Below are positions 1-57,931 of a stretch of DNA of 57,931 nt, in pieces. The first letter of the stretch is position 1. Every line of letters begins with the position of its first letter. The notes under the pieces are model-generated. The model was not told the origin of the DNA and did not search any database. It was given only the letters and a program-made list of their open reading frames with translations. Made by a program: the position numbers and the translations under genes. The stretch is from an uncultured Geobacter sp. (GTDB taxonomy: Bacteria > Desulfobacterota > Desulfuromonadia > Geobacterales > CAIOGM01): positions 1 through 57,931 of the forward strand of contig CAIOGM010000148.1 in the NCBI GenBank assembly GCA_903857795.1. Reading direction: 5' to 3'.

Positions 1-207
1 CTGCTCTTCACGGACCAGCCGGGGGAGGTCCACCTCGGCGTAGTCGCTCAGGATAACCACCCGGGTGGTCACCGGGACGGTGCGGGTGACGCTGCTGCGC
101 AGCTCGGTGGCGGCCCGCTCCCGGCGGCTCTGCAGGATGAGTAGTTCGTCTGCCAGGGCAGGGACGGCAACAAGGAGGATGCCTATCAATAGAATGAGTG
201 CTTTCAA
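1..207 (-). CDS. Secreted protein, N-terminal part only (possibly an ABC substrate-binding family protein)
   Basis: The reading frame enters from the left edge and starts with TTG, overlapping the TGA stop of the upstream TonB receptor gene (TTGA overlap), which points to translational coupling. The first residues, KALILLIGILLVAVPALAD, form a clear Sec signal peptide with an ALA-type cleavage site. The visible mature part (ELLILQSRRERAATELRSS, later VVILSDYAEVDLPRLVREEQ) resembles the start of periplasmic substrate-binding proteins of the 'ABC transporter substrate binding' family, which sit next to TonB receptors in related bacteria. That family call is inference from about 50 residues. Only 69 codons are in the window, so the C-terminal part cannot be judged. 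Confidence 0.55.
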   Translation of the reverse strand, partial: MKALILLIGILLVAVPALADELLILQSRRERAATELRSSVTRTVPVTTRVVILSDYAEVDLPRLVREEQ

Positions 208-2114
208 AACTTGAACCTCACGCCACCTTCCAGCCAGCGGCCGGCGTTGGGGAATTGTTGTATTCCGTATTGTGCACTGTTGAACAGGTTATAGGCGCTC
301 AGGAAGAGTTCGGGCGACAGCTCGTTGCCCGGAAGCAGCTTCTGGGTCAGGTGCATATTCCAGAGAAAATTCCGGTCCTCAGTCGCTCTATTATTCAGGG
401 ATCCATTCCACCAGACGTAGTTGCCGTTCAAGATCCCATGGAGACCCCAGAGGGGATTGTCGTAGATGACCGCCAGCTTGATCAGGTCGCCGGGCATCCC
501 CTGGACACGGATGCGGCTCTCCTTGTCCCGCAGGTCGGTCATGGTGTAGCCGCAGTTCAGAGAAAAACCGTAGAGGGGAACCGTCCGGAGCTCGAGCTCA
601 AAGCCCTGGCGAATCTGGCTTGATGTGGTCCTATCTCCTGAAATACCCGGCATGTTCCAGGTATCGTTGTAGAAGAGGGTCCCTTTGAACCAGAGAAAGG
701 GGATATCTCCCGTCTCGGCCCCGACTTGCACGGTCCACCCCTCCTGGGGCTTGACATTGGTGTCATCTACCAGCGCCCGGCTGTAGCCACGGGCAAAATA
801 GGCGCGGAGAACACTCTTCTCATTCAGACGGTAGGTGGCGCCGAGGGTATAGCTGACCTCATTGTGATCGGCATCGATGCGGTCATATCGGAGACCGGGG
901 AGGATGGCCAATGCGCCGTAGCTGAGCGTACCGTTTGAGTAGACACCATAGCGATTGAACCCCTTATTAAATTGATCCAACGGATCCGCAATAATCGTTT
1001 CGGCCTGGCCAACCTGATTATGTTCGTATTCGAGACCGGTTACCAGGTTGTACCGACTGTCGCCCCAGGTCAGACGGGCGCTGCTCCCCCAGTCGGACTC
1101 CTTATTGAAATAACGCTTATACTCCGTCGGCGGTGAGATGTTTCCCAGCCGGTCATCCTGTTTAAGGTAGCCATAGTGACCGATCACTTCGAGGTTGAGG
1201 CGCTCGTCCAGCGGATACTGAAAGGTGAGAACGGAGGAGAGCTTCTTCCAGTCAAAATTGTCATGCCAGTCATCGGGCCAGGGGACATTCTGAACCTCTT
1301 CTTGGCCCACTCGCGAATTGGCGCTGCTGCCGGTGAGAGTCAGCCGTCCTTTGGTCGGGAGGTCATAGACGAGCTTGCCGAAGATGTTGTTTTGATTGAT
1401 GCCGTTGTTCGGCAGGAGTCCATCGGAATGGAGTATCCCGCCGGAAAGGTAATAACCGAACCGGTCGATTGTCCCGGTGACCTCAGCCCGCTGCTCGGTG
1501 GTGAAGCGGTCGCCGAACGAAGAGTAGGTGGAACCACTAAACGGCTTGTCGCTGTTCGGAGACTTGGTGATGATGTCCACCACCCCGCCAAGAGCCTGGC
1601 CCCAGGCGGCCGAAGCGCCTCCCTTGATGATCTCCACCCGCTCGATCTGCTGAACCGAAATCATTCCGAGATTTGCAGCGTTTTCCCCCTGCATGTTTTG
1701 GCTGACCCCGTCGATCAAAACAAGGATGTGACCACCATTTGCGCCCTGGATGGAGAAGGAATCCAGAACGCCGGGAGTGCGTCCCGCCCGGTCGAACTGA
1801 ATCCCCGGGACGGTATTGAGCACCTCTGCCAGAGTATGTGCGTTCAGCTCCTCGATCTGTTTGGCAGTGATGACGGTGACGTTTTCGGCGATCTTTGAGA
1901 TGGGCCGGGGGGAACGTGCGGTGGTGACGATCTGATCAGCACCTGTCTCGAAGCCCAACGTCTTGAGATCGAGGCCCGGCTCTTCAGCCTCATCACCCCA
2001 TGAGGGAGCGGCCAAACAGAGGAGAAGGAGCAGGACAATGCCGCACTTAACGCGGAACGATGAAAATACAGAGTAGATCGACGGGAATTGAGTCACGTGA
2101 CGGAGACGCTCCAT
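204..2114 (-). CDS. TonB-dependent outer-membrane receptor
   Basis: A 636-residue gated outer-membrane channel. After a hydrophobic signal (IVLLLLLCLAAPSWG, about residues 27-41) comes a TonB-box-like stretch (ADQIVTTARSPRP), then a plug domain (ENVTVITAKQIEELNAHTL, VPGIQF, ILVLIDGV, IERVEIIKGGASAAWG, GGVVDIITK) as in BtuB/CirA-type receptors. The rest is a beta-barrel ending in an aromatic residue (GGVRFKF), the usual sorting signal. The substrate cannot be read from sequence; metal chelate or cobalamin are possible. No cobalamin riboswitch lies upstream, but an AT-rich Fur-box-like stretch does. The ATG lacks a convincing ribosome binding site; a GTG six codons downstream (2096) is an alternative start. 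It is divergent from the RiPP locus and coupled to the gene at the left edge. Confidence 0.9.
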   Translation of the reverse strand: MERLRHVTQFPSIYSVFSSFRVKCGIVLLLLLCLAAPSWGDEAEEPGLDLKTLGFETGADQIVTTARSPRPISKIAENVTVITAKQIEELNAHTLAEVLNTVPGIQFDRAGRTPGVLDSFSIQGANGGHILVLIDGVSQNMQGENAANLGMISVQQIERVEIIKGGASAAWGQALGGVVDIITKSPNSDKPFSGSTYSSFGDRFTTEQRAEVTGTIDRFGYYLSGGILHSDGLLPNNGINQNNIFGKLVYDLPTKGRLTLTGSSANSRVGQEEVQNVPWPDDWHDNFDWKKLSSVLTFQYPLDERLNLEVIGHYGYLKQDDRLGNISPPTEYKRYFNKESDWGSSARLTWGDSRYNLVTGLEYEHNQVGQAETIIADPLDQFNKGFNRYGVYSNGTLSYGALAILPGLRYDRIDADHNEVSYTLGATYRLNEKSVLRAYFARGYSRALVDDTNVKPQEGWTVQVGAETGDIPFLWFKGTLFYNDTWNMPGISGDRTTSSQIRQGFELELRTVPLYGFSLNCGYTMTDLRDKESRIRVQGMPGDLIKLAVIYDNPLWGLHGILNGNYVWWNGSLNNRATEDRNFLWNMHLTQKLLPGNELSPELFLSAYNLFNSAQYGIQQFPNAGRWLEGGVRFKF

Positions 2115-2117
2115 TGG

Positions 2118-2136
2118 CTAATGATAATTTTAAATT
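2118..2136 (-). promoter_or_regulatory. Possible Fur-box-like site upstream of the TonB receptor
   Basis: The intergenic sequence carries AATGATAAT followed by TTTAAATT, resembling the GATAAT-type half sites of Fur operators. It lies a few bases upstream of the receptor start. The match is partial and AT-rich intergenic DNA gives such matches by chance, so it is only a weak pointer to iron control. Confidence 0.22.
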
Positions 2137-2225
2137 GAACAAAATAAGCACGTTGCCTTATATCAGAAAGCATGAGATAACACAACGTATACAGATAGAG
2201 CCATACGAATTCATGGAGGTAAAAC

Positions 2226-2324
2226 ATGACAACGGAAAATAGTGATCTCGAAGTTCTCGACGAAGGAACAGACAACACGGAAGAAATCCCGACCTGCTGT
2301 ATTGGAAGCACTGGCCGCGCGTAA
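2226..2324 (+). CDS. Small RiPP precursor peptide (geopeptide-like), 32 residues
   Basis: A perfect GGAGGT at 2215-2220 sits five bases before this ATG. The 32-residue product has an acidic leader-like N-terminal half (MTTENSDLEVLDEG, then DNTEE) and a short distinct C-terminus, IPTCCIGSTGRA, with two adjacent cysteines. It ends 34 bases before the start of a radical SAM/SPASM maturase on the same strand. Acidic leader, Cys-containing core, strong ribosome site and adjacent maturase are what is expected of a ribosomally made, post-translationally modified peptide. The maturase resembles the enzymes associated with 'geopeptides' in Geobacter, so this is most likely the substrate. The modification and biological role are unknown. 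The peptide is too short for most gene finders. Confidence 0.72.
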   Translation: MTTENSDLEVLDEGTDNTEEIPTCCIGSTGRA

Positions 2325-2358
2325 TTTTCCAACAGTCACAAATGACACAGGTACAGGC

Positions 2359-3718
2359 ATGCTGTCCTGCTACGTAAAAATCTATCCATGCCGTGACCAA
2401 TCAGGTTCCAGTCTGCTCTACTCCACGAAAAAGGGTTCCTTGATCAGGGTCTCGTCGGCCTTGCTGGCCGCCATCGAACAGGATTCACTGACCGATGCGG
2501 ATCGGACAACCCTGACACGACTGCAAATCCTTACCGATGACCCGGCAGCCGAGCGAGAGGCGATGGCCCAGCTGGTCAACCGGACCAACGTCCGGGCCCG
2601 AACGTTCTTTGCGACGGTGGTCTTGACGCTTGACTGCAATCTGGCCTGTCCCTACTGCTTTGAAGATCACTTCCGGGGCCGGTTCGCCATGAACGAAGCG
2701 ACAGCCGGACTCCTGATGGAGAAGATCGAGCAGGAAGAGATGGGGCAGGGACGGGATGTGACGCTCCGTTTCTATGGCGGCGAACCGCTGCTGGCGGTGC
2801 CCAGACTCAAGGAGATCGCCCGCCGCCTTCGTGCAACCGCAGCAGCCACCGGCACGAAGTTCACCTTCAGCCTCGTCACCAACGCCACTCTCCTGACCCG
2901 ACCGCTGGTGGAGGAGCTCCTGCCGCTAGGGCTGACCTCGGCCCAGATCACCCTGGACGGCCCGGCGGAGATTCATGACCGCCAACGCCCTTTCGTCTCG
3001 GGACACGGCAGCTTCGCGGCCATCGTGGCAAATATTCAGGCGGTCTGCGACCTCATCACCCTCAAGCCGGGGGGGGAACTTCACCCGCGACAATTACCAA
3101 AAATTCCCGGAGATGCTGGACGCGCTGCTGGCAGCCGGGATCGATCCGGCTCGACTCGGCCCGGTGCAGTTTTCCCCGATTCTTCCCAAGTCGGGAGTAC
3201 GAGACAGCAGCAGCGACTGCTGCGTTTCGTGTGGCGAACCGTGGCTCATGGAGGCAATCGTGTTCCTCCGGGAGGAGACACTGAAGCGCGGCTTCGGGGT
3301 GGAGAAACCAGCCATGGGGGTCTGCATGGTGGAGTTGACCAACAACCTGGTGGTCAATTACGACGGCACTCTCTACAAATGCCCTGCATTCATGGGATGG
3401 CCGGAGATGGCTGTGGGTACCCTGGCCGACGGCGTCAGCGACTACTCCGTTTCCCACAACCTGGATATTTGGAAGAACGACGACTGCCTGGAGTGCGCCT
3501 ATCTCCCCTTATGTTTCGGCGGCTGCCGGCTTCTGCCGCTCTTGAACCACGGCGTCATCAACCGCGTCGACTGCCGCAAGGAGTTCTACGACACGACCCT
3601 GGAACGTTTCATCCTTCAGGATTGCCGTAGCCATACGGCAAAGAGCGGATCAACTACCTGCCATGGTCCGTCATCGTCGGCAATGAGGTCCAAGGTTGCC
3701 AGTTGCTTTACCGAGTGA
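2359..3718 (+). pseudogene. Radical SAM/SPASM peptide maturase (geopeptide type), split by a one-base frameshift
   Basis: The first part (2359 to about 3070) opens MLSCYVKIYPCRDQSG and carries the radical SAM cluster motif CNLACPYC, then FYGGEPLL and LVTNATLL. At a run of eight G (3069-3076) the frame breaks. The homologous sequence continues in the +1 frame with GGNFTRDNYQKFPEMLDALL and ends in a SPASM region (CVSCGEPW, MGVCMVEL, DGTLYKCPAF, CLECAYLPLCFGGCR) expected to bind auxiliary Fe-S clusters. Removing one G gives an uninterrupted protein of about 450 residues. The 3' end runs about 100 bases into the convergent ATPase gene, and its last 30 residues look non-native. Function inferred from family: installation of a crosslink or similar modification on the adjacent peptide. 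The frameshift may be real, phase-variable, or a sequencing error in the homopolymer. Confidence 0.82.
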
Positions 3719-4731
3719 CCGATGCCGTTGGTTGATCCCAGATGGTGGGTGCGAACAAAATTTTTAGCCATCACCTGCTGAGTCGGTTCTCTGGCCAATG
3801 CCCGGAGAAGGAGTCGTTGTTGGGGAGGAAGCGGTTGTAGCATTGCCTCAAAGACCGGACGCTCCGTAGCCAGCAGATCGCCAAATGCTTCATCAATATG
3901 AGTCGTAGTCACCTCCTGCTCGGCCACCTCAAATGTCAAATAGCCAAGGCGTTGAGTGTAGTGAGGATGACAATGTACGCGGCGCACCAAGTCAGTCGCA
4001 ACGGATTCAAGGCAGCTGGTCCCAGCCACGGCAAAACGGCTCCGGACAAAGTCGGTCAGTTCCCCTTCAGGGAGAGGAGGTAAGGCAAAGTTGTGAGCAC
4101 TCTGGAAAAAAGGGCGTTGATTCTCGTTGAACATGGCGATAAGGAGACGTCGCCGACTGCCGACAAAGCAATGTGACGCTTGATACTGCTGAATACTGCT
4201 GCGCATGGCGGCTTCAATCTGACGGACTTCAGGCAGGATGGTGATTTCCTGAAATTCATCGAAAACCGTATGAACGGGTCGCCCGACTCGTGCTACAAAT
4301 TCTCCAAGTTCATCCAGTGCAGCTTCAAGGAGGGACATCCCCTGTCGGCCTTCAGACGCTTCGACACTAACCTCTACCCCTCCATCCTGTGACGGACGGA
4401 GAACGGGCCGGAAGGTTTTTATGGTCTGGAGAGCTTTATCCCAGAGCGGTTTCTCTCCGTGGGTTACTCGAAATACTGCTGCCGCCACCCGGGAAGCGAC
4501 CTCATGCAGTGATGCCACTCCGTAAAAATCAACGAACAGCGTTACCGTCCCCTGGTCTCGCAAGGTCTTCTGAACGCGGCGCATCAATGAAGTCTTGCCG
4601 TAACGCCGCGGCGAATACAGAACGACATCATTGTGCGACTCGGCGAAACGGAGTAGAGCCGCCAACTCCTTACTGCGATTGCAGAACGGGGCATCGTCAG
4701 GGAGCGCTTTAAAATAAAAAGGATTTTTCAT
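3616..4731 (-). CDS. AAA ATPase of the archaeal-ATPase (STAND-like) type
   Basis: A 371-residue P-loop ATPase. Residues 39-48 (YSPRRYGKTS) form a Walker A of the RRYGKTSL kind, with Ser where the first Gly is usual. Residues 152-161 (PVHTVFDEFQ) are Walker B, and GSRRRLLIAMF is a sensor-like strand. The C-terminal third resembles the winged-helix part of these proteins (QQRLLLRALA, and the terminal DPLFAVWLR typical of the family). Cellular role is not known; members occur as solitary or mobile-associated genes. The 3' end overlaps the RiPP maturase by about 100 bases, suggesting that it arrived by insertion. Two near-palindromes lie just upstream and may be its operator. Confidence 0.85.
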   Translation of the reverse strand: MKNPFYFKALPDDAPFCNRSKELAALLRFAESHNDVVLYSPRRYGKTSLMRRVQKTLRDQGTVTLFVDFYGVASLHEVASRVAAAVFRVTHGEKPLWDKALQTIKTFRPVLRPSQDGGVEVSVEASEGRQGMSLLEAALDELGEFVARVGRPVHTVFDEFQEITILPEVRQIEAAMRSSIQQYQASHCFVGSRRRLLIAMFNENQRPFFQSAHNFALPPLPEGELTDFVRSRFAVAGTSCLESVATDLVRRVHCHPHYTQRLGYLTFEVAEQEVTTTHIDEAFGDLLATERPVFEAMLQPLPPQQRLLLRALAREPTQQVMAKNFVRTHHLGSTNGIGHSVKQLATLDLIADDDGPWQVVDPLFAVWLRQS

Positions 4732-4754
4732 GCGGTGTCCATGGGACCATCATT

Positions 4755-4781
4755 ACCATACCATGGTTACCATAGTATGGT
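4755..4781. promoter_or_regulatory. Tandem 13-bp palindromes, candidate operator of the ATPase gene
   Basis: ACCATACCATGGT (4755-4767) and the perfect palindrome ACCATAGTATGGT (4769-4781) are spaced one helical turn and a half apart (14-bp period), 24-50 bases upstream of the ATPase ATG. On the minus strand a TTGTTG/TACTAT promoter-like pair with 17-bp spacing overlaps them, so a bound dimeric repressor would block the -10. This is inference from symmetry and position. Confidence 0.35.
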
Positions 4782-4842
4782 TGCAGCATTATGGCAACAA
4801 CGTTTATTGCAATAATGGAGGAGGACAGCCTAAAATATATTG

Positions 4843-4871
4843 TTGCAATTTCGTGACAAAGCAGGTATACT
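4843..4871 (+). promoter_or_regulatory. Sigma-70-type promoter for a candidate small RNA
   Basis: TTGCAA (4843-4848) and TATACT (4866-4871) are separated by 17 bases, optimal for sigma-70. The predicted start is near 4877. No gene starts directly downstream; instead a short structured stretch ends in an intrinsic terminator at 4913-4952. Confidence 0.45.
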
Positions 4872-4876
4872 ATAGA

Positions 4877-4952
4877 TGAAAAGAGATTGCGAGGGGAGAC
4901 CCCCCTCATCTGCCCTAGCTGACTTCCCCTCCTAGTCGCTAGGGTGTTTTTT
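4877..4952 (+). ncRNA. Candidate small RNA of about 75 nt
   Basis: Between the promoter at 4843-4871 and a terminator lies an RNA-sized unit without a plausible reading frame. A first hairpin pairs GAGGGG (4891-4896) with CCCCTC (4902-4907). A second pairs CCCTAGC (4913-4919) with GCTAGGG (4938-4944) and is followed by TGTTTTTT. The long second loop (TGACTTCCCCTCCTAGTC) is C/T-rich and could base-pair with Shine-Dalgarno sequences, so an antisense regulator is conceivable. No known RNA family was recognised. Alternative: an attenuated leader for the downstream regulator gene at 5206. Confidence 0.35.
4913..4952 (+). terminator. Rho-independent terminator of the candidate sRNA
   Basis: A 7-bp stem CCCTAGC/GCTAGGG with an 18-base loop is followed by TG and six T. 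Confidence 0.5.
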
Positions 4953-5002
4953 ATCCTCAGTTTGTGGTGCAGAGAAAACGACTCCGTCTTCTGACGGTAC
5001 GA

Positions 5003-5047
5003 GGTGCGGGATTTGGCGAGCAGTCGCCTGGTCTTCGCACCTTTTTT
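5003..5047 (+). terminator. Second structured terminator in the same noncoding stretch
   Basis: GGTGCG (5003-5008) pairs with CGCACC (5036-5041), enclosing an inner GGCGA/TCGCC hairpin, and is followed directly by six T. A CCGTC/GACGG hairpin lies immediately before it (4984-4997). This could end a second short transcript, or be the expression platform of a leader upstream of the ribbon-helix-helix gene. No known riboswitch class was recognised. Confidence 0.5.
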
Positions 5048-5049
5048 AC

Positions 5050-5065
5050 GTCCGGAGTTCCGGAC
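5050..5065. promoter_or_regulatory. Perfect palindrome GTCCGGA-GT-TCCGGAC
   Basis: A 7+7-bp inverted repeat with a 2-bp centre lies 140 bases upstream of the ribbon-helix-helix gene. Proteins of that family often bind short inverted repeats in their own promoters, so this is a candidate operator. Position and symmetry are the only evidence. Confidence 0.28.
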
Positions 5066-5205
5066 AGCCGCGGCACTCGCCATGCCGCATACGGTTAACC
5101 CGTTAAAAAACAAGGAGATAAAAAACCGGCGCACCACAGACGGAACCGTTGGCACGCAACTGGCATATGCGACGTATTCAGTGTAAACGAACAGGAGTAT
5201 ATGCC

Positions 5206-5397
5206 ATGGGAAGAATGAGTGAAAACCCGCGCTACAACGTCATCTCCATGAGAATCAGCGATGAAGAGCGGGAGACCCTGCAGGAGCTCATCCAGAGTAC
5301 GCAAAAGAGCGTCTCCGATATCATGCGGGAGGCAATGGAGCTGTTCAAGCACCAGCTCGTGTCCCGGAGCCAGGAGATCAACAGGAAGGCAGCCTGA
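5206..5397 (+). CDS. Ribbon-helix-helix (CopG/Arc-type) DNA-binding protein
   Basis: A 63-residue protein beginning MGRMSENPRYNVISMRISD. The start was chosen because AGGAG (5193-5197) lies 8 bases upstream; an upstream in-frame ATG lacks such a site. The strand NVISMRISDEER followed by two helices (ETLQELIQSTQKSVSDIM, REAMELFKHQL) is the usual ribbon-helix-helix layout, and such proteins act as dimers on palindromic operators. No toxin partner follows it; the next gene is the convergent cysS. It is probably a stand-alone transcription regulator. The gene is preceded by an unusually long structured noncoding region. Confidence 0.75.
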   Translation: MGRMSENPRYNVISMRISDEERETLQELIQSTQKSVSDIMREAMELFKHQLVSRSQEINRKAA

Positions 5398-5416
5398 AAT
5401 TTTAGAGGGGAGAGGT

Positions 5417-5452
5417 ACGACAACAGGAGCGCCAAACGGCTCATGTTGTCGT
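5417..5452. terminator. Hairpin between convergent genes
   Basis: ACGACAAC (5417-5424) pairs with GTTGTCGT (5445-5452), with an inner GAGC/GCTC stem. It lies between the 3' ends of the regulator gene and cysS. There is no clear U-tract on either side, so terminator function is only likely from position. Confidence 0.35.
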
Positions 5453-5467
5453 TCGCGGTTCAAAAGC

Positions 5468-6934
<1,467 letters not shown>

Positions 6935-6967
6935 GAGATAAACCTTTCTGATCAGTGGATACGGTTG

Positions 6968-8644
6968 TTATTTCGCCCGGGAATCCCGCAGGGTCACGGT
7001 TCGATTAAAGACCGGCCTGCCGGGGGTGGACTCCCTCAGGTCGGCGCAGAAGTACCCCTGCCGCTCGAACTGAAACCGCTCTTCCGGCTGGGCCGAGGCC
7101 AGCGCCGGTTCGATGACGGCGTCGGGAAGGAGCTCCACCGAGTCCGGATTGAGGAGACTCTTCCACTCATCCCCTGCCGGGTTGGGGACGGTGATGAGGC
7201 GGTCGTAGAGCCGCACCTGAGCCGGTACGCCATGACGGGCCGACACCCAGTGGATAACCCCCTTCACCTTGCGCCCCGCCTCCGGTCCGCCGGCCTGGGT
7301 GTCGCGGTCATAGCTGCAGCGGACCGCCGTGATAACGCCGCTAGCGTCCTTCTCCACCCCGCTGCAGCGGATGATGAAGGCGTAGCGGAGCCGCACCTCG
7401 CTCCCCGGGGAGAGCCGCTTGAACCCCTTGACCGGAATCTCCTGGAAATCGTCCTGCTCGATATAGAGCTCCCGGCAGAAGGGGATGCTCCGCTCCCCCA
7501 GCTCCGGCCGCTGGGGATGATTGGGTGCAGTGAACTCCTCCGCCAGCTCCTCGGGATAGTTCTCCACAATGAGCCTTAAAGGACGGAGCACCGCCATGGC
7601 CCGGGGAGCGGCCACGTTCAGATCGGCCCGGACCGACTCCTCCAGGATGCTCATCTCGATCCAGCTGTCGTTACGCCCCACCCCGATCTGCTCGCAGAAG
7701 TTCCTGATCGATTGAGGCGTATACCCCCGCCGCCGCAGGCCGTCCAGGGTCGGCATCCGCGGGTCATCCCAGCCGGTGACATCCCCCTCCCGGACCAGCT
7801 GGAGGAGTTTCCGCTTGCTCATCACCGTATAGGTCAGGTTGAGCCGGGCGAACTCGTACTGCCGGGGATGATAGGCGCCGATCCGGTCCAGGAACCAGTC
7901 GTAGAGGGGACGGTGATCCTCGAACTCCAGGGTGCAGATGGAGTGGGTGACCCCCTCGATGGAGTCGGACTGACCGTGGGCGTAATCATACATGGGGTAG
8001 ACGCACCAGGTGGCGCCGGTGTGGGGGTGGGGCTCATGAACGATCCGATACATCACCGGGTCGCGCAGGTTCATATTGGGGGAGGCCATGTCGATCCTGG
8101 CCCTCAGCACCCGGGAACCATCGGGGAACTCGCCGGAACGCATCCGGTGGAAGAGCTCCAGGTTCTCCTCAACGCTCCGGTCCCGGAAAGGGCTCTCCTT
8201 CCCCGGCTCGGTGAGGGTCCCCCGGTACGCCCGCATCTCTTCGGCGGTGAGGTCGTCCACGTAGGCGTTCCCCTGCCGGATGAGCCCCTCGGCCCAGAGG
8301 TAGAGCTGCTCGAAGTAGTCGGAGGCGTGATAGAGGTGCTCGCCCCAGTCAAAACCGAGCCACTTCACGCTCCCCTTGATGGAGTCGATGTACTCCTTCT
8401 CCTCCTTGGCCGGGTTGGTATCGTCGAACCGGAGGTGGCAGCAGCCACCGAAATCCCGGGCCAGGCCGAAGTTGAGACAGATGGATTTGGCGTGGCCGAT
8501 ATGGAGGTAGCCGTTGGGCTCCGGCGGGAACCGGGTCACGATGGTGGAATGCTTCCCACTGGCCAGATCTTCCTGGACAATATTCCGGATGAAGTTGGAC
8601 GAAGCGGCTACCTCAACGGTGCTACTCTCTGCAGATATGGTCAT
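6968..8644 (-). CDS. glnS: Glutaminyl-tRNA synthetase
   Basis: Class I synthetase of 558 residues that charges tRNA-Gln directly. Visible are [17 protein letters not shown] (HIGH motif, about residues 39-55), [31 protein letters not shown], the KMSKS-equivalent TVMSKRKL and the two C-terminal beta-barrel anticodon domains (up to [15 protein letters not shown]). The family belongs to the GluRS/GlnRS group; the VMSKR signature and the [11 protein letters not shown] form point to GlnRS. It lies directly upstream of cysS and downstream of the DUF4258 pair. Confidence 0.96.
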
Positions 8645-8683
8645 GAATTCCTCAGTATAGTTCGGGAGATTCTTGCAGTATTC

Positions 8684-8899
8684 CTACACCGCAATGGGTG
8701 TCATCGTATAGATTTTCCCAAGTTTGGCGGCGGCATTGATATCGCCCTGCCGAAGAGCCTCTCGTAAATCATCGAGTTTGTATGCGTCTTCAAGTGATAG
8801 GTAAGGTGCCCACCCCTCATCGGTGTAGAGTAGGTCCACGTCCACCTCCGCCACAAACCCAGACTCATGAATCAGTTTGGTATGGTGCCGAGTTTTCAT
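8684..8899 (-). CDS. Small protein paired with the DUF4258 gene, possible antitoxin
   Basis: 71 residues, starting MKTRHHTKLIHESGFVAEV and continuing YLSLEDAYKLDDLREALRQG. The short strand-rich N-terminus and acidic helical part resemble the small partner seen next to DUF4258 proteins. The ATG overlaps the upstream gene by four bases (ATGA), indicating translational coupling. Function is not established; a toxin-antitoxin-like or accessory role is inferred from the pairing only. The pair sits inside an otherwise ordinary isp/tRNA-synthetase gene string. Confidence 0.7.
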   Translation of the reverse strand: MKTRHHTKLIHESGFVAEVDVDLLYTDEGWAPYLSLEDAYKLDDLREALRQGDINAAAKLGKIYTMTPIAV

Positions 8900-9219
8900 C
8901 TTTTTCTCCTCAAAAAATCCCTACTCCAGAGAAGTGGGTCAGGTCGGTAGGCCGTTATGAGAACTGCGGGTTTTGAGGCGCCTTTGGGAATACCCCACAC
9001 GACATGAATCGGTTTTCCAGCTCGATCCTTCTGTAACACCAAAACAGATGGCCCCTTATGAAAATCCGGATAATCCTCAACAACCAGACAATACGCTGCC
9101 GACATCATAATGTCTCTGACGGAGAGATCATCCGCCGCAAGCTCGTCATAACCATGATCCGAAATTTTGACTTCACCCGAATCAAGGAGGGAAAGTATTA
9201 TCCGCAATGTATCGGACAT
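8896..9219 (-). CDS. DUF4258-type protein
   Basis: 107 residues. The core VKISDHGYDELAADDLSVRD and later VEDYPDFHKGPSVLVLQ, GKPIHVVWGIP and PAVLITAYRPD match the DUF4258 pattern: a compact alpha/beta fold related to RelE/BrnT-like toxins, with a terminal TAYRPD. It is therefore a candidate toxin or nuclease-like partner of the following gene, which it overlaps by four bases. It starts six bases after the ispF stop codon, so it is probably cotranscribed with ispD-ispF. Confidence 0.75.
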   Translation of the reverse strand: MSDTLRIILSLLDSGEVKISDHGYDELAADDLSVRDIMMSAAYCLVVEDYPDFHKGPSVLVLQKDRAGKPIHVVWGIPKGASKPAVLITAYRPDPLLWSRDFLRRKR

Positions 9220-9225
9220 TCGTCT

Positions 9226-9705
9226 TTACACCTGTTCCCGCTTCATCAGCGCTACGGCATGGGCGGCGATCCCTTCGCCCCGCCCGGCAAAACCGAGCTC
9301 CTCGGTGGTGGTCGCCTTGACGTTAACCCGATCCAGGTCGCACACGAGAGCCGCGGCGACATTTGCCCGCATTGTCTGGATATGGGGCGCCATCTTGGGG
9401 CGCTGGGCCACGATGGTGGCGTCTACGTTGCCGATGACGTACCCCTGCTCCCGGGCCAACTCTCCCACATGGGCCAGGAGTTTCAGGCTGTCGGCCCCCT
9501 TGAAGCGCGGATCGGTGTCGGGGAAATGCCGGCCGATATCGCCAAGGGCAACGGCGCCAAGGATGGCGTCGGCGATGGCGTGGAGAAGCACGTCGGCGTC
9601 CGAATGACCGAGGAGCCCCTTCTCCCAGGGGATATCCACCCCCCCCATGATCAGCTTTCGCCCCTCCACGAGACAATGAACGTCATACCCATGCCCGATT
9701 CTCAT
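9226..9705 (-). CDS. ispF: 2-C-methyl-D-erythritol 2,4-cyclodiphosphate synthase
   Basis: 159 residues, full length. It cyclises CDP-methylerythritol 2-phosphate in the MEP isoprenoid pathway. The family hallmarks are present: [10 protein letters not shown] (metal-binding Asp/His), [38 protein letters not shown], and the C-terminal [21 protein letters not shown]. It follows ispD with 23 bases between them on the same strand. Confidence 0.97.
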
Positions 9706-9728
9706 ATTCTTGAACCTCTATCCACAGA

Positions 9729-10415
9729 TTAATTTTTGAGAAACGCCTCGGCCAGGAGCAGATCCTCCGGGGTCGTGATCTTGATGTTCCGGTAGTCACC
9801 GAGGACGATACGGATTTCGCGCCCCATCCGCTCCACCAGGGAGGCGTCGTCGGTGCCGACAAACCCTTCGGCGTCGGCAATCTCGTGGGCCGCCCGGATG
9901 ATGCCGTAACGGAACGCCTGGGGGGTCTGGGCCAGCCAGATGCTCTCCCGGGGAGGGGTATCGACAACGACGCCGTCATGGACCACCTTGACGGTATCCT
10001 TTGCCGGAACCGCCACCAGAGCCCCGTCATGATCGCGAGCAGTGGCCACGGCATGCTCCAGTATATGCCGGGTGACAAAGGGTCGAACCCCGTCGTGGAT
10101 GAGGATGACGGTCTCCTCATCGGTCCCGTCAATGGCCCGCAGGCCGTTTCTGACCGAATGCTGCCGCTCCGCGCCGCCGGGGACGATTCCCCGCACCTTG
10201 GTGAAGCCGTACCGCTCCACAATCTCGACCTGGCAGTAGGGAATCTCCTGCTCCGGGGTGATGACATAGATATCATCCACAAGGGAACTCTCCTCGAAGA
10301 GGGAGATAGTCCGCCCCACAATAGGCATCCCGCCGACCTGAAGATACTGCTTGTTGATGCCGGCCTGCATCCGTTTTCCCATCCCGGCCGCCGGGATCAG
10401 CGCTATGACTTTCAT
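9729..10415 (-). CDS. ispD: 2-C-methyl-D-erythritol 4-phosphate cytidylyltransferase
   Basis: 228 residues. It transfers CMP to methylerythritol phosphate, the step before IspE/IspF. The nucleotide-binding start [19 protein letters not shown], the [13 protein letters not shown] motif, [11 protein letters not shown] and the C-terminal [13 protein letters not shown] are typical. First gene of the leftward string, with a good promoter at 10465-10494. Confidence 0.96.
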
Positions 10416-10464
10416 GGATCACACCCGATTACAGCTCATCTTGCGCCCGAAAAGTGAAGTGCGT

Positions 10465-10494
10465 ACTATAAGTCGACGCTGTTTGTACGGTCAA
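10465..10494 (-). promoter_or_regulatory. Promoter of the ispD-ispF gene string
   Basis: Read on the minus strand, TTGACC and TATAGT are separated by 18 bases. They lie 50-80 bases upstream of the ispD ATG with no other gene between. Confidence 0.5.
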
Positions 10495-10601
10495 TGAAAA
10501 AGTACGCCGAGAACCCCCTCCCGACGCACTCTTTAGGGTAATGTTCGGTAACTGCTTGAGATTCTGCGGCCATTGTGCTAAAAGGGTCTGTCGGAATACC
10601 G

Positions 10602-10618
10602 CCGTCTGCCGAAGACGG
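10602..10618 (+). other. Hairpin directly before a ribosome binding site
   Basis: CCGTCT (10602-10607) pairs with AGACGG (10613-10618) and is followed by TACGAGGAGG, the ribosome site of the ferritin-like gene. The same arrangement, a CCGTC/GACGG hairpin followed by TACGAGG, occurs at 4984-5004. It may be a small translational control element; a TTGAGA/TAAAAG promoter-like pair (17-bp spacing) lies at 10556-10584. Confidence 0.3.
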
Positions 10619-10635
10619 TACGAGGAGGAACAGCC

Positions 10636-11109
10636 ATGAGCGACGAGAACCAGGTCTGTTATACATTCGAGGCCGCGCTGGAAATGGCCATTCAGATGGA
10701 AAATGAGGGATACCGCCACTATCTTGACGCTATCAGGCGGGTCAAGGACAAGGCTGCGCGGCAGATTCTGAAAGATGCGGCACTGGACGAGCTGAAGCAC
10801 AAGCAGTCCCTGGAGACGGCGCTGATCGAGGGGCAGTTTCATGGATCTGCTCTGGCGGAGACGGTGCCGACCATGAATCTGGACTATGTGCTTGCAAAGA
10901 AGGAGCTGACCGTCGAATCGACGGCACGGGACGCTCTCGCCTACGCGATCCACCTGGAGAACGGCTCCATCGACTTTTACCGGCGGATGGTGCGCGGTTG
11001 CGAGGGGGCGCCCATGGCGCCCATCTTCAACCAGCTCTTGGCTGATGAGGCCCGCCACTTGCAGGAGATGGAAGACCTCTACGAGACCCATTTCCTGTCG
11101 GAAAACTGA
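10636..11109 (+). CDS. Ferritin-like di-iron protein (rubrerythrin-type domain only)
   Basis: 157 residues forming a four-helix bundle. The iron-ligand pattern is visible in [44 protein letters not shown] and [13 protein letters not shown]: two E-x-x-Y/H-type and two E-x-x-H-type motifs. There is no C-terminal rubredoxin domain. Such proteins are linked to peroxide or iron handling in anaerobes. It has a strong GAGGAGG ribosome site and its own hairpins on both sides, so it is probably monocistronic. Confidence 0.85.
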
Positions 11110-11133
11110 TCACCCCCTGACCACGCATCCAAC

Positions 11134-11159
11134 GGGAGCGCTCCGAAAAGAGCGCTCCC
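11134..11159 (+). terminator. Perfect 10-bp hairpin downstream of the ferritin-like gene
   Basis: GGGAGCGCTC and GAGCGCTCCC pair perfectly around CGAAAA. No T-run follows, so it may act as an mRNA 3' stabiliser or a weak terminator before engB. Confidence 0.5.
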
Positions 11160-11182
11160 GCACCCTGCACCCACCCCCCCCA

Positions 11183-11800
11183 ATGATCGTCAAGCGAACC
11201 GAATTCATCAAGAGCGCCACCAGGCCCGCCCACTATCCGGAGGAGTCTCTGCCGGAGATCGCCTTTGCCGGGCGTTCCAACGTGGGTAAATCCTCTCTCA
11301 TCAACATCCTCGTCAACCGGAAGAACCTGGTCCGGACCAGCAACACGCCTGGCCGGACCCAGCTCATCAACTTCTTCCGGATCAACGACGCCTTCACCTT
11401 CGTGGATCTGCCGGGGTACGGTTTCGCCAAGGTTCCCCTGGCGATAAAGAAGGAGTGGGGGCCGATGATGCAGACCTACCTCTCCCGGCGGGAGAACCTG
11501 CGGGTGGTGGTGCTGATTCTGGACATCCGGCGGATCCCCTCCGAGGAAGACCTGCAGATGCTTCAGTGGCTACAGAGCAACGGCATTCCGCCGCTGATCG
11601 TGGTCACCAAGTGCGACAAGCTCTCCAAGAGTCAGCGGGCCCGGCAGGTGGCGGTCATAGCCCGGCAGATCGGGATGGAACCGGGGGCGCTCTCGCTCTT
11701 CTCCGCCCTCTCCCGGGAAGGGGTCGAAGGGGTCTGGGGGAAGATTGAGCTCCTCCTCAACGAAGGGAAGGAAGCGTCAGACATCCCCCCGCCCCCCTGA
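11183..11800 (+). CDS. engB: Ribosome biogenesis GTP-binding protein YsxC/EngB
   Basis: 205 residues. An essential-type GTPase for large ribosomal subunit assembly. G-motifs: [17 protein letters not shown] (G1), [15 protein letters not shown] (G2), [12 protein letters not shown] (G3), [12 protein letters not shown] (G4) and [13 protein letters not shown] (G5). The ATG at 11183 matches the usual start ([12 protein letters not shown]); the preceding bases are a C-run without a ribosome site, so initiation may be weak. Confidence 0.95.
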
Positions 11801-11812
11801 CAGAGACATACG

Positions 11813-12217
11813 TCACATATCCCGCATGAAGATGCGGATATCCAGGGTGAGCCAGCTCCTTTCCCATCCCTTGCGTTCCAATCTGCCGAAGATAAGTTTT
11901 CCGGCGTCCATGAGCCGGGCAAGTACTTCATTCCTGTCGCGGGGGACGTAGCCGAGTTTGTGCCCTTCCCGATCGAAGATGAGGATGGCCAAGTCGTCAT
12001 AGGGGTTATCCGGCTCTCGCCGGAAAACGAAGAGCTCTTCAGGCCTGATCCCCGGCTCAATCCCCTGAAGGTTCAGATGGCTCGTCCCGGCGACACGGCA
12101 CTCCAGCAGAAAAATCTCCCGGACAAAGGGGAGCGGCAACCCCTTGGTGTCAAACGAATTATTTATGAGCGCCAGTAACGCCGGATCAATGATGGTCAGT
12201 TCGTGACTCACCGGCAA
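11813..12217 (-). CDS. HIRAN-domain protein
   Basis: 134 residues. After an N-terminal helical part, FLLECRVAGTSHLNLQGIE, FVFRREPDNPYDDLAILIFD and GHKLGYVPRDRNEVLARLMDAG form a HIRAN domain, a fold that in eukaryotic Rad5/HLTF binds single-stranded 3' DNA ends. Here it stands alone, not fused to a helicase. Its start overlaps the upstream J-domain gene by 32 bases, so the two are made together. What they act on is unknown. Confidence 0.85.
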   Translation of the reverse strand: MPVSHELTIIDPALLALINNSFDTKGLPLPFVREIFLLECRVAGTSHLNLQGIEPGIRPEELFVFRREPDNPYDDLAILIFDREGHKLGYVPRDRNEVLARLMDAGKLIFGRLERKGWERSWLTLDIRIFMRDM

Positions 12218-13022
12218 CTCCTCCCATGAACGCGGCCAATAAACCGCTTACTTCCCCTATACGCTGATTTACCTCTGCCGCACGCTCTCCCCGTATCGCG
12301 ACCTCTGTAGCCACCCACGCGGCATCAGTAAGGCTGGCTCGCAGGTTCAACGGAAAAGTTGACTTCAAAGAGGCCAATTCCGCCAGGGTCACAGAAATCC
12401 GGAATTTCAGTTCCTCGCGCAACTCTCGCAACCTCTCCAGAGCCGATGGCAGCGTCGGCTCTGAAATACCCTCCAGCATCAGAGCTGAGGCCCGCAGGCC
12501 GTCCAGGTCACCCTGCCGGTATGCCTCACCTACCCGGATCCAGAGCTGTTTTGCCGCCGACTCTTGGTTGGGATTGAGGTCGGGGTGCAGCCGTTTGGCC
12601 AGCAACCGGTACAGGCGCAGCAGGTCAGCAGAGTCCTCCATGGTGAGTTTCGGTTGGTCGGCATACCATCGAGCCTCTTTCAATTTTTCAGCCAACTCCG
12701 CCATTTCCCGGGTCCATGCGGCCAACTCCTCATCCAACGCAGCATCGATCTTCGCCAGAGAAACCGGCTCCATCCGGTTAAAGGCCGCCTGGATCAACTC
12801 CACCTTTCGCTTCAGACGACGCAGTTCGCACTCCCGGCAGAACAACGCATACTGCACCGCTCCGACCTTGAGCTGATAGTCGGCGGTCACTGACGGGATG
12901 TCGGTGGTTAGAAGCCGGTCGCGCTCTGCCGCCAGGGAGACGAATTCTTCCCGGAGGAGAGCGCACTCATCGGCAAGACGGGCGGCATCGGGATGTGGTT
13001 TCAGGGCATTCTGTGGTGACAT
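12186..13022 (-). CDS. J-domain-like protein with N-terminal coiled coil
   Basis: 278 residues. The N-terminal half is long-helical (LADECALLREEFVSLAAERD, ELRRLKRKVELIQAAF, WTREMAELAEKLKEA), probably a coiled coil. Around residues 135-180, LLRLYRLLAKRLHPDLNPNQ followed by QLWIRVGEAYRQGDLDGL is a J-domain with the HPD tripeptide that stimulates Hsp70 ATPase. The C-terminus is again helical. It overlaps the HIRAN gene, suggesting a two-protein unit that may recruit DnaK to a DNA- or protein-bound target; this is inference. Confidence 0.8.
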   Translation of the reverse strand: MSPQNALKPHPDAARLADECALLREEFVSLAAERDRLLTTDIPSVTADYQLKVGAVQYALFCRECELRRLKRKVELIQAAFNRMEPVSLAKIDAALDEELAAWTREMAELAEKLKEARWYADQPKLTMEDSADLLRLYRLLAKRLHPDLNPNQESAAKQLWIRVGEAYRQGDLDGLRASALMLEGISEPTLPSALERLRELREELKFRISVTLAELASLKSTFPLNLRASLTDAAWVATEVAIRGERAAEVNQRIGEVSGLLAAFMGGVAGESRTDHH

Positions 13023-13238
13023 GAGTGAATTCCTTCCGGATAGTTACAACAATCAGCGGGGTTGGAGGCGCACGCAGCATAGCACACGGTCGGGGAAATG
13101 GGAGAATGGAAAGGTTAGAGAGGGGCGTTCAAAGCCGGGATCATAGGCGTCCATAACTCTCTACTCACACCCGGCCACACCCTGATTAACGCTCCACCAC
13201 CCAATCCAGCCAAGTATAAGAATTGATGCGCCAAAAGA

Positions 13239-13270
13239 GAAAGGGAGACCGGCTATCCCGTCTCCCTTTC
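13239..13270 (-). terminator. Terminator of the PIN-toxin operon
   Basis: An 11-bp stem (GAAAGGGAGAC with GTCTCCCTTTC) lies 57 bases downstream of the toxin stop codon; on the minus strand it is followed by the T-rich TCTTTTGG. Nothing else was recognised in the 304-base gap 13023-13326. Confidence 0.55.
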
Positions 13271-13326
13271 CAAGCTGGTAAAACTTTTGTTGGCCGATGA
13301 TAGCGCTTGTCCCCTTCATTCCTCTA

Positions 13327-13731
13327 TTATGTCCAGTCCTGAATGGTCAACCCGTCAATTCTGGCGAAATGGCTCACGTTTCCGGTAACGGGGACAAGGT
13401 CGTTGGCCATGGCGACACCCGCAATCAGAATATCTATATCATCCAGCGGTTGTCCTGACTTTCTGAGCAAAGCGTAGATATTCGCCGAATTGCAGATGCT
13501 TTCTTCACTCAAAGGCACAATGGTATTGCAGCCGACAAATTCCTGAAAAGCAGCCAACTGCTTACGTGCATCGCGGAATTTCAGACCACTGAGAACTTCA
13601 TAGTAGGTGATAATACTGAGGGAAATCGTGTTGTGGTTTGCAAGATATTCCCTGAAGTGGGATAGAACCCGCGTATGATTTCTGAAAAATTGTGAAAGAA
13701 TATCAGTGTCAATCAGTACGGGTTTCATCAT
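13327..13731 (-). CDS. PIN-domain toxin (VapC type)
   Basis: About 134 residues. PIN nuclease acidic residues are visible: Asp in MKPVLIDTDILSQFF, Glu in IITYYEVLSGL and the Asp pair in QPLDDIDILIAGVA, followed by PVTGNVSHFARI. VapC toxins are ribonucleases that cut tRNA or rRNA. The start is taken as one of two adjacent ATGs (13731 or 13728) because GGAAGG lies just before them; an ATG at 13746 would place that site inside the coding region. It overlaps the upstream antitoxin gene. Confidence 0.87.
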   Translation of the reverse strand: MMKPVLIDTDILSQFFRNHTRVLSHFREYLANHNTISLSIITYYEVLSGLKFRDARKQLAAFQEFVGCNTIVPLSEESICNSANIYALLRKSGQPLDDIDILIAGVAMANDLVPVTGNVSHFARIDGLTIQDWT

Positions 13732-13981
13732 CTCGCCTTCCAGCAAAAGCCGAATGCCGCCGTGTCGTTATCTCCTCACTGAACTCTTTGAAGTCACTCT
13801 CTGGCATATCCGACCAACTTCCGGCAAACTTCAACACTGTTTTTTCGTTGTCACATGTTTTTTGTAATCCTATCCGGAAGTAATGGAGGAAGTCGTAGAT
13901 CTCGGCAAGTTTGTTTTCCGGCATCTGGTCGATTTCATCAACGACCTTGTTTCTCAAGAGCGATGCACTCAATGTCGTCAT
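13709..13981 (-). CDS. Antitoxin of the PIN-toxin module (DUF2281/VapB-like)
   Basis: 90 residues. The N-terminus (SASLLRNKVVDEIDQMPENK, LAEIYDFLHYF) is a short helix-turn form typical of DUF2281-type antitoxins. The C-terminus (FAGSWSDMPESDFKEFSEEI, TRRHSAFAGRRDDE) is charged and flexible, as expected of a toxin-wrapping segment. It overlaps the toxin start and ends in hydrophilic residues. The pair forms one operon. Confidence 0.8.
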   Translation of the reverse strand: MTTLSASLLRNKVVDEIDQMPENKLAEIYDFLHYFRIGLQKTCDNEKTVLKFAGSWSDMPESDFKEFSEEITTRRHSAFAGRRDDETRTD

Positions 13982-14111
13982 TCCTCCCTGGAGTCGGCCT
14001 GTTTACGGATAACAGTATGGCCGGATTGTAGTCTGTGACGATACTTATGTCAAAAATAAACTTGTCACCCTGCTCCGTATTTTGTCCGATTTTACGGGGC
14101 GTTGTGGATAC

Positions 14112-14142
14112 GGGGCGAAGCAGGTGAACCTTGCTTCACCCC
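14112..14142 (+). repeat. REP-like palindrome, copy 1
   Basis: A hairpin-forming element starting GGGGCGAAGCAGGTGAAC and ending TTGCTTCACCCC. The reverse complement of 57729-57758 matches it at 27 of 30 positions, so it is a dispersed repeat. It lies just upstream of a REP-associated transposase gene. Confidence 0.6.
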
Positions 14143-14149
14143 TACATAA

Positions 14150-14175
14150 GTAAGGGGGGACGGTAAGGGGGGACG
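14150..14175 (+). repeat. Tandem 13-bp repeat GTAAGGGGGGACG (two copies)
   Basis: GTAAGGGGGGACG occurs at 14150-14162 and again directly at 14163-14175. The second copy runs into the left inverted repeat of the RAYT element. Confidence 0.7.
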
Positions 14176-15250
14176 TTCATGCAATTATGCGTTGCCTTTC
14201 CCTAAAAACGTGGCACTATTCTTGGCATGCCCCGTCAAGCACGCATAGACGCCCCTGGCGCAATCCATCACATAATCTGCCGCGGCATCGAGCGCCGCAA
14301 GATCTTCTCAGATGATACTGACAGGGACAGATTTCTCGTGCGCCTCGGACGCCTTGTCAGATGCACCCGCACCACATGCTACGCATGGGCCCTGATTCCC
14401 AACCACTTCCACCTCCTGCTTCAAACGAAATCAGTTCCGATAAGAACCATTATGCACAGATTGCTCACCGGGTACGCGGTTGAGTTCAACCGCCGGCATT
14501 TCCGAACCGGACACGTGTTCCAGAACCGCTACAAATCAATCTTGTGCCAGAAGGAGAGCTACCTTCTCGATCTTGTCAGGTATATCCACCTCAACCCGTT
14601 TCGTGCGGGAATCGTAAAGGACCTGACAGCCCTGGCCAGTTACCCCTATTCCGGTCATCGTCAACTCATGACCGGCTCAGGTTCGGATTGGCAGGAAACA
14701 GGCGAGGTAATGGGACTGTTCTCCCCCGCACAATTATCGGCGCGTGAGAAATATCAAGCTTTCGTTGCTGACGGCGCACGTCAGGGTAAGCGTGAGGACC
14801 TCATCGGAGGTGGCCTTATCAGAAGTTCAGGTGGGTGGGAGGACGTCAAAAACGCTCAAAAAGCCGGAATATTCCTTTGGAGCGACGAACGTATTCTGGG
14901 CGATAGTGACTTTGTCGATGAGGTGCTGCACTCAGCAAAGGAGACCAAACTGGCGAAAAAGGGTCAGGTAGTCGATCTGCCGGAATTGTCCAAACGGGTG
15001 GCGGAGCGTACAGGTATCGATGTCAAAGATCTTTTCAGGAAAACCAAGAAGCCCGAGGTCGTAAGATCAAGAAGCATTCTCTGCTATCTTGCCACCCGGA
15101 ATCATGGTATCACAGCCACGGCCTTGGCCGCGACGATAGGCATGAGTCAATCTGCGGTAAGTCGGGCGGCAGAACGTGTTGAAATCATTACCGGGGATGA
15201 TGACTGGTAATTTTTCAGGCACGCAACGCATAATTGCATGAACGTCCCCC
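14168..15250. mobile_element. RAYT element with 28-bp perfect inverted repeats
   Basis: Positions 14168-14195 and 15223-15250 are exact inverted repeats (left arm begins GGGGGACGTTCATGC, right arm ends GCATGAACGTCCCCC). They enclose a single transposase gene with 31 bases on the left and 12 bases on the right. Extra G/C bases flank both ends. Most REP-associated transposases are domesticated and lack such complete ends, so this unit may be movable. Confidence 0.6.
14227..15210 (+). CDS. REP-associated tyrosine transposase (Y1 HUH family)
   Basis: 327 residues. The N-terminal domain starts MPRQARIDAPGAIHHIICRG, contains the HUH metal site in ALIPNHFHLLLQT (about residues 57-69) and the catalytic Tyr helix ESYLLDLVRYIHLNPFRAG (about residues 116-134). 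It is the single-strand DNA-cutting Y1 type, which recognises REP hairpins. The extra C-terminal 130 residues (LSKRVAERTGIDVKDLF, and a helix-turn-helix ITATALAATIGMSQSAVSRA) resemble a DnaA-C/sigma-like DNA-binding domain found in longer RAYTs. Confidence 0.9.
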   Translation: MPRQARIDAPGAIHHIICRGIERRKIFSDDTDRDRFLVRLGRLVRCTRTTCYAWALIPNHFHLLLQTKSVPIRTIMHRLLTGYAVEFNRRHFRTGHVFQNRYKSILCQKESYLLDLVRYIHLNPFRAGIVKDLTALASYPYSGHRQLMTGSGSDWQETGEVMGLFSPAQLSAREKYQAFVADGARQGKREDLIGGGLIRSSGGWEDVKNAQKAGIFLWSDERILGDSDFVDEVLHSAKETKLAKKGQVVDLPELSKRVAERTGIDVKDLFRKTKKPEVVRSRSILCYLATRNHGITATALAATIGMSQSAVSRAAERVEIITGDDDW

Positions 15251-15482
15251 TCCCCCCATTGTTTTGCACACTGAAGAATGCCCCCTCCCAGCACCCCGAG
15301 GGACACGTCTACGTGACCTCCTCCTCTCTGCAACTGTGACTTACATCCACGGTGGCGGTCAAAGCGGGCGGGATCGAGCGGGAGGGAAGAGGAGTGGTGG
15401 TTCCTGCTTGCCGCGAGTGCCGGATCAATGATAGATTGGCATTCAGCAATCAAGGTCAATGCCACACCATGGAGGTATCGTC

Positions 15483-15704
15483 ATGCCACAACCAGCTGTC
15501 GCCGAACTCTTTTCTCTGAGTATTCCGGAGAGAATCCAGTTGGTCGAAGATATCTGGGACAGTATTGCCGTCCACCCGGAAAAGGTTGATCTGACCCCGG
15601 ACATCAGGGCCGAACTGGATAAACGTCTTGAGGACCATCGGCAAAATCCTGACGACGTATCGACGTGGGACGAAGTCAGGTCGCGATTATGGCGTGCGCT
15701 GTGA
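15483..15704 (+). CDS. Addiction-module antitoxin (putative addiction module component family)
   Basis: 73 residues from the ATG that follows GGAGGT by six bases. MPQPAVAELFSLSIPERIQL, VEDIWDSIA and the C-terminal HRQNPDDVSTWDEVRSRLW match the small alpha-helical antitoxins that precede RelE/ParE-like toxins. The last 16 bases overlap the toxin gene. Confidence 0.87.
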   Translation: MPQPAVAELFSLSIPERIQLVEDIWDSIAVHPEKVDLTPDIRAELDKRLEDHRQNPDDVSTWDEVRSRLWRAL

Positions 15705-15997
15705 AGTATCGGGTTGTCGTACGATCAAAGGCAGAAACTGATATGGCAGATGCCGCCCTGTGGTACGAGGCTCGCAACCCCGGTCTCGGCACTGAGTTTC
15801 TTCGCGCTGCCGATGGATGTATCTCGTCGGTTGTCCGTAAGCCTGAGTTGTACGCCGAACTATATCGGGGCGTCCGGAGAGCGTTATTCCGAAGATTCCC
15901 GTATGGTCTCTTCTTTCTCGTTTCCGGCGATTGCATTACCATCATCGCCTGCCTCCACGGGAAGCAAGACCTCGACCGTCTCAGGCAACGCAGATAA
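15689..15997 (+). CDS. RelE/ParE-family toxin
   Basis: About 102 residues. YRVVVRSKAETDMADAALWY, ARNPGLGTEFLRAADGCIS, RGVRRALFRRFPYGLFFLV and the end CITIIACLHGKQDLDRLRQR are typical of ParE-like toxins paired with the preceding antitoxin type. The start inside the antitoxin reading frame indicates coupled translation; a GTG five codons later is an alternative. Confidence 0.87.
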   Translation: MACAVKYRVVVRSKAETDMADAALWYEARNPGLGTEFLRAADGCISSVVRKPELYAELYRGVRRALFRRFPYGLFFLVSGDCITIIACLHGKQDLDRLRQRR

Positions 15998-16119
15998 TGC
16001 TATTCATCTGAATCGGCACTTTGCGGAAACGTGGATAGTGGTCATGACGGGAATGATAGGAATCGTTTGACATCCGCCCGGTGTACTGCTAGAAAGGACC
16101 TTACAATTTAACCTATCGT

Positions 16120-16297
16120 ACAGGTGCTTACGTCGGACATCGGAACCATCCGATCCAACGCGAGTTAAAAGGGAAGAGAGTTAAAATCTCTCGCTGTCCC
16201 GCAACTGTGAACGGTGATGAAAGCCGCAACAACGCCACTGATTTTTTCGGGAAGGCGCGGCGAGTAAAGTGACCCGTGAGCCAGGAAACCTGCCTGT
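16120..16297 (+). promoter_or_regulatory. Cobalamin (B12) riboswitch
   Basis: The conserved elements occur in order: P1 arm ACAGG, GAGTTAAAAGGGAA, the B12 box core GCTGTCCCGCAACTGTGA, GCCACTG, GGGAAGGCG, GAGCCAGGAAACCTGCC, and the closing arm CCTGT. It precedes cobU by about 100 bases. Expected action: adenosylcobalamin binding lowers expression of the nucleotide-loop and cobalt-uptake genes downstream. Confidence 0.93.
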
Positions 16298-16372
16298 GAC
16301 GACTGTTTCATCAGCACCTCCGCAGGAGAGGCGCAGAAACCCGTCCGCCGTACTCCCTCCCCGGTTTTCTCA

Positions 16373-16402
16373 CCCCGCCTCCTGCCAGGAAACGGGGTTT
16401 TT
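16373..16402 (+). terminator. Expression-platform terminator of the B12 riboswitch
   Basis: CCCCG (16373-16377) pairs with CGGGG (16393-16397) around an inner CCT/AGG stem, followed by TTTTT that runs to the base before the cobU ATG. It is suited to switch transcription or hide the start codon region. Confidence 0.6.
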
Positions 16403-16403
16403 C

Positions 16404-16925
16404 ATGTCCAGCATCATCCTCATCACCGGCGGCGCCCGAAGCGGCAAGAGCCGCCTCGCCGAACGGATTGTCTCATCTTTCGGCTCTCCCATAGGCTATC
16501 TGGCTACCTGCGAAGCCCGTGACGCCGAGATGGACCAGCGGATCATCCGGCACCGGGAGCGGCGCGGGGCCGAATGGACGACCCTGGAAGAGCCGCTCCG
16601 TCTGACCGAGACGCTGGTTGCCGCCGACGGCCGCTTCAACGCCATCCTCGTGGACTGCATCACCCTCTGGCTCAGTAATTTACTCCTGACTCACGACGAT
16701 CCGGTAAAAGTGCTGACGGTGGTACGCGACTTTGCCGTCTCCGCGCCAAGGCTCGCCACCCCCCTGATTCTCGTGACCAATGAGGTGGGAATGGGAATCG
16801 TCCCGGAAAACCGCCTGGCGAGGCTCTTCCGCGACCTGGCCGGCGAGGCCAACGAGCTGCTGGCCGCAACGGCGGATGAAGTTCATCTGGTGGTAAGCGG
16901 CATCCCATTAAAAATCAAAGGCTGA
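16404..16925 (+). CDS. cobU: Adenosylcobinamide kinase / adenosylcobinamide-phosphate guanylyltransferase
   Basis: 173 residues. The P-loop [14 protein letters not shown] (residues 7-20), [43 protein letters not shown] and [14 protein letters not shown] are CobU signatures. It phosphorylates and guanylylates adenosylcobinamide to give AdoCbi-GDP. The start is set after the riboswitch terminator and has no clear ribosome site, consistent with regulated initiation. First gene of the cob string. Confidence 0.94.
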
Positions 16926-16926
16926 A

Positions 16927-17033
16927 TTGAACAGGGATGTACCGGATAAACGGGATGAAAACCTGAAATCCTCTCCATCCGGTCTATCCCTGTTCAAACC
17001 AAAAATCTGCGTCAATCTGCGAAATCTGCGGAT
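16927..17033. repeat. Intergenic palindrome and short-period repeat between cobU and cobT
   Basis: TTGAACAGGGAT-GT-ACCGGAT (16927-16947) is inverted at 16977-16997. It is followed by three copies of AATCTGCG at 9-10-base spacing (17003, 17013, 17022). It lies between two genes of one operon and does not interrupt either. Related short-period repeats occur elsewhere in the window. Confidence 0.6.
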
Positions 17034-17055
17034 ATCTTCCCGAATCGAGGTAGTT

Positions 17056-18108
17056 ATGACCCTGCTGAACGACACCATGGCCCGCATCCAACCCATTGAC
17101 GAGAAACTCCTCGACGAGGCCCAGGCCCGTCTGGACAACAAGACCAAGCCCCTCGGCTCCCTGGGACGGCTTGAGGAGTTCGCCCGCCGCTTTGTGGCCA
17201 TCTCCGGCACCGTGACCCCGTCCGCCCAGAAGAAGGTGATCTTCATCTTTGCCGGGGATCACGGCGTGGTGGAAGAGGGGGTCTCCGCCTTTCCCAAGGA
17301 GGTGACCCCGCAGATGGTCCTTAACTTCCTCCGGGGAGGCGCCGGGATGAATGTCCTGGCCCGCCACGCCGGCGCCGAGGTCCGGGTGGTGGATATCGGC
17401 GTCGATTACGACTTCGAACCCTCTCCCGGACTGATCATCAAGAAGATCGCCCGGGGGACGAAAAACTTCATCAAGGGGCCGGCCATGAGCCGGGAGGAGG
17501 CAGTGGCAGCCCTGGAGGTTGGGATCGCCCTAGCCGACGAGGCGGCCCGGGACGGGGTCAACCTGGTGGGGACCGGCGAGATGGGGATCGGCAACACCAC
17601 CCCATCATCGGCCATCATCGCCGCCCTTTCGGGGCGTTCGGTGCGCGACGTGACCCATCGGGGGACCGGCATCGACGACGCGGCCCTGGAAAACAAGATC
17701 CGGGTCATCCAGGAGGGATTGAAGACGAACAGGCCTAACCCCGAAGATCCGCTGGATGTGCTGGCCAAGGTAGGGGGGCTGGAGATCGCCGGCATCGCCG
17801 GCCTGGTGCTCGGCTGCGCGGCTAACCGGATCCCGGTGGTGGTTGACGGGTTCATCTCCACCGCCGGGGCGCTTATCGCCGCGGAGCTGCACCCCGACGT
17901 GAAGGGGTACCTCTTCGCCGCCCACCAATCGGTGGAGATCGGTCACCACTTCATGCTGGAGCGGCTGGGGGCCGAGCCGATGCTCAACCTCCAGATGCGG
18001 CTAGGGGAAGGGACCGGCGCGGCGCTGGCCATGGGGCTCATCGAGGCGGGGGTTAAGATCCTCAATGAAATGGCTACCTTTGCCGAGGCAGGAGTTACAC
18101 GAGGTTAA
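17056..18108 (+). CDS. cobT: Nicotinate-nucleotide--dimethylbenzimidazole phosphoribosyltransferase
   Basis: 350 residues, normal length. It makes alpha-ribazole phosphate for the lower ligand of cobalamin. Typical stretches are [84 protein letters not shown] and the C-terminal [17 protein letters not shown] with its catalytic Glu. The start at 17056 is chosen because the upstream in-frame sequence is the repeat element. Confidence 0.96.
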
Positions 18109-18165
18109 AGGTTCAAGGTTCGAAGTTTAAGGTTAACCTTTCACCTTTAGCCTTTCACCTGAGAT
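18108..18165. repeat. Heptad-like repeat between cobT and cobS
   Basis: Several imperfect 7-base units of the form AAGGTTC/AAGGTTA are followed by their complements (ACCTTTC, ACCTTTA, GCCTTTC), with a central GGTTAACC. The whole can fold as one imperfect hairpin. It fills the 61-base gap between the two genes. Confidence 0.55.
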
Positions 18166-18169
18166 TATC

Positions 18170-18907
18170 ATGCGCCTCTACCTCATCGCCCTCCAGTTCC
18201 TGACCATCATCCCGCTCCCCTTCACCGTCCGGTGCGAAGAGCGGGATCTTGGGCGTTCCATGGCGTTCTTCCCTGCCGTGGGGCTGACACTGGGACTCCT
18301 CGCCATGGGGTTGAATTATCTCCTGGCCCCGCTCCTCCCCCGGTCGGTGACTGACCTCCTCCTCCTGGCGCTCCTGGCCGGACTCACCGGGGCACTCCAC
18401 CTGGACGGGCTAGCCGATGTCTTCGACGGCCTGGCTGCCAGGGGTGGCCGGGACCGGTTTCTGGCGGTGATGAAGGATTCCCGCTGCGGCCCGGTGGGGG
18501 CTGCTGCCCTGGCATTCTTCCTCCTCCTCAAGTATCAGGCGCTCCTGGCCATCCCCGACTCCCAGAAGAGTGCGGCCCTGCTCCTCGTTCCTCTCCTGGG
18601 ACGGTATGCCCAGGTGCAGTGTACCGTCGGCGCGACCCGGGCGAGAAACGACGGACTCGGCGCCGCCTTCATCGGCGGTGTGGGGCAGTTTCAGCTCCTG
18701 GCCGCTCTCGGGACCGCCCTCTCCTGCGCGTATATCCTGTTCGGGATACGCGGGCTCTGGCTCTGCGGCGGCTCATGCCTCCTCACCTGGTGGCTGCGGC
18801 GCTGGTCCCACCGCCGCCTGGGGGGGATCACCGGCGACATCATCGGCTTCTGCTGCGAGATGACCGAAACCCTTACCCTGCTCCTGATCGTGGCCCTCCG
18901 CCACTAA
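18170..18907 (+). CDS. cobS: Adenosylcobinamide-GDP ribazoletransferase (cobalamin synthase)
   Basis: 245 residues, integral membrane. It joins AdoCbi-GDP with alpha-ribazole (phosphate). LIALQFLTIIPLP, the acidic motif GALHLDGLADVFDGLAARG, FLAVMKDSRCGPVGA and GGITGDIIGFCCEMTE are family signatures. Several hydrophobic helices are visible. It follows cobT and precedes cobC. Confidence 0.96.
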   Translation: MRLYLIALQFLTIIPLPFTVRCEERDLGRSMAFFPAVGLTLGLLAMGLNYLLAPLLPRSVTDLLLLALLAGLTGALHLDGLADVFDGLAARGGRDRFLAVMKDSRCGPVGAAALAFFLLLKYQALLAIPDSQKSAALLLVPLLGRYAQVQCTVGATRARNDGLGAAFIGGVGQFQLLAALGTALSCAYILFGIRGLWLCGGSCLLTWWLRRWSHRRLGGITGDIIGFCCEMTETLTLLLIVALRH

Positions 18908-18935
18908 GAGGAGAGGGAGAATTCAGGAATCGAAC

Positions 18936-19538
18936 ATGACACCCAAAACCCGCATCTACCTGATCCGCCACGGTGAAGTTGAAGGGGCCGGCACCCCCCG
19001 CTACAACGGCCAGGCCGACGTCTCCCTCACCCAACGGGGAAGGGAGCAGTACGAGACCATGGCCGACCGGCTCTCCGGGGAGCGGATCACCATCTGCTAC
19101 TCCAGCGACCTCACCCGCTGTGCCTGGGGAGCAGAGCTTATCGCCCCCCGGTTCGGGATCGAGCCGCAGAAGAGTGATCAGCTGCGTGAACTGAATATCG
19201 GCGACTGGGAGGGGCTGACCTGGCAGGAGCTGAGCAGCCGCTATCCGGCACAGTGGCAGGGCCGGCTGGACGACATCGTCGGCTACCGGGTCCCCAACGG
19301 GGAGAACCTCCTGGACGTCAACCGCCGGGTCATGCCGGTCATCAACCGGATCGTTGCCAGCCACATCGGTGAAGAGGTTCTCGTGGTGGCCCACGGCGGG
19401 GTCAACCGGGTTATCCTCCTCAACGCCATCGGCGCCCCCCTCTCGGCCCTGTTCAACATCGAGCAGGGCTACTGCTGCCTCAACATCATCGACTACTATG
19501 CCGACGGGAAGAGTGTGGTCAAACTGCTGAACGGATAG
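18936..19538 (+). CDS. cobC: Alpha-ribazole phosphatase (histidine phosphatase family)
   Basis: 200 residues. IYLIRHGEVEGAGTPRYNG has the catalytic RHG; the second His lies in VLVVAHGGVNRVILL, with LNIGDWEGLTWQEL between them. The operon position next to cobS and cobT supports the alpha-ribazole-phosphate assignment over other phosphoglycerate-mutase-like roles. Confidence 0.9.
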   Translation: MTPKTRIYLIRHGEVEGAGTPRYNGQADVSLTQRGREQYETMADRLSGERITICYSSDLTRCAWGAELIAPRFGIEPQKSDQLRELNIGDWEGLTWQELSSRYPAQWQGRLDDIVGYRVPNGENLLDVNRRVMPVINRIVASHIGEEVLVVAHGGVNRVILLNAIGAPLSALFNIEQGYCCLNIIDYYADGKSVVKLLNG

Positions 19539-19541
19539 ACA

Positions 19542-20909
19542 ATGATCTCTCTCGTCATCGCCGCCCCCCACAGCGGCTCAGGCAAGACCACCGTCTCCCT
19601 CGGGATCATGGCGGCGCTCATCCGGCGCGGCCTCACGGTGGCCCCCTTCAAGGTGGGTCCCGACTTCATCGACCCCGGCTATCACCGGCTGGTCACCGGC
19701 CGCCCCTCCCTCAACCTGGACAGCTGGATCTGCGATGCGACCTTCCTGAGAAAGAGTTTTGCCCGGCATACGGCAGGGGCCGACGTGGCGCTGGTGGAGG
19801 GGGTGATGGGACTCTTCGACGGTGTCTCCGGCTCGTCCGACGAGGGGAGCACGGCCCAGGCGGCGCGGCTCGTCGGTGCGCCGGTGATCCTCGTCGTGGA
19901 CTCCCGGAGTCAGGCCCGGAGCGCGGCGGCCCTGGTAAAGGGGTTCGTGGAATTTGATCCCCGGCTTTGGGTGGCTGGGGTGATCTTCAACAACGTGGGG
20001 AGCGACAATCACGCCCGGATTCTCCGGGAGGCGGTGGCGTCGCTCCCTTTCGCCATCCCCGTCTTCGGCTGCCTCCCCCGCGACGAACAGCTCCGGATCC
20101 CGTCCCGTCATCTGGGGCTCATCACTGCCCAGGAGAACCCGCTCACCCCGGAGTTCCTGGATCACCTGGCCACCGTCATGGAGCAAAACCTGGACATGGA
20201 CGGGATACTTACGGCCACGGCGGGTCCGGCCTCCCTGGGGGCGCCCCGGGATGAACCGGTTCTACCGCTCTCGACCCGCATCGCGGTAGCCCGCGACGCG
20301 GCCTTCTGCTTCGTCTACGAGGAGAACCTGCGACTCCTCCGGGAGGCCGGGGCCGAGATCGTCGCCTTTTCCCCACTGTCCGACAGCGCTCTGCCAGAAG
20401 GGAGCGCGGGAATCTACCTCCCCGGCGGCTACCCGGAACTGTTCGCCGAGCAGCTCGGCGCCAACGAACCGATGAAGAGGGCCATCCGCAGCGCCGTCGA
20501 GGCGGATATACCGCTCTATGCCGAATGCGGCGGCTTCATCTACCTCACGCAAGGGATTACGCCACTCCATGAATTCGTCGGTCTCTTCCCGGTCACGGCC
20601 CGGATGCTCCCCCGGCGCAAGGCCCTGGGCTACCGGGAGGTGGAGCTGACTGCCGATTCTCTGCTGGGTCCGAAGGGAACGATGGCGCGGGGACATGAGT
20701 TCCATTACTCCGAGATCACAGAGATGCCCCCGGAGATCGAACGGTGCTACAGAATCCGGAAACAGGGGGTTGATCTCGGGGAAGAGGGGTTCCTCCACAG
20801 GAACTGCCTCGCCTCCTACGTCCATCTCCACTTCGGGAGCAATCCCGGGATGGCCAAGTCGTTCGTGGCCGCCTGCCGGTCTACAGCCGGCACGGCTACT
20901 CCCCCCTAG
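19542..20909 (+). CDS. cbiA: Cobyrinic acid a,c-diamide synthase
   Basis: 455 residues. ATP-dependent amidation of the a and c carboxylates of the corrin ring with glutamine. Residues 4-16 ([13 protein letters not shown]) form the P-loop, [13 protein letters not shown] and GVMGLFDG follow, and the class I glutamine amidotransferase half has [13 protein letters not shown] and [13 protein letters not shown] with the catalytic Cys near residue 328. The C-terminal [12 protein letters not shown] carries the triad His. It starts three bases after cobC. Confidence 0.96.
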
Positions 20910-20992
20910 AGGCGGGACAAAACAGCTGGTTTTATCCCACGGATTGGCCTATATTCGGACCCGTACGTTAGCCAAAGTGGAGAAGCACAGAT

Positions 20993-21277
20993 ATGCGAAC
21001 TATTTCCGTTACCAACGACATCGTGCCCATTGCCGAGTTCAAGACCGGTATCTCCAGGTGGTTCAAGAATCTGAAGACTAACGGTCACCCGCTGATAATC
21101 ACCCAGAACGGTAAACCGGCAGGGGTACTGTTATCACCGGACGAGTACGACGAGCTGGTCTACCGCAAGTCATTCATGGATTCCATCGACCGGGGCCTGG
21201 CTGATGCCGACGGCGGAAGGATGTATCCGACTGCCGAGGCAAAGAACATACTGGCTGCGCGAAGAAGCGGGGGCTGA
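20993..21277 (+). CDS. Phd/YefM-family antitoxin
   Basis: 94 residues. IVPIAEFKTGISRWFKNLK, HPLIITQNGKPAGVLLSPDE and YDELVYRKSFMDSI are the standard Phd/YefM fold. It binds its own promoter and neutralises the toxin encoded eight bases downstream. The module interrupts the cob/cbi gene string between cbiA and cbiM. Confidence 0.9.
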   Translation: MRTISVTNDIVPIAEFKTGISRWFKNLKTNGHPLIITQNGKPAGVLLSPDEYDELVYRKSFMDSIDRGLADADGGRMYPTAEAKNILAARRSGG

Positions 21278-21285
21278 CAAAAAAC

Positions 21286-21582
21286 GTGGAGATCATCTGG
21301 TCGCACGAAGCTCTGGAACGGCTGATAGAGATCGAAGAATTTATCGGCAGGGATAGCCCGGCGCGAGCCGTTACATTTATTGATGAACTGATTGATCACA
21401 CCGAAACAGCGTTGACGCACAACCCGCAGATCGGGCGAATGGTCCCCGAAGTTGCCCGGCCCGAGATTCGGGAACTGATTCATCGGGGCTACCGGGTAGT
21501 CTATCGGACCAAGGAAGACGCAGTTGAGATTCTGACGCTGTTCGAAGGACATCGGTTGCTGCGTCTTGATGAGAGATGGTAG
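21286..21582 (+). CDS. RelE/ParE-family toxin
   Basis: 98 residues from a GTG start. VEIIWSHEALERLIEIEEFI, ARAVTFIDELIDHTETAL, NPQIGRMVPEVARPEIREL and RGYRVVYRTKEDAVEILTLF are ParE/RelE hallmarks. Partner of the preceding antitoxin. Confidence 0.9.
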   Translation: MEIIWSHEALERLIEIEEFIGRDSPARAVTFIDELIDHTETALTHNPQIGRMVPEVARPEIRELIHRGYRVVYRTKEDAVEILTLFEGHRLLRLDERW

Positions 21583-21637
21583 GACTTGCGACAATCTGAT
21601 ATCTCTGTCGATGTAGCTCCTCCCCGTGAGAGTAAAG

Positions 21638-22378
21638 ATGCCCCGTATCCCCCTGACACTCCTCCTGCTGACCCTGGCGACCCCGGCCTACGCCATGCAT
21701 ATCTCCGAGGGGATTCTCCCCTTCGGCTGGGCCGCACTCTGGTTCGCCGTGGCAGCCCCCTTTGTGGCGCTGGGGCTCAAACGGTTAAATAAACTGGCCG
21801 ATGACGATCTCTCCTTCAAACCGCTGGTGGGGCTTCTTGCTGCGGTGGTCTTCATAATCTCCTGTATGCCGATCCCCGTCCCCACGGCCGGCACCTGTTC
21901 GCACCCGTGCGGCACGGGAATAGCCGCGATCCTGGTGGGCCCCTTCGTCTCCGTCCTCATCACGGCGGTGGCGCTCCTCATCCAGGCGCTCTTCATGGCC
22001 CATGGCGGGCTCTCAACCTGGGGGGCGGACATCGTCTCCATGGGGGTGGTCGGCTCCTTTACCGGCTACGGGCTCTTCCGGGTGCTGCGGGGGATGGGGG
22101 CGAGCCTCGGCATGGCCGGGTTTGCCGCGGGGCTCTGCACCGACTGGGCCACCTACCTGACGACCTCGGTGGAGTTGGCCACCGGCGTCCGGGGGGACGC
22201 GCCGTTTCTGCCACTCCTCGGCAGGATCATCATCGCCTTTATCCCCACCCAGCTCCCCCTGGGGATCCTGGAAGGGGCCATGACCGCCGGGATGCTCCTC
22301 CTTCTCTCCCGGAAGCGGCCTGATCTACTGGTGAAGATGAGGGTAATTCGGGCAGCGCCGGACACGTCCCCCCTTTGA
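21638..22378 (+). CDS. cbiM: Cobalt ECF transporter substrate-binding component CbiM
   Basis: About 246 residues. A cleavable signal (IPLTLLLLTLATPAYA) is followed by MHISEGILPFGWA; after cleavage the Met-His N-terminus supplies the cobalt ligands as in other CbiM/NikM proteins. PIPVPTAGTCSHPCGTGIAA, FMAHGGLSTWGADIVSMG and IIIAFIPTQLPLGILEG are family signatures. A GTG at 21626 is an alternative start; the ATG is preceded by GAGAG. It is the S component with the CbiQ and CbiO genes further downstream. Confidence 0.93.
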   Translation: MPRIPLTLLLLTLATPAYAMHISEGILPFGWAALWFAVAAPFVALGLKRLNKLADDDLSFKPLVGLLAAVVFIISCMPIPVPTAGTCSHPCGTGIAAILVGPFVSVLITAVALLIQALFMAHGGLSTWGADIVSMGVVGSFTGYGLFRVLRGMGASLGMAGFAAGLCTDWATYLTTSVELATGVRGDAPFLPLLGRIIIAFIPTQLPLGILEGAMTAGMLLLLSRKRPDLLVKMRVIRAAPDTSPL

Positions 22379-22412
22379 AACAGGGGGAACTCAGACCATC
22401 GGAGTAGACACC

Positions 22413-22712
22413 ATGCCACTACGTAACCGCCGGTGGAGAACGGTTCTCCTGCACATCATCCTGCTGCCGCTACTCTACTTCGTCTTCTCCTTCTTCACCC
22501 TCGGCCCAAAGCCGTACAGCGGCGTTGACGAGACAGTGGTGGAGAGAATCGCCAAAGAGCATGGCCGGGAGGCGGCCAGGCCGTTACTGGATCCGGGAGA
22601 GGGGGACCTGCTCCTCTTCGTCTTCCTCGTGGCCGGTGTGGTAGGAGGCTTCGTCGCCGGCTACTCCTGGCGGACGCTGACTGAAAAAAGAAGGAAAAGC
22701 AGTGATGAATGA
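22413..22712 (+). CDS. CbiN-like small membrane component of cobalt uptake
   Basis: 99 residues with two membrane helices (about residues 10-30 and 66-88) and an external loop between them (YSGVDETVVERIAKEH). CbiN has the same layout: TM, loop with a GVDE/GADG-like motif, then an acidic stretch before TM2 (here DPGEGDLLLFVF). CbiN supports metal loading of CbiM. Sequence similarity is faint, so the call rests mainly on topology and position after cbiM. Its end overlaps trmO. Confidence 0.6.
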   Translation: MPLRNRRWRTVLLHIILLPLLYFVFSFFTLGPKPYSGVDETVVERIAKEHGREAARPLLDPGEGDLLLFVFLVAGVVGGFVAGYSWRTLTEKRRKSSDE

Positions 22713-23175
22713 GTTCACCTTATCTCCGGTGGGAATCATCCACTCCCCCTTTGCAGCCAAGGATGAGGCCCCCATCCAGGGGGCATTCGTGCCGGATGCC
22801 GTCGGCCGGGTGGAGCTGTTCCCCCGGTTTGCCGAAGGGCTCAAGGATATTGAGGGGTTCTCCCATCTCATCCTCATCTACCGCTTTCACCGGGCCGGAG
22901 AGGTCGAGCTGGTGCGCCCCACCTTCCTGGATGACGAACCCCACGGCATCTTCGCCACCCGTCACCCTTGCCGCCCCAACGGCATCGGCCTGACCATCGT
23001 CAGGCTCCTCGGGCGCGAAGGGAATATCCTCACCGTGGCCGGTATCGACGTCCTTGACGGGACACCGCTCATAGATCTCAAGCCCTACGTCCCCCGGTTC
23101 GACGCCCATCCCGAGGCGACCTCAGGCTGGTTCACCGGCAAGGAGCCGCGCCCCAAGCCGGCGGGACGGGAATAG
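22705..23175 (+). CDS. trmO: tRNA (N6-threonylcarbamoyladenosine37-N6)-methyltransferase TrmO (TsaA family)
   Basis: 156 residues. LSPVGIIHSPFAAKDEAPIQ, VELFPRFAEGLKDIEGFSHL, IFATRHPCRPNGIGLTIVRL, VLDGTPLIDLKPYVPRFD are the UPF0066/TsaA signatures of TrmO, which methylates t6A37 in tRNA with SAM. It overlaps the CbiN-like gene by eight bases and precedes the SNF2 helicase by 15, so it is embedded in the cobalt operon without an obvious functional link. Confidence 0.92.
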   Translation: MNEFTLSPVGIIHSPFAAKDEAPIQGAFVPDAVGRVELFPRFAEGLKDIEGFSHLILIYRFHRAGEVELVRPTFLDDEPHGIFATRHPCRPNGIGLTIVRLLGREGNILTVAGIDVLDGTPLIDLKPYVPRFDAHPEATSGWFTGKEPRPKPAGRE

Positions 23176-23190
23176 AGGACACCTTCTATC

Positions 23191-26100
23191 ATGGAACAAC
23201 CGACAACTCTCCCTGAAATCCCCCAGGAGCTGCTCGACCGGCTACGTGAAGTGGCGCCCGTGCCGAAGCCTGCCCTGAAGAAGCAACTGATCAAGATCGC
23301 AGCGCTCCCTCAGGCCGAGCGGGAGCTGCTGCAGCTCCTCTCCATCATCTATACCCAGGTGGCCCGCTCCCCTCTGGCGCAGTGCATGCTCAAGGCCGAG
23401 CCCCAGGTCGGCAAGATGAGAACCATCGCGCTCCAATCCATCGACCCCCTGCTCAAGCGGCTCTTTTCCGACGGGCTCATCTCCGACACCAAAACTCACG
23501 TCCGCTGTCTCCCCGCCATCGCCGAGGTGATGACCCGCGAGGCGCTCCGCTCCGGCCGGTTCGAGGCCATGGCACACGCGGTCAAGGTGCAGTTCTCGCT
23601 GACGACCTATTCCGGGTACCACCGTTATCCCAGCTATCCCGATCTCCTCCGGGAGCTGAGAGCAGCCGTGTACCGGCAGGACATCAAGAGTCTTACCGAG
23701 CTCCTGAACGCCGCCTACTCACAGTATCCCCTGGAGTTCCAGAAACGGCATCCCTTCGAAAGCATCTGCCTCGACCAGTTCGACCCGGAATGGTTCGTGA
23801 CACTCCCTCCCGGCGTCATCACCCTGGCCTTGGACTCGGCTCTCTTGAGGGCATTTGAACAGTTGGAACCCGCAGGGAGCTTCGCGTTTATGCTCGTGGA
23901 ACAGTTAGCCCGACACTCCCCGGAACGTTTTCCCGACCTGGGGTACTCCTGTGCCTTTGAACTGATCGTTCGGGGGAGGCCCCGGGAAGCGGCCCCGTTT
24001 CTGGTGCGCTTCTCGGGGAGCAGCGTCGAGGGGCTCCACGGCCTCATCGCTTTTCTCCAGGGGGACGAAGCAGACGCCATTGCCCGGTACGAGACAGGGC
24101 TTAACCTGCTGAAAAAGGGGAGCGGCAAACGGAAGATATTCTATACCGACTTTTCCGGCTACTTCTTCATCCTGGCGCTCATCCGGTGCGCCAAGCCGGA
24201 GCGACTGGAGCAGGCCCGGGGCTATCTGGAGATCGTCTCCTCGCGCAAAGACGTTCCGCACTCCCCCATCTACTGGCTTCTGGTGCAGCTCGTCACCTTC
24301 CTCCAGGGTCAGCCGGGGATCATGAAGCAGGTCGAGAAGTCGACCATGTTCCGTCAGTGGGATCCCTTCGGGCAGTATCTCTTCGCACTGATCCTCTACT
24401 GGACCGGCAGCGATCATGCTAAAGAGCAGGCCTCGAATCTGGCCGGAATCTCCCTGAATGCCAAGAGCGCCGGTTACGACTGGCTGGCAGCCGAAGCGGC
24501 ACTCCTCCATGACACCCTCTTAGGCCTTAAGGCCGGGAAAGAGCAACAGCTCCCCCCCTTCTTTGCCGAGCAGAGGGTGGTCAGCATGATCTCCCTGATC
24601 AAGAAGCGCTCCTCCTGGGAAAACGCCCTGGAGGCGCTCATCGCCATGGCCAGGCCGGAGGAGAAGGAGGGGGCGCCCAAGAAGGGGGCCCGCCTGGCCT
24701 GGGAGCTGACCCTGCAGAAGGATCTGGTCCTCATTCAGCCGCTGGAACAGAAACTCTCCGCCTCGGGCGCCTGGTCCAAGGGGCGCAACATAGCGCTCAA
24801 ACGGCTGAAAAATGAGGCGGATCAGCTGGAGTTCCTCTCCATTCAGGACCGCAGAGTCTGCCTGGCCATCGTCCACGAACGGTACGGCTACTACGGGGGG
24901 GACAACTACTTCTTCGATCCGGAGCGGGCAGTGCCGGCCCTGGCAGGACATCCCCATCTCTTCACCAGCGCCGCCCTCAACCAGCGACTGGAGCTGGTGC
25001 GGGGCGAGCCGGAACTTCAGGTGACCCGGAAGGGGGGTAAGGTGCTGCTGACGCTCACCCCGGAGCTACCCGAGCAGCGGAACACGCTGGTAGTCAAGGA
25101 GAGCGCCGGCCGTTGGAAGGTCATGGAAATCACCCAGGAACACCGACGGATCGCCGCGGTCCTGGGTACCGGTTTAAAGGTTCCCGCCTCCGCCGAGGAG
25201 CGGATCCAGAGCGCCATCGCCTCTCTGGCCACCCGGCTGACCATCCACTCGGACATCGGCGGCACCCTGCCGGTGGAGTCGGTCCCCGTTGATGACCGGA
25301 TAGTGGTCCAGCTTCGGCCCCACGGCGTCGGGCTCTCCGTGGAGCTGCTGATTCGCCCCTTCGGCGAAGCAGGCCCTGCCTTCCGCCCCGGAGTCGGCGG
25401 CGAGACGGTGGTGGCCGAACTGGCGGGGAAACGGCTCCAGACCCGGCGCGATCCGGCGGCTGAGAGTGCGGCTGCGCGGCGGGTCACCAAGGCGCTCCCT
25501 ACCCTGGAGTACGATGAAGACGAGGGGGAGTGGCTGCTGGATGCTCCCGAGGAGTGCTTGGAGCTGCTGCTGGAGCTGAAGGAGCTGGAGGGTGAGGTGG
25601 TCCTCTTCTGGCCCGAAGGGGAGCGACTCCGGGTGAGCCGACCACTTTCAGCATCCCGCCTCTCCCTCTCCATCAAACAGTCCAAGGATTGGTTCGCCGT
25701 GACCGGCGAGCTGACCCTGGATGACGATCAGGTGATGGAGATGCGGCGGCTGGTGGAGCTGGCCGGGCTAAGCAAGGGGCGATTCCTGCCGCTGGAGGAC
25801 GGGACCTTCCTGGCGCTCACTACCGAATTCCGGCGGCGGCTGGATGAGCTGCGAGCCTTCAGCGAGGAGCAGGGGAAGGGGGTCCGGATTCATCCTCTGG
25901 CGGCCCCGGCTCTGGAAGAGCTCCTGGCCGAGGCGGGTAAGGTCACCGTGGACGCCGGATGGCGCAAGCTGCTGGAACGGCTCCGTTCCGGCGAGGCGCT
26001 GAATCCGGCTCTCCCCTCGACCCTGCAGGCGATCCTGCGTGACTATCAGGTGGAAGGGTTTGCCTGGCTGGCGCGGCTGGCCCACTGGGGGGTGGGAGGC

Positions 26101-27414
26101 TGCCTAGCCGACGACATGGGGCTGGGCAAGACCCTCCAAGCCCTGGCGCTGATCCTGACCCGGGCAGCGGCCGGCCCCACCCTTGTGGTGGCCCCCACCT
26201 CGGTCTGCATGAACTGGGAGGCGGAGTGCGCCCGCTTCGCCCCCACCCTCACCGTCCGCCCCTTCGGCCCCGGAGACCGGGGGAAGTTCCTCGACTCCCT
26301 CACCCCCTTTGATCTGGTGCTCTGCAGCTACGGGCTCCTCCAGCAGGAGGGGGAGCTCTTGGCCGCGGTCTCGTGGGAGACGGTGGTCCTGGACGAGGCT
26401 CAGGCCATCAAGAACATGGCGACCCAGCGCTCCCAGGCGGCGATGAACCTTCAGGCAGGTTTCCGGCTCATCACCACCGGCACCCCCCTGGAGAACCATC
26501 TGGGCGAGCTCTGGAACCTGTTCAGGTTCATTAACCCGGGGCTGTTGGGCTCCCACAAGAGTTTCAACGACCGGTTTGCCGGCCCCATCGAGCGGCAGCA
26601 GGATAAGAAGGCCAGGAACCACCTCAGGAAGCTGATCCGCCCCTTCATCCTCCGCCGGACCAAGAGCCAGGTGCTGGAAGAGCTCCCCTCCCGGACGGAG
26701 ATCGTCTACCATGTGGAGTTGGGGAGCGAGGAGCGGGCCTTTTACGAGGCGCTCCGGCAGCAGTCGCTGGAGCGGATCGCCCAGGCGGACGATCCCGGCA
26801 AGCTCCGTTTCCAGATCCTGGCGGAGCTGATGAAGCTGCGGCGCGCCTGCTGCAATCCGCGGCTGGTCATGCCCGGAGTGGGGCTCCCCGGCGCCAAACT
26901 GGCAGCCTTCACCGAGATCGTCACCGAACTGCGGGACAACGGCCACAAGGCCCTGGTCTTCAGCCAGTTCGTGGATCATCTGGCGATCCTCCGCGCCGAG
27001 CTGGAGCGGCTCAAGATGGCCTATCAGTACCTTGACGGTTCGACGCCGGTGAAGGAGCGCAAAAAGGCGGTGGACTCCTTCCAGGCCGGCGACGGGGAGA
27101 TATTCCTCATCAGCCTCAAGGCGGGGGGCTCAGGGCTCAACCTGACGGCGGCCGACTACGTCATCCATATGGACCCCTGGTGGAACCCGGCGGTGGAGGA
27201 TCAGGCCTCGGACCGGGCCCACCGGATCGGCCAGCTGCGGCCGGTGACCATCTACCGGCTCGTGACGCGGCAGACCATCGAAGAGCAGATCGTAGAGCTG
27301 CACCGGAGCAAGCGGGATCTGGCCGACAGTCTGCTGGAGGGGAGCGACATGGGGAGCCGGGTCACGGCGGAAGACCTGCTGACGCTGCTGCGGGAGAACC
27401 GGGCAGAGTCATAG
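23191..27414 (+). CDS. SNF2/Rad54-family helicase-like ATPase
   Basis: 1407 residues. The N-terminal 800 residues contain helical repeat-like sequence (for example KAGKEQQLPPFFAEQRVV) as in bacterial SNF2 proteins. The ATPase core begins near 945 (LQAILRDYQVEGFAWLARLA), with Walker A at about 974 (DDMGLGKTLQALALI), Walker B DEAQAIKNM, TTGTPLENHLGELWNLFRFI, and the C-terminal lobe (ALVFSQFVDHL, SLKAGGSGLNLTAADYVIHM, DPWWNPAVEDQASDRAHRIG, IGQLRPVTIYRLV). Such proteins move along duplex DNA. In many bacteria they pair with SWIM zinc-finger proteins; one is encoded at 54840-55835, far away. Confidence 0.93.
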   Translation: MEQPTTLPEIPQELLDRLREVAPVPKPALKKQLIKIAALPQAERELLQLLSIIYTQVARSPLAQCMLKAEPQVGKMRTIALQSIDPLLKRLFSDGLISDTKTHVRCLPAIAEVMTREALRSGRFEAMAHAVKVQFSLTTYSGYHRYPSYPDLLRELRAAVYRQDIKSLTELLNAAYSQYPLEFQKRHPFESICLDQFDPEWFVTLPPGVITLALDSALLRAFEQLEPAGSFAFMLVEQLARHSPERFPDLGYSCAFELIVRGRPREAAPFLVRFSGSSVEGLHGLIAFLQGDEADAIARYETGLNLLKKGSGKRKIFYTDFSGYFFILALIRCAKPERLEQARGYLEIVSSRKDVPHSPIYWLLVQLVTFLQGQPGIMKQVEKSTMFRQWDPFGQYLFALILYWTGSDHAKEQASNLAGISLNAKSAGYDWLAAEAALLHDTLLGLKAGKEQQLPPFFAEQRVVSMISLIKKRSSWENALEALIAMARPEEKEGAPKKGARLAWELTLQKDLVLIQPLEQKLSASGAWSKGRNIALKRLKNEADQLEFLSIQDRRVCLAIVHERYGYYGGDNYFFDPERAVPALAGHPHLFTSAALNQRLELVRGEPELQVTRKGGKVLLTLTPELPEQRNTLVVKESAGRWKVMEITQEHRRIAAVLGTGLKVPASAEERIQSAIASLATRLTIHSDIGGTLPVESVPVDDRIVVQLRPHGVGLSVELLIRPFGEAGPAFRPGVGGETVVAELAGKRLQTRRDPAAESAAARRVTKALPTLEYDEDEGEWLLDAPEECLELLLELKELEGEVVLFWPEGERLRVSRPLSASRLSLSIKQSKDWFAVTGELTLDDDQVMEMRRLVELAGLSKGRFLPLEDGTFLALTTEFRRRLDELRAFSEEQGKGVRIHPLAAPALEELLAEAGKVTVDAGWRKLLERLRSGEALNPALPSTLQAILRDYQVEGFAWLARLAHWGVGGCLADDMGLGKTLQALALILTRAAAGPTLVVAPTSVCMNWEAECARFAPTLTVRPFGPGDRGKFLDSLTPFDLVLCSYGLLQQEGELLAAVSWETVVLDEAQAIKNMATQRSQAAMNLQAGFRLITTGTPLENHLGELWNLFRFINPGLLGSHKSFNDRFAGPIERQQDKKARNHLRKLIRPFILRRTKSQVLEELPSRTEIVYHVELGSEERAFYEALRQQSLERIAQADDPGKLRFQILAELMKLRRACCNPRLVMPGVGLPGAKLAAFTEIVTELRDNGHKALVFSQFVDHLAILRAELERLKMAYQYLDGSTPVKERKKAVDSFQAGDGEIFLISLKAGGSGLNLTAADYVIHMDPWWNPAVEDQASDRAHRIGQLRPVTIYRLVTRQTIEEQIVELHRSKRDLADSLLEGSDMGSRVTAEDLLTLLRENRAES

Positions 27415-27456
27415 TTCATTTTTTGCTCGGACTCTCCCTTCATTGGAACGGTAACC

Positions 27457-28212
27457 ATGCGCCATCCGCTACATCAGATCCATGACACCGAACAGCTTCT
27501 CTCCCGGCTCGATCCGCGGGTAAAGCTCGTCTCGGCGCTGACCCTGCTGATCATGATCATCAGCAGCCGGGGGCTCCTCTTCCCGCTCCTGATCGGCGGG
27601 ATAGGGCTCCTCCTCTGCCTCCGCATGGGAGTCCGGCCGCGACTCCTGGCGCTCCGCTTTGCCGAGCCGCTCTTCATCACGGTCATGATCGTGCTCCTCA
27701 AGCTCTTCTTCGTGGGGCACGAACCGCTCTTCACACTCAATTTCCCCGGATTCGACCTGGTCGGTCACCGGGAGGGGTTGCGGGAGGGGCTGCTTATCGC
27801 TGCCAGAATCGGCGGCTCCGTGGCGCTCATGGCCGCCGTAGGATTCAGCACGGCGTTCACCGACCTGATGGCGGCCCTCTCCTGGCTCAAGATGCCCCGA
27901 GGATTCATCGAAGTGGCGCTCTTCGCCTGGCGCTACCTCTTCGTCCTCTTCGAAGACGCCCAGGTGGTCTACTCCGCCCAGCAGAACCGCCTCGGTTATG
28001 CAGGGTACCGCCGTGGACTCCGCTCCTTCGGAACCCTGGCAGGCGCGCTGGTGATCAAGGCCTTTGACAACAGCCAGCAGATCACCGTCGCCATGGTTCA
28101 GCGCGGCTACGATGGTAATCTGCCGCTATTGCGACATAAGCCGTTCCGGAAGGGAGAGCTGGCTTGGTCGGCGCTGTTTGTCGCATTATCGGGAGCCTTC
28201 TGGAGTATCTGA
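27457..28212 (+). CDS. cbiQ: Cobalt ECF transporter transmembrane component CbiQ
   Basis: 251 residues. A T component with several hydrophobic helices; LDPRVKLVSALTLLIMI near the start and VALFAWRYLFVLFEDAQVVY plus AQQNRLGYAGYRRGLRSF and AMVQRGYDGNLPLL are the coupling-helix signatures that contact the ATPase. It follows the SNF2 gene by 42 bases. Confidence 0.93.
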   Translation: MRHPLHQIHDTEQLLSRLDPRVKLVSALTLLIMIISSRGLLFPLLIGGIGLLLCLRMGVRPRLLALRFAEPLFITVMIVLLKLFFVGHEPLFTLNFPGFDLVGHREGLREGLLIAARIGGSVALMAAVGFSTAFTDLMAALSWLKMPRGFIEVALFAWRYLFVLFEDAQVVYSAQQNRLGYAGYRRGLRSFGTLAGALVIKAFDNSQQITVAMVQRGYDGNLPLLRHKPFRKGELAWSALFVALSGAFWSI

Positions 28213-28261
28213 ACGAATTTCTTCTTGGTTTACCGTTGTTATCTGGTACCGTATTGCTTTC

Positions 28262-28290
28262 CTTCATGAAACTTCGTGTCCTTCGTGGAT
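28262..28290 (+). repeat. Short-period repeat (CTTCGTG units) before cbiO
   Basis: CTTCATGAAA, CTTCGTGTC and CTTCGTGGA follow at 9-10-base spacing in the 109-base gap between cbiQ and cbiO. Confidence 0.45.
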
Positions 28291-28321
28291 ATACGCTTTA
28301 TTGGGGATTAAAGGTTTTCCC

Positions 28322-29158
28322 GTGACCGACATCCGTATCGCCATCACCCTTGACCGTTACTCCTATCCCGACGGCACTGCCGCCCTGGCGGATATTCGTC
28401 TGGACATCGCCCAAGGCGAGTTCGTCGGCATCCTCGGCGCCAACGGGTCAGGGAAGACTACCCTGCTCAAGGTCATGGACGGTCTCATCCGCACCTACTC
28501 CGGGAAGGTGCTCCTGGACGGCGCGGACATCCTCAGGCTCAAACCCCGGGAGATCTACCGAAAGGTGGGACTGGTCTTTCAGAACCCCGATGACCAGCTC
28601 TTCGCCCACACGGTCTTCGAAGATGTGGCCTTCGGACCGCGCAACATGGAGTTCTCCGAGGAGGCGGTTCAACGCCGGGTGGAGACGGCCCTGGCCCAGG
28701 TAGAAATGGTCGGCTCAGAAAACAAGGGGATCCACGCCTTGAGCTACGGTCAGAAAAAACGGGTCTGTATCGCCGGGCTCCTGGCCATGGGGCACGAGAT
28801 TCTCCTCCTGGACGAACCCACCGCCGGGCTGGACCCGGTGGGGGAGCAGCGGATGATGGAGCTGCTGGCCGCACTCAATCGTGATCACGGCGTCACCATC
28901 GTCATGGCCACTCACGGTGTCGACCTGGTCCCCCTCTTTCTTCACCGCCTCCATGTTCTGGACCAGGGGCGCGTCGTCATCTCGGGAACACCATCGGAAG
29001 TCTTTACCACGCCGGAGGCGCTGGCGAAAGTCCGGCTCCGCCTCCCCCACGTGGCCGAGCTGTTTCACCTGGCCCGGCACGAGGATAGTCTTACCTTCGA
29101 CACCCTCCCCCTGACCATAGGCCAGGCTCGGCGCCTGCTGGCCGAACACCGCTGTTGA
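28322..29158 (+). CDS. cbiO: Cobalt ECF transporter ATPase CbiO
   Basis: 278 residues from a GTG start with AAAGG seven bases before it. ABC ATPase with Walker A GILGANGSGKTTLLKVM, Q-loop VGLVFQNPDDQLFAHTVFED, signature HALSYGQKKRVCIAGLL, Walker B EILLLDEPTAGLDP and switch His MATHGVDLV. It powers the CbiM/N/Q transporter. Confidence 0.95.
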   Translation: MTDIRIAITLDRYSYPDGTAALADIRLDIAQGEFVGILGANGSGKTTLLKVMDGLIRTYSGKVLLDGADILRLKPREIYRKVGLVFQNPDDQLFAHTVFEDVAFGPRNMEFSEEAVQRRVETALAQVEMVGSENKGIHALSYGQKKRVCIAGLLAMGHEILLLDEPTAGLDPVGEQRMMELLAALNRDHGVTIVMATHGVDLVPLFLHRLHVLDQGRVVISGTPSEVFTTPEALAKVRLRLPHVAELFHLARHEDSLTFDTLPLTIGQARRLLAEHRC

Positions 29159-29222
29159 CAGGTTGATTCAGTTAGAGAACGAGTGGCGGCGCGCTTTAGA
29201 GCTCGCGCCGATTGGAGAGTTC

Positions 29223-29711
29223 ATGGTGCTCGACAGGGAAAAGTGGCGGCAACGTATCAGACAGATCCTCACGCTGGACAGCCATCCGGGGCATATCGCC
29301 GCAGGGTTTGCCGTAGGGACCTTCATCAGCTTCACCCCTTTCTTCGGCATCCACACCCCGCTGGCCATCGCCGCCGCCTTCATCTTCCGCCTCAACAAAC
29401 TGACCTGCATCACCGGCGCCTGGGTCAATACCCCGCTGACGGTCTTTCCCGCACTGGGAATAAGCTACAAGGTCGGAAGGCTCCTGCGGGGACTTCCTCC
29501 CCAGGAGCTCCAGATCAAGGGGCTGGAGTGGCATCACCTCAAGGGGCACGCCACCTCACTCCTCCTGGGGAGTTCGATCCTCGGCTTTGCAGCGGCGGTA
29601 GCAGCCTATTTTACCTGCTACTATCTGGTGGTTCGCTTCAGGAGGAAGGACGAGACGCAGGCCGAGTTGACCCGCGAAATGGAGGTTACCGGTGAGGATA
29701 TGGAGCTCTAA
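29223..29711 (+). CDS. DUF2062 membrane protein
   Basis: 162 residues if it starts at the ATG preceded by GGAGAG; a TTG at 29163 would add 20 residues. The core HPGHIAAGFAVGTFISFTPF, FGIHTPLAIAAAFIFRLNKL and ITGAWVNTPLTVFPALGISY is the DUF2062 domain with two to three membrane segments; a last helix lies at LLLGSSILGFAAAVAAYF. Members often sit near glycosyltransferases, but the role is unknown. It directly follows cbiO. Confidence 0.85.
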   Translation: MVLDREKWRQRIRQILTLDSHPGHIAAGFAVGTFISFTPFFGIHTPLAIAAAFIFRLNKLTCITGAWVNTPLTVFPALGISYKVGRLLRGLPPQELQIKGLEWHHLKGHATSLLLGSSILGFAAAVAAYFTCYYLVVRFRRKDETQAELTREMEVTGEDMEL

Positions 29712-29720
29712 AATCCCGCA

Positions 29721-30389
29721 TCACGCATCATCGAACTTGTACCCCAGGCCGTACACGGAGTGGATCAGCGCCCGATGGGGCGCCGCGACCTCCAGCTTGC
29801 GGCGCAGCTTCTTGATATGGCTATCGATGGTCCGGTCTGAGACGATCCGCTGATCCGGGTAGATCCGCTCCATGAGCTGGGCCCGGGAGAAGAGCCTCCC
29901 CGCATGGGAGTGCAGCAGCAGGAGCAGTTGGAACTCCACGGTGGTCAGATTCACCGTCTGACCGTCAAGGGAAACGATATGCCCGTTCTCATCCAGGAAC
30001 AGACCGGTGGGGAGCTCCTTACGGAGCGTCGACCGGCGCAGGACCGTCCTGACCCGCGCCACGACCTCCCGGGGGCTGAACGGCTTGCAGATGTAGTCAT
30101 CCGCCCCCAGCTCCAGGCCGAGCAGCCGATCGATCTCATCGATACGGGCCGTCAGTATGATGATCGGGACGGAGGAGAAGGAGCGGATCTCCCTGCAGAT
30201 ATCGAGTCCATTGCGTCCGGGGAGCATCAGATCCAGGAGGATGAGCTCCGGCTTCCGTTCCCTGACCCACGGGACCACCGCCGCTCCGTCAGCCAGACAG
30301 CAGGTGGAAAAATCCGCCCGCTGCAGGTACTCCTCCAGTAGCACCGCCAGCTTCTGTTCATCTTCGACAATCAGCACCATCTCCTTCAT
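29721..30389 (-). CDS. OmpR-family response regulator (BaeR-like)
   Basis: 222 residues. Receiver domain with phospho-acceptor Asp in ELILLDLMLPGRNGLDICRE, Thr/Lys switch residues in IIILTARIDE and DDYICKPFSP, then a winged-helix DNA-binding domain (NLTTVEFQLLLLLHSHAG, RTIDSHIKKLRRKLE, SVYGLGYKF). It overlaps the sensor gene by four bases. The pair resembles BaeSR-type envelope-stress systems; the signal is not readable. Confidence 0.93.
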   Translation of the reverse strand: MKEMVLIVEDEQKLAVLLEEYLQRADFSTCCLADGAAVVPWVRERKPELILLDLMLPGRNGLDICREIRSFSSVPIIILTARIDEIDRLLGLELGADDYICKPFSPREVVARVRTVLRRSTLRKELPTGLFLDENGHIVSLDGQTVNLTTVEFQLLLLLHSHAGRLFSRAQLMERIYPDQRIVSDRTIDSHIKKLRRKLEVAAPHRALIHSVYGLGYKFDDA

Positions 30390-31831
30390 GACCTTCCCCC
30401 CGTCAGTGGCAATTCGACGACAATTCGCACTCCACCCAGCGGTGACGGCAGGACGGTAATGCTCCCGCCCGCGGCGTCAACAATGTTCTTGCAGATCGCC
30501 AGCCCGAGACCGGCCCCTCCCGAGGAGCGGCTGCGTGAGCTCTCCACCCGGTAGAGCCGCTCCAGGAGCCGCGGCAGCTCCGCCTCCGGGACTCCGGGAA
30601 CGGTATCCTGGAAGGCGAGGGCGACCATCCCCTCGCGCACCGTCACCTCTACCTCCAGTCTCCCCCCCGGATCGGTGTATTTGAGCGAATTATCCAGCAG
30701 GTTGGTGAACAGTTGATGGAGCCGCTCCGGATCTGCATAGAGAGAGATCTCCCCGCCGGGGAGCGCCAACTCTATGGCCAACTCCCGGGACGAGAAACGG
30801 GGGCGGAACAGGGTGACCGCCCCGCTCAGGACCGTAGCCAGCTCCAGCTCCTGATTTTGACAGGTCAGGACTCCGGAGTCGGCAAGGGAGAGCTGGTAGA
30901 GCTCTTCCACCAGCCTGTTGAGGCGGGTCGCCTCAACGTGGAGGGAGCCGATGGCCTCGGGGGTCGGCTGGCGAACCCCGTCCTGGATCGCCTCTATCTC
31001 GCCCCGCAGCACGGCAAGGGGGGTTCTCAGCTCATGGGAGATATCCGCGACCCACTGGCGCCGGAGCTGCTCGTTCCTCTCGAGCGTATACGCCAGCGTA
31101 TTGATCCCCCGGGCGAGCTGCCCCAGTTCGTCGGACGAGCTGACCGTGACGCGTGTGTCCAACCCTCCCGACGCCAACGTATGGACCGCCGTGGCCATGG
31201 TCCGGATCGGTTTTACCAGGTGTGCCGCCAGGAGATAGGAGATGCCGGCGGAAATCACCAGCATGACCACCGAAATCAGGGTCAGGGCCAGCGTCTGCTG
31301 CCGGACGAAACGGAGCGCCAAGGTGTCGGTAAGACTGTTCTTCGGCAACAGCCCCAGGTACCCCACCACGGCGTCACGGCTGACGATCTCCCGTGTGACC
31401 ACTGCACGGCGCGACCGGTTCGGGCCGGCCACCGGATGGTGTCCTTCATCCAAGAGGATGACCCGCAGTTCGAACAGGTTGCTCCGCCTGACCGAAGAGA
31501 CCACTTTCTGGAGGGGAATGGACCCTCCTTCCAGCAGCCTGGCAATTCGAGCCTGCCGGTCAGGAGTTACCCGCTCGGGTGGGAGCGTTTTGACCAGGAG
31601 CTGGGCCCACCTCCCGACGTTACCGTGCAGGAATTCCCAGCTTCCCTCGACGGTAAAGACCTTTCCCAGCTCCCCGGCAAGCCGTTCGAGACGCTGCTCT
31701 TCAACCGTAAGGGCATACTGTAAAAAGCCCTGTTTGATGCTCCAGTTCACGATGAGGAACATGAAGCAGACGACCGTCCCCGTCGCCAGCAGCAGTGCAA
31801 AAAATATCTGATATTTAATAAGAAGTTTCAC
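30386..31831 (-). CDS. Membrane sensor histidine kinase (BaeS-like)
   Basis: 481 residues from a GTG preceded by GAGAGGGG. A first membrane helix (IFFALLLATGTVVCFMFLIV) and a second (LALTLISVVMLVISAGISYL) enclose a periplasmic sensor of about 145 residues. HAMP follows (KPIRTMATAVHTLASGGLDT), then the phospho-acceptor His (about residue 266) in QWVADISHELRTPLAVL, and the ATPase with N-box LFTNLLDNSLKYTD, F/G boxes AFQDTVPGVPE and GGAGLGLAICKNIV. Upstream partner of the response regulator. Confidence 0.93.
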   Translation of the reverse strand: MKLLIKYQIFFALLLATGTVVCFMFLIVNWSIKQGFLQYALTVEEQRLERLAGELGKVFTVEGSWEFLHGNVGRWAQLLVKTLPPERVTPDRQARIARLLEGGSIPLQKVVSSVRRSNLFELRVILLDEGHHPVAGPNRSRRAVVTREIVSRDAVVGYLGLLPKNSLTDTLALRFVRQQTLALTLISVVMLVISAGISYLLAAHLVKPIRTMATAVHTLASGGLDTRVTVSSSDELGQLARGINTLAYTLERNEQLRRQWVADISHELRTPLAVLRGEIEAIQDGVRQPTPEAIGSLHVEATRLNRLVEELYQLSLADSGVLTCQNQELELATVLSGAVTLFRPRFSSRELAIELALPGGEISLYADPERLHQLFTNLLDNSLKYTDPGGRLEVEVTVREGMVALAFQDTVPGVPEAELPRLLERLYRVESSRSRSSGGAGLGLAICKNIVDAAGGSITVLPSPLGGVRIVVELPLTGGRS

Positions 31832-32207
31832 TGCTGCCCCTCTCGATACGGACGTCACCTGTGTATCACACACGTCGAAAAATCACCATGGCGTCGCCTC
31901 CCACTCTTGAAAACTTCCTCTATTGATGCACATTCCCCCCATTGATTTTATCCTTGCTTTTCACTCTGGGTTCAGTTATTGTACGCGGTGGACTGTAACC
32001 CACAGACAGCGGCACGGTGTCCGCTGTTTCTTTTGATCATCGCTTCCCGCCCCCCTGCTATCCCTTCTCGATACAGCAGCACGCTCGGCAGGCGAAGATT
32101 TTCCGTACAGCCTGCCTGCGTCTCCCCGCTGAAGCTTCCGGACCATCCGAACATGGTCCCGCGGTTCTCGCACGCCCTTTCTCTACACCATCCATAAAGG
32201 AACTTGC
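31832..32207. other. Intergenic region with structured leader before the DEAD-box helicase
   Basis: This 376-base gap holds two adjacent hairpins on the plus strand: GGGTT...AACCC (31970-32002) and ACAGCGG/CCGCTGT (32006-32027) followed by TTCTTTT, which looks like a terminator. A third hairpin (GGCAGGC...GCCTGCC) lies near 32088-32118. It may be a regulated 5' leader of the helicase gene, as is common for cold-induced RNA helicases; no known RNA family was recognised. Confidence 0.35.
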
Positions 32208-33560
32208 ATGACATTTGCAGAACTCGGTCTCAACCCGGCCATTCTCTCGGCAGTGACTACCTGCGGGTACACCACCCCCACCCCCATTCAGGAGCAGGCG
32301 ATCCCTCTCGTCATGGCCGGCAACGACCTCATTGCCACGGCCCGCACCGGTACCGGCAAGACAGCTGCCTTCGTACTACCGGCGCTGGAGCGCCTCGCAC
32401 TCCGCTCTACCCTCCCTGGCAACGGCCCCCGGATTCTGGTTCTCACCCCAACCCGTGAACTGGCCAGCCAAGTCATGGAGGCGGCCCGTAACTACGGCAA
32501 GGGAATGAAGCTCCGTTGCGGCGCCATCGTCGGTGGGATGCCCTATCGCGAACAGTTCCGACTCCTCTCTGGACCGCTGGACCTCCTGGTCGCCACACCG
32601 GGCCGACTGGTGGACCATATGGCCCGGGGGAGTGTCAATTTCAACCGCCTGGAGCTCCTCATCCTGGACGAGGCCGACAGGATGCTGGACATGGGATTTA
32701 GCGACGACGTCGACGCCATCGTGGCGGCGGCCCCCGCTGAGCGCCAGACTCTCCTCTTCACCGCCACCATGGACGCCACCCTGGCGCGCCTGGCCCAGCG
32801 GATGCTCAAGAGCCCCCAGCGGATCGAACTGACCGGCGATCAGCCGGCTCAGGAGCTGATCGAACAACGTCTCCACGTGGCCGACAATCTCAGTCACAAG
32901 AAGGAGCTGCTCCGCAAGCTCATCTCCGACTGCGACCTGACCAGGGCAATCATCTTCTCGGCAACCAAGAAGGACGCCGACGATCTGGCCCGGGAACTGT
33001 ACGATGAGGGGCATGCCGTCGCGGCTCTCCATGGCGACATGAACCAGAACGCGCGGAACAAGACCATCGCCCGGATGAAGGGGGGACGACTCCGCCTCCT
33101 GGTGGCCACCGATGTGGCGGCCCGGGGGCTGGACGTGACCGGCGTCAGTCACGTCATCAACTTCGACATTCCCAGGTTCGCCGAGGACTATGTCCACCGG
33201 ATCGGCCGGACCGGCCGCGCCGGTGTCACCGGAATAGCCATCTCCTTTGTTTCACCCTCCGAGCGGGCCTATCTGGAGAAGATCGAACGATTCATTGGCA
33301 ACAAGGTACCGGTGCACACCATCCCGGGGCTGGAGCCTACGACCTCCCTCCACCGCCCCCCCTCCAGAAGCGCTTTCGCCCGCAAGGGGGCTCCTGTCAG
33401 CGCCGGTCGCGCCGGCGGCAAGAGCTTCCCTCCCCGCAACGGCGCCTCGGGAAGGCCCCAGGAGAACGCCTGGCAGGGAAGAAACGAGCGCCCCGCACCC
33501 CGTGCCACCGGCGGACGACCGCCGGTGGTCGTCGAGTACCGGAGCCGTCGAACCCCGTAA
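32208..33560 (+). CDS. DEAD-box RNA helicase (RhlE type)
   Basis: 450 residues. Starts MTFAELGLNPAILSAVTTCG. Q motif TPTPIQEQAIP, motif I ATARTGTGKTAAFVLP, Ia TPTRELASQV, II LILDEADRMLDMGFSDDV, III FTATMDATLA, IV-VI ATDVAARGLDVTGVSHVINF, YVHRIGRTGRAG. The C-terminal 80 residues are basic and low-complexity (RAGGKSFPPRNGASGRPQE), as in RhlE. Likely role: ribosome assembly or RNA turnover. Confidence 0.95.
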   Translation: MTFAELGLNPAILSAVTTCGYTTPTPIQEQAIPLVMAGNDLIATARTGTGKTAAFVLPALERLALRSTLPGNGPRILVLTPTRELASQVMEAARNYGKGMKLRCGAIVGGMPYREQFRLLSGPLDLLVATPGRLVDHMARGSVNFNRLELLILDEADRMLDMGFSDDVDAIVAAAPAERQTLLFTATMDATLARLAQRMLKSPQRIELTGDQPAQELIEQRLHVADNLSHKKELLRKLISDCDLTRAIIFSATKKDADDLARELYDEGHAVAALHGDMNQNARNKTIARMKGGRLRLLVATDVAARGLDVTGVSHVINFDIPRFAEDYVHRIGRTGRAGVTGIAISFVSPSERAYLEKIERFIGNKVPVHTIPGLEPTTSLHRPPSRSAFARKGAPVSAGRAGGKSFPPRNGASGRPQENAWQGRNERPAPRATGGRPPVVVEYRSRRTP

Positions 33561-33613
33561 GCGCCCTGATTTCGGATAGGGTTAAGATTCCAAAATAACG
33601 CAGCAGATACCAG

Positions 33614-33656
33614 GAGAGGAGGCCGGACACGTAACGTGTCAAGCCTCCTCTCTTTT
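33614..33656 (+). terminator. Terminator of the DEAD-box helicase gene
   Basis: A 10-bp stem (GAGAGGAGGC with GCCTCCTCTC), with an inner GACACGT/ACGTGTC hairpin, followed by TTTTATT. Confidence 0.8.
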
Positions 33657-33726
33657 ATTCAAGCAATGTCCATGACAGAGGAAAAGCCCTCCGCCGGCGA
33701 ACCGATCATCCTAGAAAAGCATTTGA

Positions 33727-33862
33727 AACACGGAGCTACTGAGCAACGGAGTGAAATCCGGACGAAATAAATTGAGATAATTATTTCAATGCCTCACCTT
33801 TTTGGCGAAACACTCTCTTGATGCAAGGTCTTGATTTCTCGGTTGCTCCGTTGCTCCGTGTT
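33727..33862. repeat. Inverted short-period repeat (AGCAACGGAG type)
   Basis: AACACGGAGC and GAGCAACGGAG (33727-33751) are answered by TTGCTCCGTTGCTCCGTGTT (33843-33862) in inverted orientation about 90 bases away. The gap lies between the helicase terminator and the rlmN stop codon and holds no gene. Confidence 0.5.
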
Positions 33863-33878
33863 GTTCAACCTCCCGTCC

Positions 33879-34928
33879 TCAGGAACATTGGTTGACGTTC
33901 ACCGGTTCTCCCGCCGCAACTCTCCCCTTGAGTTGGCCGCACGCCGCCGAAATGTCCCCTCCCCGGCTGTCCCGAGTGATAACGGTCACATTGTGGGCAA
34001 GGAGATAGGCGTGGAAAGCGTCTATGGCCTCCCTGGTGGGGGCGATGAAATCGCACCCCTCATGCTCGTTGAATGGGATCAGGTTCACCTTGCTGGGGAT
34101 TCCGTGGATCAGCTTCAGGAACCGCTTCGCATCGGCCGGAGAGTCGTTAAGCCCCCCCAAGAGGACATACTCAAAGGTCAGCTTCCGGCGGGAGGGGAGC
34201 GGGAACTCCCGGCAGGCCTGCAACAACGCCCCGATCGGATAGCGGCGGTTCACTGGCATGATCCGGTCGCGCAGTTCATCGGTGGTGGCGTTGAGAGAGA
34301 TCGCCAGGTTTACGATCACCTCCCGCCCCAAGCGGGCCATCTCCGGCACGAGACCGCAGGTGGAGACCGTCACCCGCCGGTTGGAAAACTGGAGTCCGTT
34401 GCCGTCGAGCATGATCTGCAGCGCCCGGATAACGTTGTCCAGGTTGTGGAGCGGTTCCCCCATCCCCATAAAGACGATGTTGCGGATCTCCACCTCCCGC
34501 CTGATGGCGCAGAGCTGATTGACGATCTCCGCCGTGGTCAGGTTACGGGTGAGATTGTAGCTCCCGGTGAGACAAAATTCACACCCCATGGCGCACCCCG
34601 CCTGGGAAGAGATGCAGAGGGTGTTGCGCCCTTCGTCGGGGATGATCACCGACTCCACGCCGGCGCCGTCCTCCAGCACGAAGAGGTACTTGCGGGTGCC
34701 GTCTTTCCCTATCTCCACCGTGGTCGGCTCCAGGTTGCTGATACAGGCGCTCTCCTCCAGTTCGACCCTGAGATCTTTGGAGAGATTCGTCATCTCGGCA
34801 AAGCTTCGAGCATCCTTCTGATAGAGCCACTTGAAGATCTGGGTAGCCCGGAACCGCTCCTTACCCTGACCGGAGAGAAACGCCTCAAGTCCCGGAAGGG
34901 TAAAATTTTTCAGGTCACTCTTCGCCAT
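33879..34928 (-). CDS. rlmN: Dual-specificity 23S rRNA/tRNA adenine-C2 methyltransferase RlmN
   Basis: 349 residues. Radical SAM motif in [44 protein letters not shown] and [20 protein letters not shown] are RlmN-typical, as is the C-terminal [11 protein letters not shown] with the catalytic Cys. It methylates A2503 of 23S rRNA and A37 of some tRNAs. Confidence 0.95.
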
Positions 34929-35069
34929 ACCACTCTCTCCCGCTCATGTACGTAAAGCGGGGGTCGCCTCCCCGAGCGCCACCCCCGCGTAACCTCCGAA
35001 CCTGCCGAACTGTCGGGATAAATTCCTATCACAGGCGGACAGGAAATGCAAGGCGCTCGTCGCTGCCCG

Positions 35070-36209
35070 TCACCTTCCTCCGCCAAACAGGCTCTGGATC
35101 CCCCCTATCCCTTTCTTCCCCAGGGTTATGATCCCCTCACCCACATCGGCGATGACCGGAACGCCGAGCTTGCGCGCCAGACCGCTCCCGATCTGCTCCA
35201 GAAGCGATTGGCGCACCTTGAACCGGGGAGCGGTCAGGTCGCCGTCCAGGAGAAAGGAGGCGTCCACCTCCCCCTTGTCATCTTTCATGGTCGCGAGGAA
35301 CAGCCTGGCCGACATCCCCAGGAACGCTCCCTGATTGCCGGAGCGCTCCACCCGGAGCTCCGAAAGCCTGATCGAGCCCGGCGCATGGAGCCGTTTTCCG
35401 GCAATAGCGACCGTCGCATCCCCATCGAGAAAGCCACGGGTTACGTTGAGGTCATCGGGTTTGAGGTAGTAAGGGCGAAACCGGGTGAGATCCCAGTGGC
35501 GCAGGGCAAACGTCAGGGCCGTATCAAGGTTCACCGGATTGAATGTTCCGGTGATACCCAGGCTCCCCGGTCCCGGCGCAGCAAGAGAAAGTGTCACCGG
35601 TAACGGGACCGGCTTCAAGGGGAGCTCCAGGGGGCCGGTCTGGAGCGCAACATCGGGGAATCGGATCAGATGGAAACCCTCCTTTCGATTGCTGACACCG
35701 GCCATCCTGAGCCGTTCGCTGCTCCGATCCAGCAGGATAAGCTCTCCTCCATCGATCTCGATCCGCCTGATGGCAACGGGAAGTGAGTGGGCGTCCGGGG
35801 TTCCGGGAGTGCGGGGGGAAAGAGGAGAGATGACCCTCCCGTCCGGGGCAATCTCGATCAACAGCCGGGGATTCTCCATCCGGAGCAGGTCGATCTCCAT
35901 CCGCCGGGAGAGGAGAGTCTTGAACCGCGGGGTGATGATCACCCGGCCGATACTGATCCGGTTGACGATTGGTCCGCCACCGGGACGCCTTAGACGGAGA
36001 TCCCGGATGACTACCCGGTTCCAGCCGGGCTCCACCCCTCCCAGGGAGAGTTCGGGGCCATAGATGGACCGAAGATTCTGCTGGACGATAGTGGTCAGGT
36101 TGCGGGAAAGCCAGAGGAGAGAGCCTGCCGCCACCACGGCCGCAAGGAGCGCGACCGACAGCAGGAGGCGGAGAATACGGGAGTCAGGGAAAAGTTTCAT
36201 AGGCGCCAT
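35070..36209 (-). CDS. DUF748/AsmA-like inner-membrane-anchored protein
   Basis: 379 residues. An N-terminal membrane anchor (LRLLLSVALLAAVVAAGSLLWL) precedes a periplasmic beta-rich region (ELSLGGVEPGWNRVVIRDLR, MEIDLLRMENPRLLIEI, AIRRIEIDGGELILLDR), typical of DUF748 and AsmA-type proteins thought to help lipid transport or envelope assembly. No enzymatic motif is visible. It stands alone, divergent from the chromate transporter gene. Confidence 0.75.
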   Translation of the reverse strand: MAPMKLFPDSRILRLLLSVALLAAVVAAGSLLWLSRNLTTIVQQNLRSIYGPELSLGGVEPGWNRVVIRDLRLRRPGGGPIVNRISIGRVIITPRFKTLLSRRMEIDLLRMENPRLLIEIAPDGRVISPLSPRTPGTPDAHSLPVAIRRIEIDGGELILLDRSSERLRMAGVSNRKEGFHLIRFPDVALQTGPLELPLKPVPLPVTLSLAAPGPGSLGITGTFNPVNLDTALTFALRHWDLTRFRPYYLKPDDLNVTRGFLDGDATVAIAGKRLHAPGSIRLSELRVERSGNQGAFLGMSARLFLATMKDDKGEVDASFLLDGDLTAPRFKVRQSLLEQIGSGLARKLGVPVIADVGEGIITLGKKGIGGIQSLFGGGR

Positions 36210-36302
36210 GATACGTCGCTTTACAGTTCAAGACAATTAGTTTAAAAATGGCGGCGTCTTGTTTCGCCCCCGAACCGCTCATCCACCCTGTGAGGTTTTA
36301 CG

Positions 36303-36890
36303 ATGCTGTACTGGAACATCTTTTTTCTCTTCACCCGCGTCGCCCTCTTCTCCTGGGGGGGCGGACCCGCCTCTCTGGCTCTGATGCAGCGTGAGGCCAC
36401 TTCGGCCCTCTGGATCCCCCCTCACGGGACAGGGCAGGTTCCGTGGGTGACCCCGGATGAGTTCGCCGATGCAGTCGCCATAGGCAACGCCCTCCCCGGC
36501 CCCATCGCCCCCCAGGTCTCGGCATATGTGGGGTACAAGCTGGCAGGAATCTCCGGCGCCATCGCCGCCGCGGTCGGCACGGTTCTCCCCACAACCGTCC
36601 TGATGCTGCTCATGGTGGCCTGGTTCTTCGGCATCAAGGAGCACCCGACGATCCACGCCATGCTCAAGGTAGTCCGGCCGGTGGTGGTGGGGCTGCTTAT
36701 CTGGACCGCCTACGACATGGCCTACTCGGTCTTCGGGGTGGGGAAACAGGGGTGGGAGAGGGCCGCCACTGCGGGGTGGGACAAGCTGTTGATAGTGCTG
36801 GTCACCTTCACACTCCTGACTTTTACGAAGATCAACCCGGTCTTCATCATCATCGCCGCGGCCATGCTGGGAGCAGGAGTCTACCGCTAG
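36303..36890 (+). CDS. Short (single-domain) chromate transporter family protein
   Basis: 195 residues. [20 protein letters not shown] is the CHR-family start; [20 protein letters not shown] and [20 protein letters not shown] follow, with about five membrane helices. Full-length ChrA has two such domains; short ones normally work as a pair encoded by adjacent genes. No second short CHR gene is seen next to it here, so it may act as a homo-oligomer or its partner lies elsewhere. Confidence 0.88.
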
Positions 36891-37018
36891 CAGGCCCTTC
36901 ACTGCGACTGGATACAGATTATTATGCTTGCATCGATCACAACAAACTGGTAGTATCGCCGAGTCTGGGATTTCTCTTGGACAAACCACAACGCACTTTT
37001 AGGAGAAGGTACAGAGAC

Positions 37019-37219
37019 ATGGCAAACGGCACGGTAAAATGGTTCAATGACAGCAAGGGGTTCGGTTTTCTGGAGCAGGAGAACGGTGACGACGTGTTCG
37101 TACATTTCTCCGCAATTACTGGCGAAGGTTTCAAATCCCTTGCTGAAGGCGATAGGGTAACGTTTGATGTGGTCAAGGGTCCGAAAGGGCTTCAGGCCGC
37201 CAACGTGACCAGAGTGTAA
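37019..37219 (+). CDS. Cold-shock domain protein (Csp family)
   Basis: 66 residues, complete. [20 protein letters not shown] and [17 protein letters not shown] carry RNP1 and RNP2 of the cold-shock fold, which binds single-stranded RNA and DNA. AGGAG lies 13 bases upstream of the ATG, with GAAGG closer. It has its own terminator at 37236-37268. Confidence 0.96.
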
Positions 37220-37235
37220 CATCCTTCCGTATCGG

Positions 37236-37268
37236 AAAAAAGCTCCGGAGAAATCCGGGGCTTTTTTT
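37236..37268. terminator. Terminator of the cold-shock gene
   Basis: AAAAGC-T-CCGGA pairs with TCCGG-G-GCTTTT around GAAA; A and T tracts on both sides make it usable in both directions. Confidence 0.85.
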
Positions 37269-37651
37269 ATACCCTCACTCCCCGCATCCCTCTGCTGCAG
37301 CAGCAACTTCTCCGATTGACACCGATCACGGCATCCGAGACAAATAATTGACAACGGCTTTTCGTTATGCGTTCCGCTCGCCACCATCTCCAGCCAAAGT
37401 AATGGGCAGTGGATCAAGCCCAGTGCGGTTTTAAAGAAACCGGCAAAGCCTAACCTCCCGTTATCACATCTGTCTTCAGGTTCCTCTTCAACTAAATCGT
37501 TCACTTCCGCATCTTGGCCGGGCACTTGCAAACAGTTACCACGAACAGGACAGACACATACTTGATCGACGTATGATGATGCCAGCCCGATATTTCCATC
37601 TCCGCCAACGGTTTTTCCCAGCTTGAAAGAACTCCCCTGGAAGGACACGCC
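37269..37651. other. Intergenic region without recognised gene
   Basis: No reading frame with a ribosome site was found. A CGGTTT/AAACCG hairpin followed by GGCAAAGCC lies near 37420-37450; it recalls part of a c-di-GMP-I aptamer but the remaining conserved parts are missing. Its role is unknown. Confidence 0.3.
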
Positions 37652-38416
37652 ATGATCGCGAAACTCTTCAATATCGCCCTGACACTCCTCTTCGCGCTTC
37701 TCTCCTCTCTGACATACCTGCACGGGCTCTCCACGACCCATTACAAGGTCGTCATCGCAGCCATCGTGCTCTTCTTCATTCTAACGGAACTGACCCTCTA
37801 TTACATCCTGAGCAGGTTCATGGCCGACAGCGGCGCAAGACAGGACGAGTTGACGGAACCGGAGGAGAGCTCTTATCGGGAGACGGCGGCAACATACGGT
37901 GGAGGTGATCTCTCGGAGCTGCTCACCCGACTACCGCCGGAATGCATCGTCCTGAAGAACTTCTACCGGAACGGTTTCAACGCCGATTTCGTCGTAATTG
38001 GCCCCACAGGGATTCATATAATTGATATTAAAGAGGTCAGTGGCGATATCAACAAATCCCGTGATCTCCTCCTACTGAACAACAGGAGGTCCATTGGTGA
38101 CTTTATTGAAGTGGTGAAGCGGCAGGCAGCTGATCTGCAGAGGGATTTTAAATCGTTCGGCAGGAAGAGCAGTCTCATCAAGCCGGTACTCTGCTTCACT
38201 CGCGCACGCCTGAGCAGGATGTCCACTGGCATACACGACGGTGTTCTTGTGACCTCCGCAAGGGGAGTAATCACCGATATAACCGAAAATGAGAACATCC
38301 TGGACTCATTTGATGTCTACGGCATCTATACCTTTCTCAGCAGGACTTCGGCCTTCCGCAAGCTCTCGATACACAATGCCTTCCTGAGTTGTTACAGTGC
38401 AACAGAACCGTGCTGA
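37652..38416 (+). CDS. Membrane-anchored NERD (nuclease-related) domain protein
   Basis: 254 residues. Two membrane helices at the N-terminus (IALTLLFALLSSLTYLHGL and VVIAAIVLFFILTELTLYYI), a short linker, then NERD: NGFNADFVVIGPTGIHIIDI, KEVSGDINKS and later IKPVLCFTRARL. NERD domains share a fold with some nucleases, and the Asp of HIIDIKEVSG is at the usual acidic position. Function is not known. Confidence 0.8.
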   Translation: MIAKLFNIALTLLFALLSSLTYLHGLSTTHYKVVIAAIVLFFILTELTLYYILSRFMADSGARQDELTEPEESSYRETAATYGGGDLSELLTRLPPECIVLKNFYRNGFNADFVVIGPTGIHIIDIKEVSGDINKSRDLLLLNNRRSIGDFIEVVKRQAADLQRDFKSFGRKSSLIKPVLCFTRARLSRMSTGIHDGVLVTSARGVITDITENENILDSFDVYGIYTFLSRTSAFRKLSIHNAFLSCYSATEPC

Positions 38417-38427
38417 GCCGGCAGAGC

Positions 38428-39429
38428 CTATTTCCCCAGAAACGGGTTCAGGATGTCATAGGTAAGAAAGGCGACAAGAGCGGACGCTGGAATGGTGAGG
38501 ACCCAGGCGAAGACGATCCGGTAGGCGATCTTCCAGTTTACCGCGGTGAGTCGCTTGGTCAGACCGACGCCAAGTATGGTCGAAGTAATCACATGGGTCG
38601 TGCTGGTGGGCATGCCGAAGGCCGATGCTCCCAGAATGACCCCGGCCGATGCGGTCTCCACCACGAATCCGTTTACCGGCGTCAGCTTCACGAAATCATG
38701 GCCGACGGTCTTGATGATCCGCCACCCTCCAGCGGCGGTGCCGAAGGCCATAGCCAGAGCGCACGCCATCTTGACCCAGACCGGCACGACGAAGCTCTGA
38801 AGAGCGCCGTAACTTACCAGCGCCATGGTGATGACCCCCATGGATTTCTGGGCGTCTGCGGTACCGTGAGAAAAAGCCATGAATGCTGCCGATACGATCT
38901 GAAGCTTCCGGAACCCTCTGTTGAGGTTTGCCGGGGCTTTCTCATGAAAGGCCCACATTATCGCCAGCATGATGATGAAACCGAAGACGGTGCCGAGAAT
39001 CGGAGACAGAATGAGGGAGAGGACGATCTTCTTGAGTCCGTCCCAGTGGAGCGCGCCGACCCCGTCGTGGGCGATGACTGCACCCATGATCCCGCCGATT
39101 ATGGCGTGGGATGACGATGACGGAAGACCGTAATACCAGGTGATGAGATCCCAGATTATCGCGCCGAAAACCCCGGCGAGCACCACCATCTGGGTGATAT
39201 GGGAGGCGTTGACAATGTCCTTGCCGATGGTACCGGCGACCTTGGTGGAGATCATCGCTCCGGCAAAATTGAGGGTAGCCGCCATGACGATTGCGGCCCG
39301 CACCGAGAGCGCACGGGTTGAGATGCAGGTGGCGATGGCGTTAGCGGTATCGTGAAACCCGTTGATATAGTCGAAGGCCAGGGCCGCAAAGATGACCAGA
39401 CCCAGCATCAGAAAAGACATTTCAGGCAT
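38428..39429 (-). CDS. pit: Inorganic phosphate transporter, Pit family
   Basis: 333 residues, many membrane helices. FDYINGFHDTANAIATCIST and the C-terminal repeat ASAFGMPTSTTHVITSTILG are the duplicated PHO4 signatures, and LPSSSSHAIIGGIMGAVIAH is the internal one. It moves phosphate (as metal phosphate) into the cell with protons. It overlaps the preceding DUF47 gene by eight bases. Confidence 0.95.
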   Translation of the reverse strand: MPEMSFLMLGLVIFAALAFDYINGFHDTANAIATCISTRALSVRAAIVMAATLNFAGAMISTKVAGTIGKDIVNASHITQMVVLAGVFGAIIWDLITWYYGLPSSSSHAIIGGIMGAVIAHDGVGALHWDGLKKIVLSLILSPILGTVFGFIIMLAIMWAFHEKAPANLNRGFRKLQIVSAAFMAFSHGTADAQKSMGVITMALVSYGALQSFVVPVWVKMACALAMAFGTAAGGWRIIKTVGHDFVKLTPVNGFVVETASAGVILGASAFGMPTSTTHVITSTILGVGLTKRLTAVNWKIAYRIVFAWVLTIPASALVAFLTYDILNPFLGK

Positions 39430-40039
39430 TTTTCAGGACCACGCTTTCTAGAATGTTGGCCGCATCCTCACATTTGTCCGTGGCACGCTCCAGAGTCTCG
39501 TAGATCTCTTTCCACTTCAGCAGATGAATCGGGTCCTTCTCTTCATCAAAGAGCCGGCTGATGGCCTCGCGGCAGACCCGATCCGCCTCATTCTCCAGGG
39601 AGTTCACCTCCACACAGTACTCGGAGATCGGCTCGAGCTTCCCCCCAAGTTTCCCCACCGCTTTTTCAATAGTCTGACACGCCCTGAGGATGATGAACGC
39701 GAGTTCCTTTGATTCGGGTGTCGGTTTTTCCACGTTGTACATGACGATACGTTGAGCCGATGCGTCGATCAGATCGAGGATGTCATCCAGCGCCCCGGAG
39801 AGGGCATAGATGTCTTCCCGGTCAAAGGGGGTGATGAAGCTCTTGTTGAGCTTCTTGATGATCTCGTGAGTCTGCGAATCCCCCTTGTGCTCGACCTCCT
39901 TGATCTTTCGCTGGCTCGTGACCGGGTCGGTAAAATTATCCAGCAGGTCCTTCAGGAGCAGTGCCCCATCAACGATGTTGGCGGACATCTCGCGAAACAT
40001 GATGAAAAACTTCTCATCCTTAGGAATCAGACCGAACAT
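39422..40039 (-). CDS. DUF47/PhoU-like phosphate transport accessory protein
   Basis: 205 residues, helical. KFFIMFREMSANIVDGALLL, KIKEVEHKGDSQTHEIIKKL, FITPFDREDIYALSGALDDI and ATDKCEDAANILESVVLKNA match the PhoU-like proteins cotranscribed with Pit transporters and thought to control them. It is the first gene of the pair. Confidence 0.93.
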   Translation of the reverse strand: MFGLIPKDEKFFIMFREMSANIVDGALLLKDLLDNFTDPVTSQRKIKEVEHKGDSQTHEIIKKLNKSFITPFDREDIYALSGALDDILDLIDASAQRIVMYNVEKPTPESKELAFIILRACQTIEKAVGKLGGKLEPISEYCVEVNSLENEADRVCREAISRLFDEEKDPIHLLKWKEIYETLERATDKCEDAANILESVVLKNA

Positions 40040-40303
40040 ACACCCCTCCGGCGCCCGGCGTTCTGCCGTAACGCGTGTGCCTCACGCTCTTCAAAAAACC
40101 AGCCATACATACCATAACCACCACTGTTTGCCCACTAAAAAGTTCAAAACAACGTTATCGACCAACCAGACATTATTATTTAAAATCAATACGTTGCCGA
40201 TCTGTTACGGCTCAGTGCCGCGCACTTGGGACTTTGCTAAAGGGGGTAGTCGGTTAACTCCTCCTGCATCCACTCCAAAATCAAAAAACCATTCAAAACC
40301 AGC
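40040..40303. other. Intergenic region upstream of the DUF47/pit genes
   Basis: No gene recognised. It contains AT-rich stretches suitable for the divergent pit promoter, but no clear hairpin or hexamer pair could be assigned. Confidence 0.3.
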
Positions 40304-40342
40304 ACACGGATAACACGGATGATACGGATCTTGACGGATAAA
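40304..40342. repeat. Short-period repeat (CACGGAT units)
   Basis: CACGGATAA, CACGGATGA, TACGGATCT and GACGGATAA follow at 9-10-base spacing. It resembles the other short-period intergenic repeats of this window. Confidence 0.5.
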
Positions 40343-40414
40343 AGCGGCGCCCTGAGCAAGGTCTTTGCTCAGATAAGTGTAAAAAATGAAGTAGCAAGAG
40401 ACTAAACTTTCTCC

Positions 40415-40444
40415 TTGACAGGATCTCGCCTTATCGGCCAGAAT
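40415..40444 (+). promoter_or_regulatory. Promoter of the DAHP synthase transcript
   Basis: A perfect TTGACA (40415-40420) and CAGAAT (40439-40444) with 18 bases between. The start would fall close to the leader-peptide ATG, so the peptide may be read from a leaderless or very short 5' end. Confidence 0.5.
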
Positions 40445-40450
40445 GCGCCC

Positions 40451-40561
40451 ATGATTTTCTACGGAGCATCCACGTTTTTTTCCTTTTCCTTCTGGTCCGG
40501 CTTTTATTTTAGCCGGTCTGCCCGGGGAGAGGTCTGGAACAGGGATGGCGTCACCATCTAA
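40451..40561 (+). CDS. Leader peptide of the DAHP synthase attenuator, 36 residues
   Basis: The frame opens MIFYGASTFFSFSFWSGFYF and ends before TAA at 40559. It has seven Phe, two Tyr and two Trp codons, far above chance, and the Phe-Tyr-Phe triplet lies inside a hairpin loop. Such peptides sense aromatic aminoacyl-tRNA through ribosome stalling. The gene is followed by competing hairpins and a terminator in front of DAHP synthase, the first enzyme of aromatic synthesis. No Shine-Dalgarno sequence precedes the ATG, which is the weak point. Confidence 0.72.
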   Translation: MIFYGASTFFSFSFWSGFYFSRSARGEVWNRDGVTI

Positions 40562-40583
40562 CAGACCAAGGCCGTGGGCGGAC
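40497..40583 (+). promoter_or_regulatory. Competing hairpins of the attenuator
   Basis: CCGGC (40497-40501) and GCCGG (40512-40516) form hairpin 1:2 around the Phe/Tyr codons. GTCTGCCC (40516-40523) can instead pair with GGGCGGAC (40576-40583), the 5' arm of the terminator. A ribosome stalled on Phe or Tyr codons would free GTCTGCCC and prevent termination. Another stem, GGTCTG/CAGACC, spans the end of the leader gene (about 40531-40567). Confidence 0.65.
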
Positions 40584-40611
40584 AGGAGAGTATGTCCCCC
40601 CCGGCTTTTTT
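40571..40611 (+). terminator. Attenuator terminator before aroF
   Basis: GCCG-T-GGG-C-GGACA pairs with TGTCC-CCC-C-CGGC in 12 base pairs with two small irregularities, followed by six T. Confidence 0.75.
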
Positions 40612-40690
40612 GTGTCCGCAGCAGCCGGCCGGGGTGATACTCTTCGGCCGGTTCCGTTTCTCGGCTGCGGCGCCAAAAGGAGCAGAAAAA

Positions 40691-41710
40691 ATGATCATCG
40701 TCATGAAGGCGGGAACCGCAACAGCGGATCGGGACGCGGTACTGAAGCAGATCGAGGAGCTCGGGTACAAACCCCATCTGATCCACGGCACCACGCGGGA
40801 TGTCATCGGCGCTATCGGCGATGAACGGGGCAAGCTGATCCTCCACTCCATCGAGGCCATGCACGGTGTGGAGAGTGTGCTGCCGATCCTGAAACCGTAC
40901 AAGCTCGCCTCGCGCGAGGTGAATCGTGAGACCACCCGGATCAGAGTGAGCGACACGGTGGTCATCGGTGGTGACGAGATCATCGTCATGGCCGGCCCCT
41001 GCTCGGTGGAGAGCGAGGCGCAGATCATGGAGAGCGCCATTGCGGTCAAGGCTGCCGGAGCCCAGGTCCTGAGGGGGGGCGCCTTCAAGCCGCGCACCTC
41101 CCCCTACTCCTTCCAGGGGATGGAGGAAGAGGGGCTGAAGCTCCTAGCCAGGGCGCGGGATCTCACCGGTCTCCCGGTGGTTACCGAGGTCATCAATCCG
41201 GAGACGGCGGAGTTGGTCGCCGAGTACGCCGATATTCTCCAAATCGGCGCCCGCAACTCCCAGAACTTCGCCCTGCTCAAGAAGGTAGGGCAGCTCAAGC
41301 GGCCCGTCCTCCTCAAGCGCGGCATGGCCATGACCATCCAGGAATTCCTCATGAGCGCCGAATACATCCTCTCCGAGGGGAACCAGCAGGTGATCCTTTG
41401 CGAGCGGGGGATCCGAACCTTCGAAACCGCCACCCGGAACACCCTCGACCTCTCCGCCATCCCGGTGTTGCGGGGGATGACCCATCTGCCGGTCATCGCC
41501 GACCCTTCCCACGGCACCGGCAACCACCATTACGTCGCCCCCATGGCCTATGCCGCGGTAGCAGCCGGGGCCGACGGGCTCATGATCGAGGTTCATCCCG
41601 ATCCGGAGCACGCCTCATCCGACGGCCCCCAGTCGCTCAAGCCGTCCAGTTTCACCGCCCTGATGGCCAAACTCCGCCTGTTCGCAGAGGCTGCCGACCG
41701 CCGGTTATGA
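40691..41710 (+). CDS. aroF: 3-deoxy-7-phosphoheptulonate (DAHP) synthase
   Basis: 339 residues; the ATG follows AGGAG. It condenses PEP and erythrose 4-phosphate, the entry step to Phe, Tyr and Trp. An N-terminal ferredoxin-like regulatory domain ([20 protein letters not shown], to about residue 75) precedes the barrel: [99 protein letters not shown]. This is the type I-beta form known from Thermotoga and Bacillus-like enzymes, feedback-regulated through the N-terminal domain, in addition to the attenuator. Confidence 0.95.
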
Positions 41711-41716
41711 CCACCC

Positions 41717-41758
41717 CCGGCAGCGCAGAGATACAAGCTTGCGCTGCCGGATTTTTTT
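41717..41758 (+). terminator. Terminator of aroF
   Basis: An 11-bp stem CCGGCAGCGCA/TGCGCTGCCGG followed by ATTTTTTT. Confidence 0.9.
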
Positions 41759-41791
41759 GGTACCATGGAGGTCAGCCTTAAGGAGGCCCCC

Positions 41792-42253
41792 ATGAAACGA
41801 CCACTGATTCTGTTCACCTCGCTTCTCCTGCTCTACTCGTCGGCGACCTTCGCCTCTTCCCCAGCGGAACCCCCACAAAGCGCCCAGGTCAGGAAAGACG
41901 TGGAGGCAACCCTCGATCTCTGGAGGGAAGGGCGCTATGATGAACTCTACCACCGGGTCATCGAGAGCGGAGGACATACAAGGGAGTATTTCGTCTCCCA
42001 CTTGGCCGCCGCTCCCCGGAAACCCTCCTGCTGCTGGGAGAAGCTTCAGGAGGTCCGGGTGACGGGTGATGATGAGCGGCGGGCGACACTCCATGGCAAG
42101 TTCGGCTTCGATACCGGGAGCGGCGCCGAATTCATGACCAAGGGAGTCAAGCTGGAAAAAGATGGGGGGATCTGGAAGATGAAGATGTCCGAGGTTCTGG
42201 CGCTGTCAGGCGCAGGGAAGAAAATGCGGGGCGCGAAGAAGAGCCATCACTGA
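41792..42253 (+). CDS. Small secreted protein of unknown function
   Basis: 153 residues from an ATG preceded by AAGGAGG. A Sec signal peptide (KRPLILFTSLLLLYSSATFA) is followed by a domain with VRKDVEATLDLWREGRYDEL, YHRVIESGGHTREYF, and FMTKGVKLEKDGGIWKMKMS. The layout (helix, then strands ending in a W-K-M pattern) recalls NTF2/DUF4878-like folds, but no motif is specific. It is monocistronic between two strong terminators. Confidence 0.75.
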   Translation: MKRPLILFTSLLLLYSSATFASSPAEPPQSAQVRKDVEATLDLWREGRYDELYHRVIESGGHTREYFVSHLAAAPRKPSCCWEKLQEVRVTGDDERRATLHGKFGFDTGSGAEFMTKGVKLEKDGGIWKMKMSEVLALSGAGKKMRGAKKSHH

Positions 42254-42278
42254 TTGGCGCCGGTCACGTCACCACACT

Positions 42279-42321
42279 AAACGAGAAGAGTCCCCTGGGT
42301 TCCAGGGGACTCTTCTCGTTT
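42279..42321. terminator. Bidirectional terminator, 20-bp perfect stem
   Basis: AAACGAGAAGAGTCCCCTGG and its exact complement around GTT, with T on the plus-strand side. It separates the secreted-protein gene from the convergent ImcH-like gene. Confidence 0.85.
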
Positions 42322-42343
42322 CAGCGTCCGGTGCAGGGAACAC

Positions 42344-43885
42344 CTATTTCTTTTCTGCGCCCGTCCCTTTCGTCTCTTTTCCCTCTTCGTGCGTTACCTT
42401 GGGGGGCTGGTGACAGTCGCTGCAGTTGGTCTTGTTGATCTCGTCGCCAATGTCCACCGGGTGAACGAAGGTGTTGACAATTGTTCCGGCCGGGATGTTC
42501 TCCTGGATCTCCCGCATGACCTTGTGGCAGAGGTTGCAATCTTTACGGATGACATGACCGTCCGCCGACTTGTGCTTGTCATCATGACAACGGAAGCAAC
42601 CGGGGAAGTTGAAGTGACCGATATTGTTAGGATAGGTATTCCACGCCACCTGCATCCTGGGGAAGAAGTTCTTCTTGTAGATATCCTGAATCTCCGCGAT
42701 CGCCTTCTGAATCTGGGCCCCCTTCTGCTTGGCCACCTCCGGATAGTTCTTGGCGTAGTACTCCGTGACCCCTTTGCTGATGGCCGCCATGGCCTCTTCG
42801 GTGGTCTTATAGGTAGTCTCGGTCAGGAGGCCAACGGCTACCTTCTTGAAGTAGGGGAGTGCGGTGTCGATGCTTCCGGCATGAAGGTAGGCGTCGATGG
42901 CCTGGCCCGGTGACTTGTAGATATGGGTCGGTCGGTTGTGGCAGTCGATACAGTCCATGATCCGCTTCTCACCCTTGGCGACCTCCTCCGTGGTGAGTGG
43001 CTTCTCCGAAGTCATGTATTCACGAACCTTACCGTCCTTCCCCTTCACGGTAATATAAGGGATATCCTGGCGGCTCTTGTCCCGGGGGATATAGGTGACC
43101 TCCTGGCCGATATGCCAGTGAACCCCCCCTTCCAGCGGCGTCTCCGGAGTACCGTTGATGAAGATAACCAGATCGGTCTCCCGGGGGGTGTTCTTCTCGT
43201 TGGGCGCGTAGTGGTAGAATTTCTTGAGACGCGGCGAGAAGAACTTGTCCGGCCAGTGGCACCCTTCGCAGGTGTCGCTGGAAGGGCGAAGGTTCTGCAC
43301 CGGGGTGGAAATGGGACGCTCGAAGGTATTCAGGAGGACTGCAAACATCTGGCGAGTCCCGGAGATCTTGGCCTTCACATACCACTGGGCGCCGGGGCCC
43401 ACGTGACACTCCACGCAGCGGACCTTGGCGTGGGGAGAGTGCTGCCCGGCCACATACTCCGGCTCCATGGCCACATGGCAGAGCTTGCCACAGAAGGTCA
43501 CCGACTCGGTGAATTCATACCCCTTGATACCGGAGAGGGTGATGAGAATGGCGAAGAGCAGCGTGGCCAGAGTGAAGAAGATGGCAATTTTACGTTTTTT
43601 CGGGTCGTTCAGGTCGATGGTGGGATATCTCGGGATCCCGCCGGGGTCATCCCGGCGCATCCGGTTCCTGGTGAAATAGATGCCGATGGGTACCAGGGCC
43701 AGACCGGTGACGAGGATGCCGGGGAAGATGAAGTAGATGAGGATGCCGATATACGGGTTGTGAATCTCATGCATCACCTCGATCGCCTGGAATGTGGCGA
43801 TGAGCGCCCCCCCCACCAGGACGAGAATAAACCCGATGATACTGATGATGTTCCACGCATAGACCATTGTCTTCTTGAAGCTCAT
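42344..43885 (-). CDS. Inner-membrane heptahaem cytochrome c, NapC/NirT type (ImcH-like)
   Basis: 513 residues. Three membrane helices (about 10-31, 46-71, 99-120) anchor a periplasmic domain with seven haem motifs: CGKLCH at 132 (three residues between Cys), then CVECH 157, CEGCH 206, CIDCH 312, CFRCH 430, CNLCH 450 and CSDCH 488. The NapC/NirT start (FCGKLCHVAMEPEY, HSPHAKVRCVECHVGPGA) is typical of quinol dehydrogenases. Length, three helices and seven haems match ImcH of Geobacter sulfurreducens, needed for high-potential extracellular acceptors. Likely function: oxidising menaquinol and passing electrons to periplasmic cytochromes. Confidence 0.85.
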   Translation of the reverse strand: MSFKKTMVYAWNIISIIGFILVLVGGALIATFQAIEVMHEIHNPYIGILIYFIFPGILVTGLALVPIGIYFTRNRMRRDDPGGIPRYPTIDLNDPKKRKIAIFFTLATLLFAILITLSGIKGYEFTESVTFCGKLCHVAMEPEYVAGQHSPHAKVRCVECHVGPGAQWYVKAKISGTRQMFAVLLNTFERPISTPVQNLRPSSDTCEGCHWPDKFFSPRLKKFYHYAPNEKNTPRETDLVIFINGTPETPLEGGVHWHIGQEVTYIPRDKSRQDIPYITVKGKDGKVREYMTSEKPLTTEEVAKGEKRIMDCIDCHNRPTHIYKSPGQAIDAYLHAGSIDTALPYFKKVAVGLLTETTYKTTEEAMAAISKGVTEYYAKNYPEVAKQKGAQIQKAIAEIQDIYKKNFFPRMQVAWNTYPNNIGHFNFPGCFRCHDDKHKSADGHVIRKDCNLCHKVMREIQENIPAGTIVNTFVHPVDIGDEINKTNCSDCHQPPKVTHEEGKETKGTGAEKK

Positions 43886-44038
43886 GAACCCTCCCCGCCT
43901 CTGAGAAAATACCGCGCCGTTAGCGCCTGTTCCGGATACTCAACGGCGTCTTATATCGTCTGAATCGACATGAGTCAAGCAAATTCATTGCGATGAGAAG
44001 ATCCTGGTGATTTTACCTGACCCTGGAAGAGCCTGCCT

Positions 44039-45841
44039 TCAGGGCTCGTCACCTCGCAGCCGTTTTTGCCAGCGGCTCAGGATTATGGAGAGGATGGCCG
44101 TGGCGCTTCCGAAGGAGAGGATGCTCACCACAAGGGGGAGCCCCTTGATCCCCATGAGGTCAAAGAGCGCGACCTTCAGGGCGCCGATCAGGATGATGGC
44201 GATGGCGATGTTGCGAATCTCCCCGCTCTTTCTCACATACGCCCAGATCACCATCCCCGCGGCTGCGCCATTGATGAGCACCGACTGGGTAGCCCGGAAC
44301 GCGCTGTCGATATGCCCTACTGCGGCAAACGCCCCGGTACGAAACAGGAAAAAGGCGCTCAGGAGAGAGAGGATGAGAAGCCCCCCGGCGCCGACATCCC
44401 GGGGGTCGGTTCGGGAGAAGAATCTGATGTCGGTGGGAGGAGCATGATTCCGGGCCCACTGGTACTGCAGAAATGCGAATCCTGAGAGGAAGAAGCCGAC
44501 CACCAGGAGGGTGACCAGCGGGCTCGTTGGCGAGAGCCTGATCTGGAGGAAGGCGAAAAGCGCCGTCGTATGGAGCTGCAGCAGGTACGAGGTGAGGCGG
44601 ACCCCTCCGCTCTGCCAGGTACCGGAGAAGATGACCAGCATGAACGCCACGGCGCAGAGAATGGGGAGGGCGAAGAGGGCGTTGCCGGTGATGATCGGCA
44701 GCGCCATGGCCAGAAGGAGTGCTCCCGCGTTGCAGATGGCGCCTAGCCCTCCCTTGCCACCGGAACGCCGCTTGGCCAGATACCTGGTCACATAGATATG
44801 GAGCAGGGCGACGAACAGCCCGAGGGTGCTGACGAGGAGCAGGGAGTTGCCGAGGATGAAGGTGACAAACAGGGAGCTGCCAAAGGCCCAGATCACTGTC
44901 AGGGTCGGCAGGGCGAGATAGTAGCTCCCCACCCGCTCCGCCTGAGTGGTCAGGATCTCCCACGACGCAATGCCGAGGTACATGCCGCCGAAGGTGCCGA
45001 CTCCCGCCAGAAACCAGGGGAGCATGGCCGTGGCTGCTACGGAGGTGGTCGGGTTGATGTAGAGCGAGCGGATGGAGAAGGCCCACCAGATGGCGGTGCA
45101 GGCGGTAACGATAAAGAGCGTCCAGCCGACCCACCGGCACCTCTCCAGGCTCATGGTGAAGTGGCCGAGGAGGTTGGCCACCAGGAGGGTGACGATGAGA
45201 TAGCGGAAATCGGGGTTCTGCTCGTGAAAGGTGACCACCACGGCGGCCAGGACCATCCCCACGCTCCCGATACTGAAGGGGAGTCGGACCCGGTAGCGGC
45301 GGGAGAGCGCGGCGGTCACCCCCCCTGTGGCGATGAGGAGGGTAAAGGCCGGCAGGAGCGGCACCAGGTGAAACTTCTGGTTGAGGTTGGATTCGGCGAT
45401 CACGGCAAAGATGGTGAGGGTACCGCAGGCGGTGAAGACCGGCGCCTGCGCCCCCTCGCGGGCATAGAGGAACCACCCGAAGGCGATCAGGAGCGCGGAG
45501 TAACCGATACCGATGAGACTCCCCAGATCGGGGGGGACGATGGAGTTGTCGGTGACCGTCCTCAGGATCAGGGCGAGAACCATCAGGAAGCTGATGGTCG
45601 AGGCTCGGGAGAGAATCCGGGACGACTCCCCCTCCCAGGTTGAGGCTTCCGTCTCTACGGGCTCAGGCGTAACCGCGGCTTCCTGCCTAGGGGCGATCGG
45701 GGCTAGCGGCAGGGACGCGATAGCCTGCACGGCGGACGCCCCGACGCAGAGTTCAACCTGCTCCACCCGTTGTTTCAGGAGAGTAAGCTCCGTCGTGAGC
45801 AGCTCTATCCTCGCCTCAAGAGTCCGTTGATCGTCCGCCAT
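44039..45841 (-). CDS. DUF2339-like polytopic membrane protein
   Basis: 600 residues from an ATG preceded by AGGAGAG. A short coiled coil (LEARIELLTTELTLLKQRVE) leads into more than 15 hydrophobic helices (for example ISFLMVLALILRTV, LVTLLVVGFFLSGFAFLQY, ATAILSIILSRW). This helix count, the N-terminal coiled coil and the absence of motifs fit DUF2339 proteins of unknown function. It lies between the CbcU-like gene and the ImcH-like gene in the electron-transfer block and is probably cotranscribed, so a role in that complex is possible. Confidence 0.75.
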   Translation of the reverse strand: MADDQRTLEARIELLTTELTLLKQRVEQVELCVGASAVQAIASLPLAPIAPRQEAAVTPEPVETEASTWEGESSRILSRASTISFLMVLALILRTVTDNSIVPPDLGSLIGIGYSALLIAFGWFLYAREGAQAPVFTACGTLTIFAVIAESNLNQKFHLVPLLPAFTLLIATGGVTAALSRRYRVRLPFSIGSVGMVLAAVVVTFHEQNPDFRYLIVTLLVANLLGHFTMSLERCRWVGWTLFIVTACTAIWWAFSIRSLYINPTTSVAATAMLPWFLAGVGTFGGMYLGIASWEILTTQAERVGSYYLALPTLTVIWAFGSSLFVTFILGNSLLLVSTLGLFVALLHIYVTRYLAKRRSGGKGGLGAICNAGALLLAMALPIITGNALFALPILCAVAFMLVIFSGTWQSGGVRLTSYLLQLHTTALFAFLQIRLSPTSPLVTLLVVGFFLSGFAFLQYQWARNHAPPTDIRFFSRTDPRDVGAGGLLILSLLSAFFLFRTGAFAAVGHIDSAFRATQSVLINGAAAGMVIWAYVRKSGEIRNIAIAIILIGALKVALFDLMGIKGLPLVVSILSFGSATAILSIILSRWQKRLRGDEP

Positions 45842-45880
45842 GGCGCCTCTCCTTAACCTCAACCTTTACCTGTAGTCCGT

Positions 45881-47134
45881 TCAGTGAGAGCCCTTGAATT
45901 TGAATACCGGCATGACCTTGTTGATAAAATAGAAGAGCACGTAGGGGGTGATGATGACCGCGACGGCACCGACGAGCCCCTCTTTGACCGTTTCCAGGTT
46001 GTGCGGGATGATGGGGAGGGCGTACTCCATGAACCCGGCGAAACTGGAGGAAAACGCCTGGCCGCCGATGACCACGTTCCACCTCATCATGAAGACGCCA
46101 AAGAGCATGAGGCAGGCGCCCAGGGCGGCGCGGCGCACCGTCAGTCCGGGAAGTTTGAAGAGGATGAACGGCAGCAGGTTCCCCATGCCGTACTGCATGA
46201 CAAAGATCTTGTAGAAGTCCTTCTGGTAGATCACCTCGCGCAGGATGTCCCACGACTTTACCGCGGTGTAGCCACGGAAGATGAGGTCGAGGAGCTCCAG
46301 GGTAATGGCCGCGATAAGAAACATCACCAGGTACCGGGAGGTCAGCTTCACCTCTTCGATCTCGGCGCTCTGGAGTTCCTCGTAGGAGGGAAGGCCGAGC
46401 GTACTCATTCTCCGGCTCAGGAACTTCCGGATCTCCATGGTGACGATGTAGGTGATAATGCAGAGGGCGATCCCGGAGACCACGGCGGAGCAGATGAAGA
46501 TAACCGGCATGAGCGGCGTCATCCAGAGGGCGTTGGCCTTGACCGAGCCGAAGATGAAACCGGCATAGCCGTGGAGGAAACAGGCGACCGGAATCCCGAT
46601 CCCTGCCAGGAATCCGACAGCCTTCTCGTCCTTTTCCAGGGCCTGTTCGCTGATGTCGTAGCTCCCCAGGGTCAGGGCGGAGAAGAGGAGGTAGCGGCAG
46701 GTATCGACCAATCCGCGGTCGGACGTCCCCTTCAACTCCAGGGCAGTGGCGACGAAATGGGGGCGGTAGACAAACCAGAGCTCCGAGGCGACGATCATCC
46801 CGTAGGTGGAGAAGACGATGCCGAAGGCCGCAATAGCCGAGGTGAAGTGCGGGGTCATCATCACGTGAATGCCGCGCAGTGGCTGCTGGAGATGGAGCAT
46901 GAGCGGCATCATCGCCACGGGGAGGAGGGCAAAGGAGAAGACCAGGGAGAAGCGGGCGATATTCTTCAGCTGTTTGACGCCGAAGACGTGGTAGAGAGAG
47001 GAGAGGACGAAGGCCCCCGCCACGAGACCGGTCATGAAGGGGTACATGACGATCTGAATCGACCAGTAGATATATTCGTTGGGATAGCAGAAGAATTCCT
47101 TGAGGGTCCAGACCTCGCCGTGAACTTCCATCAT
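45881..47134 (-). CDS. cbcU: NrfD-type quinone-binding membrane subunit (CbcU-like)
   Basis: 417 residues, about ten membrane helices. EFFCYPNEYIYWSIQIVMYP near the start, LLHLQQPLRGIHVMMTPHF and YGMGNLLPFILFKLPGL are NrfD/PsrC-family features. The protein carries no haem or Fe-S motif; it anchors the module and binds menaquinol. Tetrahaem cytochrome, four-cluster protein and NrfD subunit in this order match the Cbc4 complex CbcSTU of Geobacter. Confidence 0.85.
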   Translation of the reverse strand: MMEVHGEVWTLKEFFCYPNEYIYWSIQIVMYPFMTGLVAGAFVLSSLYHVFGVKQLKNIARFSLVFSFALLPVAMMPLMLHLQQPLRGIHVMMTPHFTSAIAAFGIVFSTYGMIVASELWFVYRPHFVATALELKGTSDRGLVDTCRYLLFSALTLGSYDISEQALEKDEKAVGFLAGIGIPVACFLHGYAGFIFGSVKANALWMTPLMPVIFICSAVVSGIALCIITYIVTMEIRKFLSRRMSTLGLPSYEELQSAEIEEVKLTSRYLVMFLIAAITLELLDLIFRGYTAVKSWDILREVIYQKDFYKIFVMQYGMGNLLPFILFKLPGLTVRRAALGACLMLFGVFMMRWNVVIGGQAFSSSFAGFMEYALPIIPHNLETVKEGLVGAVAVIITPYVLFYFINKVMPVFKFKGSH

Positions 47135-47136
47135 GA

Positions 47137-47952
47137 CTATCTCACCTCCCTGTCCAGAGCCAGGTAGTAGACTTGGGGCTTGGTGCCGTATTCCGACTTG
47201 AGCACCCCAACCCTGCCGTACATGATGGTCCTGGTGACCGGATCATTGGGGTCTTTCAGATTGCCGATCTGCCGGGCGCCGAAGGGGCATGACTGCACAC
47301 AGGCGGTCTTCATCCCCTTGGTAATCCTGTGGTAGCAGAAGTTGCACTTCTCGGCGACCTTTAAGAGGGGGTGGAAGAAGCGGACGCCGTAGGGACACCC
47401 CATGATGCAGTAGCCACAGCCGATGCACCAGGAACGATCAACCAGAACCACGCCGTCGGCGGTCTTGTAGGTCGCCCCCACCGGACAGACCTGCACGCAG
47501 GGAGGATTGTCGCATTGATTGCAGAGTTTGGGCACGAAGAACGCCTTGGAGATATCCTCTTCCTTGACCTCCACGTGCCTCCCTTCGCCGATGTCGATCT
47601 GGGGGGTCGTGAAGCCGTCACGGCCGGCCTTGGGAGAGTCGGCGTTGATGCCGAACCCGGGGTTCGGCATTCCGTTCTCCACCCGCATCTTGCCGTCCTT
47701 ACAGATGACATAGCGCTCCACCCAGGTGCGGGAGACATCGGCATCGTAGGGAACCTCGTTCTCCAGCTTGCACGCCTTGACGCAGAAGCCGCAGCCGACG
47801 CATTTCTGCGTATCTGCGAGAAAGACCCATTTGTAGTCGGAGGAACCTGCCGCCAGGAGTCTCTTGGGGTCGATGAACTCCAGGGCCGAGGCGGGAATAG
47901 CCGCTCCGGCGATGATGGTGATGGTCCGTTTCAGAAAGTCTCGTCGATCCAT
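47137..47952 (-). CDS. cbcT: Four-[4Fe-4S] electron-transfer subunit (CbcT-like)
   Basis: 271 residues. N-terminal MDRRDFLKRTITIIAGAA is a Tat-like signal. Cysteine clusters: KCVGCGFCVKACKLE, LCNQCDNPPCVQVCPVGA, SWCIGCGYCIMGCPYG, KCNFCYHR and ACVQSCPFGA, enough for four [4Fe-4S] centres as in NrfC/HybA-type proteins. It links the NrfD subunit to the cytochrome. Confidence 0.9.
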   Translation of the reverse strand: MDRRDFLKRTITIIAGAAIPASALEFIDPKRLLAAGSSDYKWVFLADTQKCVGCGFCVKACKLENEVPYDADVSRTWVERYVICKDGKMRVENGMPNPGFGINADSPKAGRDGFTTPQIDIGEGRHVEVKEEDISKAFFVPKLCNQCDNPPCVQVCPVGATYKTADGVVLVDRSWCIGCGYCIMGCPYGVRFFHPLLKVAEKCNFCYHRITKGMKTACVQSCPFGARQIGNLKDPNDPVTRTIMYGRVGVLKSEYGTKPQVYYLALDREVR

Positions 47953-48009
47953 ATGCTCCTGCCTCCGTGGAGTTGTCTGTTCAGGAATCCCCTGGCGCCA
48001 CCGTTACCC

Positions 48010-48546
48010 TCACTTCGCGGTGCGCCCCTCCTTCTTCGACTCCTGCTCATAGACCGGGAATCGTTGCGGGCTCTTCTTCAGCACTCCCAGGTTCGGGTTA
48101 TGGGGATCGTGGCAGGTGACACACTCCACATTGGGGTCTTGGTGGGTGGCGGGGTCTATGCCGCGGATCTTCCCCCGATCACTGTTGGGATACTTCAAGA
48201 TGGCGTGACAGCGGAGACAGAGGAGCCGGTTGACGTCGATGGGGAGCTTGGCGATTTTCCCTGGGTGCCCCACCCCCGGACCGTGACAGTTCTCGCAGGG
48301 GATGATCCCGTGCGGGGTCTTCTGGATAGAAGTAAAATTTTCCCTGTGGCACTCCTTGCACTGCCCCGACCCCTGATACTTGACCTTGATCTCCTTCCAG
48401 AACTTTTCATTGGTAAAGTTGTGCCAGCCGTACATATAGCCGGCCTCTCCAACGCCGAAATCCTTGGGCACGTAGAAGGTCCTGAAGATCAGGATCCCCG
48501 CCACGAGCGCCAGCGCTACGAACAATGGTCGCCATACGTGACTCAC
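48010..48546 (-). CDS. cbcS: Membrane-anchored tetrahaem cytochrome c (CbcS-like)
   Basis: 178 residues from a GTG preceded by AGGAGGT. One N-terminal helix (RPLFVALALVAGILIFRTF) is an uncleaved anchor. Haem motifs: CKECH 63, CENCH 84, CLRCH 110, CVTCH 142. First gene of the CbcSTU-like module; it would pass electrons from the Fe-S subunit to periplasmic carriers. Confidence 0.88.
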   Translation of the reverse strand: MSHVWRPLFVALALVAGILIFRTFYVPKDFGVGEAGYMYGWHNFTNEKFWKEIKVKYQGSGQCKECHRENFTSIQKTPHGIIPCENCHGPGVGHPGKIAKLPIDVNRLLCLRCHAILKYPNSDRGKIRGIDPATHQDPNVECVTCHDPHNPNLGVLKKSPQRFPVYEQESKKEGRTAK

Positions 48547-48748
48547 TGGGTGTTACCTCCTTACATGGGATTGATAAAATAGCGTTCGATCACTGCACGG
48601 AAGCGCTGGTCGGCCGCTGTTTACAGGGAAGAGCCGTGAAAATTGCGATACGCTAACACGGATTATCGCTGACTGTCCACTGTTTATCCGGTGATAGCGT
48701 CGAAAATGTCGGCGGGGGTTCAAGCGGGGAGGAACGTGACAGAACGGC
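48547..48748. other. Upstream region of the CbcSTU-like module
   Basis: No gene recognised. It lies between the terminator of the nonahaem gene and the GTG of the CbcS-like gene, so it should hold that operon's promoter, but no clear hexamer pair was assigned. Confidence 0.35.
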
Positions 48749-48777
48749 AAAAAAAAGGGGGCTGCATGGCAGCCCCC
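48749..48777 (-). terminator. Terminator of the nonahaem cytochrome gene
   Basis: A 9-bp stem GGGGGCTGC/GCAGCCCCC on the minus strand followed by eight T. Confidence 0.85.
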
Positions 48778-48799
48778 ACAAAAGTCAAACAGAGGTATG

Positions 48800-50656
48800 T
48801 TAGTGGCCGCTGCCGCCGATGAACGCATAGACCATGAGGAGCAGGAGTGAGATACCGATGAAGAGCGCCGTGAAGCCGAACCCCTTGAAGAGGAAGTCGT
48901 AGAGGACGCCGCTGCTCTTCTTCACCTTGAACTGCTCGGTGATGCCCCGCTCCTCATACCGCTTCCACTGATCGCCGCGCTCCTCGATGAACTCTTCCTT
49001 GGTCATCTGACCGTTGAAGATGACGAAGTCCATGGGGAACTTTTCCGGACGACCATGGGTGTTGAAGAAGTGGACGGAGAAGATGAAGCCGGTGGCCAGG
49101 AGCGCCTCATCGGAGTGGATGATGGTGGCGACGTTGAACGCCCACCCCGGCAGGAATATGCCGAACAGCTCCGGGAACCAGAGCATCAGCCCCGAGCCGC
49201 CGATGGCGAACATCCCCCAGAAGACCGCCAGGAAGTCGAACTTCTCCCAGTAGGTCCAACGGTCAAAGGAGGGCTTGGGCCCCTTGAAGAGGAACCACCG
49301 GACCATGCCGGTCACATCCTTGAGGTCCCGCAGGTTGGGACAGAGGGAGTCGGGGCCGAAGAGGCGCTGGATGCAGTTCCCCGGCACATCCTTCCGGATG
49401 AAGAGGAAATGGATGCTCATGAGGATGGCGCCGGCAAAGTAGAGGAAGGTGACAACCGCACAGATCCGGTGGATGAAGCCGGCTGCAGCCGTTCCGCCGT
49501 ACATGTTCATGAGCGCCATGGCCCAGGCCTGATCGCTGAACTTCAGGGGGAGCCCGGTGAGCGACAGTCCCAGGAAGCTGGTGATGACCATGACATGCAG
49601 GGTGATATGTTTTCCGTTGAACCGCCGGTACTGCTTGTGAGGTTCAGAGATATCGTGATGCAGGCGCCCTTCCATGAGGGCCTCTTCCCGCTGCCGGTTC
49701 TCCACAAAACCCCGGAACATCCAGAGGAGGGTGTGGAGCCAGAAGACGGCAAAAGTTGAGGTCAGCAGGCCGGTCATGCTGACAAAGGTCCAGAAGAGGA
49801 TCGGATAGTTCTTCCGGTCCGTATGTTCACCATGGGGATAGTATGCGGTAAAGAGCTGGGTCGCCTTCTTGTGGCAGGCGGCGCAGGTCTTTAGCAGATT
49901 CTTCGGGTTGACGGTGGAGTTCGGATCTTTTGCCGGGAGGACGTTATGAGCGGAGTGACAGTCGGCGCAGCCTGCCACCAGCTCCGGTGAGCCGAGACGG
50001 TAATTTTTCCCGTGGTAGCTCGCCATGTAGCTCTCCACCGCCACATTGGTGACATTGTTGCGCTTCATCATCTCTTCGTTGCTGTGGCACTTCATGCAGA
50101 CCTTGGTATGGAACTCCCGGACACTGTGGGACTTGCCGTCACCGATGGCGTTGATTTCATGGAGGTTATGACAGTCATTGCAGGCTGCGGAGTCTTTGTT
50201 CCCCGCCGCGACCGCCTTGCCGTGGACGGAGTTGCGGTAGCCGGCCTCCTTGTCATGGCACTGGATACATTTGGCCACGACGATCTTCTTGTCCCCTTTC
50301 CAGTACTGGTGGGTGTGGACATCGGTGTGGCAATCGGCGCAGGTAACCCCCTTCTGGATATGGACGCTGAGGTAATGTTCCGCGGTCTGTTTCTTGTGGC
50401 ACCGGTCGCAGGCGACCTTTTGGACCTTGATCTCCTTGCGCATATGTTTCGACAGGTCGGTGATATCCACATGACAGCTGGTACAGGCGTTCTTCCCATG
50501 CACCGATGCGGCGAAGGCCGTCATGGAGATCTTTTCGCCGTGGCAGCCAAGACAGGTGGCCGGATCGATGGCCATCCCGTGTTCGGCCGCCGCGGGTTGG
50601 ACCATGAGAGACAGGAGAGAAAATACAAGCACCAGCTTAAACCAATTTTGCAGCAT
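48800..50656 (-). CDS. Nonahaem cytochrome c fused to cytochrome b (CbcL type)
   Basis: 618 residues from the ATG preceded by GAGGAGG. A Sec signal (LVLVFSLLSLMVQPAAA) leads into a periplasmic domain with nine CXXCH motifs (residues about 35, 58, 83, 106, 130, 159, 187, 230, 258). From about 285 on, four to five membrane helices carry His residues suited to di-haem b binding (KHITLHVMVITSFLGLSLTG, FIHRICAVVTFLYFAGAIL, NVATIIHSDEALLATGFIFS), like FdnI/HydC. This c-then-b arrangement is that of CbcL of Geobacter sulfurreducens, used for low-potential acceptors. It ends in its own terminator. Confidence 0.85.
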   Translation of the reverse strand: MLQNWFKLVLVFSLLSLMVQPAAAEHGMAIDPATCLGCHGEKISMTAFAASVHGKNACTSCHVDITDLSKHMRKEIKVQKVACDRCHKKQTAEHYLSVHIQKGVTCADCHTDVHTHQYWKGDKKIVVAKCIQCHDKEAGYRNSVHGKAVAAGNKDSAACNDCHNLHEINAIGDGKSHSVREFHTKVCMKCHSNEEMMKRNNVTNVAVESYMASYHGKNYRLGSPELVAGCADCHSAHNVLPAKDPNSTVNPKNLLKTCAACHKKATQLFTAYYPHGEHTDRKNYPILFWTFVSMTGLLTSTFAVFWLHTLLWMFRGFVENRQREEALMEGRLHHDISEPHKQYRRFNGKHITLHVMVITSFLGLSLTGLPLKFSDQAWAMALMNMYGGTAAAGFIHRICAVVTFLYFAGAILMSIHFLFIRKDVPGNCIQRLFGPDSLCPNLRDLKDVTGMVRWFLFKGPKPSFDRWTYWEKFDFLAVFWGMFAIGGSGLMLWFPELFGIFLPGWAFNVATIIHSDEALLATGFIFSVHFFNTHGRPEKFPMDFVIFNGQMTKEEFIEERGDQWKRYEERGITEQFKVKKSSGVLYDFLFKGFGFTALFIGISLLLLMVYAFIGGSGH

Positions 50657-51152
50657 GCGACGCCTCCTCGGTTGGGGTTGGTGGGGTGACCGGTGATCGG
50701 CAAACCGGACCGTCACGACAGTTCATGTATCAGGGGCAAGGGTGGCACAGAGGCACCAAGCCCCCTCCTTATACAAGATGAGTGCCCAAAAGAGGATGAG
50801 TCGGCAGAAGAGACGCCGAGAACCGCTCGCCACCCGGCAGAGCCCGTGAGAGCGCCATTCCCGGGAGACGCACCCCGCCTCCCTCACCGCAACCTCTCTC
50901 AAATTTTACGCATTTTCAGACTTTTTACCGTCATATGCCGATACTCCTCCGTCATTTCGCCGGATTTTCCCCCTGATCCCATCTACAGGAGTTGAAACCG
51001 GCAGCGGTCCCCCTTGCGGAGAAATTCCGGTCCGGTTCGACCTCTTTCTGACAAACTCACGCCGGACCGTTTCGGCGCTTGACAAGGCAGAGTCACTTTG
51101 TTAGTCTCGCTAAACTTATTTGGCCGTATACAAAAAAATAGGGACTAAATCC
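50657..51152. other. Divergent intergenic region between the nonahaem cytochrome and the aminotransferase
   Basis: Nearly 500 bases without a plausible gene. A perfect TTGACA (51079-51084) with TAGTCT 17 bases on could drive the aminotransferase gene. The left part should hold the cytochrome promoter; nothing else was recognised. Confidence 0.4.
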
Positions 51153-52226
51153 GTGCATAAAAAACTCTTCATCCCCGGTCCGGTGGAAATTGCCCCCGAG
51201 ATTCTTCAGGCGATGGCGACCCCGATGATCGGCCACCGGATGCCCGAGTACGCCCTTCTCCACGGCCGGGTGACCTCCGGGCTAAAACAGGTGATGGCGA
51301 CCCGCAACCGGGTCTTTCTTGCCACCTCCAGCGCCTTCGGAGTGATGGAGGGGGCAATCCGCAACCTGGTGAAGGGACGGTGCGTCAACTTCTGCAATGG
51401 CGCCTTCTCCGACAAATGGCATGATGTCACGCTGCGCTGCGGCAAGGAAGCCGACGCCGTCAAGGTCCCCTGGGGGGCGCCGATTACCCCGGAACTGGTG
51501 GAGCGGACCCTGGCAACCGGCCGCTACGACTCCTTTACCCTCATCCACAACGAGACCTCCACCGGGGTAATGTCGCCCCTGCCGGAGATCATGGCGGTGG
51601 CCGGACGCTTCCCGGGGATCATCTCTATTGTCGATACCGTCTCTTCCATGAGCGCCCTCCCGATCCCCCTGGACGAGTTGGGGATAGACGTCTGCATCTT
51701 CGGCGTGCAGAAGGCCTTTGCCCTGCCGCCGGGGCTGGCGGTCTTCAGCGCCTCGGAGCGGGCTCTGGAGCGGGCAAAGACGGTGGAGGGGCGAGGATAT
51801 TACTTCGATTTCCTGGAATTTTCCGCCAACGACGCCAAAGACAACACCCCGTCAACCCCCTGCATCTCCCTCATCTACGCCCTGGACACACAGCTCCAGC
51901 GGTTCTTCTCCGAGGGACTGGAGCAGCGGTGGGCCCGTCACCGGGAGTTGGCGGCTTATGTGGCGGAGTGGGTGCGCGACCGCGGCTTCGATTTCTTCGT
52001 GGCAGAACCGTACCGCTCAGTCACCCTGACCTGTGTCGCCAACAACCGGGGGGTAAACCTGAAGAAATTGAAGGGGGAACTTGGAGAACTCGGCTATGCC
52101 TTCGATGACGGTTACGGCAAGCTGAAAGGGGAGACCTTCAGGATCGCCCACATGGGAGACCTGCTCTTGGACGAGTTGAAAGAGTTTATTTCGGTGATTG
52201 ACCGACTACTGACGACTGGAGAGTGA
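51153..52226 (+). CDS. Class V aminotransferase (alanine-glyoxylate/serine-pyruvate type)
   Basis: 357 residues from GTG (MHKKLFIPGPVEIAPEIL). PLP enzyme: FIPGPVEIAPEILQAM, LATSSAFGVMEGAIRNLV, LIHNETSTGVMSPLPEI, SIVDTVSSMSALPIPLDE and the PLP-lysine stretch CIFGVQKAFALPPGLAVFS. Substrate cannot be fixed; alanine-glyoxylate, serine-pyruvate or phosphonate-type activities all occur in this family. A TTG at 51120 would add 11 residues. Confidence 0.88.
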   Translation: MHKKLFIPGPVEIAPEILQAMATPMIGHRMPEYALLHGRVTSGLKQVMATRNRVFLATSSAFGVMEGAIRNLVKGRCVNFCNGAFSDKWHDVTLRCGKEADAVKVPWGAPITPELVERTLATGRYDSFTLIHNETSTGVMSPLPEIMAVAGRFPGIISIVDTVSSMSALPIPLDELGIDVCIFGVQKAFALPPGLAVFSASERALERAKTVEGRGYYFDFLEFSANDAKDNTPSTPCISLIYALDTQLQRFFSEGLEQRWARHRELAAYVAEWVRDRGFDFFVAEPYRSVTLTCVANNRGVNLKKLKGELGELGYAFDDGYGKLKGETFRIAHMGDLLLDELKEFISVIDRLLTTGE

Positions 52227-52257
52227 TGCGACTGCTCTGCGGGAAAGGAGAACCTAG

Positions 52258-52431
52258 ATGAAATGTCCGAACTGCGGCGACCGCCAATCGGTCGAGATCG
52301 ATACTCATTCCGAAGGCTTTACCCCGAATGATTGTCCCGTCAAGGAGTGCGGAGCCTGCGGGCTGGTCTGGCGGGTTAAGCTGGTTGATGATCAGATGGA
52401 GATAGACGTAATAAAACCTGCATCTCAATAG
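52258..52431 (+). CDS. Small zinc-ribbon protein, 57 residues
   Basis: AAGGAG lies seven bases before the ATG. MKCPNCGDRQSVEID and DCPVKECGACGLVWRVKLVD show two Cys-x-x-Cys knuckles (Cys 3, 6 and 31, 34) of a zinc ribbon. The rest is hydrophilic and ends within a shared terminator. The gene starts 31 bases after the aminotransferase and is probably cotranscribed with it. Function unknown. Confidence 0.7.
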   Translation: MKCPNCGDRQSVEIDTHSEGFTPNDCPVKECGACGLVWRVKLVDDQMEIDVIKPASQ

Positions 52432-52444
52432 AGGTGCAGGTTTT
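52413..52444. terminator. Bidirectional terminator between zinc-ribbon and rubredoxin genes
   Basis: AAAACCTGCA pairs with TGCAGGTTTT, extended by TCTC/GAGG. Its left arm is inside the last codons of the zinc-ribbon gene. Confidence 0.75.
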
Positions 52445-52468
52445 CCTGTAATTACCGGATGAGGTTTC

Positions 52469-52627
52469 TCAGGCCGGCTCGAAGGCCTCTTTGCCGGCTC
52501 CGCAGAGGGGACAGACCCAGCCGTCGGGGATCTCTTCGAAGGTTGTTCCGGGAGCGACACCGTTGTCGGGATCTCCGGTTTCCGGGTCATAGACATACTG
52601 ACAGATGGTACAGATCCAGCGTTCCAT
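52469..52627 (-). CDS. Rubredoxin
   Basis: 52 residues, complete, with AAGGAG in front of the [21 protein letters not shown] and [18 protein letters not shown] are the two Cys-x-x-Cys loops that bind one iron. It is a small one-electron carrier, often for oxygen or peroxide removal in anaerobes. Its only neighbours are the convergent zinc-ribbon gene and pckG. Confidence 0.94.
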
Positions 52628-52845
52628 GGAAATTCTCCTTGTTAAGGGGTTTGATGATCGGCAGACCCCACGCGGGGAGCCGGTTTCAGAGTTTATAGCA
52701 GATTTGGTGATGCGGTGTCAAACCGAACCGCATCGGCAAAAAAGTTCGGCCGACCGCCTGATGACAGACAGGGGAGCCGATACCGCAGGGAGCTTGTGAG
52801 TTGGTCAATGGTGTTAAATTGAATTCGAAAGGGGACACAACGGCT

Positions 52846-54702
52846 ATGGGTTACGAAGTCAAGAATGAACAACTGAAGAAGTGGGTAGCAGAAGTCGCGG
52901 CGCTCTGTGAACCGGAAAGCATCCACTGGTGCGATGGCTCCCAAGAGGAGTACGACAGCCTCTGTAATCAGCTGGTAGCATCGGGGACCTTCAAGAAACT
53001 CAATCAGGAGAAGCGTCCCAACAGCTACCTGGCGTGGTCCGATCCGGGCGACGTGGCCCGGGTGGAAGACCGAACCTTCATCTGCAGTACCACCAAGGAT
53101 GACGCCGGCCCCACCAATAACTGGATGAACCCCAAAGAGATGAAGGAGATCCTGGCCGGTCTGTTCAAGGGGTGTATGAAGGGACGTGTCATGTACGTCA
53201 TCCCCTTCAGCATGGGTCCGCTGGGCTCCCCCATCGCCAAGATCGGCGTAGAGATCTCTGACTCGGCCTATGTTGCGGTCAACATGAAGATCATGACCCG
53301 CATGGGAAAGGCGGTCATCGACGTCCTGGGCAATGACGACTTCATCCCCTGCCTCCACTCCGTGGGCGCCCCGCTCCTCCCCGGCCAGAAGGACGTTACC
53401 TGGCCCTGCAACAAAGAAAAATACATCGTCCACTTCCCCGAAGAGCGTGCCATCTGGTCCTACGGCAGCGGCTACGGCGGGAACGCCCTCCTGGGCAAGA
53501 AGTGCCTGGCGCTACGGATCGCCTCCAGGATTGCCGCCGATGAAGGGTGGTTGGCCGAGCATATGCTGATCCTGGGGATCGAGTCCCCTGAAGGGGAGAA
53601 GACCTATGTGGGCGCCGCCTTCCCAAGCGCCTGCGGCAAGACCAACCTGGCCATGCTGGTGCCGCCCGAATCCTTCGACAAGAAGGGGTGGAAGATCTAC
53701 ACCGTGGGAGATGACATCGCCTGGATCAAGCCGGGACCTGACGGTCAGCTCTACGCCATCAATCCGGAATACGGCTTCTTCGGCGTCGCTCCGGGGACCT
53801 CGGAAAAGACCAATCCCAACGCCATGGCCTCCTGCACCACCAACTCCATCTTCACCAACGTGGCGCTGACCCCGGACGGCGACGTCTGGTGGGAGGGGAT
53901 GACCGATGTGAAACCGGCCAACCTCACCGACTGGCAGGGGAATGCCTGGACCCCGGAGTGCGGCAAGAACGCCGCCCATCCCAACTCCCGCTTCACCTCA
54001 CCGGCCTCACAGTGCCCCACCATCGATCCGGAATGGGAGAATCCCAAGGGTGTTCCCATGAGCGCCTTCATCTTCGGCGGTCGGCGCAACAAGGTCATCC
54101 CCCTCGTCTACCAGGCGTTCAACTGGAACTTCGGGGTCTACCTGGCGGCCACCATGGGCTCCGAGACCACCGCCGCAGCCGTGGGCGCCGTGGGTAACGT
54201 CCGTCGTGACCCCTTCGCCATGCTCCCCTTCACCGGGTACCATGTGGGGGATTACTTCTCTCACTGGCTGCAGATGGGGCGCACCACCCCCCAGCCGCCG
54301 CGTATCTTCAGTGTCAACTGGTTCCGCAAGGACGACAACGGTAAGTTCATGTGGCCCGGTTACGGCGAAAACATGCGGATTCTCAAGTGGATCGTCGATC
54401 GCGTCAACGGACACGCCGCCGCCATCGAGAGCCCCTTGGGATGGATGCCACGCTACGAGGATCTGGACTGGGAAGGGCTGGAGAGCATCACGCCGGAGAA
54501 GTTCTCCGACCTGACCTCCGTGGACCGCGATCTCTGGATGGATGAGGTCGTCTCCCACGAAGAGCTCTTCATCAAGCTCTACGACCGGCTCCCCAAGGAG
54601 TTCCTCCATATGCGGCAGCTGATCATCTCCAGCCTCTGGCGCTCGCCGGAACATTGGGAGCAGTTCCACCGCACCGAAGAGGGGTTCGGCTTCAACGACT
54701 GA
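52846..54702 (+). CDS. pckG: Phosphoenolpyruvate carboxykinase (GTP)
   Basis: 618 residues from the ATG; a TTG at 52801 would add 15. It interconverts oxaloacetate and PEP with GTP, the gluconeogenic entry for acetate-using bacteria. GTP-type features: [63 protein letters not shown] (kinase P-loop), [34 protein letters not shown]. It is followed by a strong bidirectional terminator. Confidence 0.97.
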
Positions 54703-54724
54703 TCCTTCTGAACTGCTGATGTAA

Positions 54725-54769
54725 AAAAACCGGGCGGCATCTCCAGATAGAGGAGGGCCGCCCGGTTTT
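54725..54769. terminator. Terminator between pckG and the SWIM-protein gene
   Basis: A 9-bp stem CCGGGCGGC/GCCGCCCGG flanked by A and T tracts on either side. Confidence 0.85.
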
Positions 54770-54839
54770 GATCGTTGACGTGCGTTATTCATCCTTCCGT
54801 GGCAATTCCACCAGGGCAGTTCGCGTCCGGACGGATCCC

Positions 54840-55835
54840 TCAACGTGTCTCTTCCCAAACCCCGCGCAGCGCCTCCAGGGTTTGTGGGCGCATGCCGAGA
54901 GCGGTCGCCCCCTTCTTCTCCCACTGGGAGATACTGGCGCCGGTCATCCGGATGCGGGCGGCAAACAGAGCCTGGCTCTCCTTGAGAGACGACCGCCAAG
55001 CCGCGAGAGCATCGCCGGTGAGCGGATCGGGGAATGGAGCAACCGCCGCAATCTTCACGGATTTCCTGGCGCTTTTCGGTTTGTTAGCCACAGCCACGGC
55101 TGAGGGTGCCGGAACCGCTGCTTCGGCTTCGGCCATCTCGATCCCGAAGATGCCGGCTACGCCGGTCGGGGCGATCCTCCGGCGGGATGTTCCGGCCGTG
55201 GCCACGGCGGCCGCCACCTGAGAGACATCGATCAGCTCCTCGTGATTCACCCCCCGCAGGGAGAAGAGGAGCTCCGGCGAATTGTCCAACCGAGCGCCGA
55301 CGCCATAGAGCACAGCCGCCACATGCTTGCACATATCGGCCCAGTCCGGACAGCTGCAGTCGAATTTCATCTCGCCGGGGAGCGGGAACAGTCCCCCCTG
55401 CCGATCCGCAACGATCTCCATGACGCCACGATCCAGCTTCCCCCGCAACAGATCGATCAACGAGCCGATCCGGCCCCGGCAGGAGTGCTTGACACTCTCC
55501 CACTTCTTCTTCAAGAGCGGGGAGATGGTGATGGCGACGGTATACATGGACGAACCGCTGACCATCGCATTGATCCTCCCCGGCGTGATCTCCAGGTGGC
55601 AGACCGAACCGTTTCTGACGTAGGTCCGGCCACGGGGGAGACGGTTGGCGTAGTCGCTGAAGGACTCCATGTGATCGCACCACCCCTTCCCCCAGAAGGA
55701 ATCGGCAATCTTGCGGCCGGAGAGCTTCACCGGTTGCACCGTGAGCCCCTTCTTTTTCAACTTTTCCAGCTGTTTCTCCGCCTTTGCGCGCCTTGCCGCC
55801 ACCGGCACATAGGGCGCCCAACCGTTATAACTCAT
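54840..55835 (-). CDS. SWIM zinc-finger protein with C-terminal XRE-like helix-turn-helix
   Basis: 331 residues; the ATG at 55835 follows AAGGAG. An N-terminal part (MSYNGWAPYVPVAARRAKAE, SFWGKGWCDHMESFSDYANR) leads to the SWIM zinc site KFDCSCPDWADMCKHVAAVL (Cys-x-Cys ... Cys-x-His). A linker is followed by a helix-turn-helix (SLKESQALFAARIRMTGASI, then SQWEKKG). SWIM proteins of this kind are often encoded beside SNF2 helicases and may bind DNA with them; the helicase here lies 27 kb away. Function unknown. Confidence 0.85.
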   Translation of the reverse strand: MSYNGWAPYVPVAARRAKAEKQLEKLKKKGLTVQPVKLSGRKIADSFWGKGWCDHMESFSDYANRLPRGRTYVRNGSVCHLEITPGRINAMVSGSSMYTVAITISPLLKKKWESVKHSCRGRIGSLIDLLRGKLDRGVMEIVADRQGGLFPLPGEMKFDCSCPDWADMCKHVAAVLYGVGARLDNSPELLFSLRGVNHEELIDVSQVAAAVATAGTSRRRIAPTGVAGIFGIEMAEAEAAVPAPSAVAVANKPKSARKSVKIAAVAPFPDPLTGDALAAWRSSLKESQALFAARIRMTGASISQWEKKGATALGMRPQTLEALRGVWEETR

Positions 55836-56035
55836 AAGAACTTTCTCCTTCTGATCGGGAACATTCCTCACCCCTTGTGGGGCAACATACTGCAGCAACA
55901 GCAGTCACCTTTCAAGCGGTTTTTCTGTTCCTCCCGCATCACGTGCGGCAGGAGCAGAATAATCTGGCAATAAGAGGCGATAATGCTAGAATGTCGCGCA
56001 TCGGCGACACTATCGAATATGTGGGGAGAATTACG

Positions 56036-57694
56036 ATGAAATCCATGGGCTATTTTCTATCAGGGCTGTTGATGCTGGTCATGATATCTGGATGCGGCAG
56101 CGGCTTCGAATGGTTTCCGGGGACACCCACCGCGCTGACCATCAACACCAAGACACTGCCTAATGCAACGATCGGGACCGCCTACAGCCAGCAACTCTCC
56201 GCTTCCGGCGGCAAGAGCCCCTATACCTGGTCGCTCACGGCCGGCGCGACTCTTCCCGCCGGGCTGACGATGGCATCATCAGGGGTCATCTCCGGCACTC
56301 CATCGAGCGCAGCCGTGACCAGCTCTTTCTCCGTCACGGTGACCGACTCGGCCAGCTCTCCAACGAGCGCCACGCAGACGCTCACCATCACCATCTCGAT
56401 CCCGTTGACCGTCACCTCAACCTCCCTGCCCAGCGCCACCATCGGAACTGCGTACAGCGCAACACTCACGGCCAGCGGCGGCGCCACCCCCTACACTTTT
56501 GCCGTAACCACCGGCTCCCTGCCTGCCGGCCTGAGCCTGAATGCAGCAACAGGGGCAATCACCGGGACTCCGACCACTGCGGCACTCCTGCCAGGTTCGT
56601 TCACCATCACGGTGACCGACTCTTCCAGCCCCAAAGCCAGCGCCACACAGGCACTCATCATCGGCGGTCTTCTCGGGGGATCGATTCAAGGCAAAGCGCT
56701 TGTGCTGACAAATACTGTCTCAACGTTAGCCGGTTCAGCCGGACAGGCAGGATCAGCGGATGGCACCGGAAGCGTTGCCAGATTTTCCGGCCCCATGGGA
56801 GTCACCACAGACGGGGTCAACCTCTATGTCTCTGACGGAGGCAACCACACCATCCGGCAAATCGTGATCGCCACCGGAGCAGTTACGACAATGGCCGGTC
56901 AGGCAGATGTCGCCGGATCAGCAGACGGCGTCGGCATTGCCGCCACCTTCAACACCCCTTCCGACATCACCACCGACGGAACCAACCTCTATGTTACTGA
57001 TAGCAGCAACAACGTCATACGGCAGATCGTGATAGCCACTAAAAAAGTAACAACGATCGCCGGTACAGTAGGAGTTCCAGGCTCAGCCGATGGCGTAGGT
57101 CTTAGCGCCAGCTTCAACCGCCCCTACGGCATCACCATGGATAGCGCCAACCTCTACGTAACGGATCAGGTTGACAACACCATACGGCAGTTCGCCCTTG
57201 CCTCCCAGAAAGTAACAACTCTCGCCGGCACAGCAGGGACGACTGGGTCAGCGAACGGCATCGGCGCCGCCGCCAGCTTTGATGGACCTGCCGGCCTCAC
57301 CACCAACGGGGCCAATCTCTATGTGGTTGAGCAGAACAGCGGCACCATCAGGAAGGTAGTGATCACCTCCGGTGCTGTGACAACATTTGCAGGCACCGCA
57401 GGAGTCACCGGCGCAGCAGACGGCGTAGGCCCTGCTGCCAGCTTCAACTTTCCTTCGGGCGTCTCCACTGACGGGACAAACCTCTATGTAGCCGATTATG
57501 GGAACAACACCATACGGAAGATCGTGATTGCTACCGGTACAGTAACGACGATCGCCGGTACTGCCGGGATCTCAGGCGCAGCCGATGCGACCGGATCTGC
57601 CGCCAGCTTCAACTCCCCGGCCAGCAGCAGCACCGATGGGAGCAGCCTCTACATAACGGATCAGGGGAACGCCACCATCCGGAAGATTCAATAA
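56036..57694 (+). CDS. Lipoprotein with Ig-like (putative He_PIG) domains and NHL repeats
   Basis: 552 residues; the ATG follows GGGGAGA. A lipoprotein signal (MKSMGYFLSGLLMLVMISGC) with Cys at position 20 anchors it. Two Ig-like units follow (ATIGTAYSQQLSASGGKSPY, ATIGTAYSATLTASGGATPY, each ending LPAGL...GTP), then six NHL repeats of about 55 residues with the pattern LYVTD..NN.IRQIVIA.. and AGTAG..GSADGVG..ASFN. NHL repeats form beta-propellers that bind proteins or sugars. Probably an outer-membrane or periplasmic surface protein; the ligand is unknown. Confidence 0.9.
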   Translation: MKSMGYFLSGLLMLVMISGCGSGFEWFPGTPTALTINTKTLPNATIGTAYSQQLSASGGKSPYTWSLTAGATLPAGLTMASSGVISGTPSSAAVTSSFSVTVTDSASSPTSATQTLTITISIPLTVTSTSLPSATIGTAYSATLTASGGATPYTFAVTTGSLPAGLSLNAATGAITGTPTTAALLPGSFTITVTDSSSPKASATQALIIGGLLGGSIQGKALVLTNTVSTLAGSAGQAGSADGTGSVARFSGPMGVTTDGVNLYVSDGGNHTIRQIVIATGAVTTMAGQADVAGSADGVGIAATFNTPSDITTDGTNLYVTDSSNNVIRQIVIATKKVTTIAGTVGVPGSADGVGLSASFNRPYGITMDSANLYVTDQVDNTIRQFALASQKVTTLAGTAGTTGSANGIGAAASFDGPAGLTTNGANLYVVEQNSGTIRKVVITSGAVTTFAGTAGVTGAADGVGPAASFNFPSGVSTDGTNLYVADYGNNTIRKIVIATGTVTTIAGTAGISGAADATGSAASFNSPASSSTDGSSLYITDQGNATIRKIQ

Positions 57695-57728
57695 GAGGGG
57701 GCTGGGATAGACTCAATACACTGTCATA

Positions 57729-57758
57729 GGGGCGAAGCAAAGTTTACCTGCTTCGCCC
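57729..57758 (-). repeat. REP-like palindrome, copy 2
   Basis: GGGGCGAAGCA...TGCTTCGCCC forms a hairpin and, read in reverse, matches the copy at 14112-14142 at 27 of 30 positions. A CTCTTCTT tail may also end the lipoprotein transcript. Confidence 0.6.
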
Positions 57759-57874
57759 TCTTCTTAACTCAGTCGATTTCCGACAACTATAGACTTTCAG
57801 AAAAAGATTTTTGCTCTGCAACTATCCAGCTCACGAAAATAGAACCTGTAGAGCCGATCATTCACAGTTACGTT

Positions 57875-57912
57875 CCTCCCCTTTCAAGGGGGAGGTCAGG
57901 AGGGGGATGGGG
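57875..57912. repeat. Palindrome CCTCCCC...GGGGGAGG with downstream direct repeat
   Basis: CCTCCCCTTTCAAGGGGGAGG (57875-57895) is a hairpin followed by AGGAGGGGGATGGGG. A loosely similar CCCCCTTT...AGGGGG occurs after cbiM (near 22370-22395). It looks like a common intergenic repeat; no gene occupies 57760-57931. Confidence 0.4.
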
Positions 57913-57931
57913 AACTCTTCGTACTAAACCC

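Follow-up and report, generated by a model that had tools for sequence, protein, structure and literature searches.

Geopeptide gene pairs, each a short Cys-Cys precursor followed by a radical SAM/SPASM maturase, usually sit in a conserved cassette with a TonB-dependent receptor, a periplasmic binding protein and a two-component sensor. What our analysis chiefly adds is this set of receptor and sensor genes; the NCBI definition covers the pair alone. The copy that we analysed lies in a 57,931-nucleotide stretch of DNA from an uncultured Geobacter sp. (hereafter, the window) and is a member of the named family with a probably broken enzyme, beside a cassette that is worth following. Because of the conserved neighbours, we favor a model, to which we assign a probability of about 0.5, in which a Cys-modified peptide would be released, re-imported and sensed, carrying a metal or similar ligand by analogy with methanobactin. 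About three in four sampled genomes of the order that contains Geobacter carry the maturase, yet the function of the family is undescribed; its conserved association with a receptor, a binding protein and a kinase now offers a testable hypothesis, that of an exported modified peptide that is retaken and sensed.

The precursor gene (positions 2,226 to 2,324, forward strand) encodes a 32-residue peptide, MTTENSDLEVLDEGTDNTEEIPTCCIGSTGRA, with a LEVLDEG leader and a Cys-Cys core. A GGAGGT ribosome-binding site (2,215 to 2,220, forward strand) lies 5 bases 5' of its ATG, and a 34-base gap separates its stop codon from the maturase ATG at 2,359. Compared with the NCBIfam profile TIGR04229 ('geopeptide'), the peptide matched all 22 profile positions with 30 bits (E = 3e-07), equal to the curated cut-off of 30, and scored 28.3 bits in a six-frame search of its own genome, making membership borderline on score. 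A TIGR04280 maturase gene nonetheless follows it closely, an arrangement seen at 77 loci, and 78 homologous peptides were recovered by motif. Based on these matches, the pair belongs to an already named NCBIfam family. The initial annotation had described a 32-codon frame with a perfect ribosome site and a maturase 34 bases on, which the coordinates bear out along with the Cys motifs; its description of the family as unannotated does not hold, because TIGR04229 and TIGR04280 already name both genes. A search of an open literature library with the family name and accessions found no paper describing the geopeptide family. In many loci (for example, L140, L141, L097 and L160) a short hairpin, often CATCC...GGATG, stands directly 5' of the ribosome site, and no Rfam family matched the geopeptide 5' region in the five loci tested.

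The maturase, which had been read as one intact frame from 2,359 to 3,718, is in fact split. Its 5' part (2,359 to 3,076, forward strand) comprises an N-terminal recognition-type domain and a radical SAM domain with the CNLACPYC motif and matches positions 3–244 of TIGR04280 ('geopeptide radical SAM maturase'). The 3' part (3,068 to 3,718, forward strand), in a shifted frame, matches the consecutive positions 239–426 as well as the SPASM profile TIGR04085, with homology ending near 3,628. Between them, a run of eight G (3,069 to 3,076, forward strand) is one base longer than the seven G that the codons of a conserved Pro-Gly-Gly-Asn form in two relatives, L085 and L087 (a third, L088, has six); reading on in the shifted frame after this run, the SPASM domain is lost. 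The two frames scored 337.9 and 298.4 bits, so that neither half reached the 400 bits used as the minimum for a single frame, compared to mostly about 530–720 bits for intact homologues. The cysteines claimed for the enzyme are all there once both frames are read, namely CNLACPYC and all seven of the SPASM domain, and these Fe-S cysteines (radical SAM CxxxCxxC and SPASM) are conserved in 110–111 of 111 maturases. A shared or programmed frameshift was rejected: relatives have seven G or fewer at this site, and three other damaged maturase copies (L154, L161 and L162) break at positions different from that in the window.

Judged by its identities to relatives, the window maturase gene is also a chimera. 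Residues 1–60 are 67–68% identical to L085 and L088 and 45% to L087, while residues 61–390 are 83–98% identical to L087; at synonymous sites the gene diverges from L087 by 1.8 over codons 1–60 and by 0.26 over the 3' part. Relative to L087, dN/dS is 0.15 before the break and 0.17 after it, suggesting that the gene was under purifying selection until recently. Because substitutions around the break are mostly synonymous, the break is either recent or a sequencing error. Interrupted by one base and chimeric, this copy probably makes no product, and the locus is probably decaying. Whatever the system does, an error of sequencing or assembly, with a functional maturase in the organism, is a serious minority reading of this copy: the change is a single base within a homopolymer, the draft consists of 179 contigs, the run is G7 in both L085 and L087, and the enzyme is otherwise conserved and under purifying selection. 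Against such an error, another eight-base run (C8, 9,639 to 9,646) sits within an intact YgbB (ispF) gene, and the downstream kinase and regulator are likewise missing from the window locus. Homology to L087 stops at 3,622, and an AAA ATPase gene (3,616 to 4,731, reverse strand), tail to tail with the maturase, occupies the place that the kinase and regulator have in L087. The stop looks as if a rearrangement had replaced these two genes.

Elsewhere, the family is widespread. Of 141 genomes of the order, 103 have a TIGR04280 maturase, as do 41 of the 395 sampled across the phylum, genomes of the same order included, and the pair also occurs in other families of the phylum beyond the order. From 77 maturase loci we extracted 78 peptides with a LEVLDEG-type leader, Cys-Cys and a variable tail; as the search motif demanded a [DE]xG-type leader turn and Cys-Cys, both are present in all 78 by construction. 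Such a peptide lies upstream in 77 of about 85 maturase copies. The Cys-Cys is mostly 8–11 residues past the leader Gly and 7–10 from the peptide end, and tails may be polar, such as TGGTSSARK, or hydrophobic, such as FYMYMYIGTL, with a range between. TIGR04229 itself gave matches in only 45 of the 141 genomes and thus covers part of the family. Small open reading frames with the leader-plus-Cys-Cys pattern and a ribosome site numbered 71 in 123 kb upstream of maturases versus 4 in the remaining 2.2 Mb of strand at these loci, a density ~300-fold higher. The initial annotation had named a missing small gene near related maturases, or an unconserved frame, as grounds against its reading; we found the frame conserved and the tail varying. 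Its interpretation of the locus as a RiPP pair is supported by the curated pair match, the Cys-Cys small gene upstream at 77 loci and a maturase predicted to resemble CteB (see below), but it had missed the frameshift and the conserved receptor and sensor neighbours. More distant relatives of the maturase, below the profile cut-off (L220–L228), are mostly without a peptide. In some families outside the order the maturase (L205, L207 and L208) is extended at its C terminus by about 260–290 residues; we do not claim a natural peptidase fusion.

The conserved neighbourhood is dominated by a single TonB-dependent receptor family, present at 77 of 81 maturase loci; of the four loci without it, three lie at the end of a contig and one, L147, has a maturase that has diverged. 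Periplasmic binding proteins of the PF04392 family occur at 65 of the 81 loci, a histidine kinase at 62 and an NtrC-type sigma-54 activator at 33. Neighbours were clustered by sequence similarity, so that some of the kinases and regulators counted are unrelated members of their families. Of the 141 genomes, 98 have both maturase and receptor, 5 the maturase only, 10 the receptor only and 28 neither (odds ratio = 55, Fisher P = 3e-16, not corrected for kinship). Outside the order, receptor, peptide and maturase are co-directional, while the genes of the binding protein and kinase diverge from them, and the receptor link is kept in most loci above the maturase cut-off despite the changed gene order. 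The receptor aligns with BtuB over most of its length, and its invariant residues include no conserved Cys or His pointing to a metal ligand site. No inner-membrane permease was found alongside the binding protein. We do not claim that the N-terminal domain of the maturase varies together with the receptor more than general relatedness would predict: its partial correlation was 0.22, below the 0.42 of the catalytic part. A sigma-54 promoter before the peptide was also rejected, as sequences upstream of the peptide showed no enrichment over shuffles despite the NtrC-type regulator. At ~22 of 77 loci (for example, L164, L123 and L107, but not the window), a two-box element, TA[GA]CAGA-N11/12-TTGTCCA or near variants, lies 50–96 bases before the peptide start with nearly fixed spacing; the exact pattern has 26 matches in the 141 genomes, most beside a geopeptide-type receptor, compared to 20 scattered matches for a reversed control.

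For the chemistry of the maturase, an AlphaFold model of the L087 enzyme (mean pLDDT = 91.8) shows an N-terminal domain of strands and helices, followed by the radical SAM barrel and the SPASM region. The solved structure that it matches best is CteB, the SCIFF thioether maturase (~19% identity over the aligned structures); CteB also ranks first among solved structures when another intact homologue is compared by sequence. Based on this modelled resemblance, the reaction is probably Cys thioether formation. CteB (PDB 5WGG/5WHY) and the PapB-type ranthipeptide maturases share the radical SAM, SPASM and N-terminal recognition-type domains with the geopeptide enzyme, whereas the geopeptide has two adjacent Cys rather than six Cys or CX3D motifs. 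The family is distinct from SCIFF itself, which has a six-Cys precursor and a TIGR03974 maturase: the geopeptide has two Cys, and an intact homologue scored 110.8 bits against TIGR03974, compared with a cut-off of 425. Relative to the TIGR04229/TIGR04280 pair as defined, the window has the same gene order and a spacing similar to that of relatives, and differs in the frameshift that splits its maturase.

In the model that we favor, the radical SAM/SPASM enzyme, guided by the leader through its N-terminal domain, would install a Cys-based, probably thioether, change in the 32-residue peptide. The mature peptide would then leave the cell, return through the adjacent TonB-dependent receptor and bind to the PF04392 protein in the periplasm; the histidine kinase, together with the NtrC-type regulator, would report its presence, with autoregulation. 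The most likely job of such a peptide may be the carriage of a metal or similar small ligand. Methanobactin precursors are peptides of ~30 residues with Cys, encoded next to a TonB receptor, a periplasmic binding protein and regulators. A receptor and a binding protein likewise accompany the geopeptide precursor (77 and 65 of 81 loci, respectively), and the likeness to the MbnA, MbnT and MbnE system extends to the ~30-residue Cys precursor and the regulators. In methanobactin systems the TonB receptor is MbnT and the periplasmic protein MbnE (PMC7558416). The geopeptide system is not methanobactin, however, because MbnBC-type enzymes are lacking: the cassette proteins match only the radical SAM, Plug, PF04392, kinase and sigma-54 activator families, rather than MbnB or MbnC. 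Further differences are that the maturase is a radical SAM/SPASM enzyme, that the binding protein is PF04392 and not OppA-like, and that regulation is by a kinase and an NtrC-type protein; metal binding by the geopeptide is suggested by analogy. A precedent for the import of a radical SAM-made peptide product is PQQ, which can enter via the TonB-dependent receptor PqqU (PMC12124388). PQQ differs in being a quinone cofactor made from Glu-Tyr, its precursor has no Cys-Cys, and PqqU is only distantly similar to the geopeptide-type receptor. The main weakness of release and re-import is that no dedicated exporter or peptidase was found conserved near the pair at the 81 maturase loci.

The variable tail, very hydrophobic types included, would fit a signal or membrane-acting peptide as well as a metal carrier. 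A peptide serving purely as an autoinducer, with the receptor, binding protein, kinase and regulator reading cell density or kin and no metal involved, is somewhat unlikely, though it would account for the conservation of kinase and regulator with the pair and for the diversification of both core tail and receptor between species, and without a permease nothing requires that the peptide enter the cytoplasm. The Cys-Cys, however, is invariant in a core that otherwise varies, favoring a chemical role of the thiols, and the usual task of TonB-dependent receptors is to take up nutrients or metallophores. Still less probable is a redox or cofactor-like peptide kept inside or on the cell, with the receptor cassette handling some other co-regulated ligand. 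Such retention would agree with the lack of an exporter and with receptor cassettes that occur without a maturase in 10 genomes, also as extra copies, but these receptor-only loci also fit the uptake of peptides made by others, and the link with one receptor family is tight and independent of gene order. An antimicrobial that enters rivals via TonB receptors, the adjoining receptor being target or decoy, has precedents in radical SAM sactipeptides and TonB-using microcins and would suit the hydrophobic cores, but is very improbable given that no immunity or export gene is conserved and that the kinase, regulator and binding protein would not be expected.

With slightly less than even confidence, we regard geopeptides as a phylum-wide class of extracellular peptides that are made by radical SAM enzymes, are served by a TonB receptor, a periplasmic binding protein and a two-component system of their own, and act as metallophores or species-specific signals; some lineages would keep the receptor after loss or breakage of the maturase, as non-producing users of peptides from other cells. 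The window retains an intact 636-residue receptor gene (204 to 2,114, reverse strand; PF07715), divergent from the pair and closer to the receptors of L085 and L088 (62–63% identity) than to that of L087 (47%). Next to it is the start of a periplasmic binding protein gene (1 to 238, reverse strand; PF04392 family in relatives), recognized by alignment to the L087 gene, a signal peptide and an LILQS motif, and cut by the contig end. The same genome (G000) has two further receptors of this family, on contigs C102 (L165) and C30 (L166), both without a maturase. The C102 receptor is 91% identical to that of the window; the C30 receptor is 96% identical to that of L087, and between receptor and kinase C30 is collinear with L087 minus the peptide and maturase. 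Given the frameshift, the genome may hold only non-producing loci and, speculatively, could be using peptides made by others. The window and C102 contigs both stop inside the gene of the binding protein, probably because a repeat broke the assembly there. Two structured RNAs were also detected in the window: an atoC motif (RF01733; 4,864 to 4,951, forward strand; 71 bits) 5' of a small open reading frame ending at 5,397, and a cobalamin riboswitch (RF00174; 16,105 to 16,311, forward strand; 109 bits).

Follow-up and report, generated by a model that had tools for sequence, protein, structure and literature searches.

A probable TIRYT mobile element of an uncultured Geobacter sp. and covariation of its DnaA-like HTH domain with half-sites in the terminal inverted repeats

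Elements of the IS200/IS605 group carry subterminal hairpins and no long inverted repeats, and are served by a transposase of about 150 amino acids without an HTH. For the TIRYTs, the available part of their description (PMC3733652) reports gene-less repeat dimers and clusters in some genomes, as well as a motif, GGGGWSAS, which is common to some of the terminal inverted repeats, others being unrelated, so that it is no requirement for all TIRYTs. Subclass 2.1 of the TnpAY1 transposases probably corresponds to TIRYT according to the authors of the 2018 classification, who, in the portion of their text available, reported no REP-like sequences near subclass 2.1 genes and suggested that the C-terminal domain may not recognise a target or recognises a new one (PMC6006769). 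The role of the DnaA-like domain was left open in this way, and its reading of the ends was doubted. Here we describe an element in a window of 57,931 nucleotides (the whole stretch of DNA analysed, contig CAIOGM010000148.1 of an uncultured Geobacter sp.), for which comparison with relatives points to the inner half-sites of the ends as the target of this domain.

The element is a 1083-bp unit (14168-15250) consisting of a perfect 28-bp inverted repeat around one intact Y1 transposase gene. A repeat search placed the left arm at 14168-14195 (plus strand) and the right arm at 15223-15250 (minus strand), 100% complementary and 1027 nt apart, which confirms the exact 28-bp repeats claimed in an earlier note on this DNA and supports its view that the ends are complete. 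An inverted repeat arising by chance was excluded, since pairing the upstream region of one relative with the downstream region of another gave scores with a median of 8, a 95th percentile of 13 and a maximum of 21 in 400 draws, compared to 28 for the element. Module borders derived from 119 aligned elements divide the left arm (plus strand) into the core GGGGGACG (14168-14175), the spacer TTC (14176-14178), half-site 1 ATGCAATT (14179-14186) and half-site 2 ATGCGTTG (14187-14194). The right arm shows the same modules running inward on the minus strand (core 15250-15243, spacer 15242-15240, half-sites 15239-15232 and 15231-15224), and the 2 × 8-bp site of the ends reads ATGCAATTATGCGTTG. A single 28-nt end does not form a stable hairpin (−2.0 kcal/mol, z −0.18). 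The 13-mer GTAAGGGGGGACG, noted before as duplicated at the left end, is indeed present twice in tandem on the plus strand (14150-14162 and 14163-14175), both copies being exact. As its 3′ part, GGGGACG, is the outer part of the inverted repeat, the 13-mer represents a duplication of outer flank plus core that ends immediately after GGGACG.

A short palindrome (14113-14148, no strand assigned), whose reverse complement begins with GTAG, abuts the left end; it is a repeat of its own that was probably there before the element and does not belong to it. Palindromes of about 33 bp with a GTAG-starting reverse complement are also located at 57727-57758 and at G000:C153:17781 and C150:18312, with few copies in the genome and its congeners. 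The element lies between two toxin-antitoxin pairs, a gene for a VapC-like PIN toxin preceded by a small partner (13327-13981) and, just to the right, a PF09720 addiction-module antitoxin with a ParE-type toxin (15459-15997). In the congener G002 (L164, 2259-2516), the sequences that border the VapC-like pair are joined to each other, suggesting an empty site for these two genes. Farther right, a cobalamin riboswitch (109 bits, 16105-16311) is situated ahead of the cob genes.

The complete ORF between the repeats (14227-15210, plus strand, ATG start) encodes a protein of 327 amino acids that contains a Pfam Y1_Tnp domain (E = 4.2e-10). The histidines of the HUH motif H60-F-H62 (codons at 14404-14412, plus strand) and Y119 (codon 14581-14583, plus strand) are invariant in a 35-member alignment, confirming the proposed complete Y1 transposase; Tyr119 is presumably the catalytic residue, judging from the family. 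The Y1/HUH domain (residues ~1-140) is followed by a linker or mid domain and a C-terminus resembling DnaA domain IV (~256-322). This C-terminus scored 29.8 bits against Pfam Bac_DnaA_C, slightly below the gathering score of 31.5, and was matched to DnaA chains by profile alignment. A structure model built from 35 relatives (mean pLDDT 84.8) had the REP-bound tyrosine transposase 4er8 as its nearest fold, followed by the IS608 and ISDra2 transposases, and its C-terminus matched DnaA domain IV (1j1v with a TMt of 0.75 and an rmsd of 1.9; 3pvp was also matched). The Pfam, profile and fold matches support the extra DNA-binding domain of the earlier note and characterize it as a DnaA-like HTH. Within it, helix 308-322 of the model begins at residue 308, and codons 308 (Gln) to 313 (Arg), at 15148-15165 on the plus strand, mark the start of the recognition helix.

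With these properties the element fits a TIRYT, combining an HUH/Y1 domain with a DnaA-domain-IV-like HTH, and not a classical RAYT; the protein likewise fits the TIRYT / TnpAY1 subclass 2.1 group. The transposase is RAYT-like with HUH and Tyr, the long terminal inverted repeats (28 bp, perfect, beginning with GGGGGACG) are unrelated to GTAG REPs, and the Bac_DnaA_C-related HTH characteristic of subclass 2.1 is present. The core GGGGACGT agrees with GGGGWSAS at six of eight positions and differs at the last two. The name RAYT, under which the gene had been noted, did not hold in the strict sense and was rejected, as the protein reached 64.3 bits against a cut-off of 80 for the equivalog NF047646 and the ends lack the GTAG hairpin REPs of a REPtron, the GTAG-type palindrome standing on one side only. 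The IS200/IS605 arrangement of subterminal hairpins without long inverted repeats was not found either. CGTC-tagged REPs were considered as products of the family, the ends reading CGTCCCC on the other strand, and dropped, CGTC REPs having 8-9-bp stems and an unpaired tag.

For a comparison of the ends, 151 family members were reduced to 147 by removing those more than 95% identical, to 126 with an inverted repeat score of at least 12, and finally to 119 with a GGGAC core, full arms and no N, which were aligned on GGGAC; the core is common to all 119 by this selection. Each end in these relatives consists of GGGGACG, 3 bp and two direct 8-bp half-sites, which are alike at both ends of one element and different between elements. 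The self-match at a lag of 8 was 0.57 in both arms versus 0.32 after shuffling, with 0.23-0.37 at other lags, and a 9-bp period was seen by eye in a minority of elements. No inverted repeat was detectable in six similar relatives of G069 (L346-L351), possibly a domesticated branch. A sister group (L094, L095, L096 and L101:2149-3096) has ends such as GGGGTCAGG or GGTGTCAGG and likewise seems to possess direct 8-9-bp repeats, as well as arrays in which flank and core are repeated in tandem, for example CCAACCGTAGGTGTCAGG. N-terminal transposase fragments in several genomes (L107, L120, L121, L026) end around residue 100-109, shortly ahead of the catalytic tyrosine.

The duplication at the left end of the window's element is one of a recurring kind. 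In 34 of 230 ends, compared to 13 of 1077 other GGGAC sites, the GGGAC core was repeated upstream in an exact run of at least 11 bases. Most of the 34 runs start 5-13 bases outside the core, and 14 of them stop 6-7 bases into it, directly after GGGACG or one base further on. Possible causes compatible with this pattern are inaccurate strand transfer and re-copying at a nick close to the core.

The half-sites vary together with the HTH. Distances between the inner 16 bp of the ends correlated with HTH distances given the Y1 and mid domains (partial Mantel r = 0.27, p = 0.001, 999 permutations), whereas the HTH link was not significant for the spacer and the outer flank; a small association of the Y1 domain with the half-sites remained (partial r = 0.08, p = 0.016). 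Columns 308 and 313 ranked as the top two of 242 variable protein columns. Analysed base by base, column 308 ranked highest for bases 10 and 18 and column 313 for bases 12 and 20, each pair representing equivalent positions in half-sites 1 and 2, 8 bp apart. Elements with Gln308 had A at left base 18 in 36 of 37 cases, compared to 2 of 82 without Gln, and those with Arg313 had G at right base 20 in 26 of 28 cases, compared to 3 of 90 without Arg. Counting independent pairs over all branches of a tree of residues 1-245 gave about 7 same and 0 opposite for Q308 with left base 18, and about 8.5 versus 0 for R313 with right base 20, the controls being null in both cases. In a profile alignment, residues 308 and 313 correspond to His434 and His439 of E. 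coli DnaA (DnaA residue numbers counted by hand), both of which are listed as base-specific contacts in the available parts of PMC7561715 and PMC5043019. These findings suggest that the DnaA-type HTH binds the half-sites directly. With some reserve, we favour the view that TIRYTs carry a natural evolving code, in which the His434 equivalent would read base 1 and the His439 equivalent would help to read base 3, the resulting private key being common to the element and its gene-less palindromes and open to re-setting through changes of a few residues in one helix.

A further set of elements was drawn over the phylum, in which 88 loci yielded 86 full-length ORFs, 84 of them with flanks. Removing elements with at least 85% identity to the discovery set or more than 90% to one another left 77, which before end filtering had a median identity of 58% to the discovery set; 67 of these had a score of at least 12, and 65 also the core. 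Among the 65, Q308 was accompanied by A at base 10 in 15/17 elements versus 1/48 without it in the left arm (p = 1e-11) and in 16/17 versus 1/48 in the right arm (p = 4e-13). The corresponding values for A at base 18, in the second half-site, were 16/17 versus 10/48 and 14/17 versus 6/48. For R313 and G at the third base we obtained 10-12/19 versus 8-14/46 (p = 0.05 to 0.006), left base 12 giving 11/19 versus 14/46 (p = 0.05). Controls were null, and the lag-8 self-match was 0.52. The Gln308 rule held outside the discovery set; the Arg313 rule was clearly weaker.

Copies of the element were searched for in its own genome (4.05 Mb, 179 contigs), where the 28-bp ends are present once. One full-length paralogue with 45% identity (C30) and several fragments were detected there, with ends of like design and different inner sequence, and close to the edges of two contigs (C32 and C62) lie right ends of another member, 95.7% identical and with different outside flanks. 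GGGGACGTTC was found at 24 sites of this genome compared to 11 for the control and was not used as evidence. In the congener G002, contig C290 matches window positions 14167-15250 at 87.7% identity (blastn), bounded by the inverted repeats and at an unrelated locus; blastn detected no flank homology in the 20 kb compared. Since the homology stops at the inverted repeats and the flanks are unmatched, the unit appears to have moved as one piece. What G002 has between ysxC and cobU is a relative of about 52% identity with other ends. In a second congener, G001, the right flank is kept from about 15262 on and a 70-bp gene-less palindrome with another key is found there, the sequence to the left of the kept flank (G001:C340) being a different one. 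The closed genome G012 contains two copies, 99.6% identical over 1116 bp and 2.9 Mb apart, whose shared stretch extends about 10 bp past the core on the left side and farther than that on the right side. A precise empty site was not detected in the genus. Element-bounded homology at different loci, as seen for G000 versus G002 and for the G012 copies, makes mobility within the genus well supported by sequence comparison. According to the earlier note, finding only one copy, identically flanked in every relative, would argue against a potentially active element. The element is single in its own genome, but a search of the three congeners did not reveal it between these flanks in any of them; the signs of mobility agree with the note, and comparison suggests that the element may be active at present.

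Short elements with the same ends and no gene, which the note had proposed to look for, are absent from the own genome and present in G002. Allowing up to 3 mismatches, the end search returned 28 sites in G002, two each in the own genome and G001, one in G003 and none for the control. At least seven places in G002 consist of two inverted ends a few bases apart without a gene, and for one of them the predicted fold is an almost perfect hairpin (−32.3 kcal/mol, z −14.7). Five G002 palindromes, C9, C52, C148, C321 and C343 (L180, L183, L184, L189 and L190), have common outer tags beyond the core, like GAGAT on the left and GGTAGGA on the right, as if 7-10 bp outside the core travel along. In 58 relatives a loose pattern matched 59 sites and the reversed control about 90 (summed from the table); because the control exceeded the true sites, counting palindromes by pattern alone was rejected, and only matching arms were taken as evidence. 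Arm agreement was scored for all 59 sites, and the inner arms agree at 13 or more of 19 positions in 32 of the 59, from 15 genomes, compared to 0.4% expected after shuffling. Of 27 strings picked by eye from the 59 sites, 7 without resident arms in the set were dropped, and the arms of the other 20 (11 genomes) are closer to an element of the genome they come from than to elements of other genomes (mean 14.65 versus 11.08, p = 0.0006). The palindrome key is mismatched to the resident element at hand in G012, G032, G045, G051 and G055.

From the anatomy, the covariation, the out-of-sample prediction by residue 308, the different loci within the genus and the resident-like gene-less palindromes, all of them seen by comparing sequences, we consider it likely that the unit of about 1.08 kb is a TIRYT mobile element (TIRtron), whose HTH reads the half-sites as a private key, whose HUH/Tyr119 domain cuts near the core and whose gene-less ends are mobilised as well. 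The DnaA-type HTH would read the two direct 8-bp half-sites (ATGCAATT ATGCGTTG) of each terminal inverted repeat, base 1 of the half-site being set by residue 308, where the recognition helix begins, and base 3 with the help of residue 313. The HUH/Tyr119 domain is predicted to cut and join one strand near the shared GGGGACG core. Since the key of one end recurs inverted at the other, a pair of inverted ends is proposed to form the substrate whether or not the gene lies between them; in single-stranded DNA they could pair into a stem bearing the half-sites. End pairs that lack the gene would depend for their movement on a resident enzyme of matching key, and imprecise handling may leave tandem duplications of flank and core such as the 13-mer.

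Several other readings have to be weighed against this. The half-sites might be operators through which the DnaA-like domain represses or times its own promoter, the covariation then reflecting autoregulation rather than end recognition. The left end starts 59 bp upstream of the transposase start codon, the distance in most relatives being 45-70 bp, which would be a suitable place for an operator, but the right end, which lies downstream of the gene, has the same key, as do palindromes in which there is no gene to be regulated, and a consensus scan detected no promoter-like hexamers between the left end and the gene. We therefore regard an operator function in place of end recognition as improbable; both roles may coexist. 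That the inverted repeats are relics around a domesticated, immobile host gene, the protein doing something else, appears still less probable. RAYTs are widely thought to be domesticated, and the exact ends occur once in their own genome, which would suit such a gene. It is hardly compatible with the element-bounded homology at different loci between congeners, the nearly identical dispersed copies in G012, the intact catalytic residues and the palindromes resembling the residents.

Least probable, in our judgement, is that the covariation reflects common descent only, HTH residues and ends having been passed on jointly while no physical recognition takes place. The best tree has just 7 changes of Q308 and 12 of R313, and well-supported branches alone yield too few pairs (1-2 independent pairs, no power), as such a history would allow. 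However, the HTH correlation persists after the Y1 and mid domains are removed and is confined to the half-sites as compared with spacer and outer flank, it involves two specific columns, each at two bases 8 bp apart, which align to DnaA base contacts, and the 308 rule predicts the ends of the distant out-of-sample elements. Recognition of the half-sites by the HTH of a mobile TIRYT remains the preferred reading. With the contact positions named and the effects of single substitutions predicted, the function of the DnaA-like domain becomes directly testable. The code would moreover account for the unrelated-looking ends among such elements, and by the rule gene-less palindromes can be assigned to the transposase that possibly mobilises them.

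Compared with known systems, the RAYT/TnpAREP of E. coli with its REPs and REPINs (4er8) offers the nearest fold and likewise paired inverted ends with or without a gene; its REPs are recognised as folded single-strand hairpins with GTAG, as stated in the available part of PMC8266576, whereas here the ends carry direct half-sites and a single end lacks a stable hairpin. The TnpA proteins of IS200/IS605 (IS608, ISDra2) have the HUH/Tyr core fold in common with our transposase. DnaA domain IV (1j1v, 3pvp) has the C-terminal fold and the base-contacting positions in common, but DnaA reads a 9-bp box of set consensus, whereas in our elements the equivalent residues vary together with an 8-bp target. 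The TIRYT / TIRtron elements of Di Nocera et al. (2013) likewise combine a RAYT-like Y1 transposase with long terminal inverted repeats, some of GGGG type; 8-bp tandem half-sites, a connection of the ends with the protein domain, and duplications of terminal inverted repeat flank plus core are not mentioned in the available part of that paper (PMC3733652). The same holds for half-sites, covariation and flank-plus-core duplications in the available part of PMC6006769, and accounts elsewhere are possible. In the classification of Quentin et al. (2018, PMC6006769), the TnpAREP-type core of TnpAY1 subclass 2.1 (2.1.2) is likewise extended by a Bac_DnaA_C-like C-terminal HTH. What is chiefly new here is that the DnaA-like helix is linked to the half-sites; of the two possibilities suggested by these authors in the text available, the covariation argues for a new target, the inner half-sites of the terminal inverted repeats.
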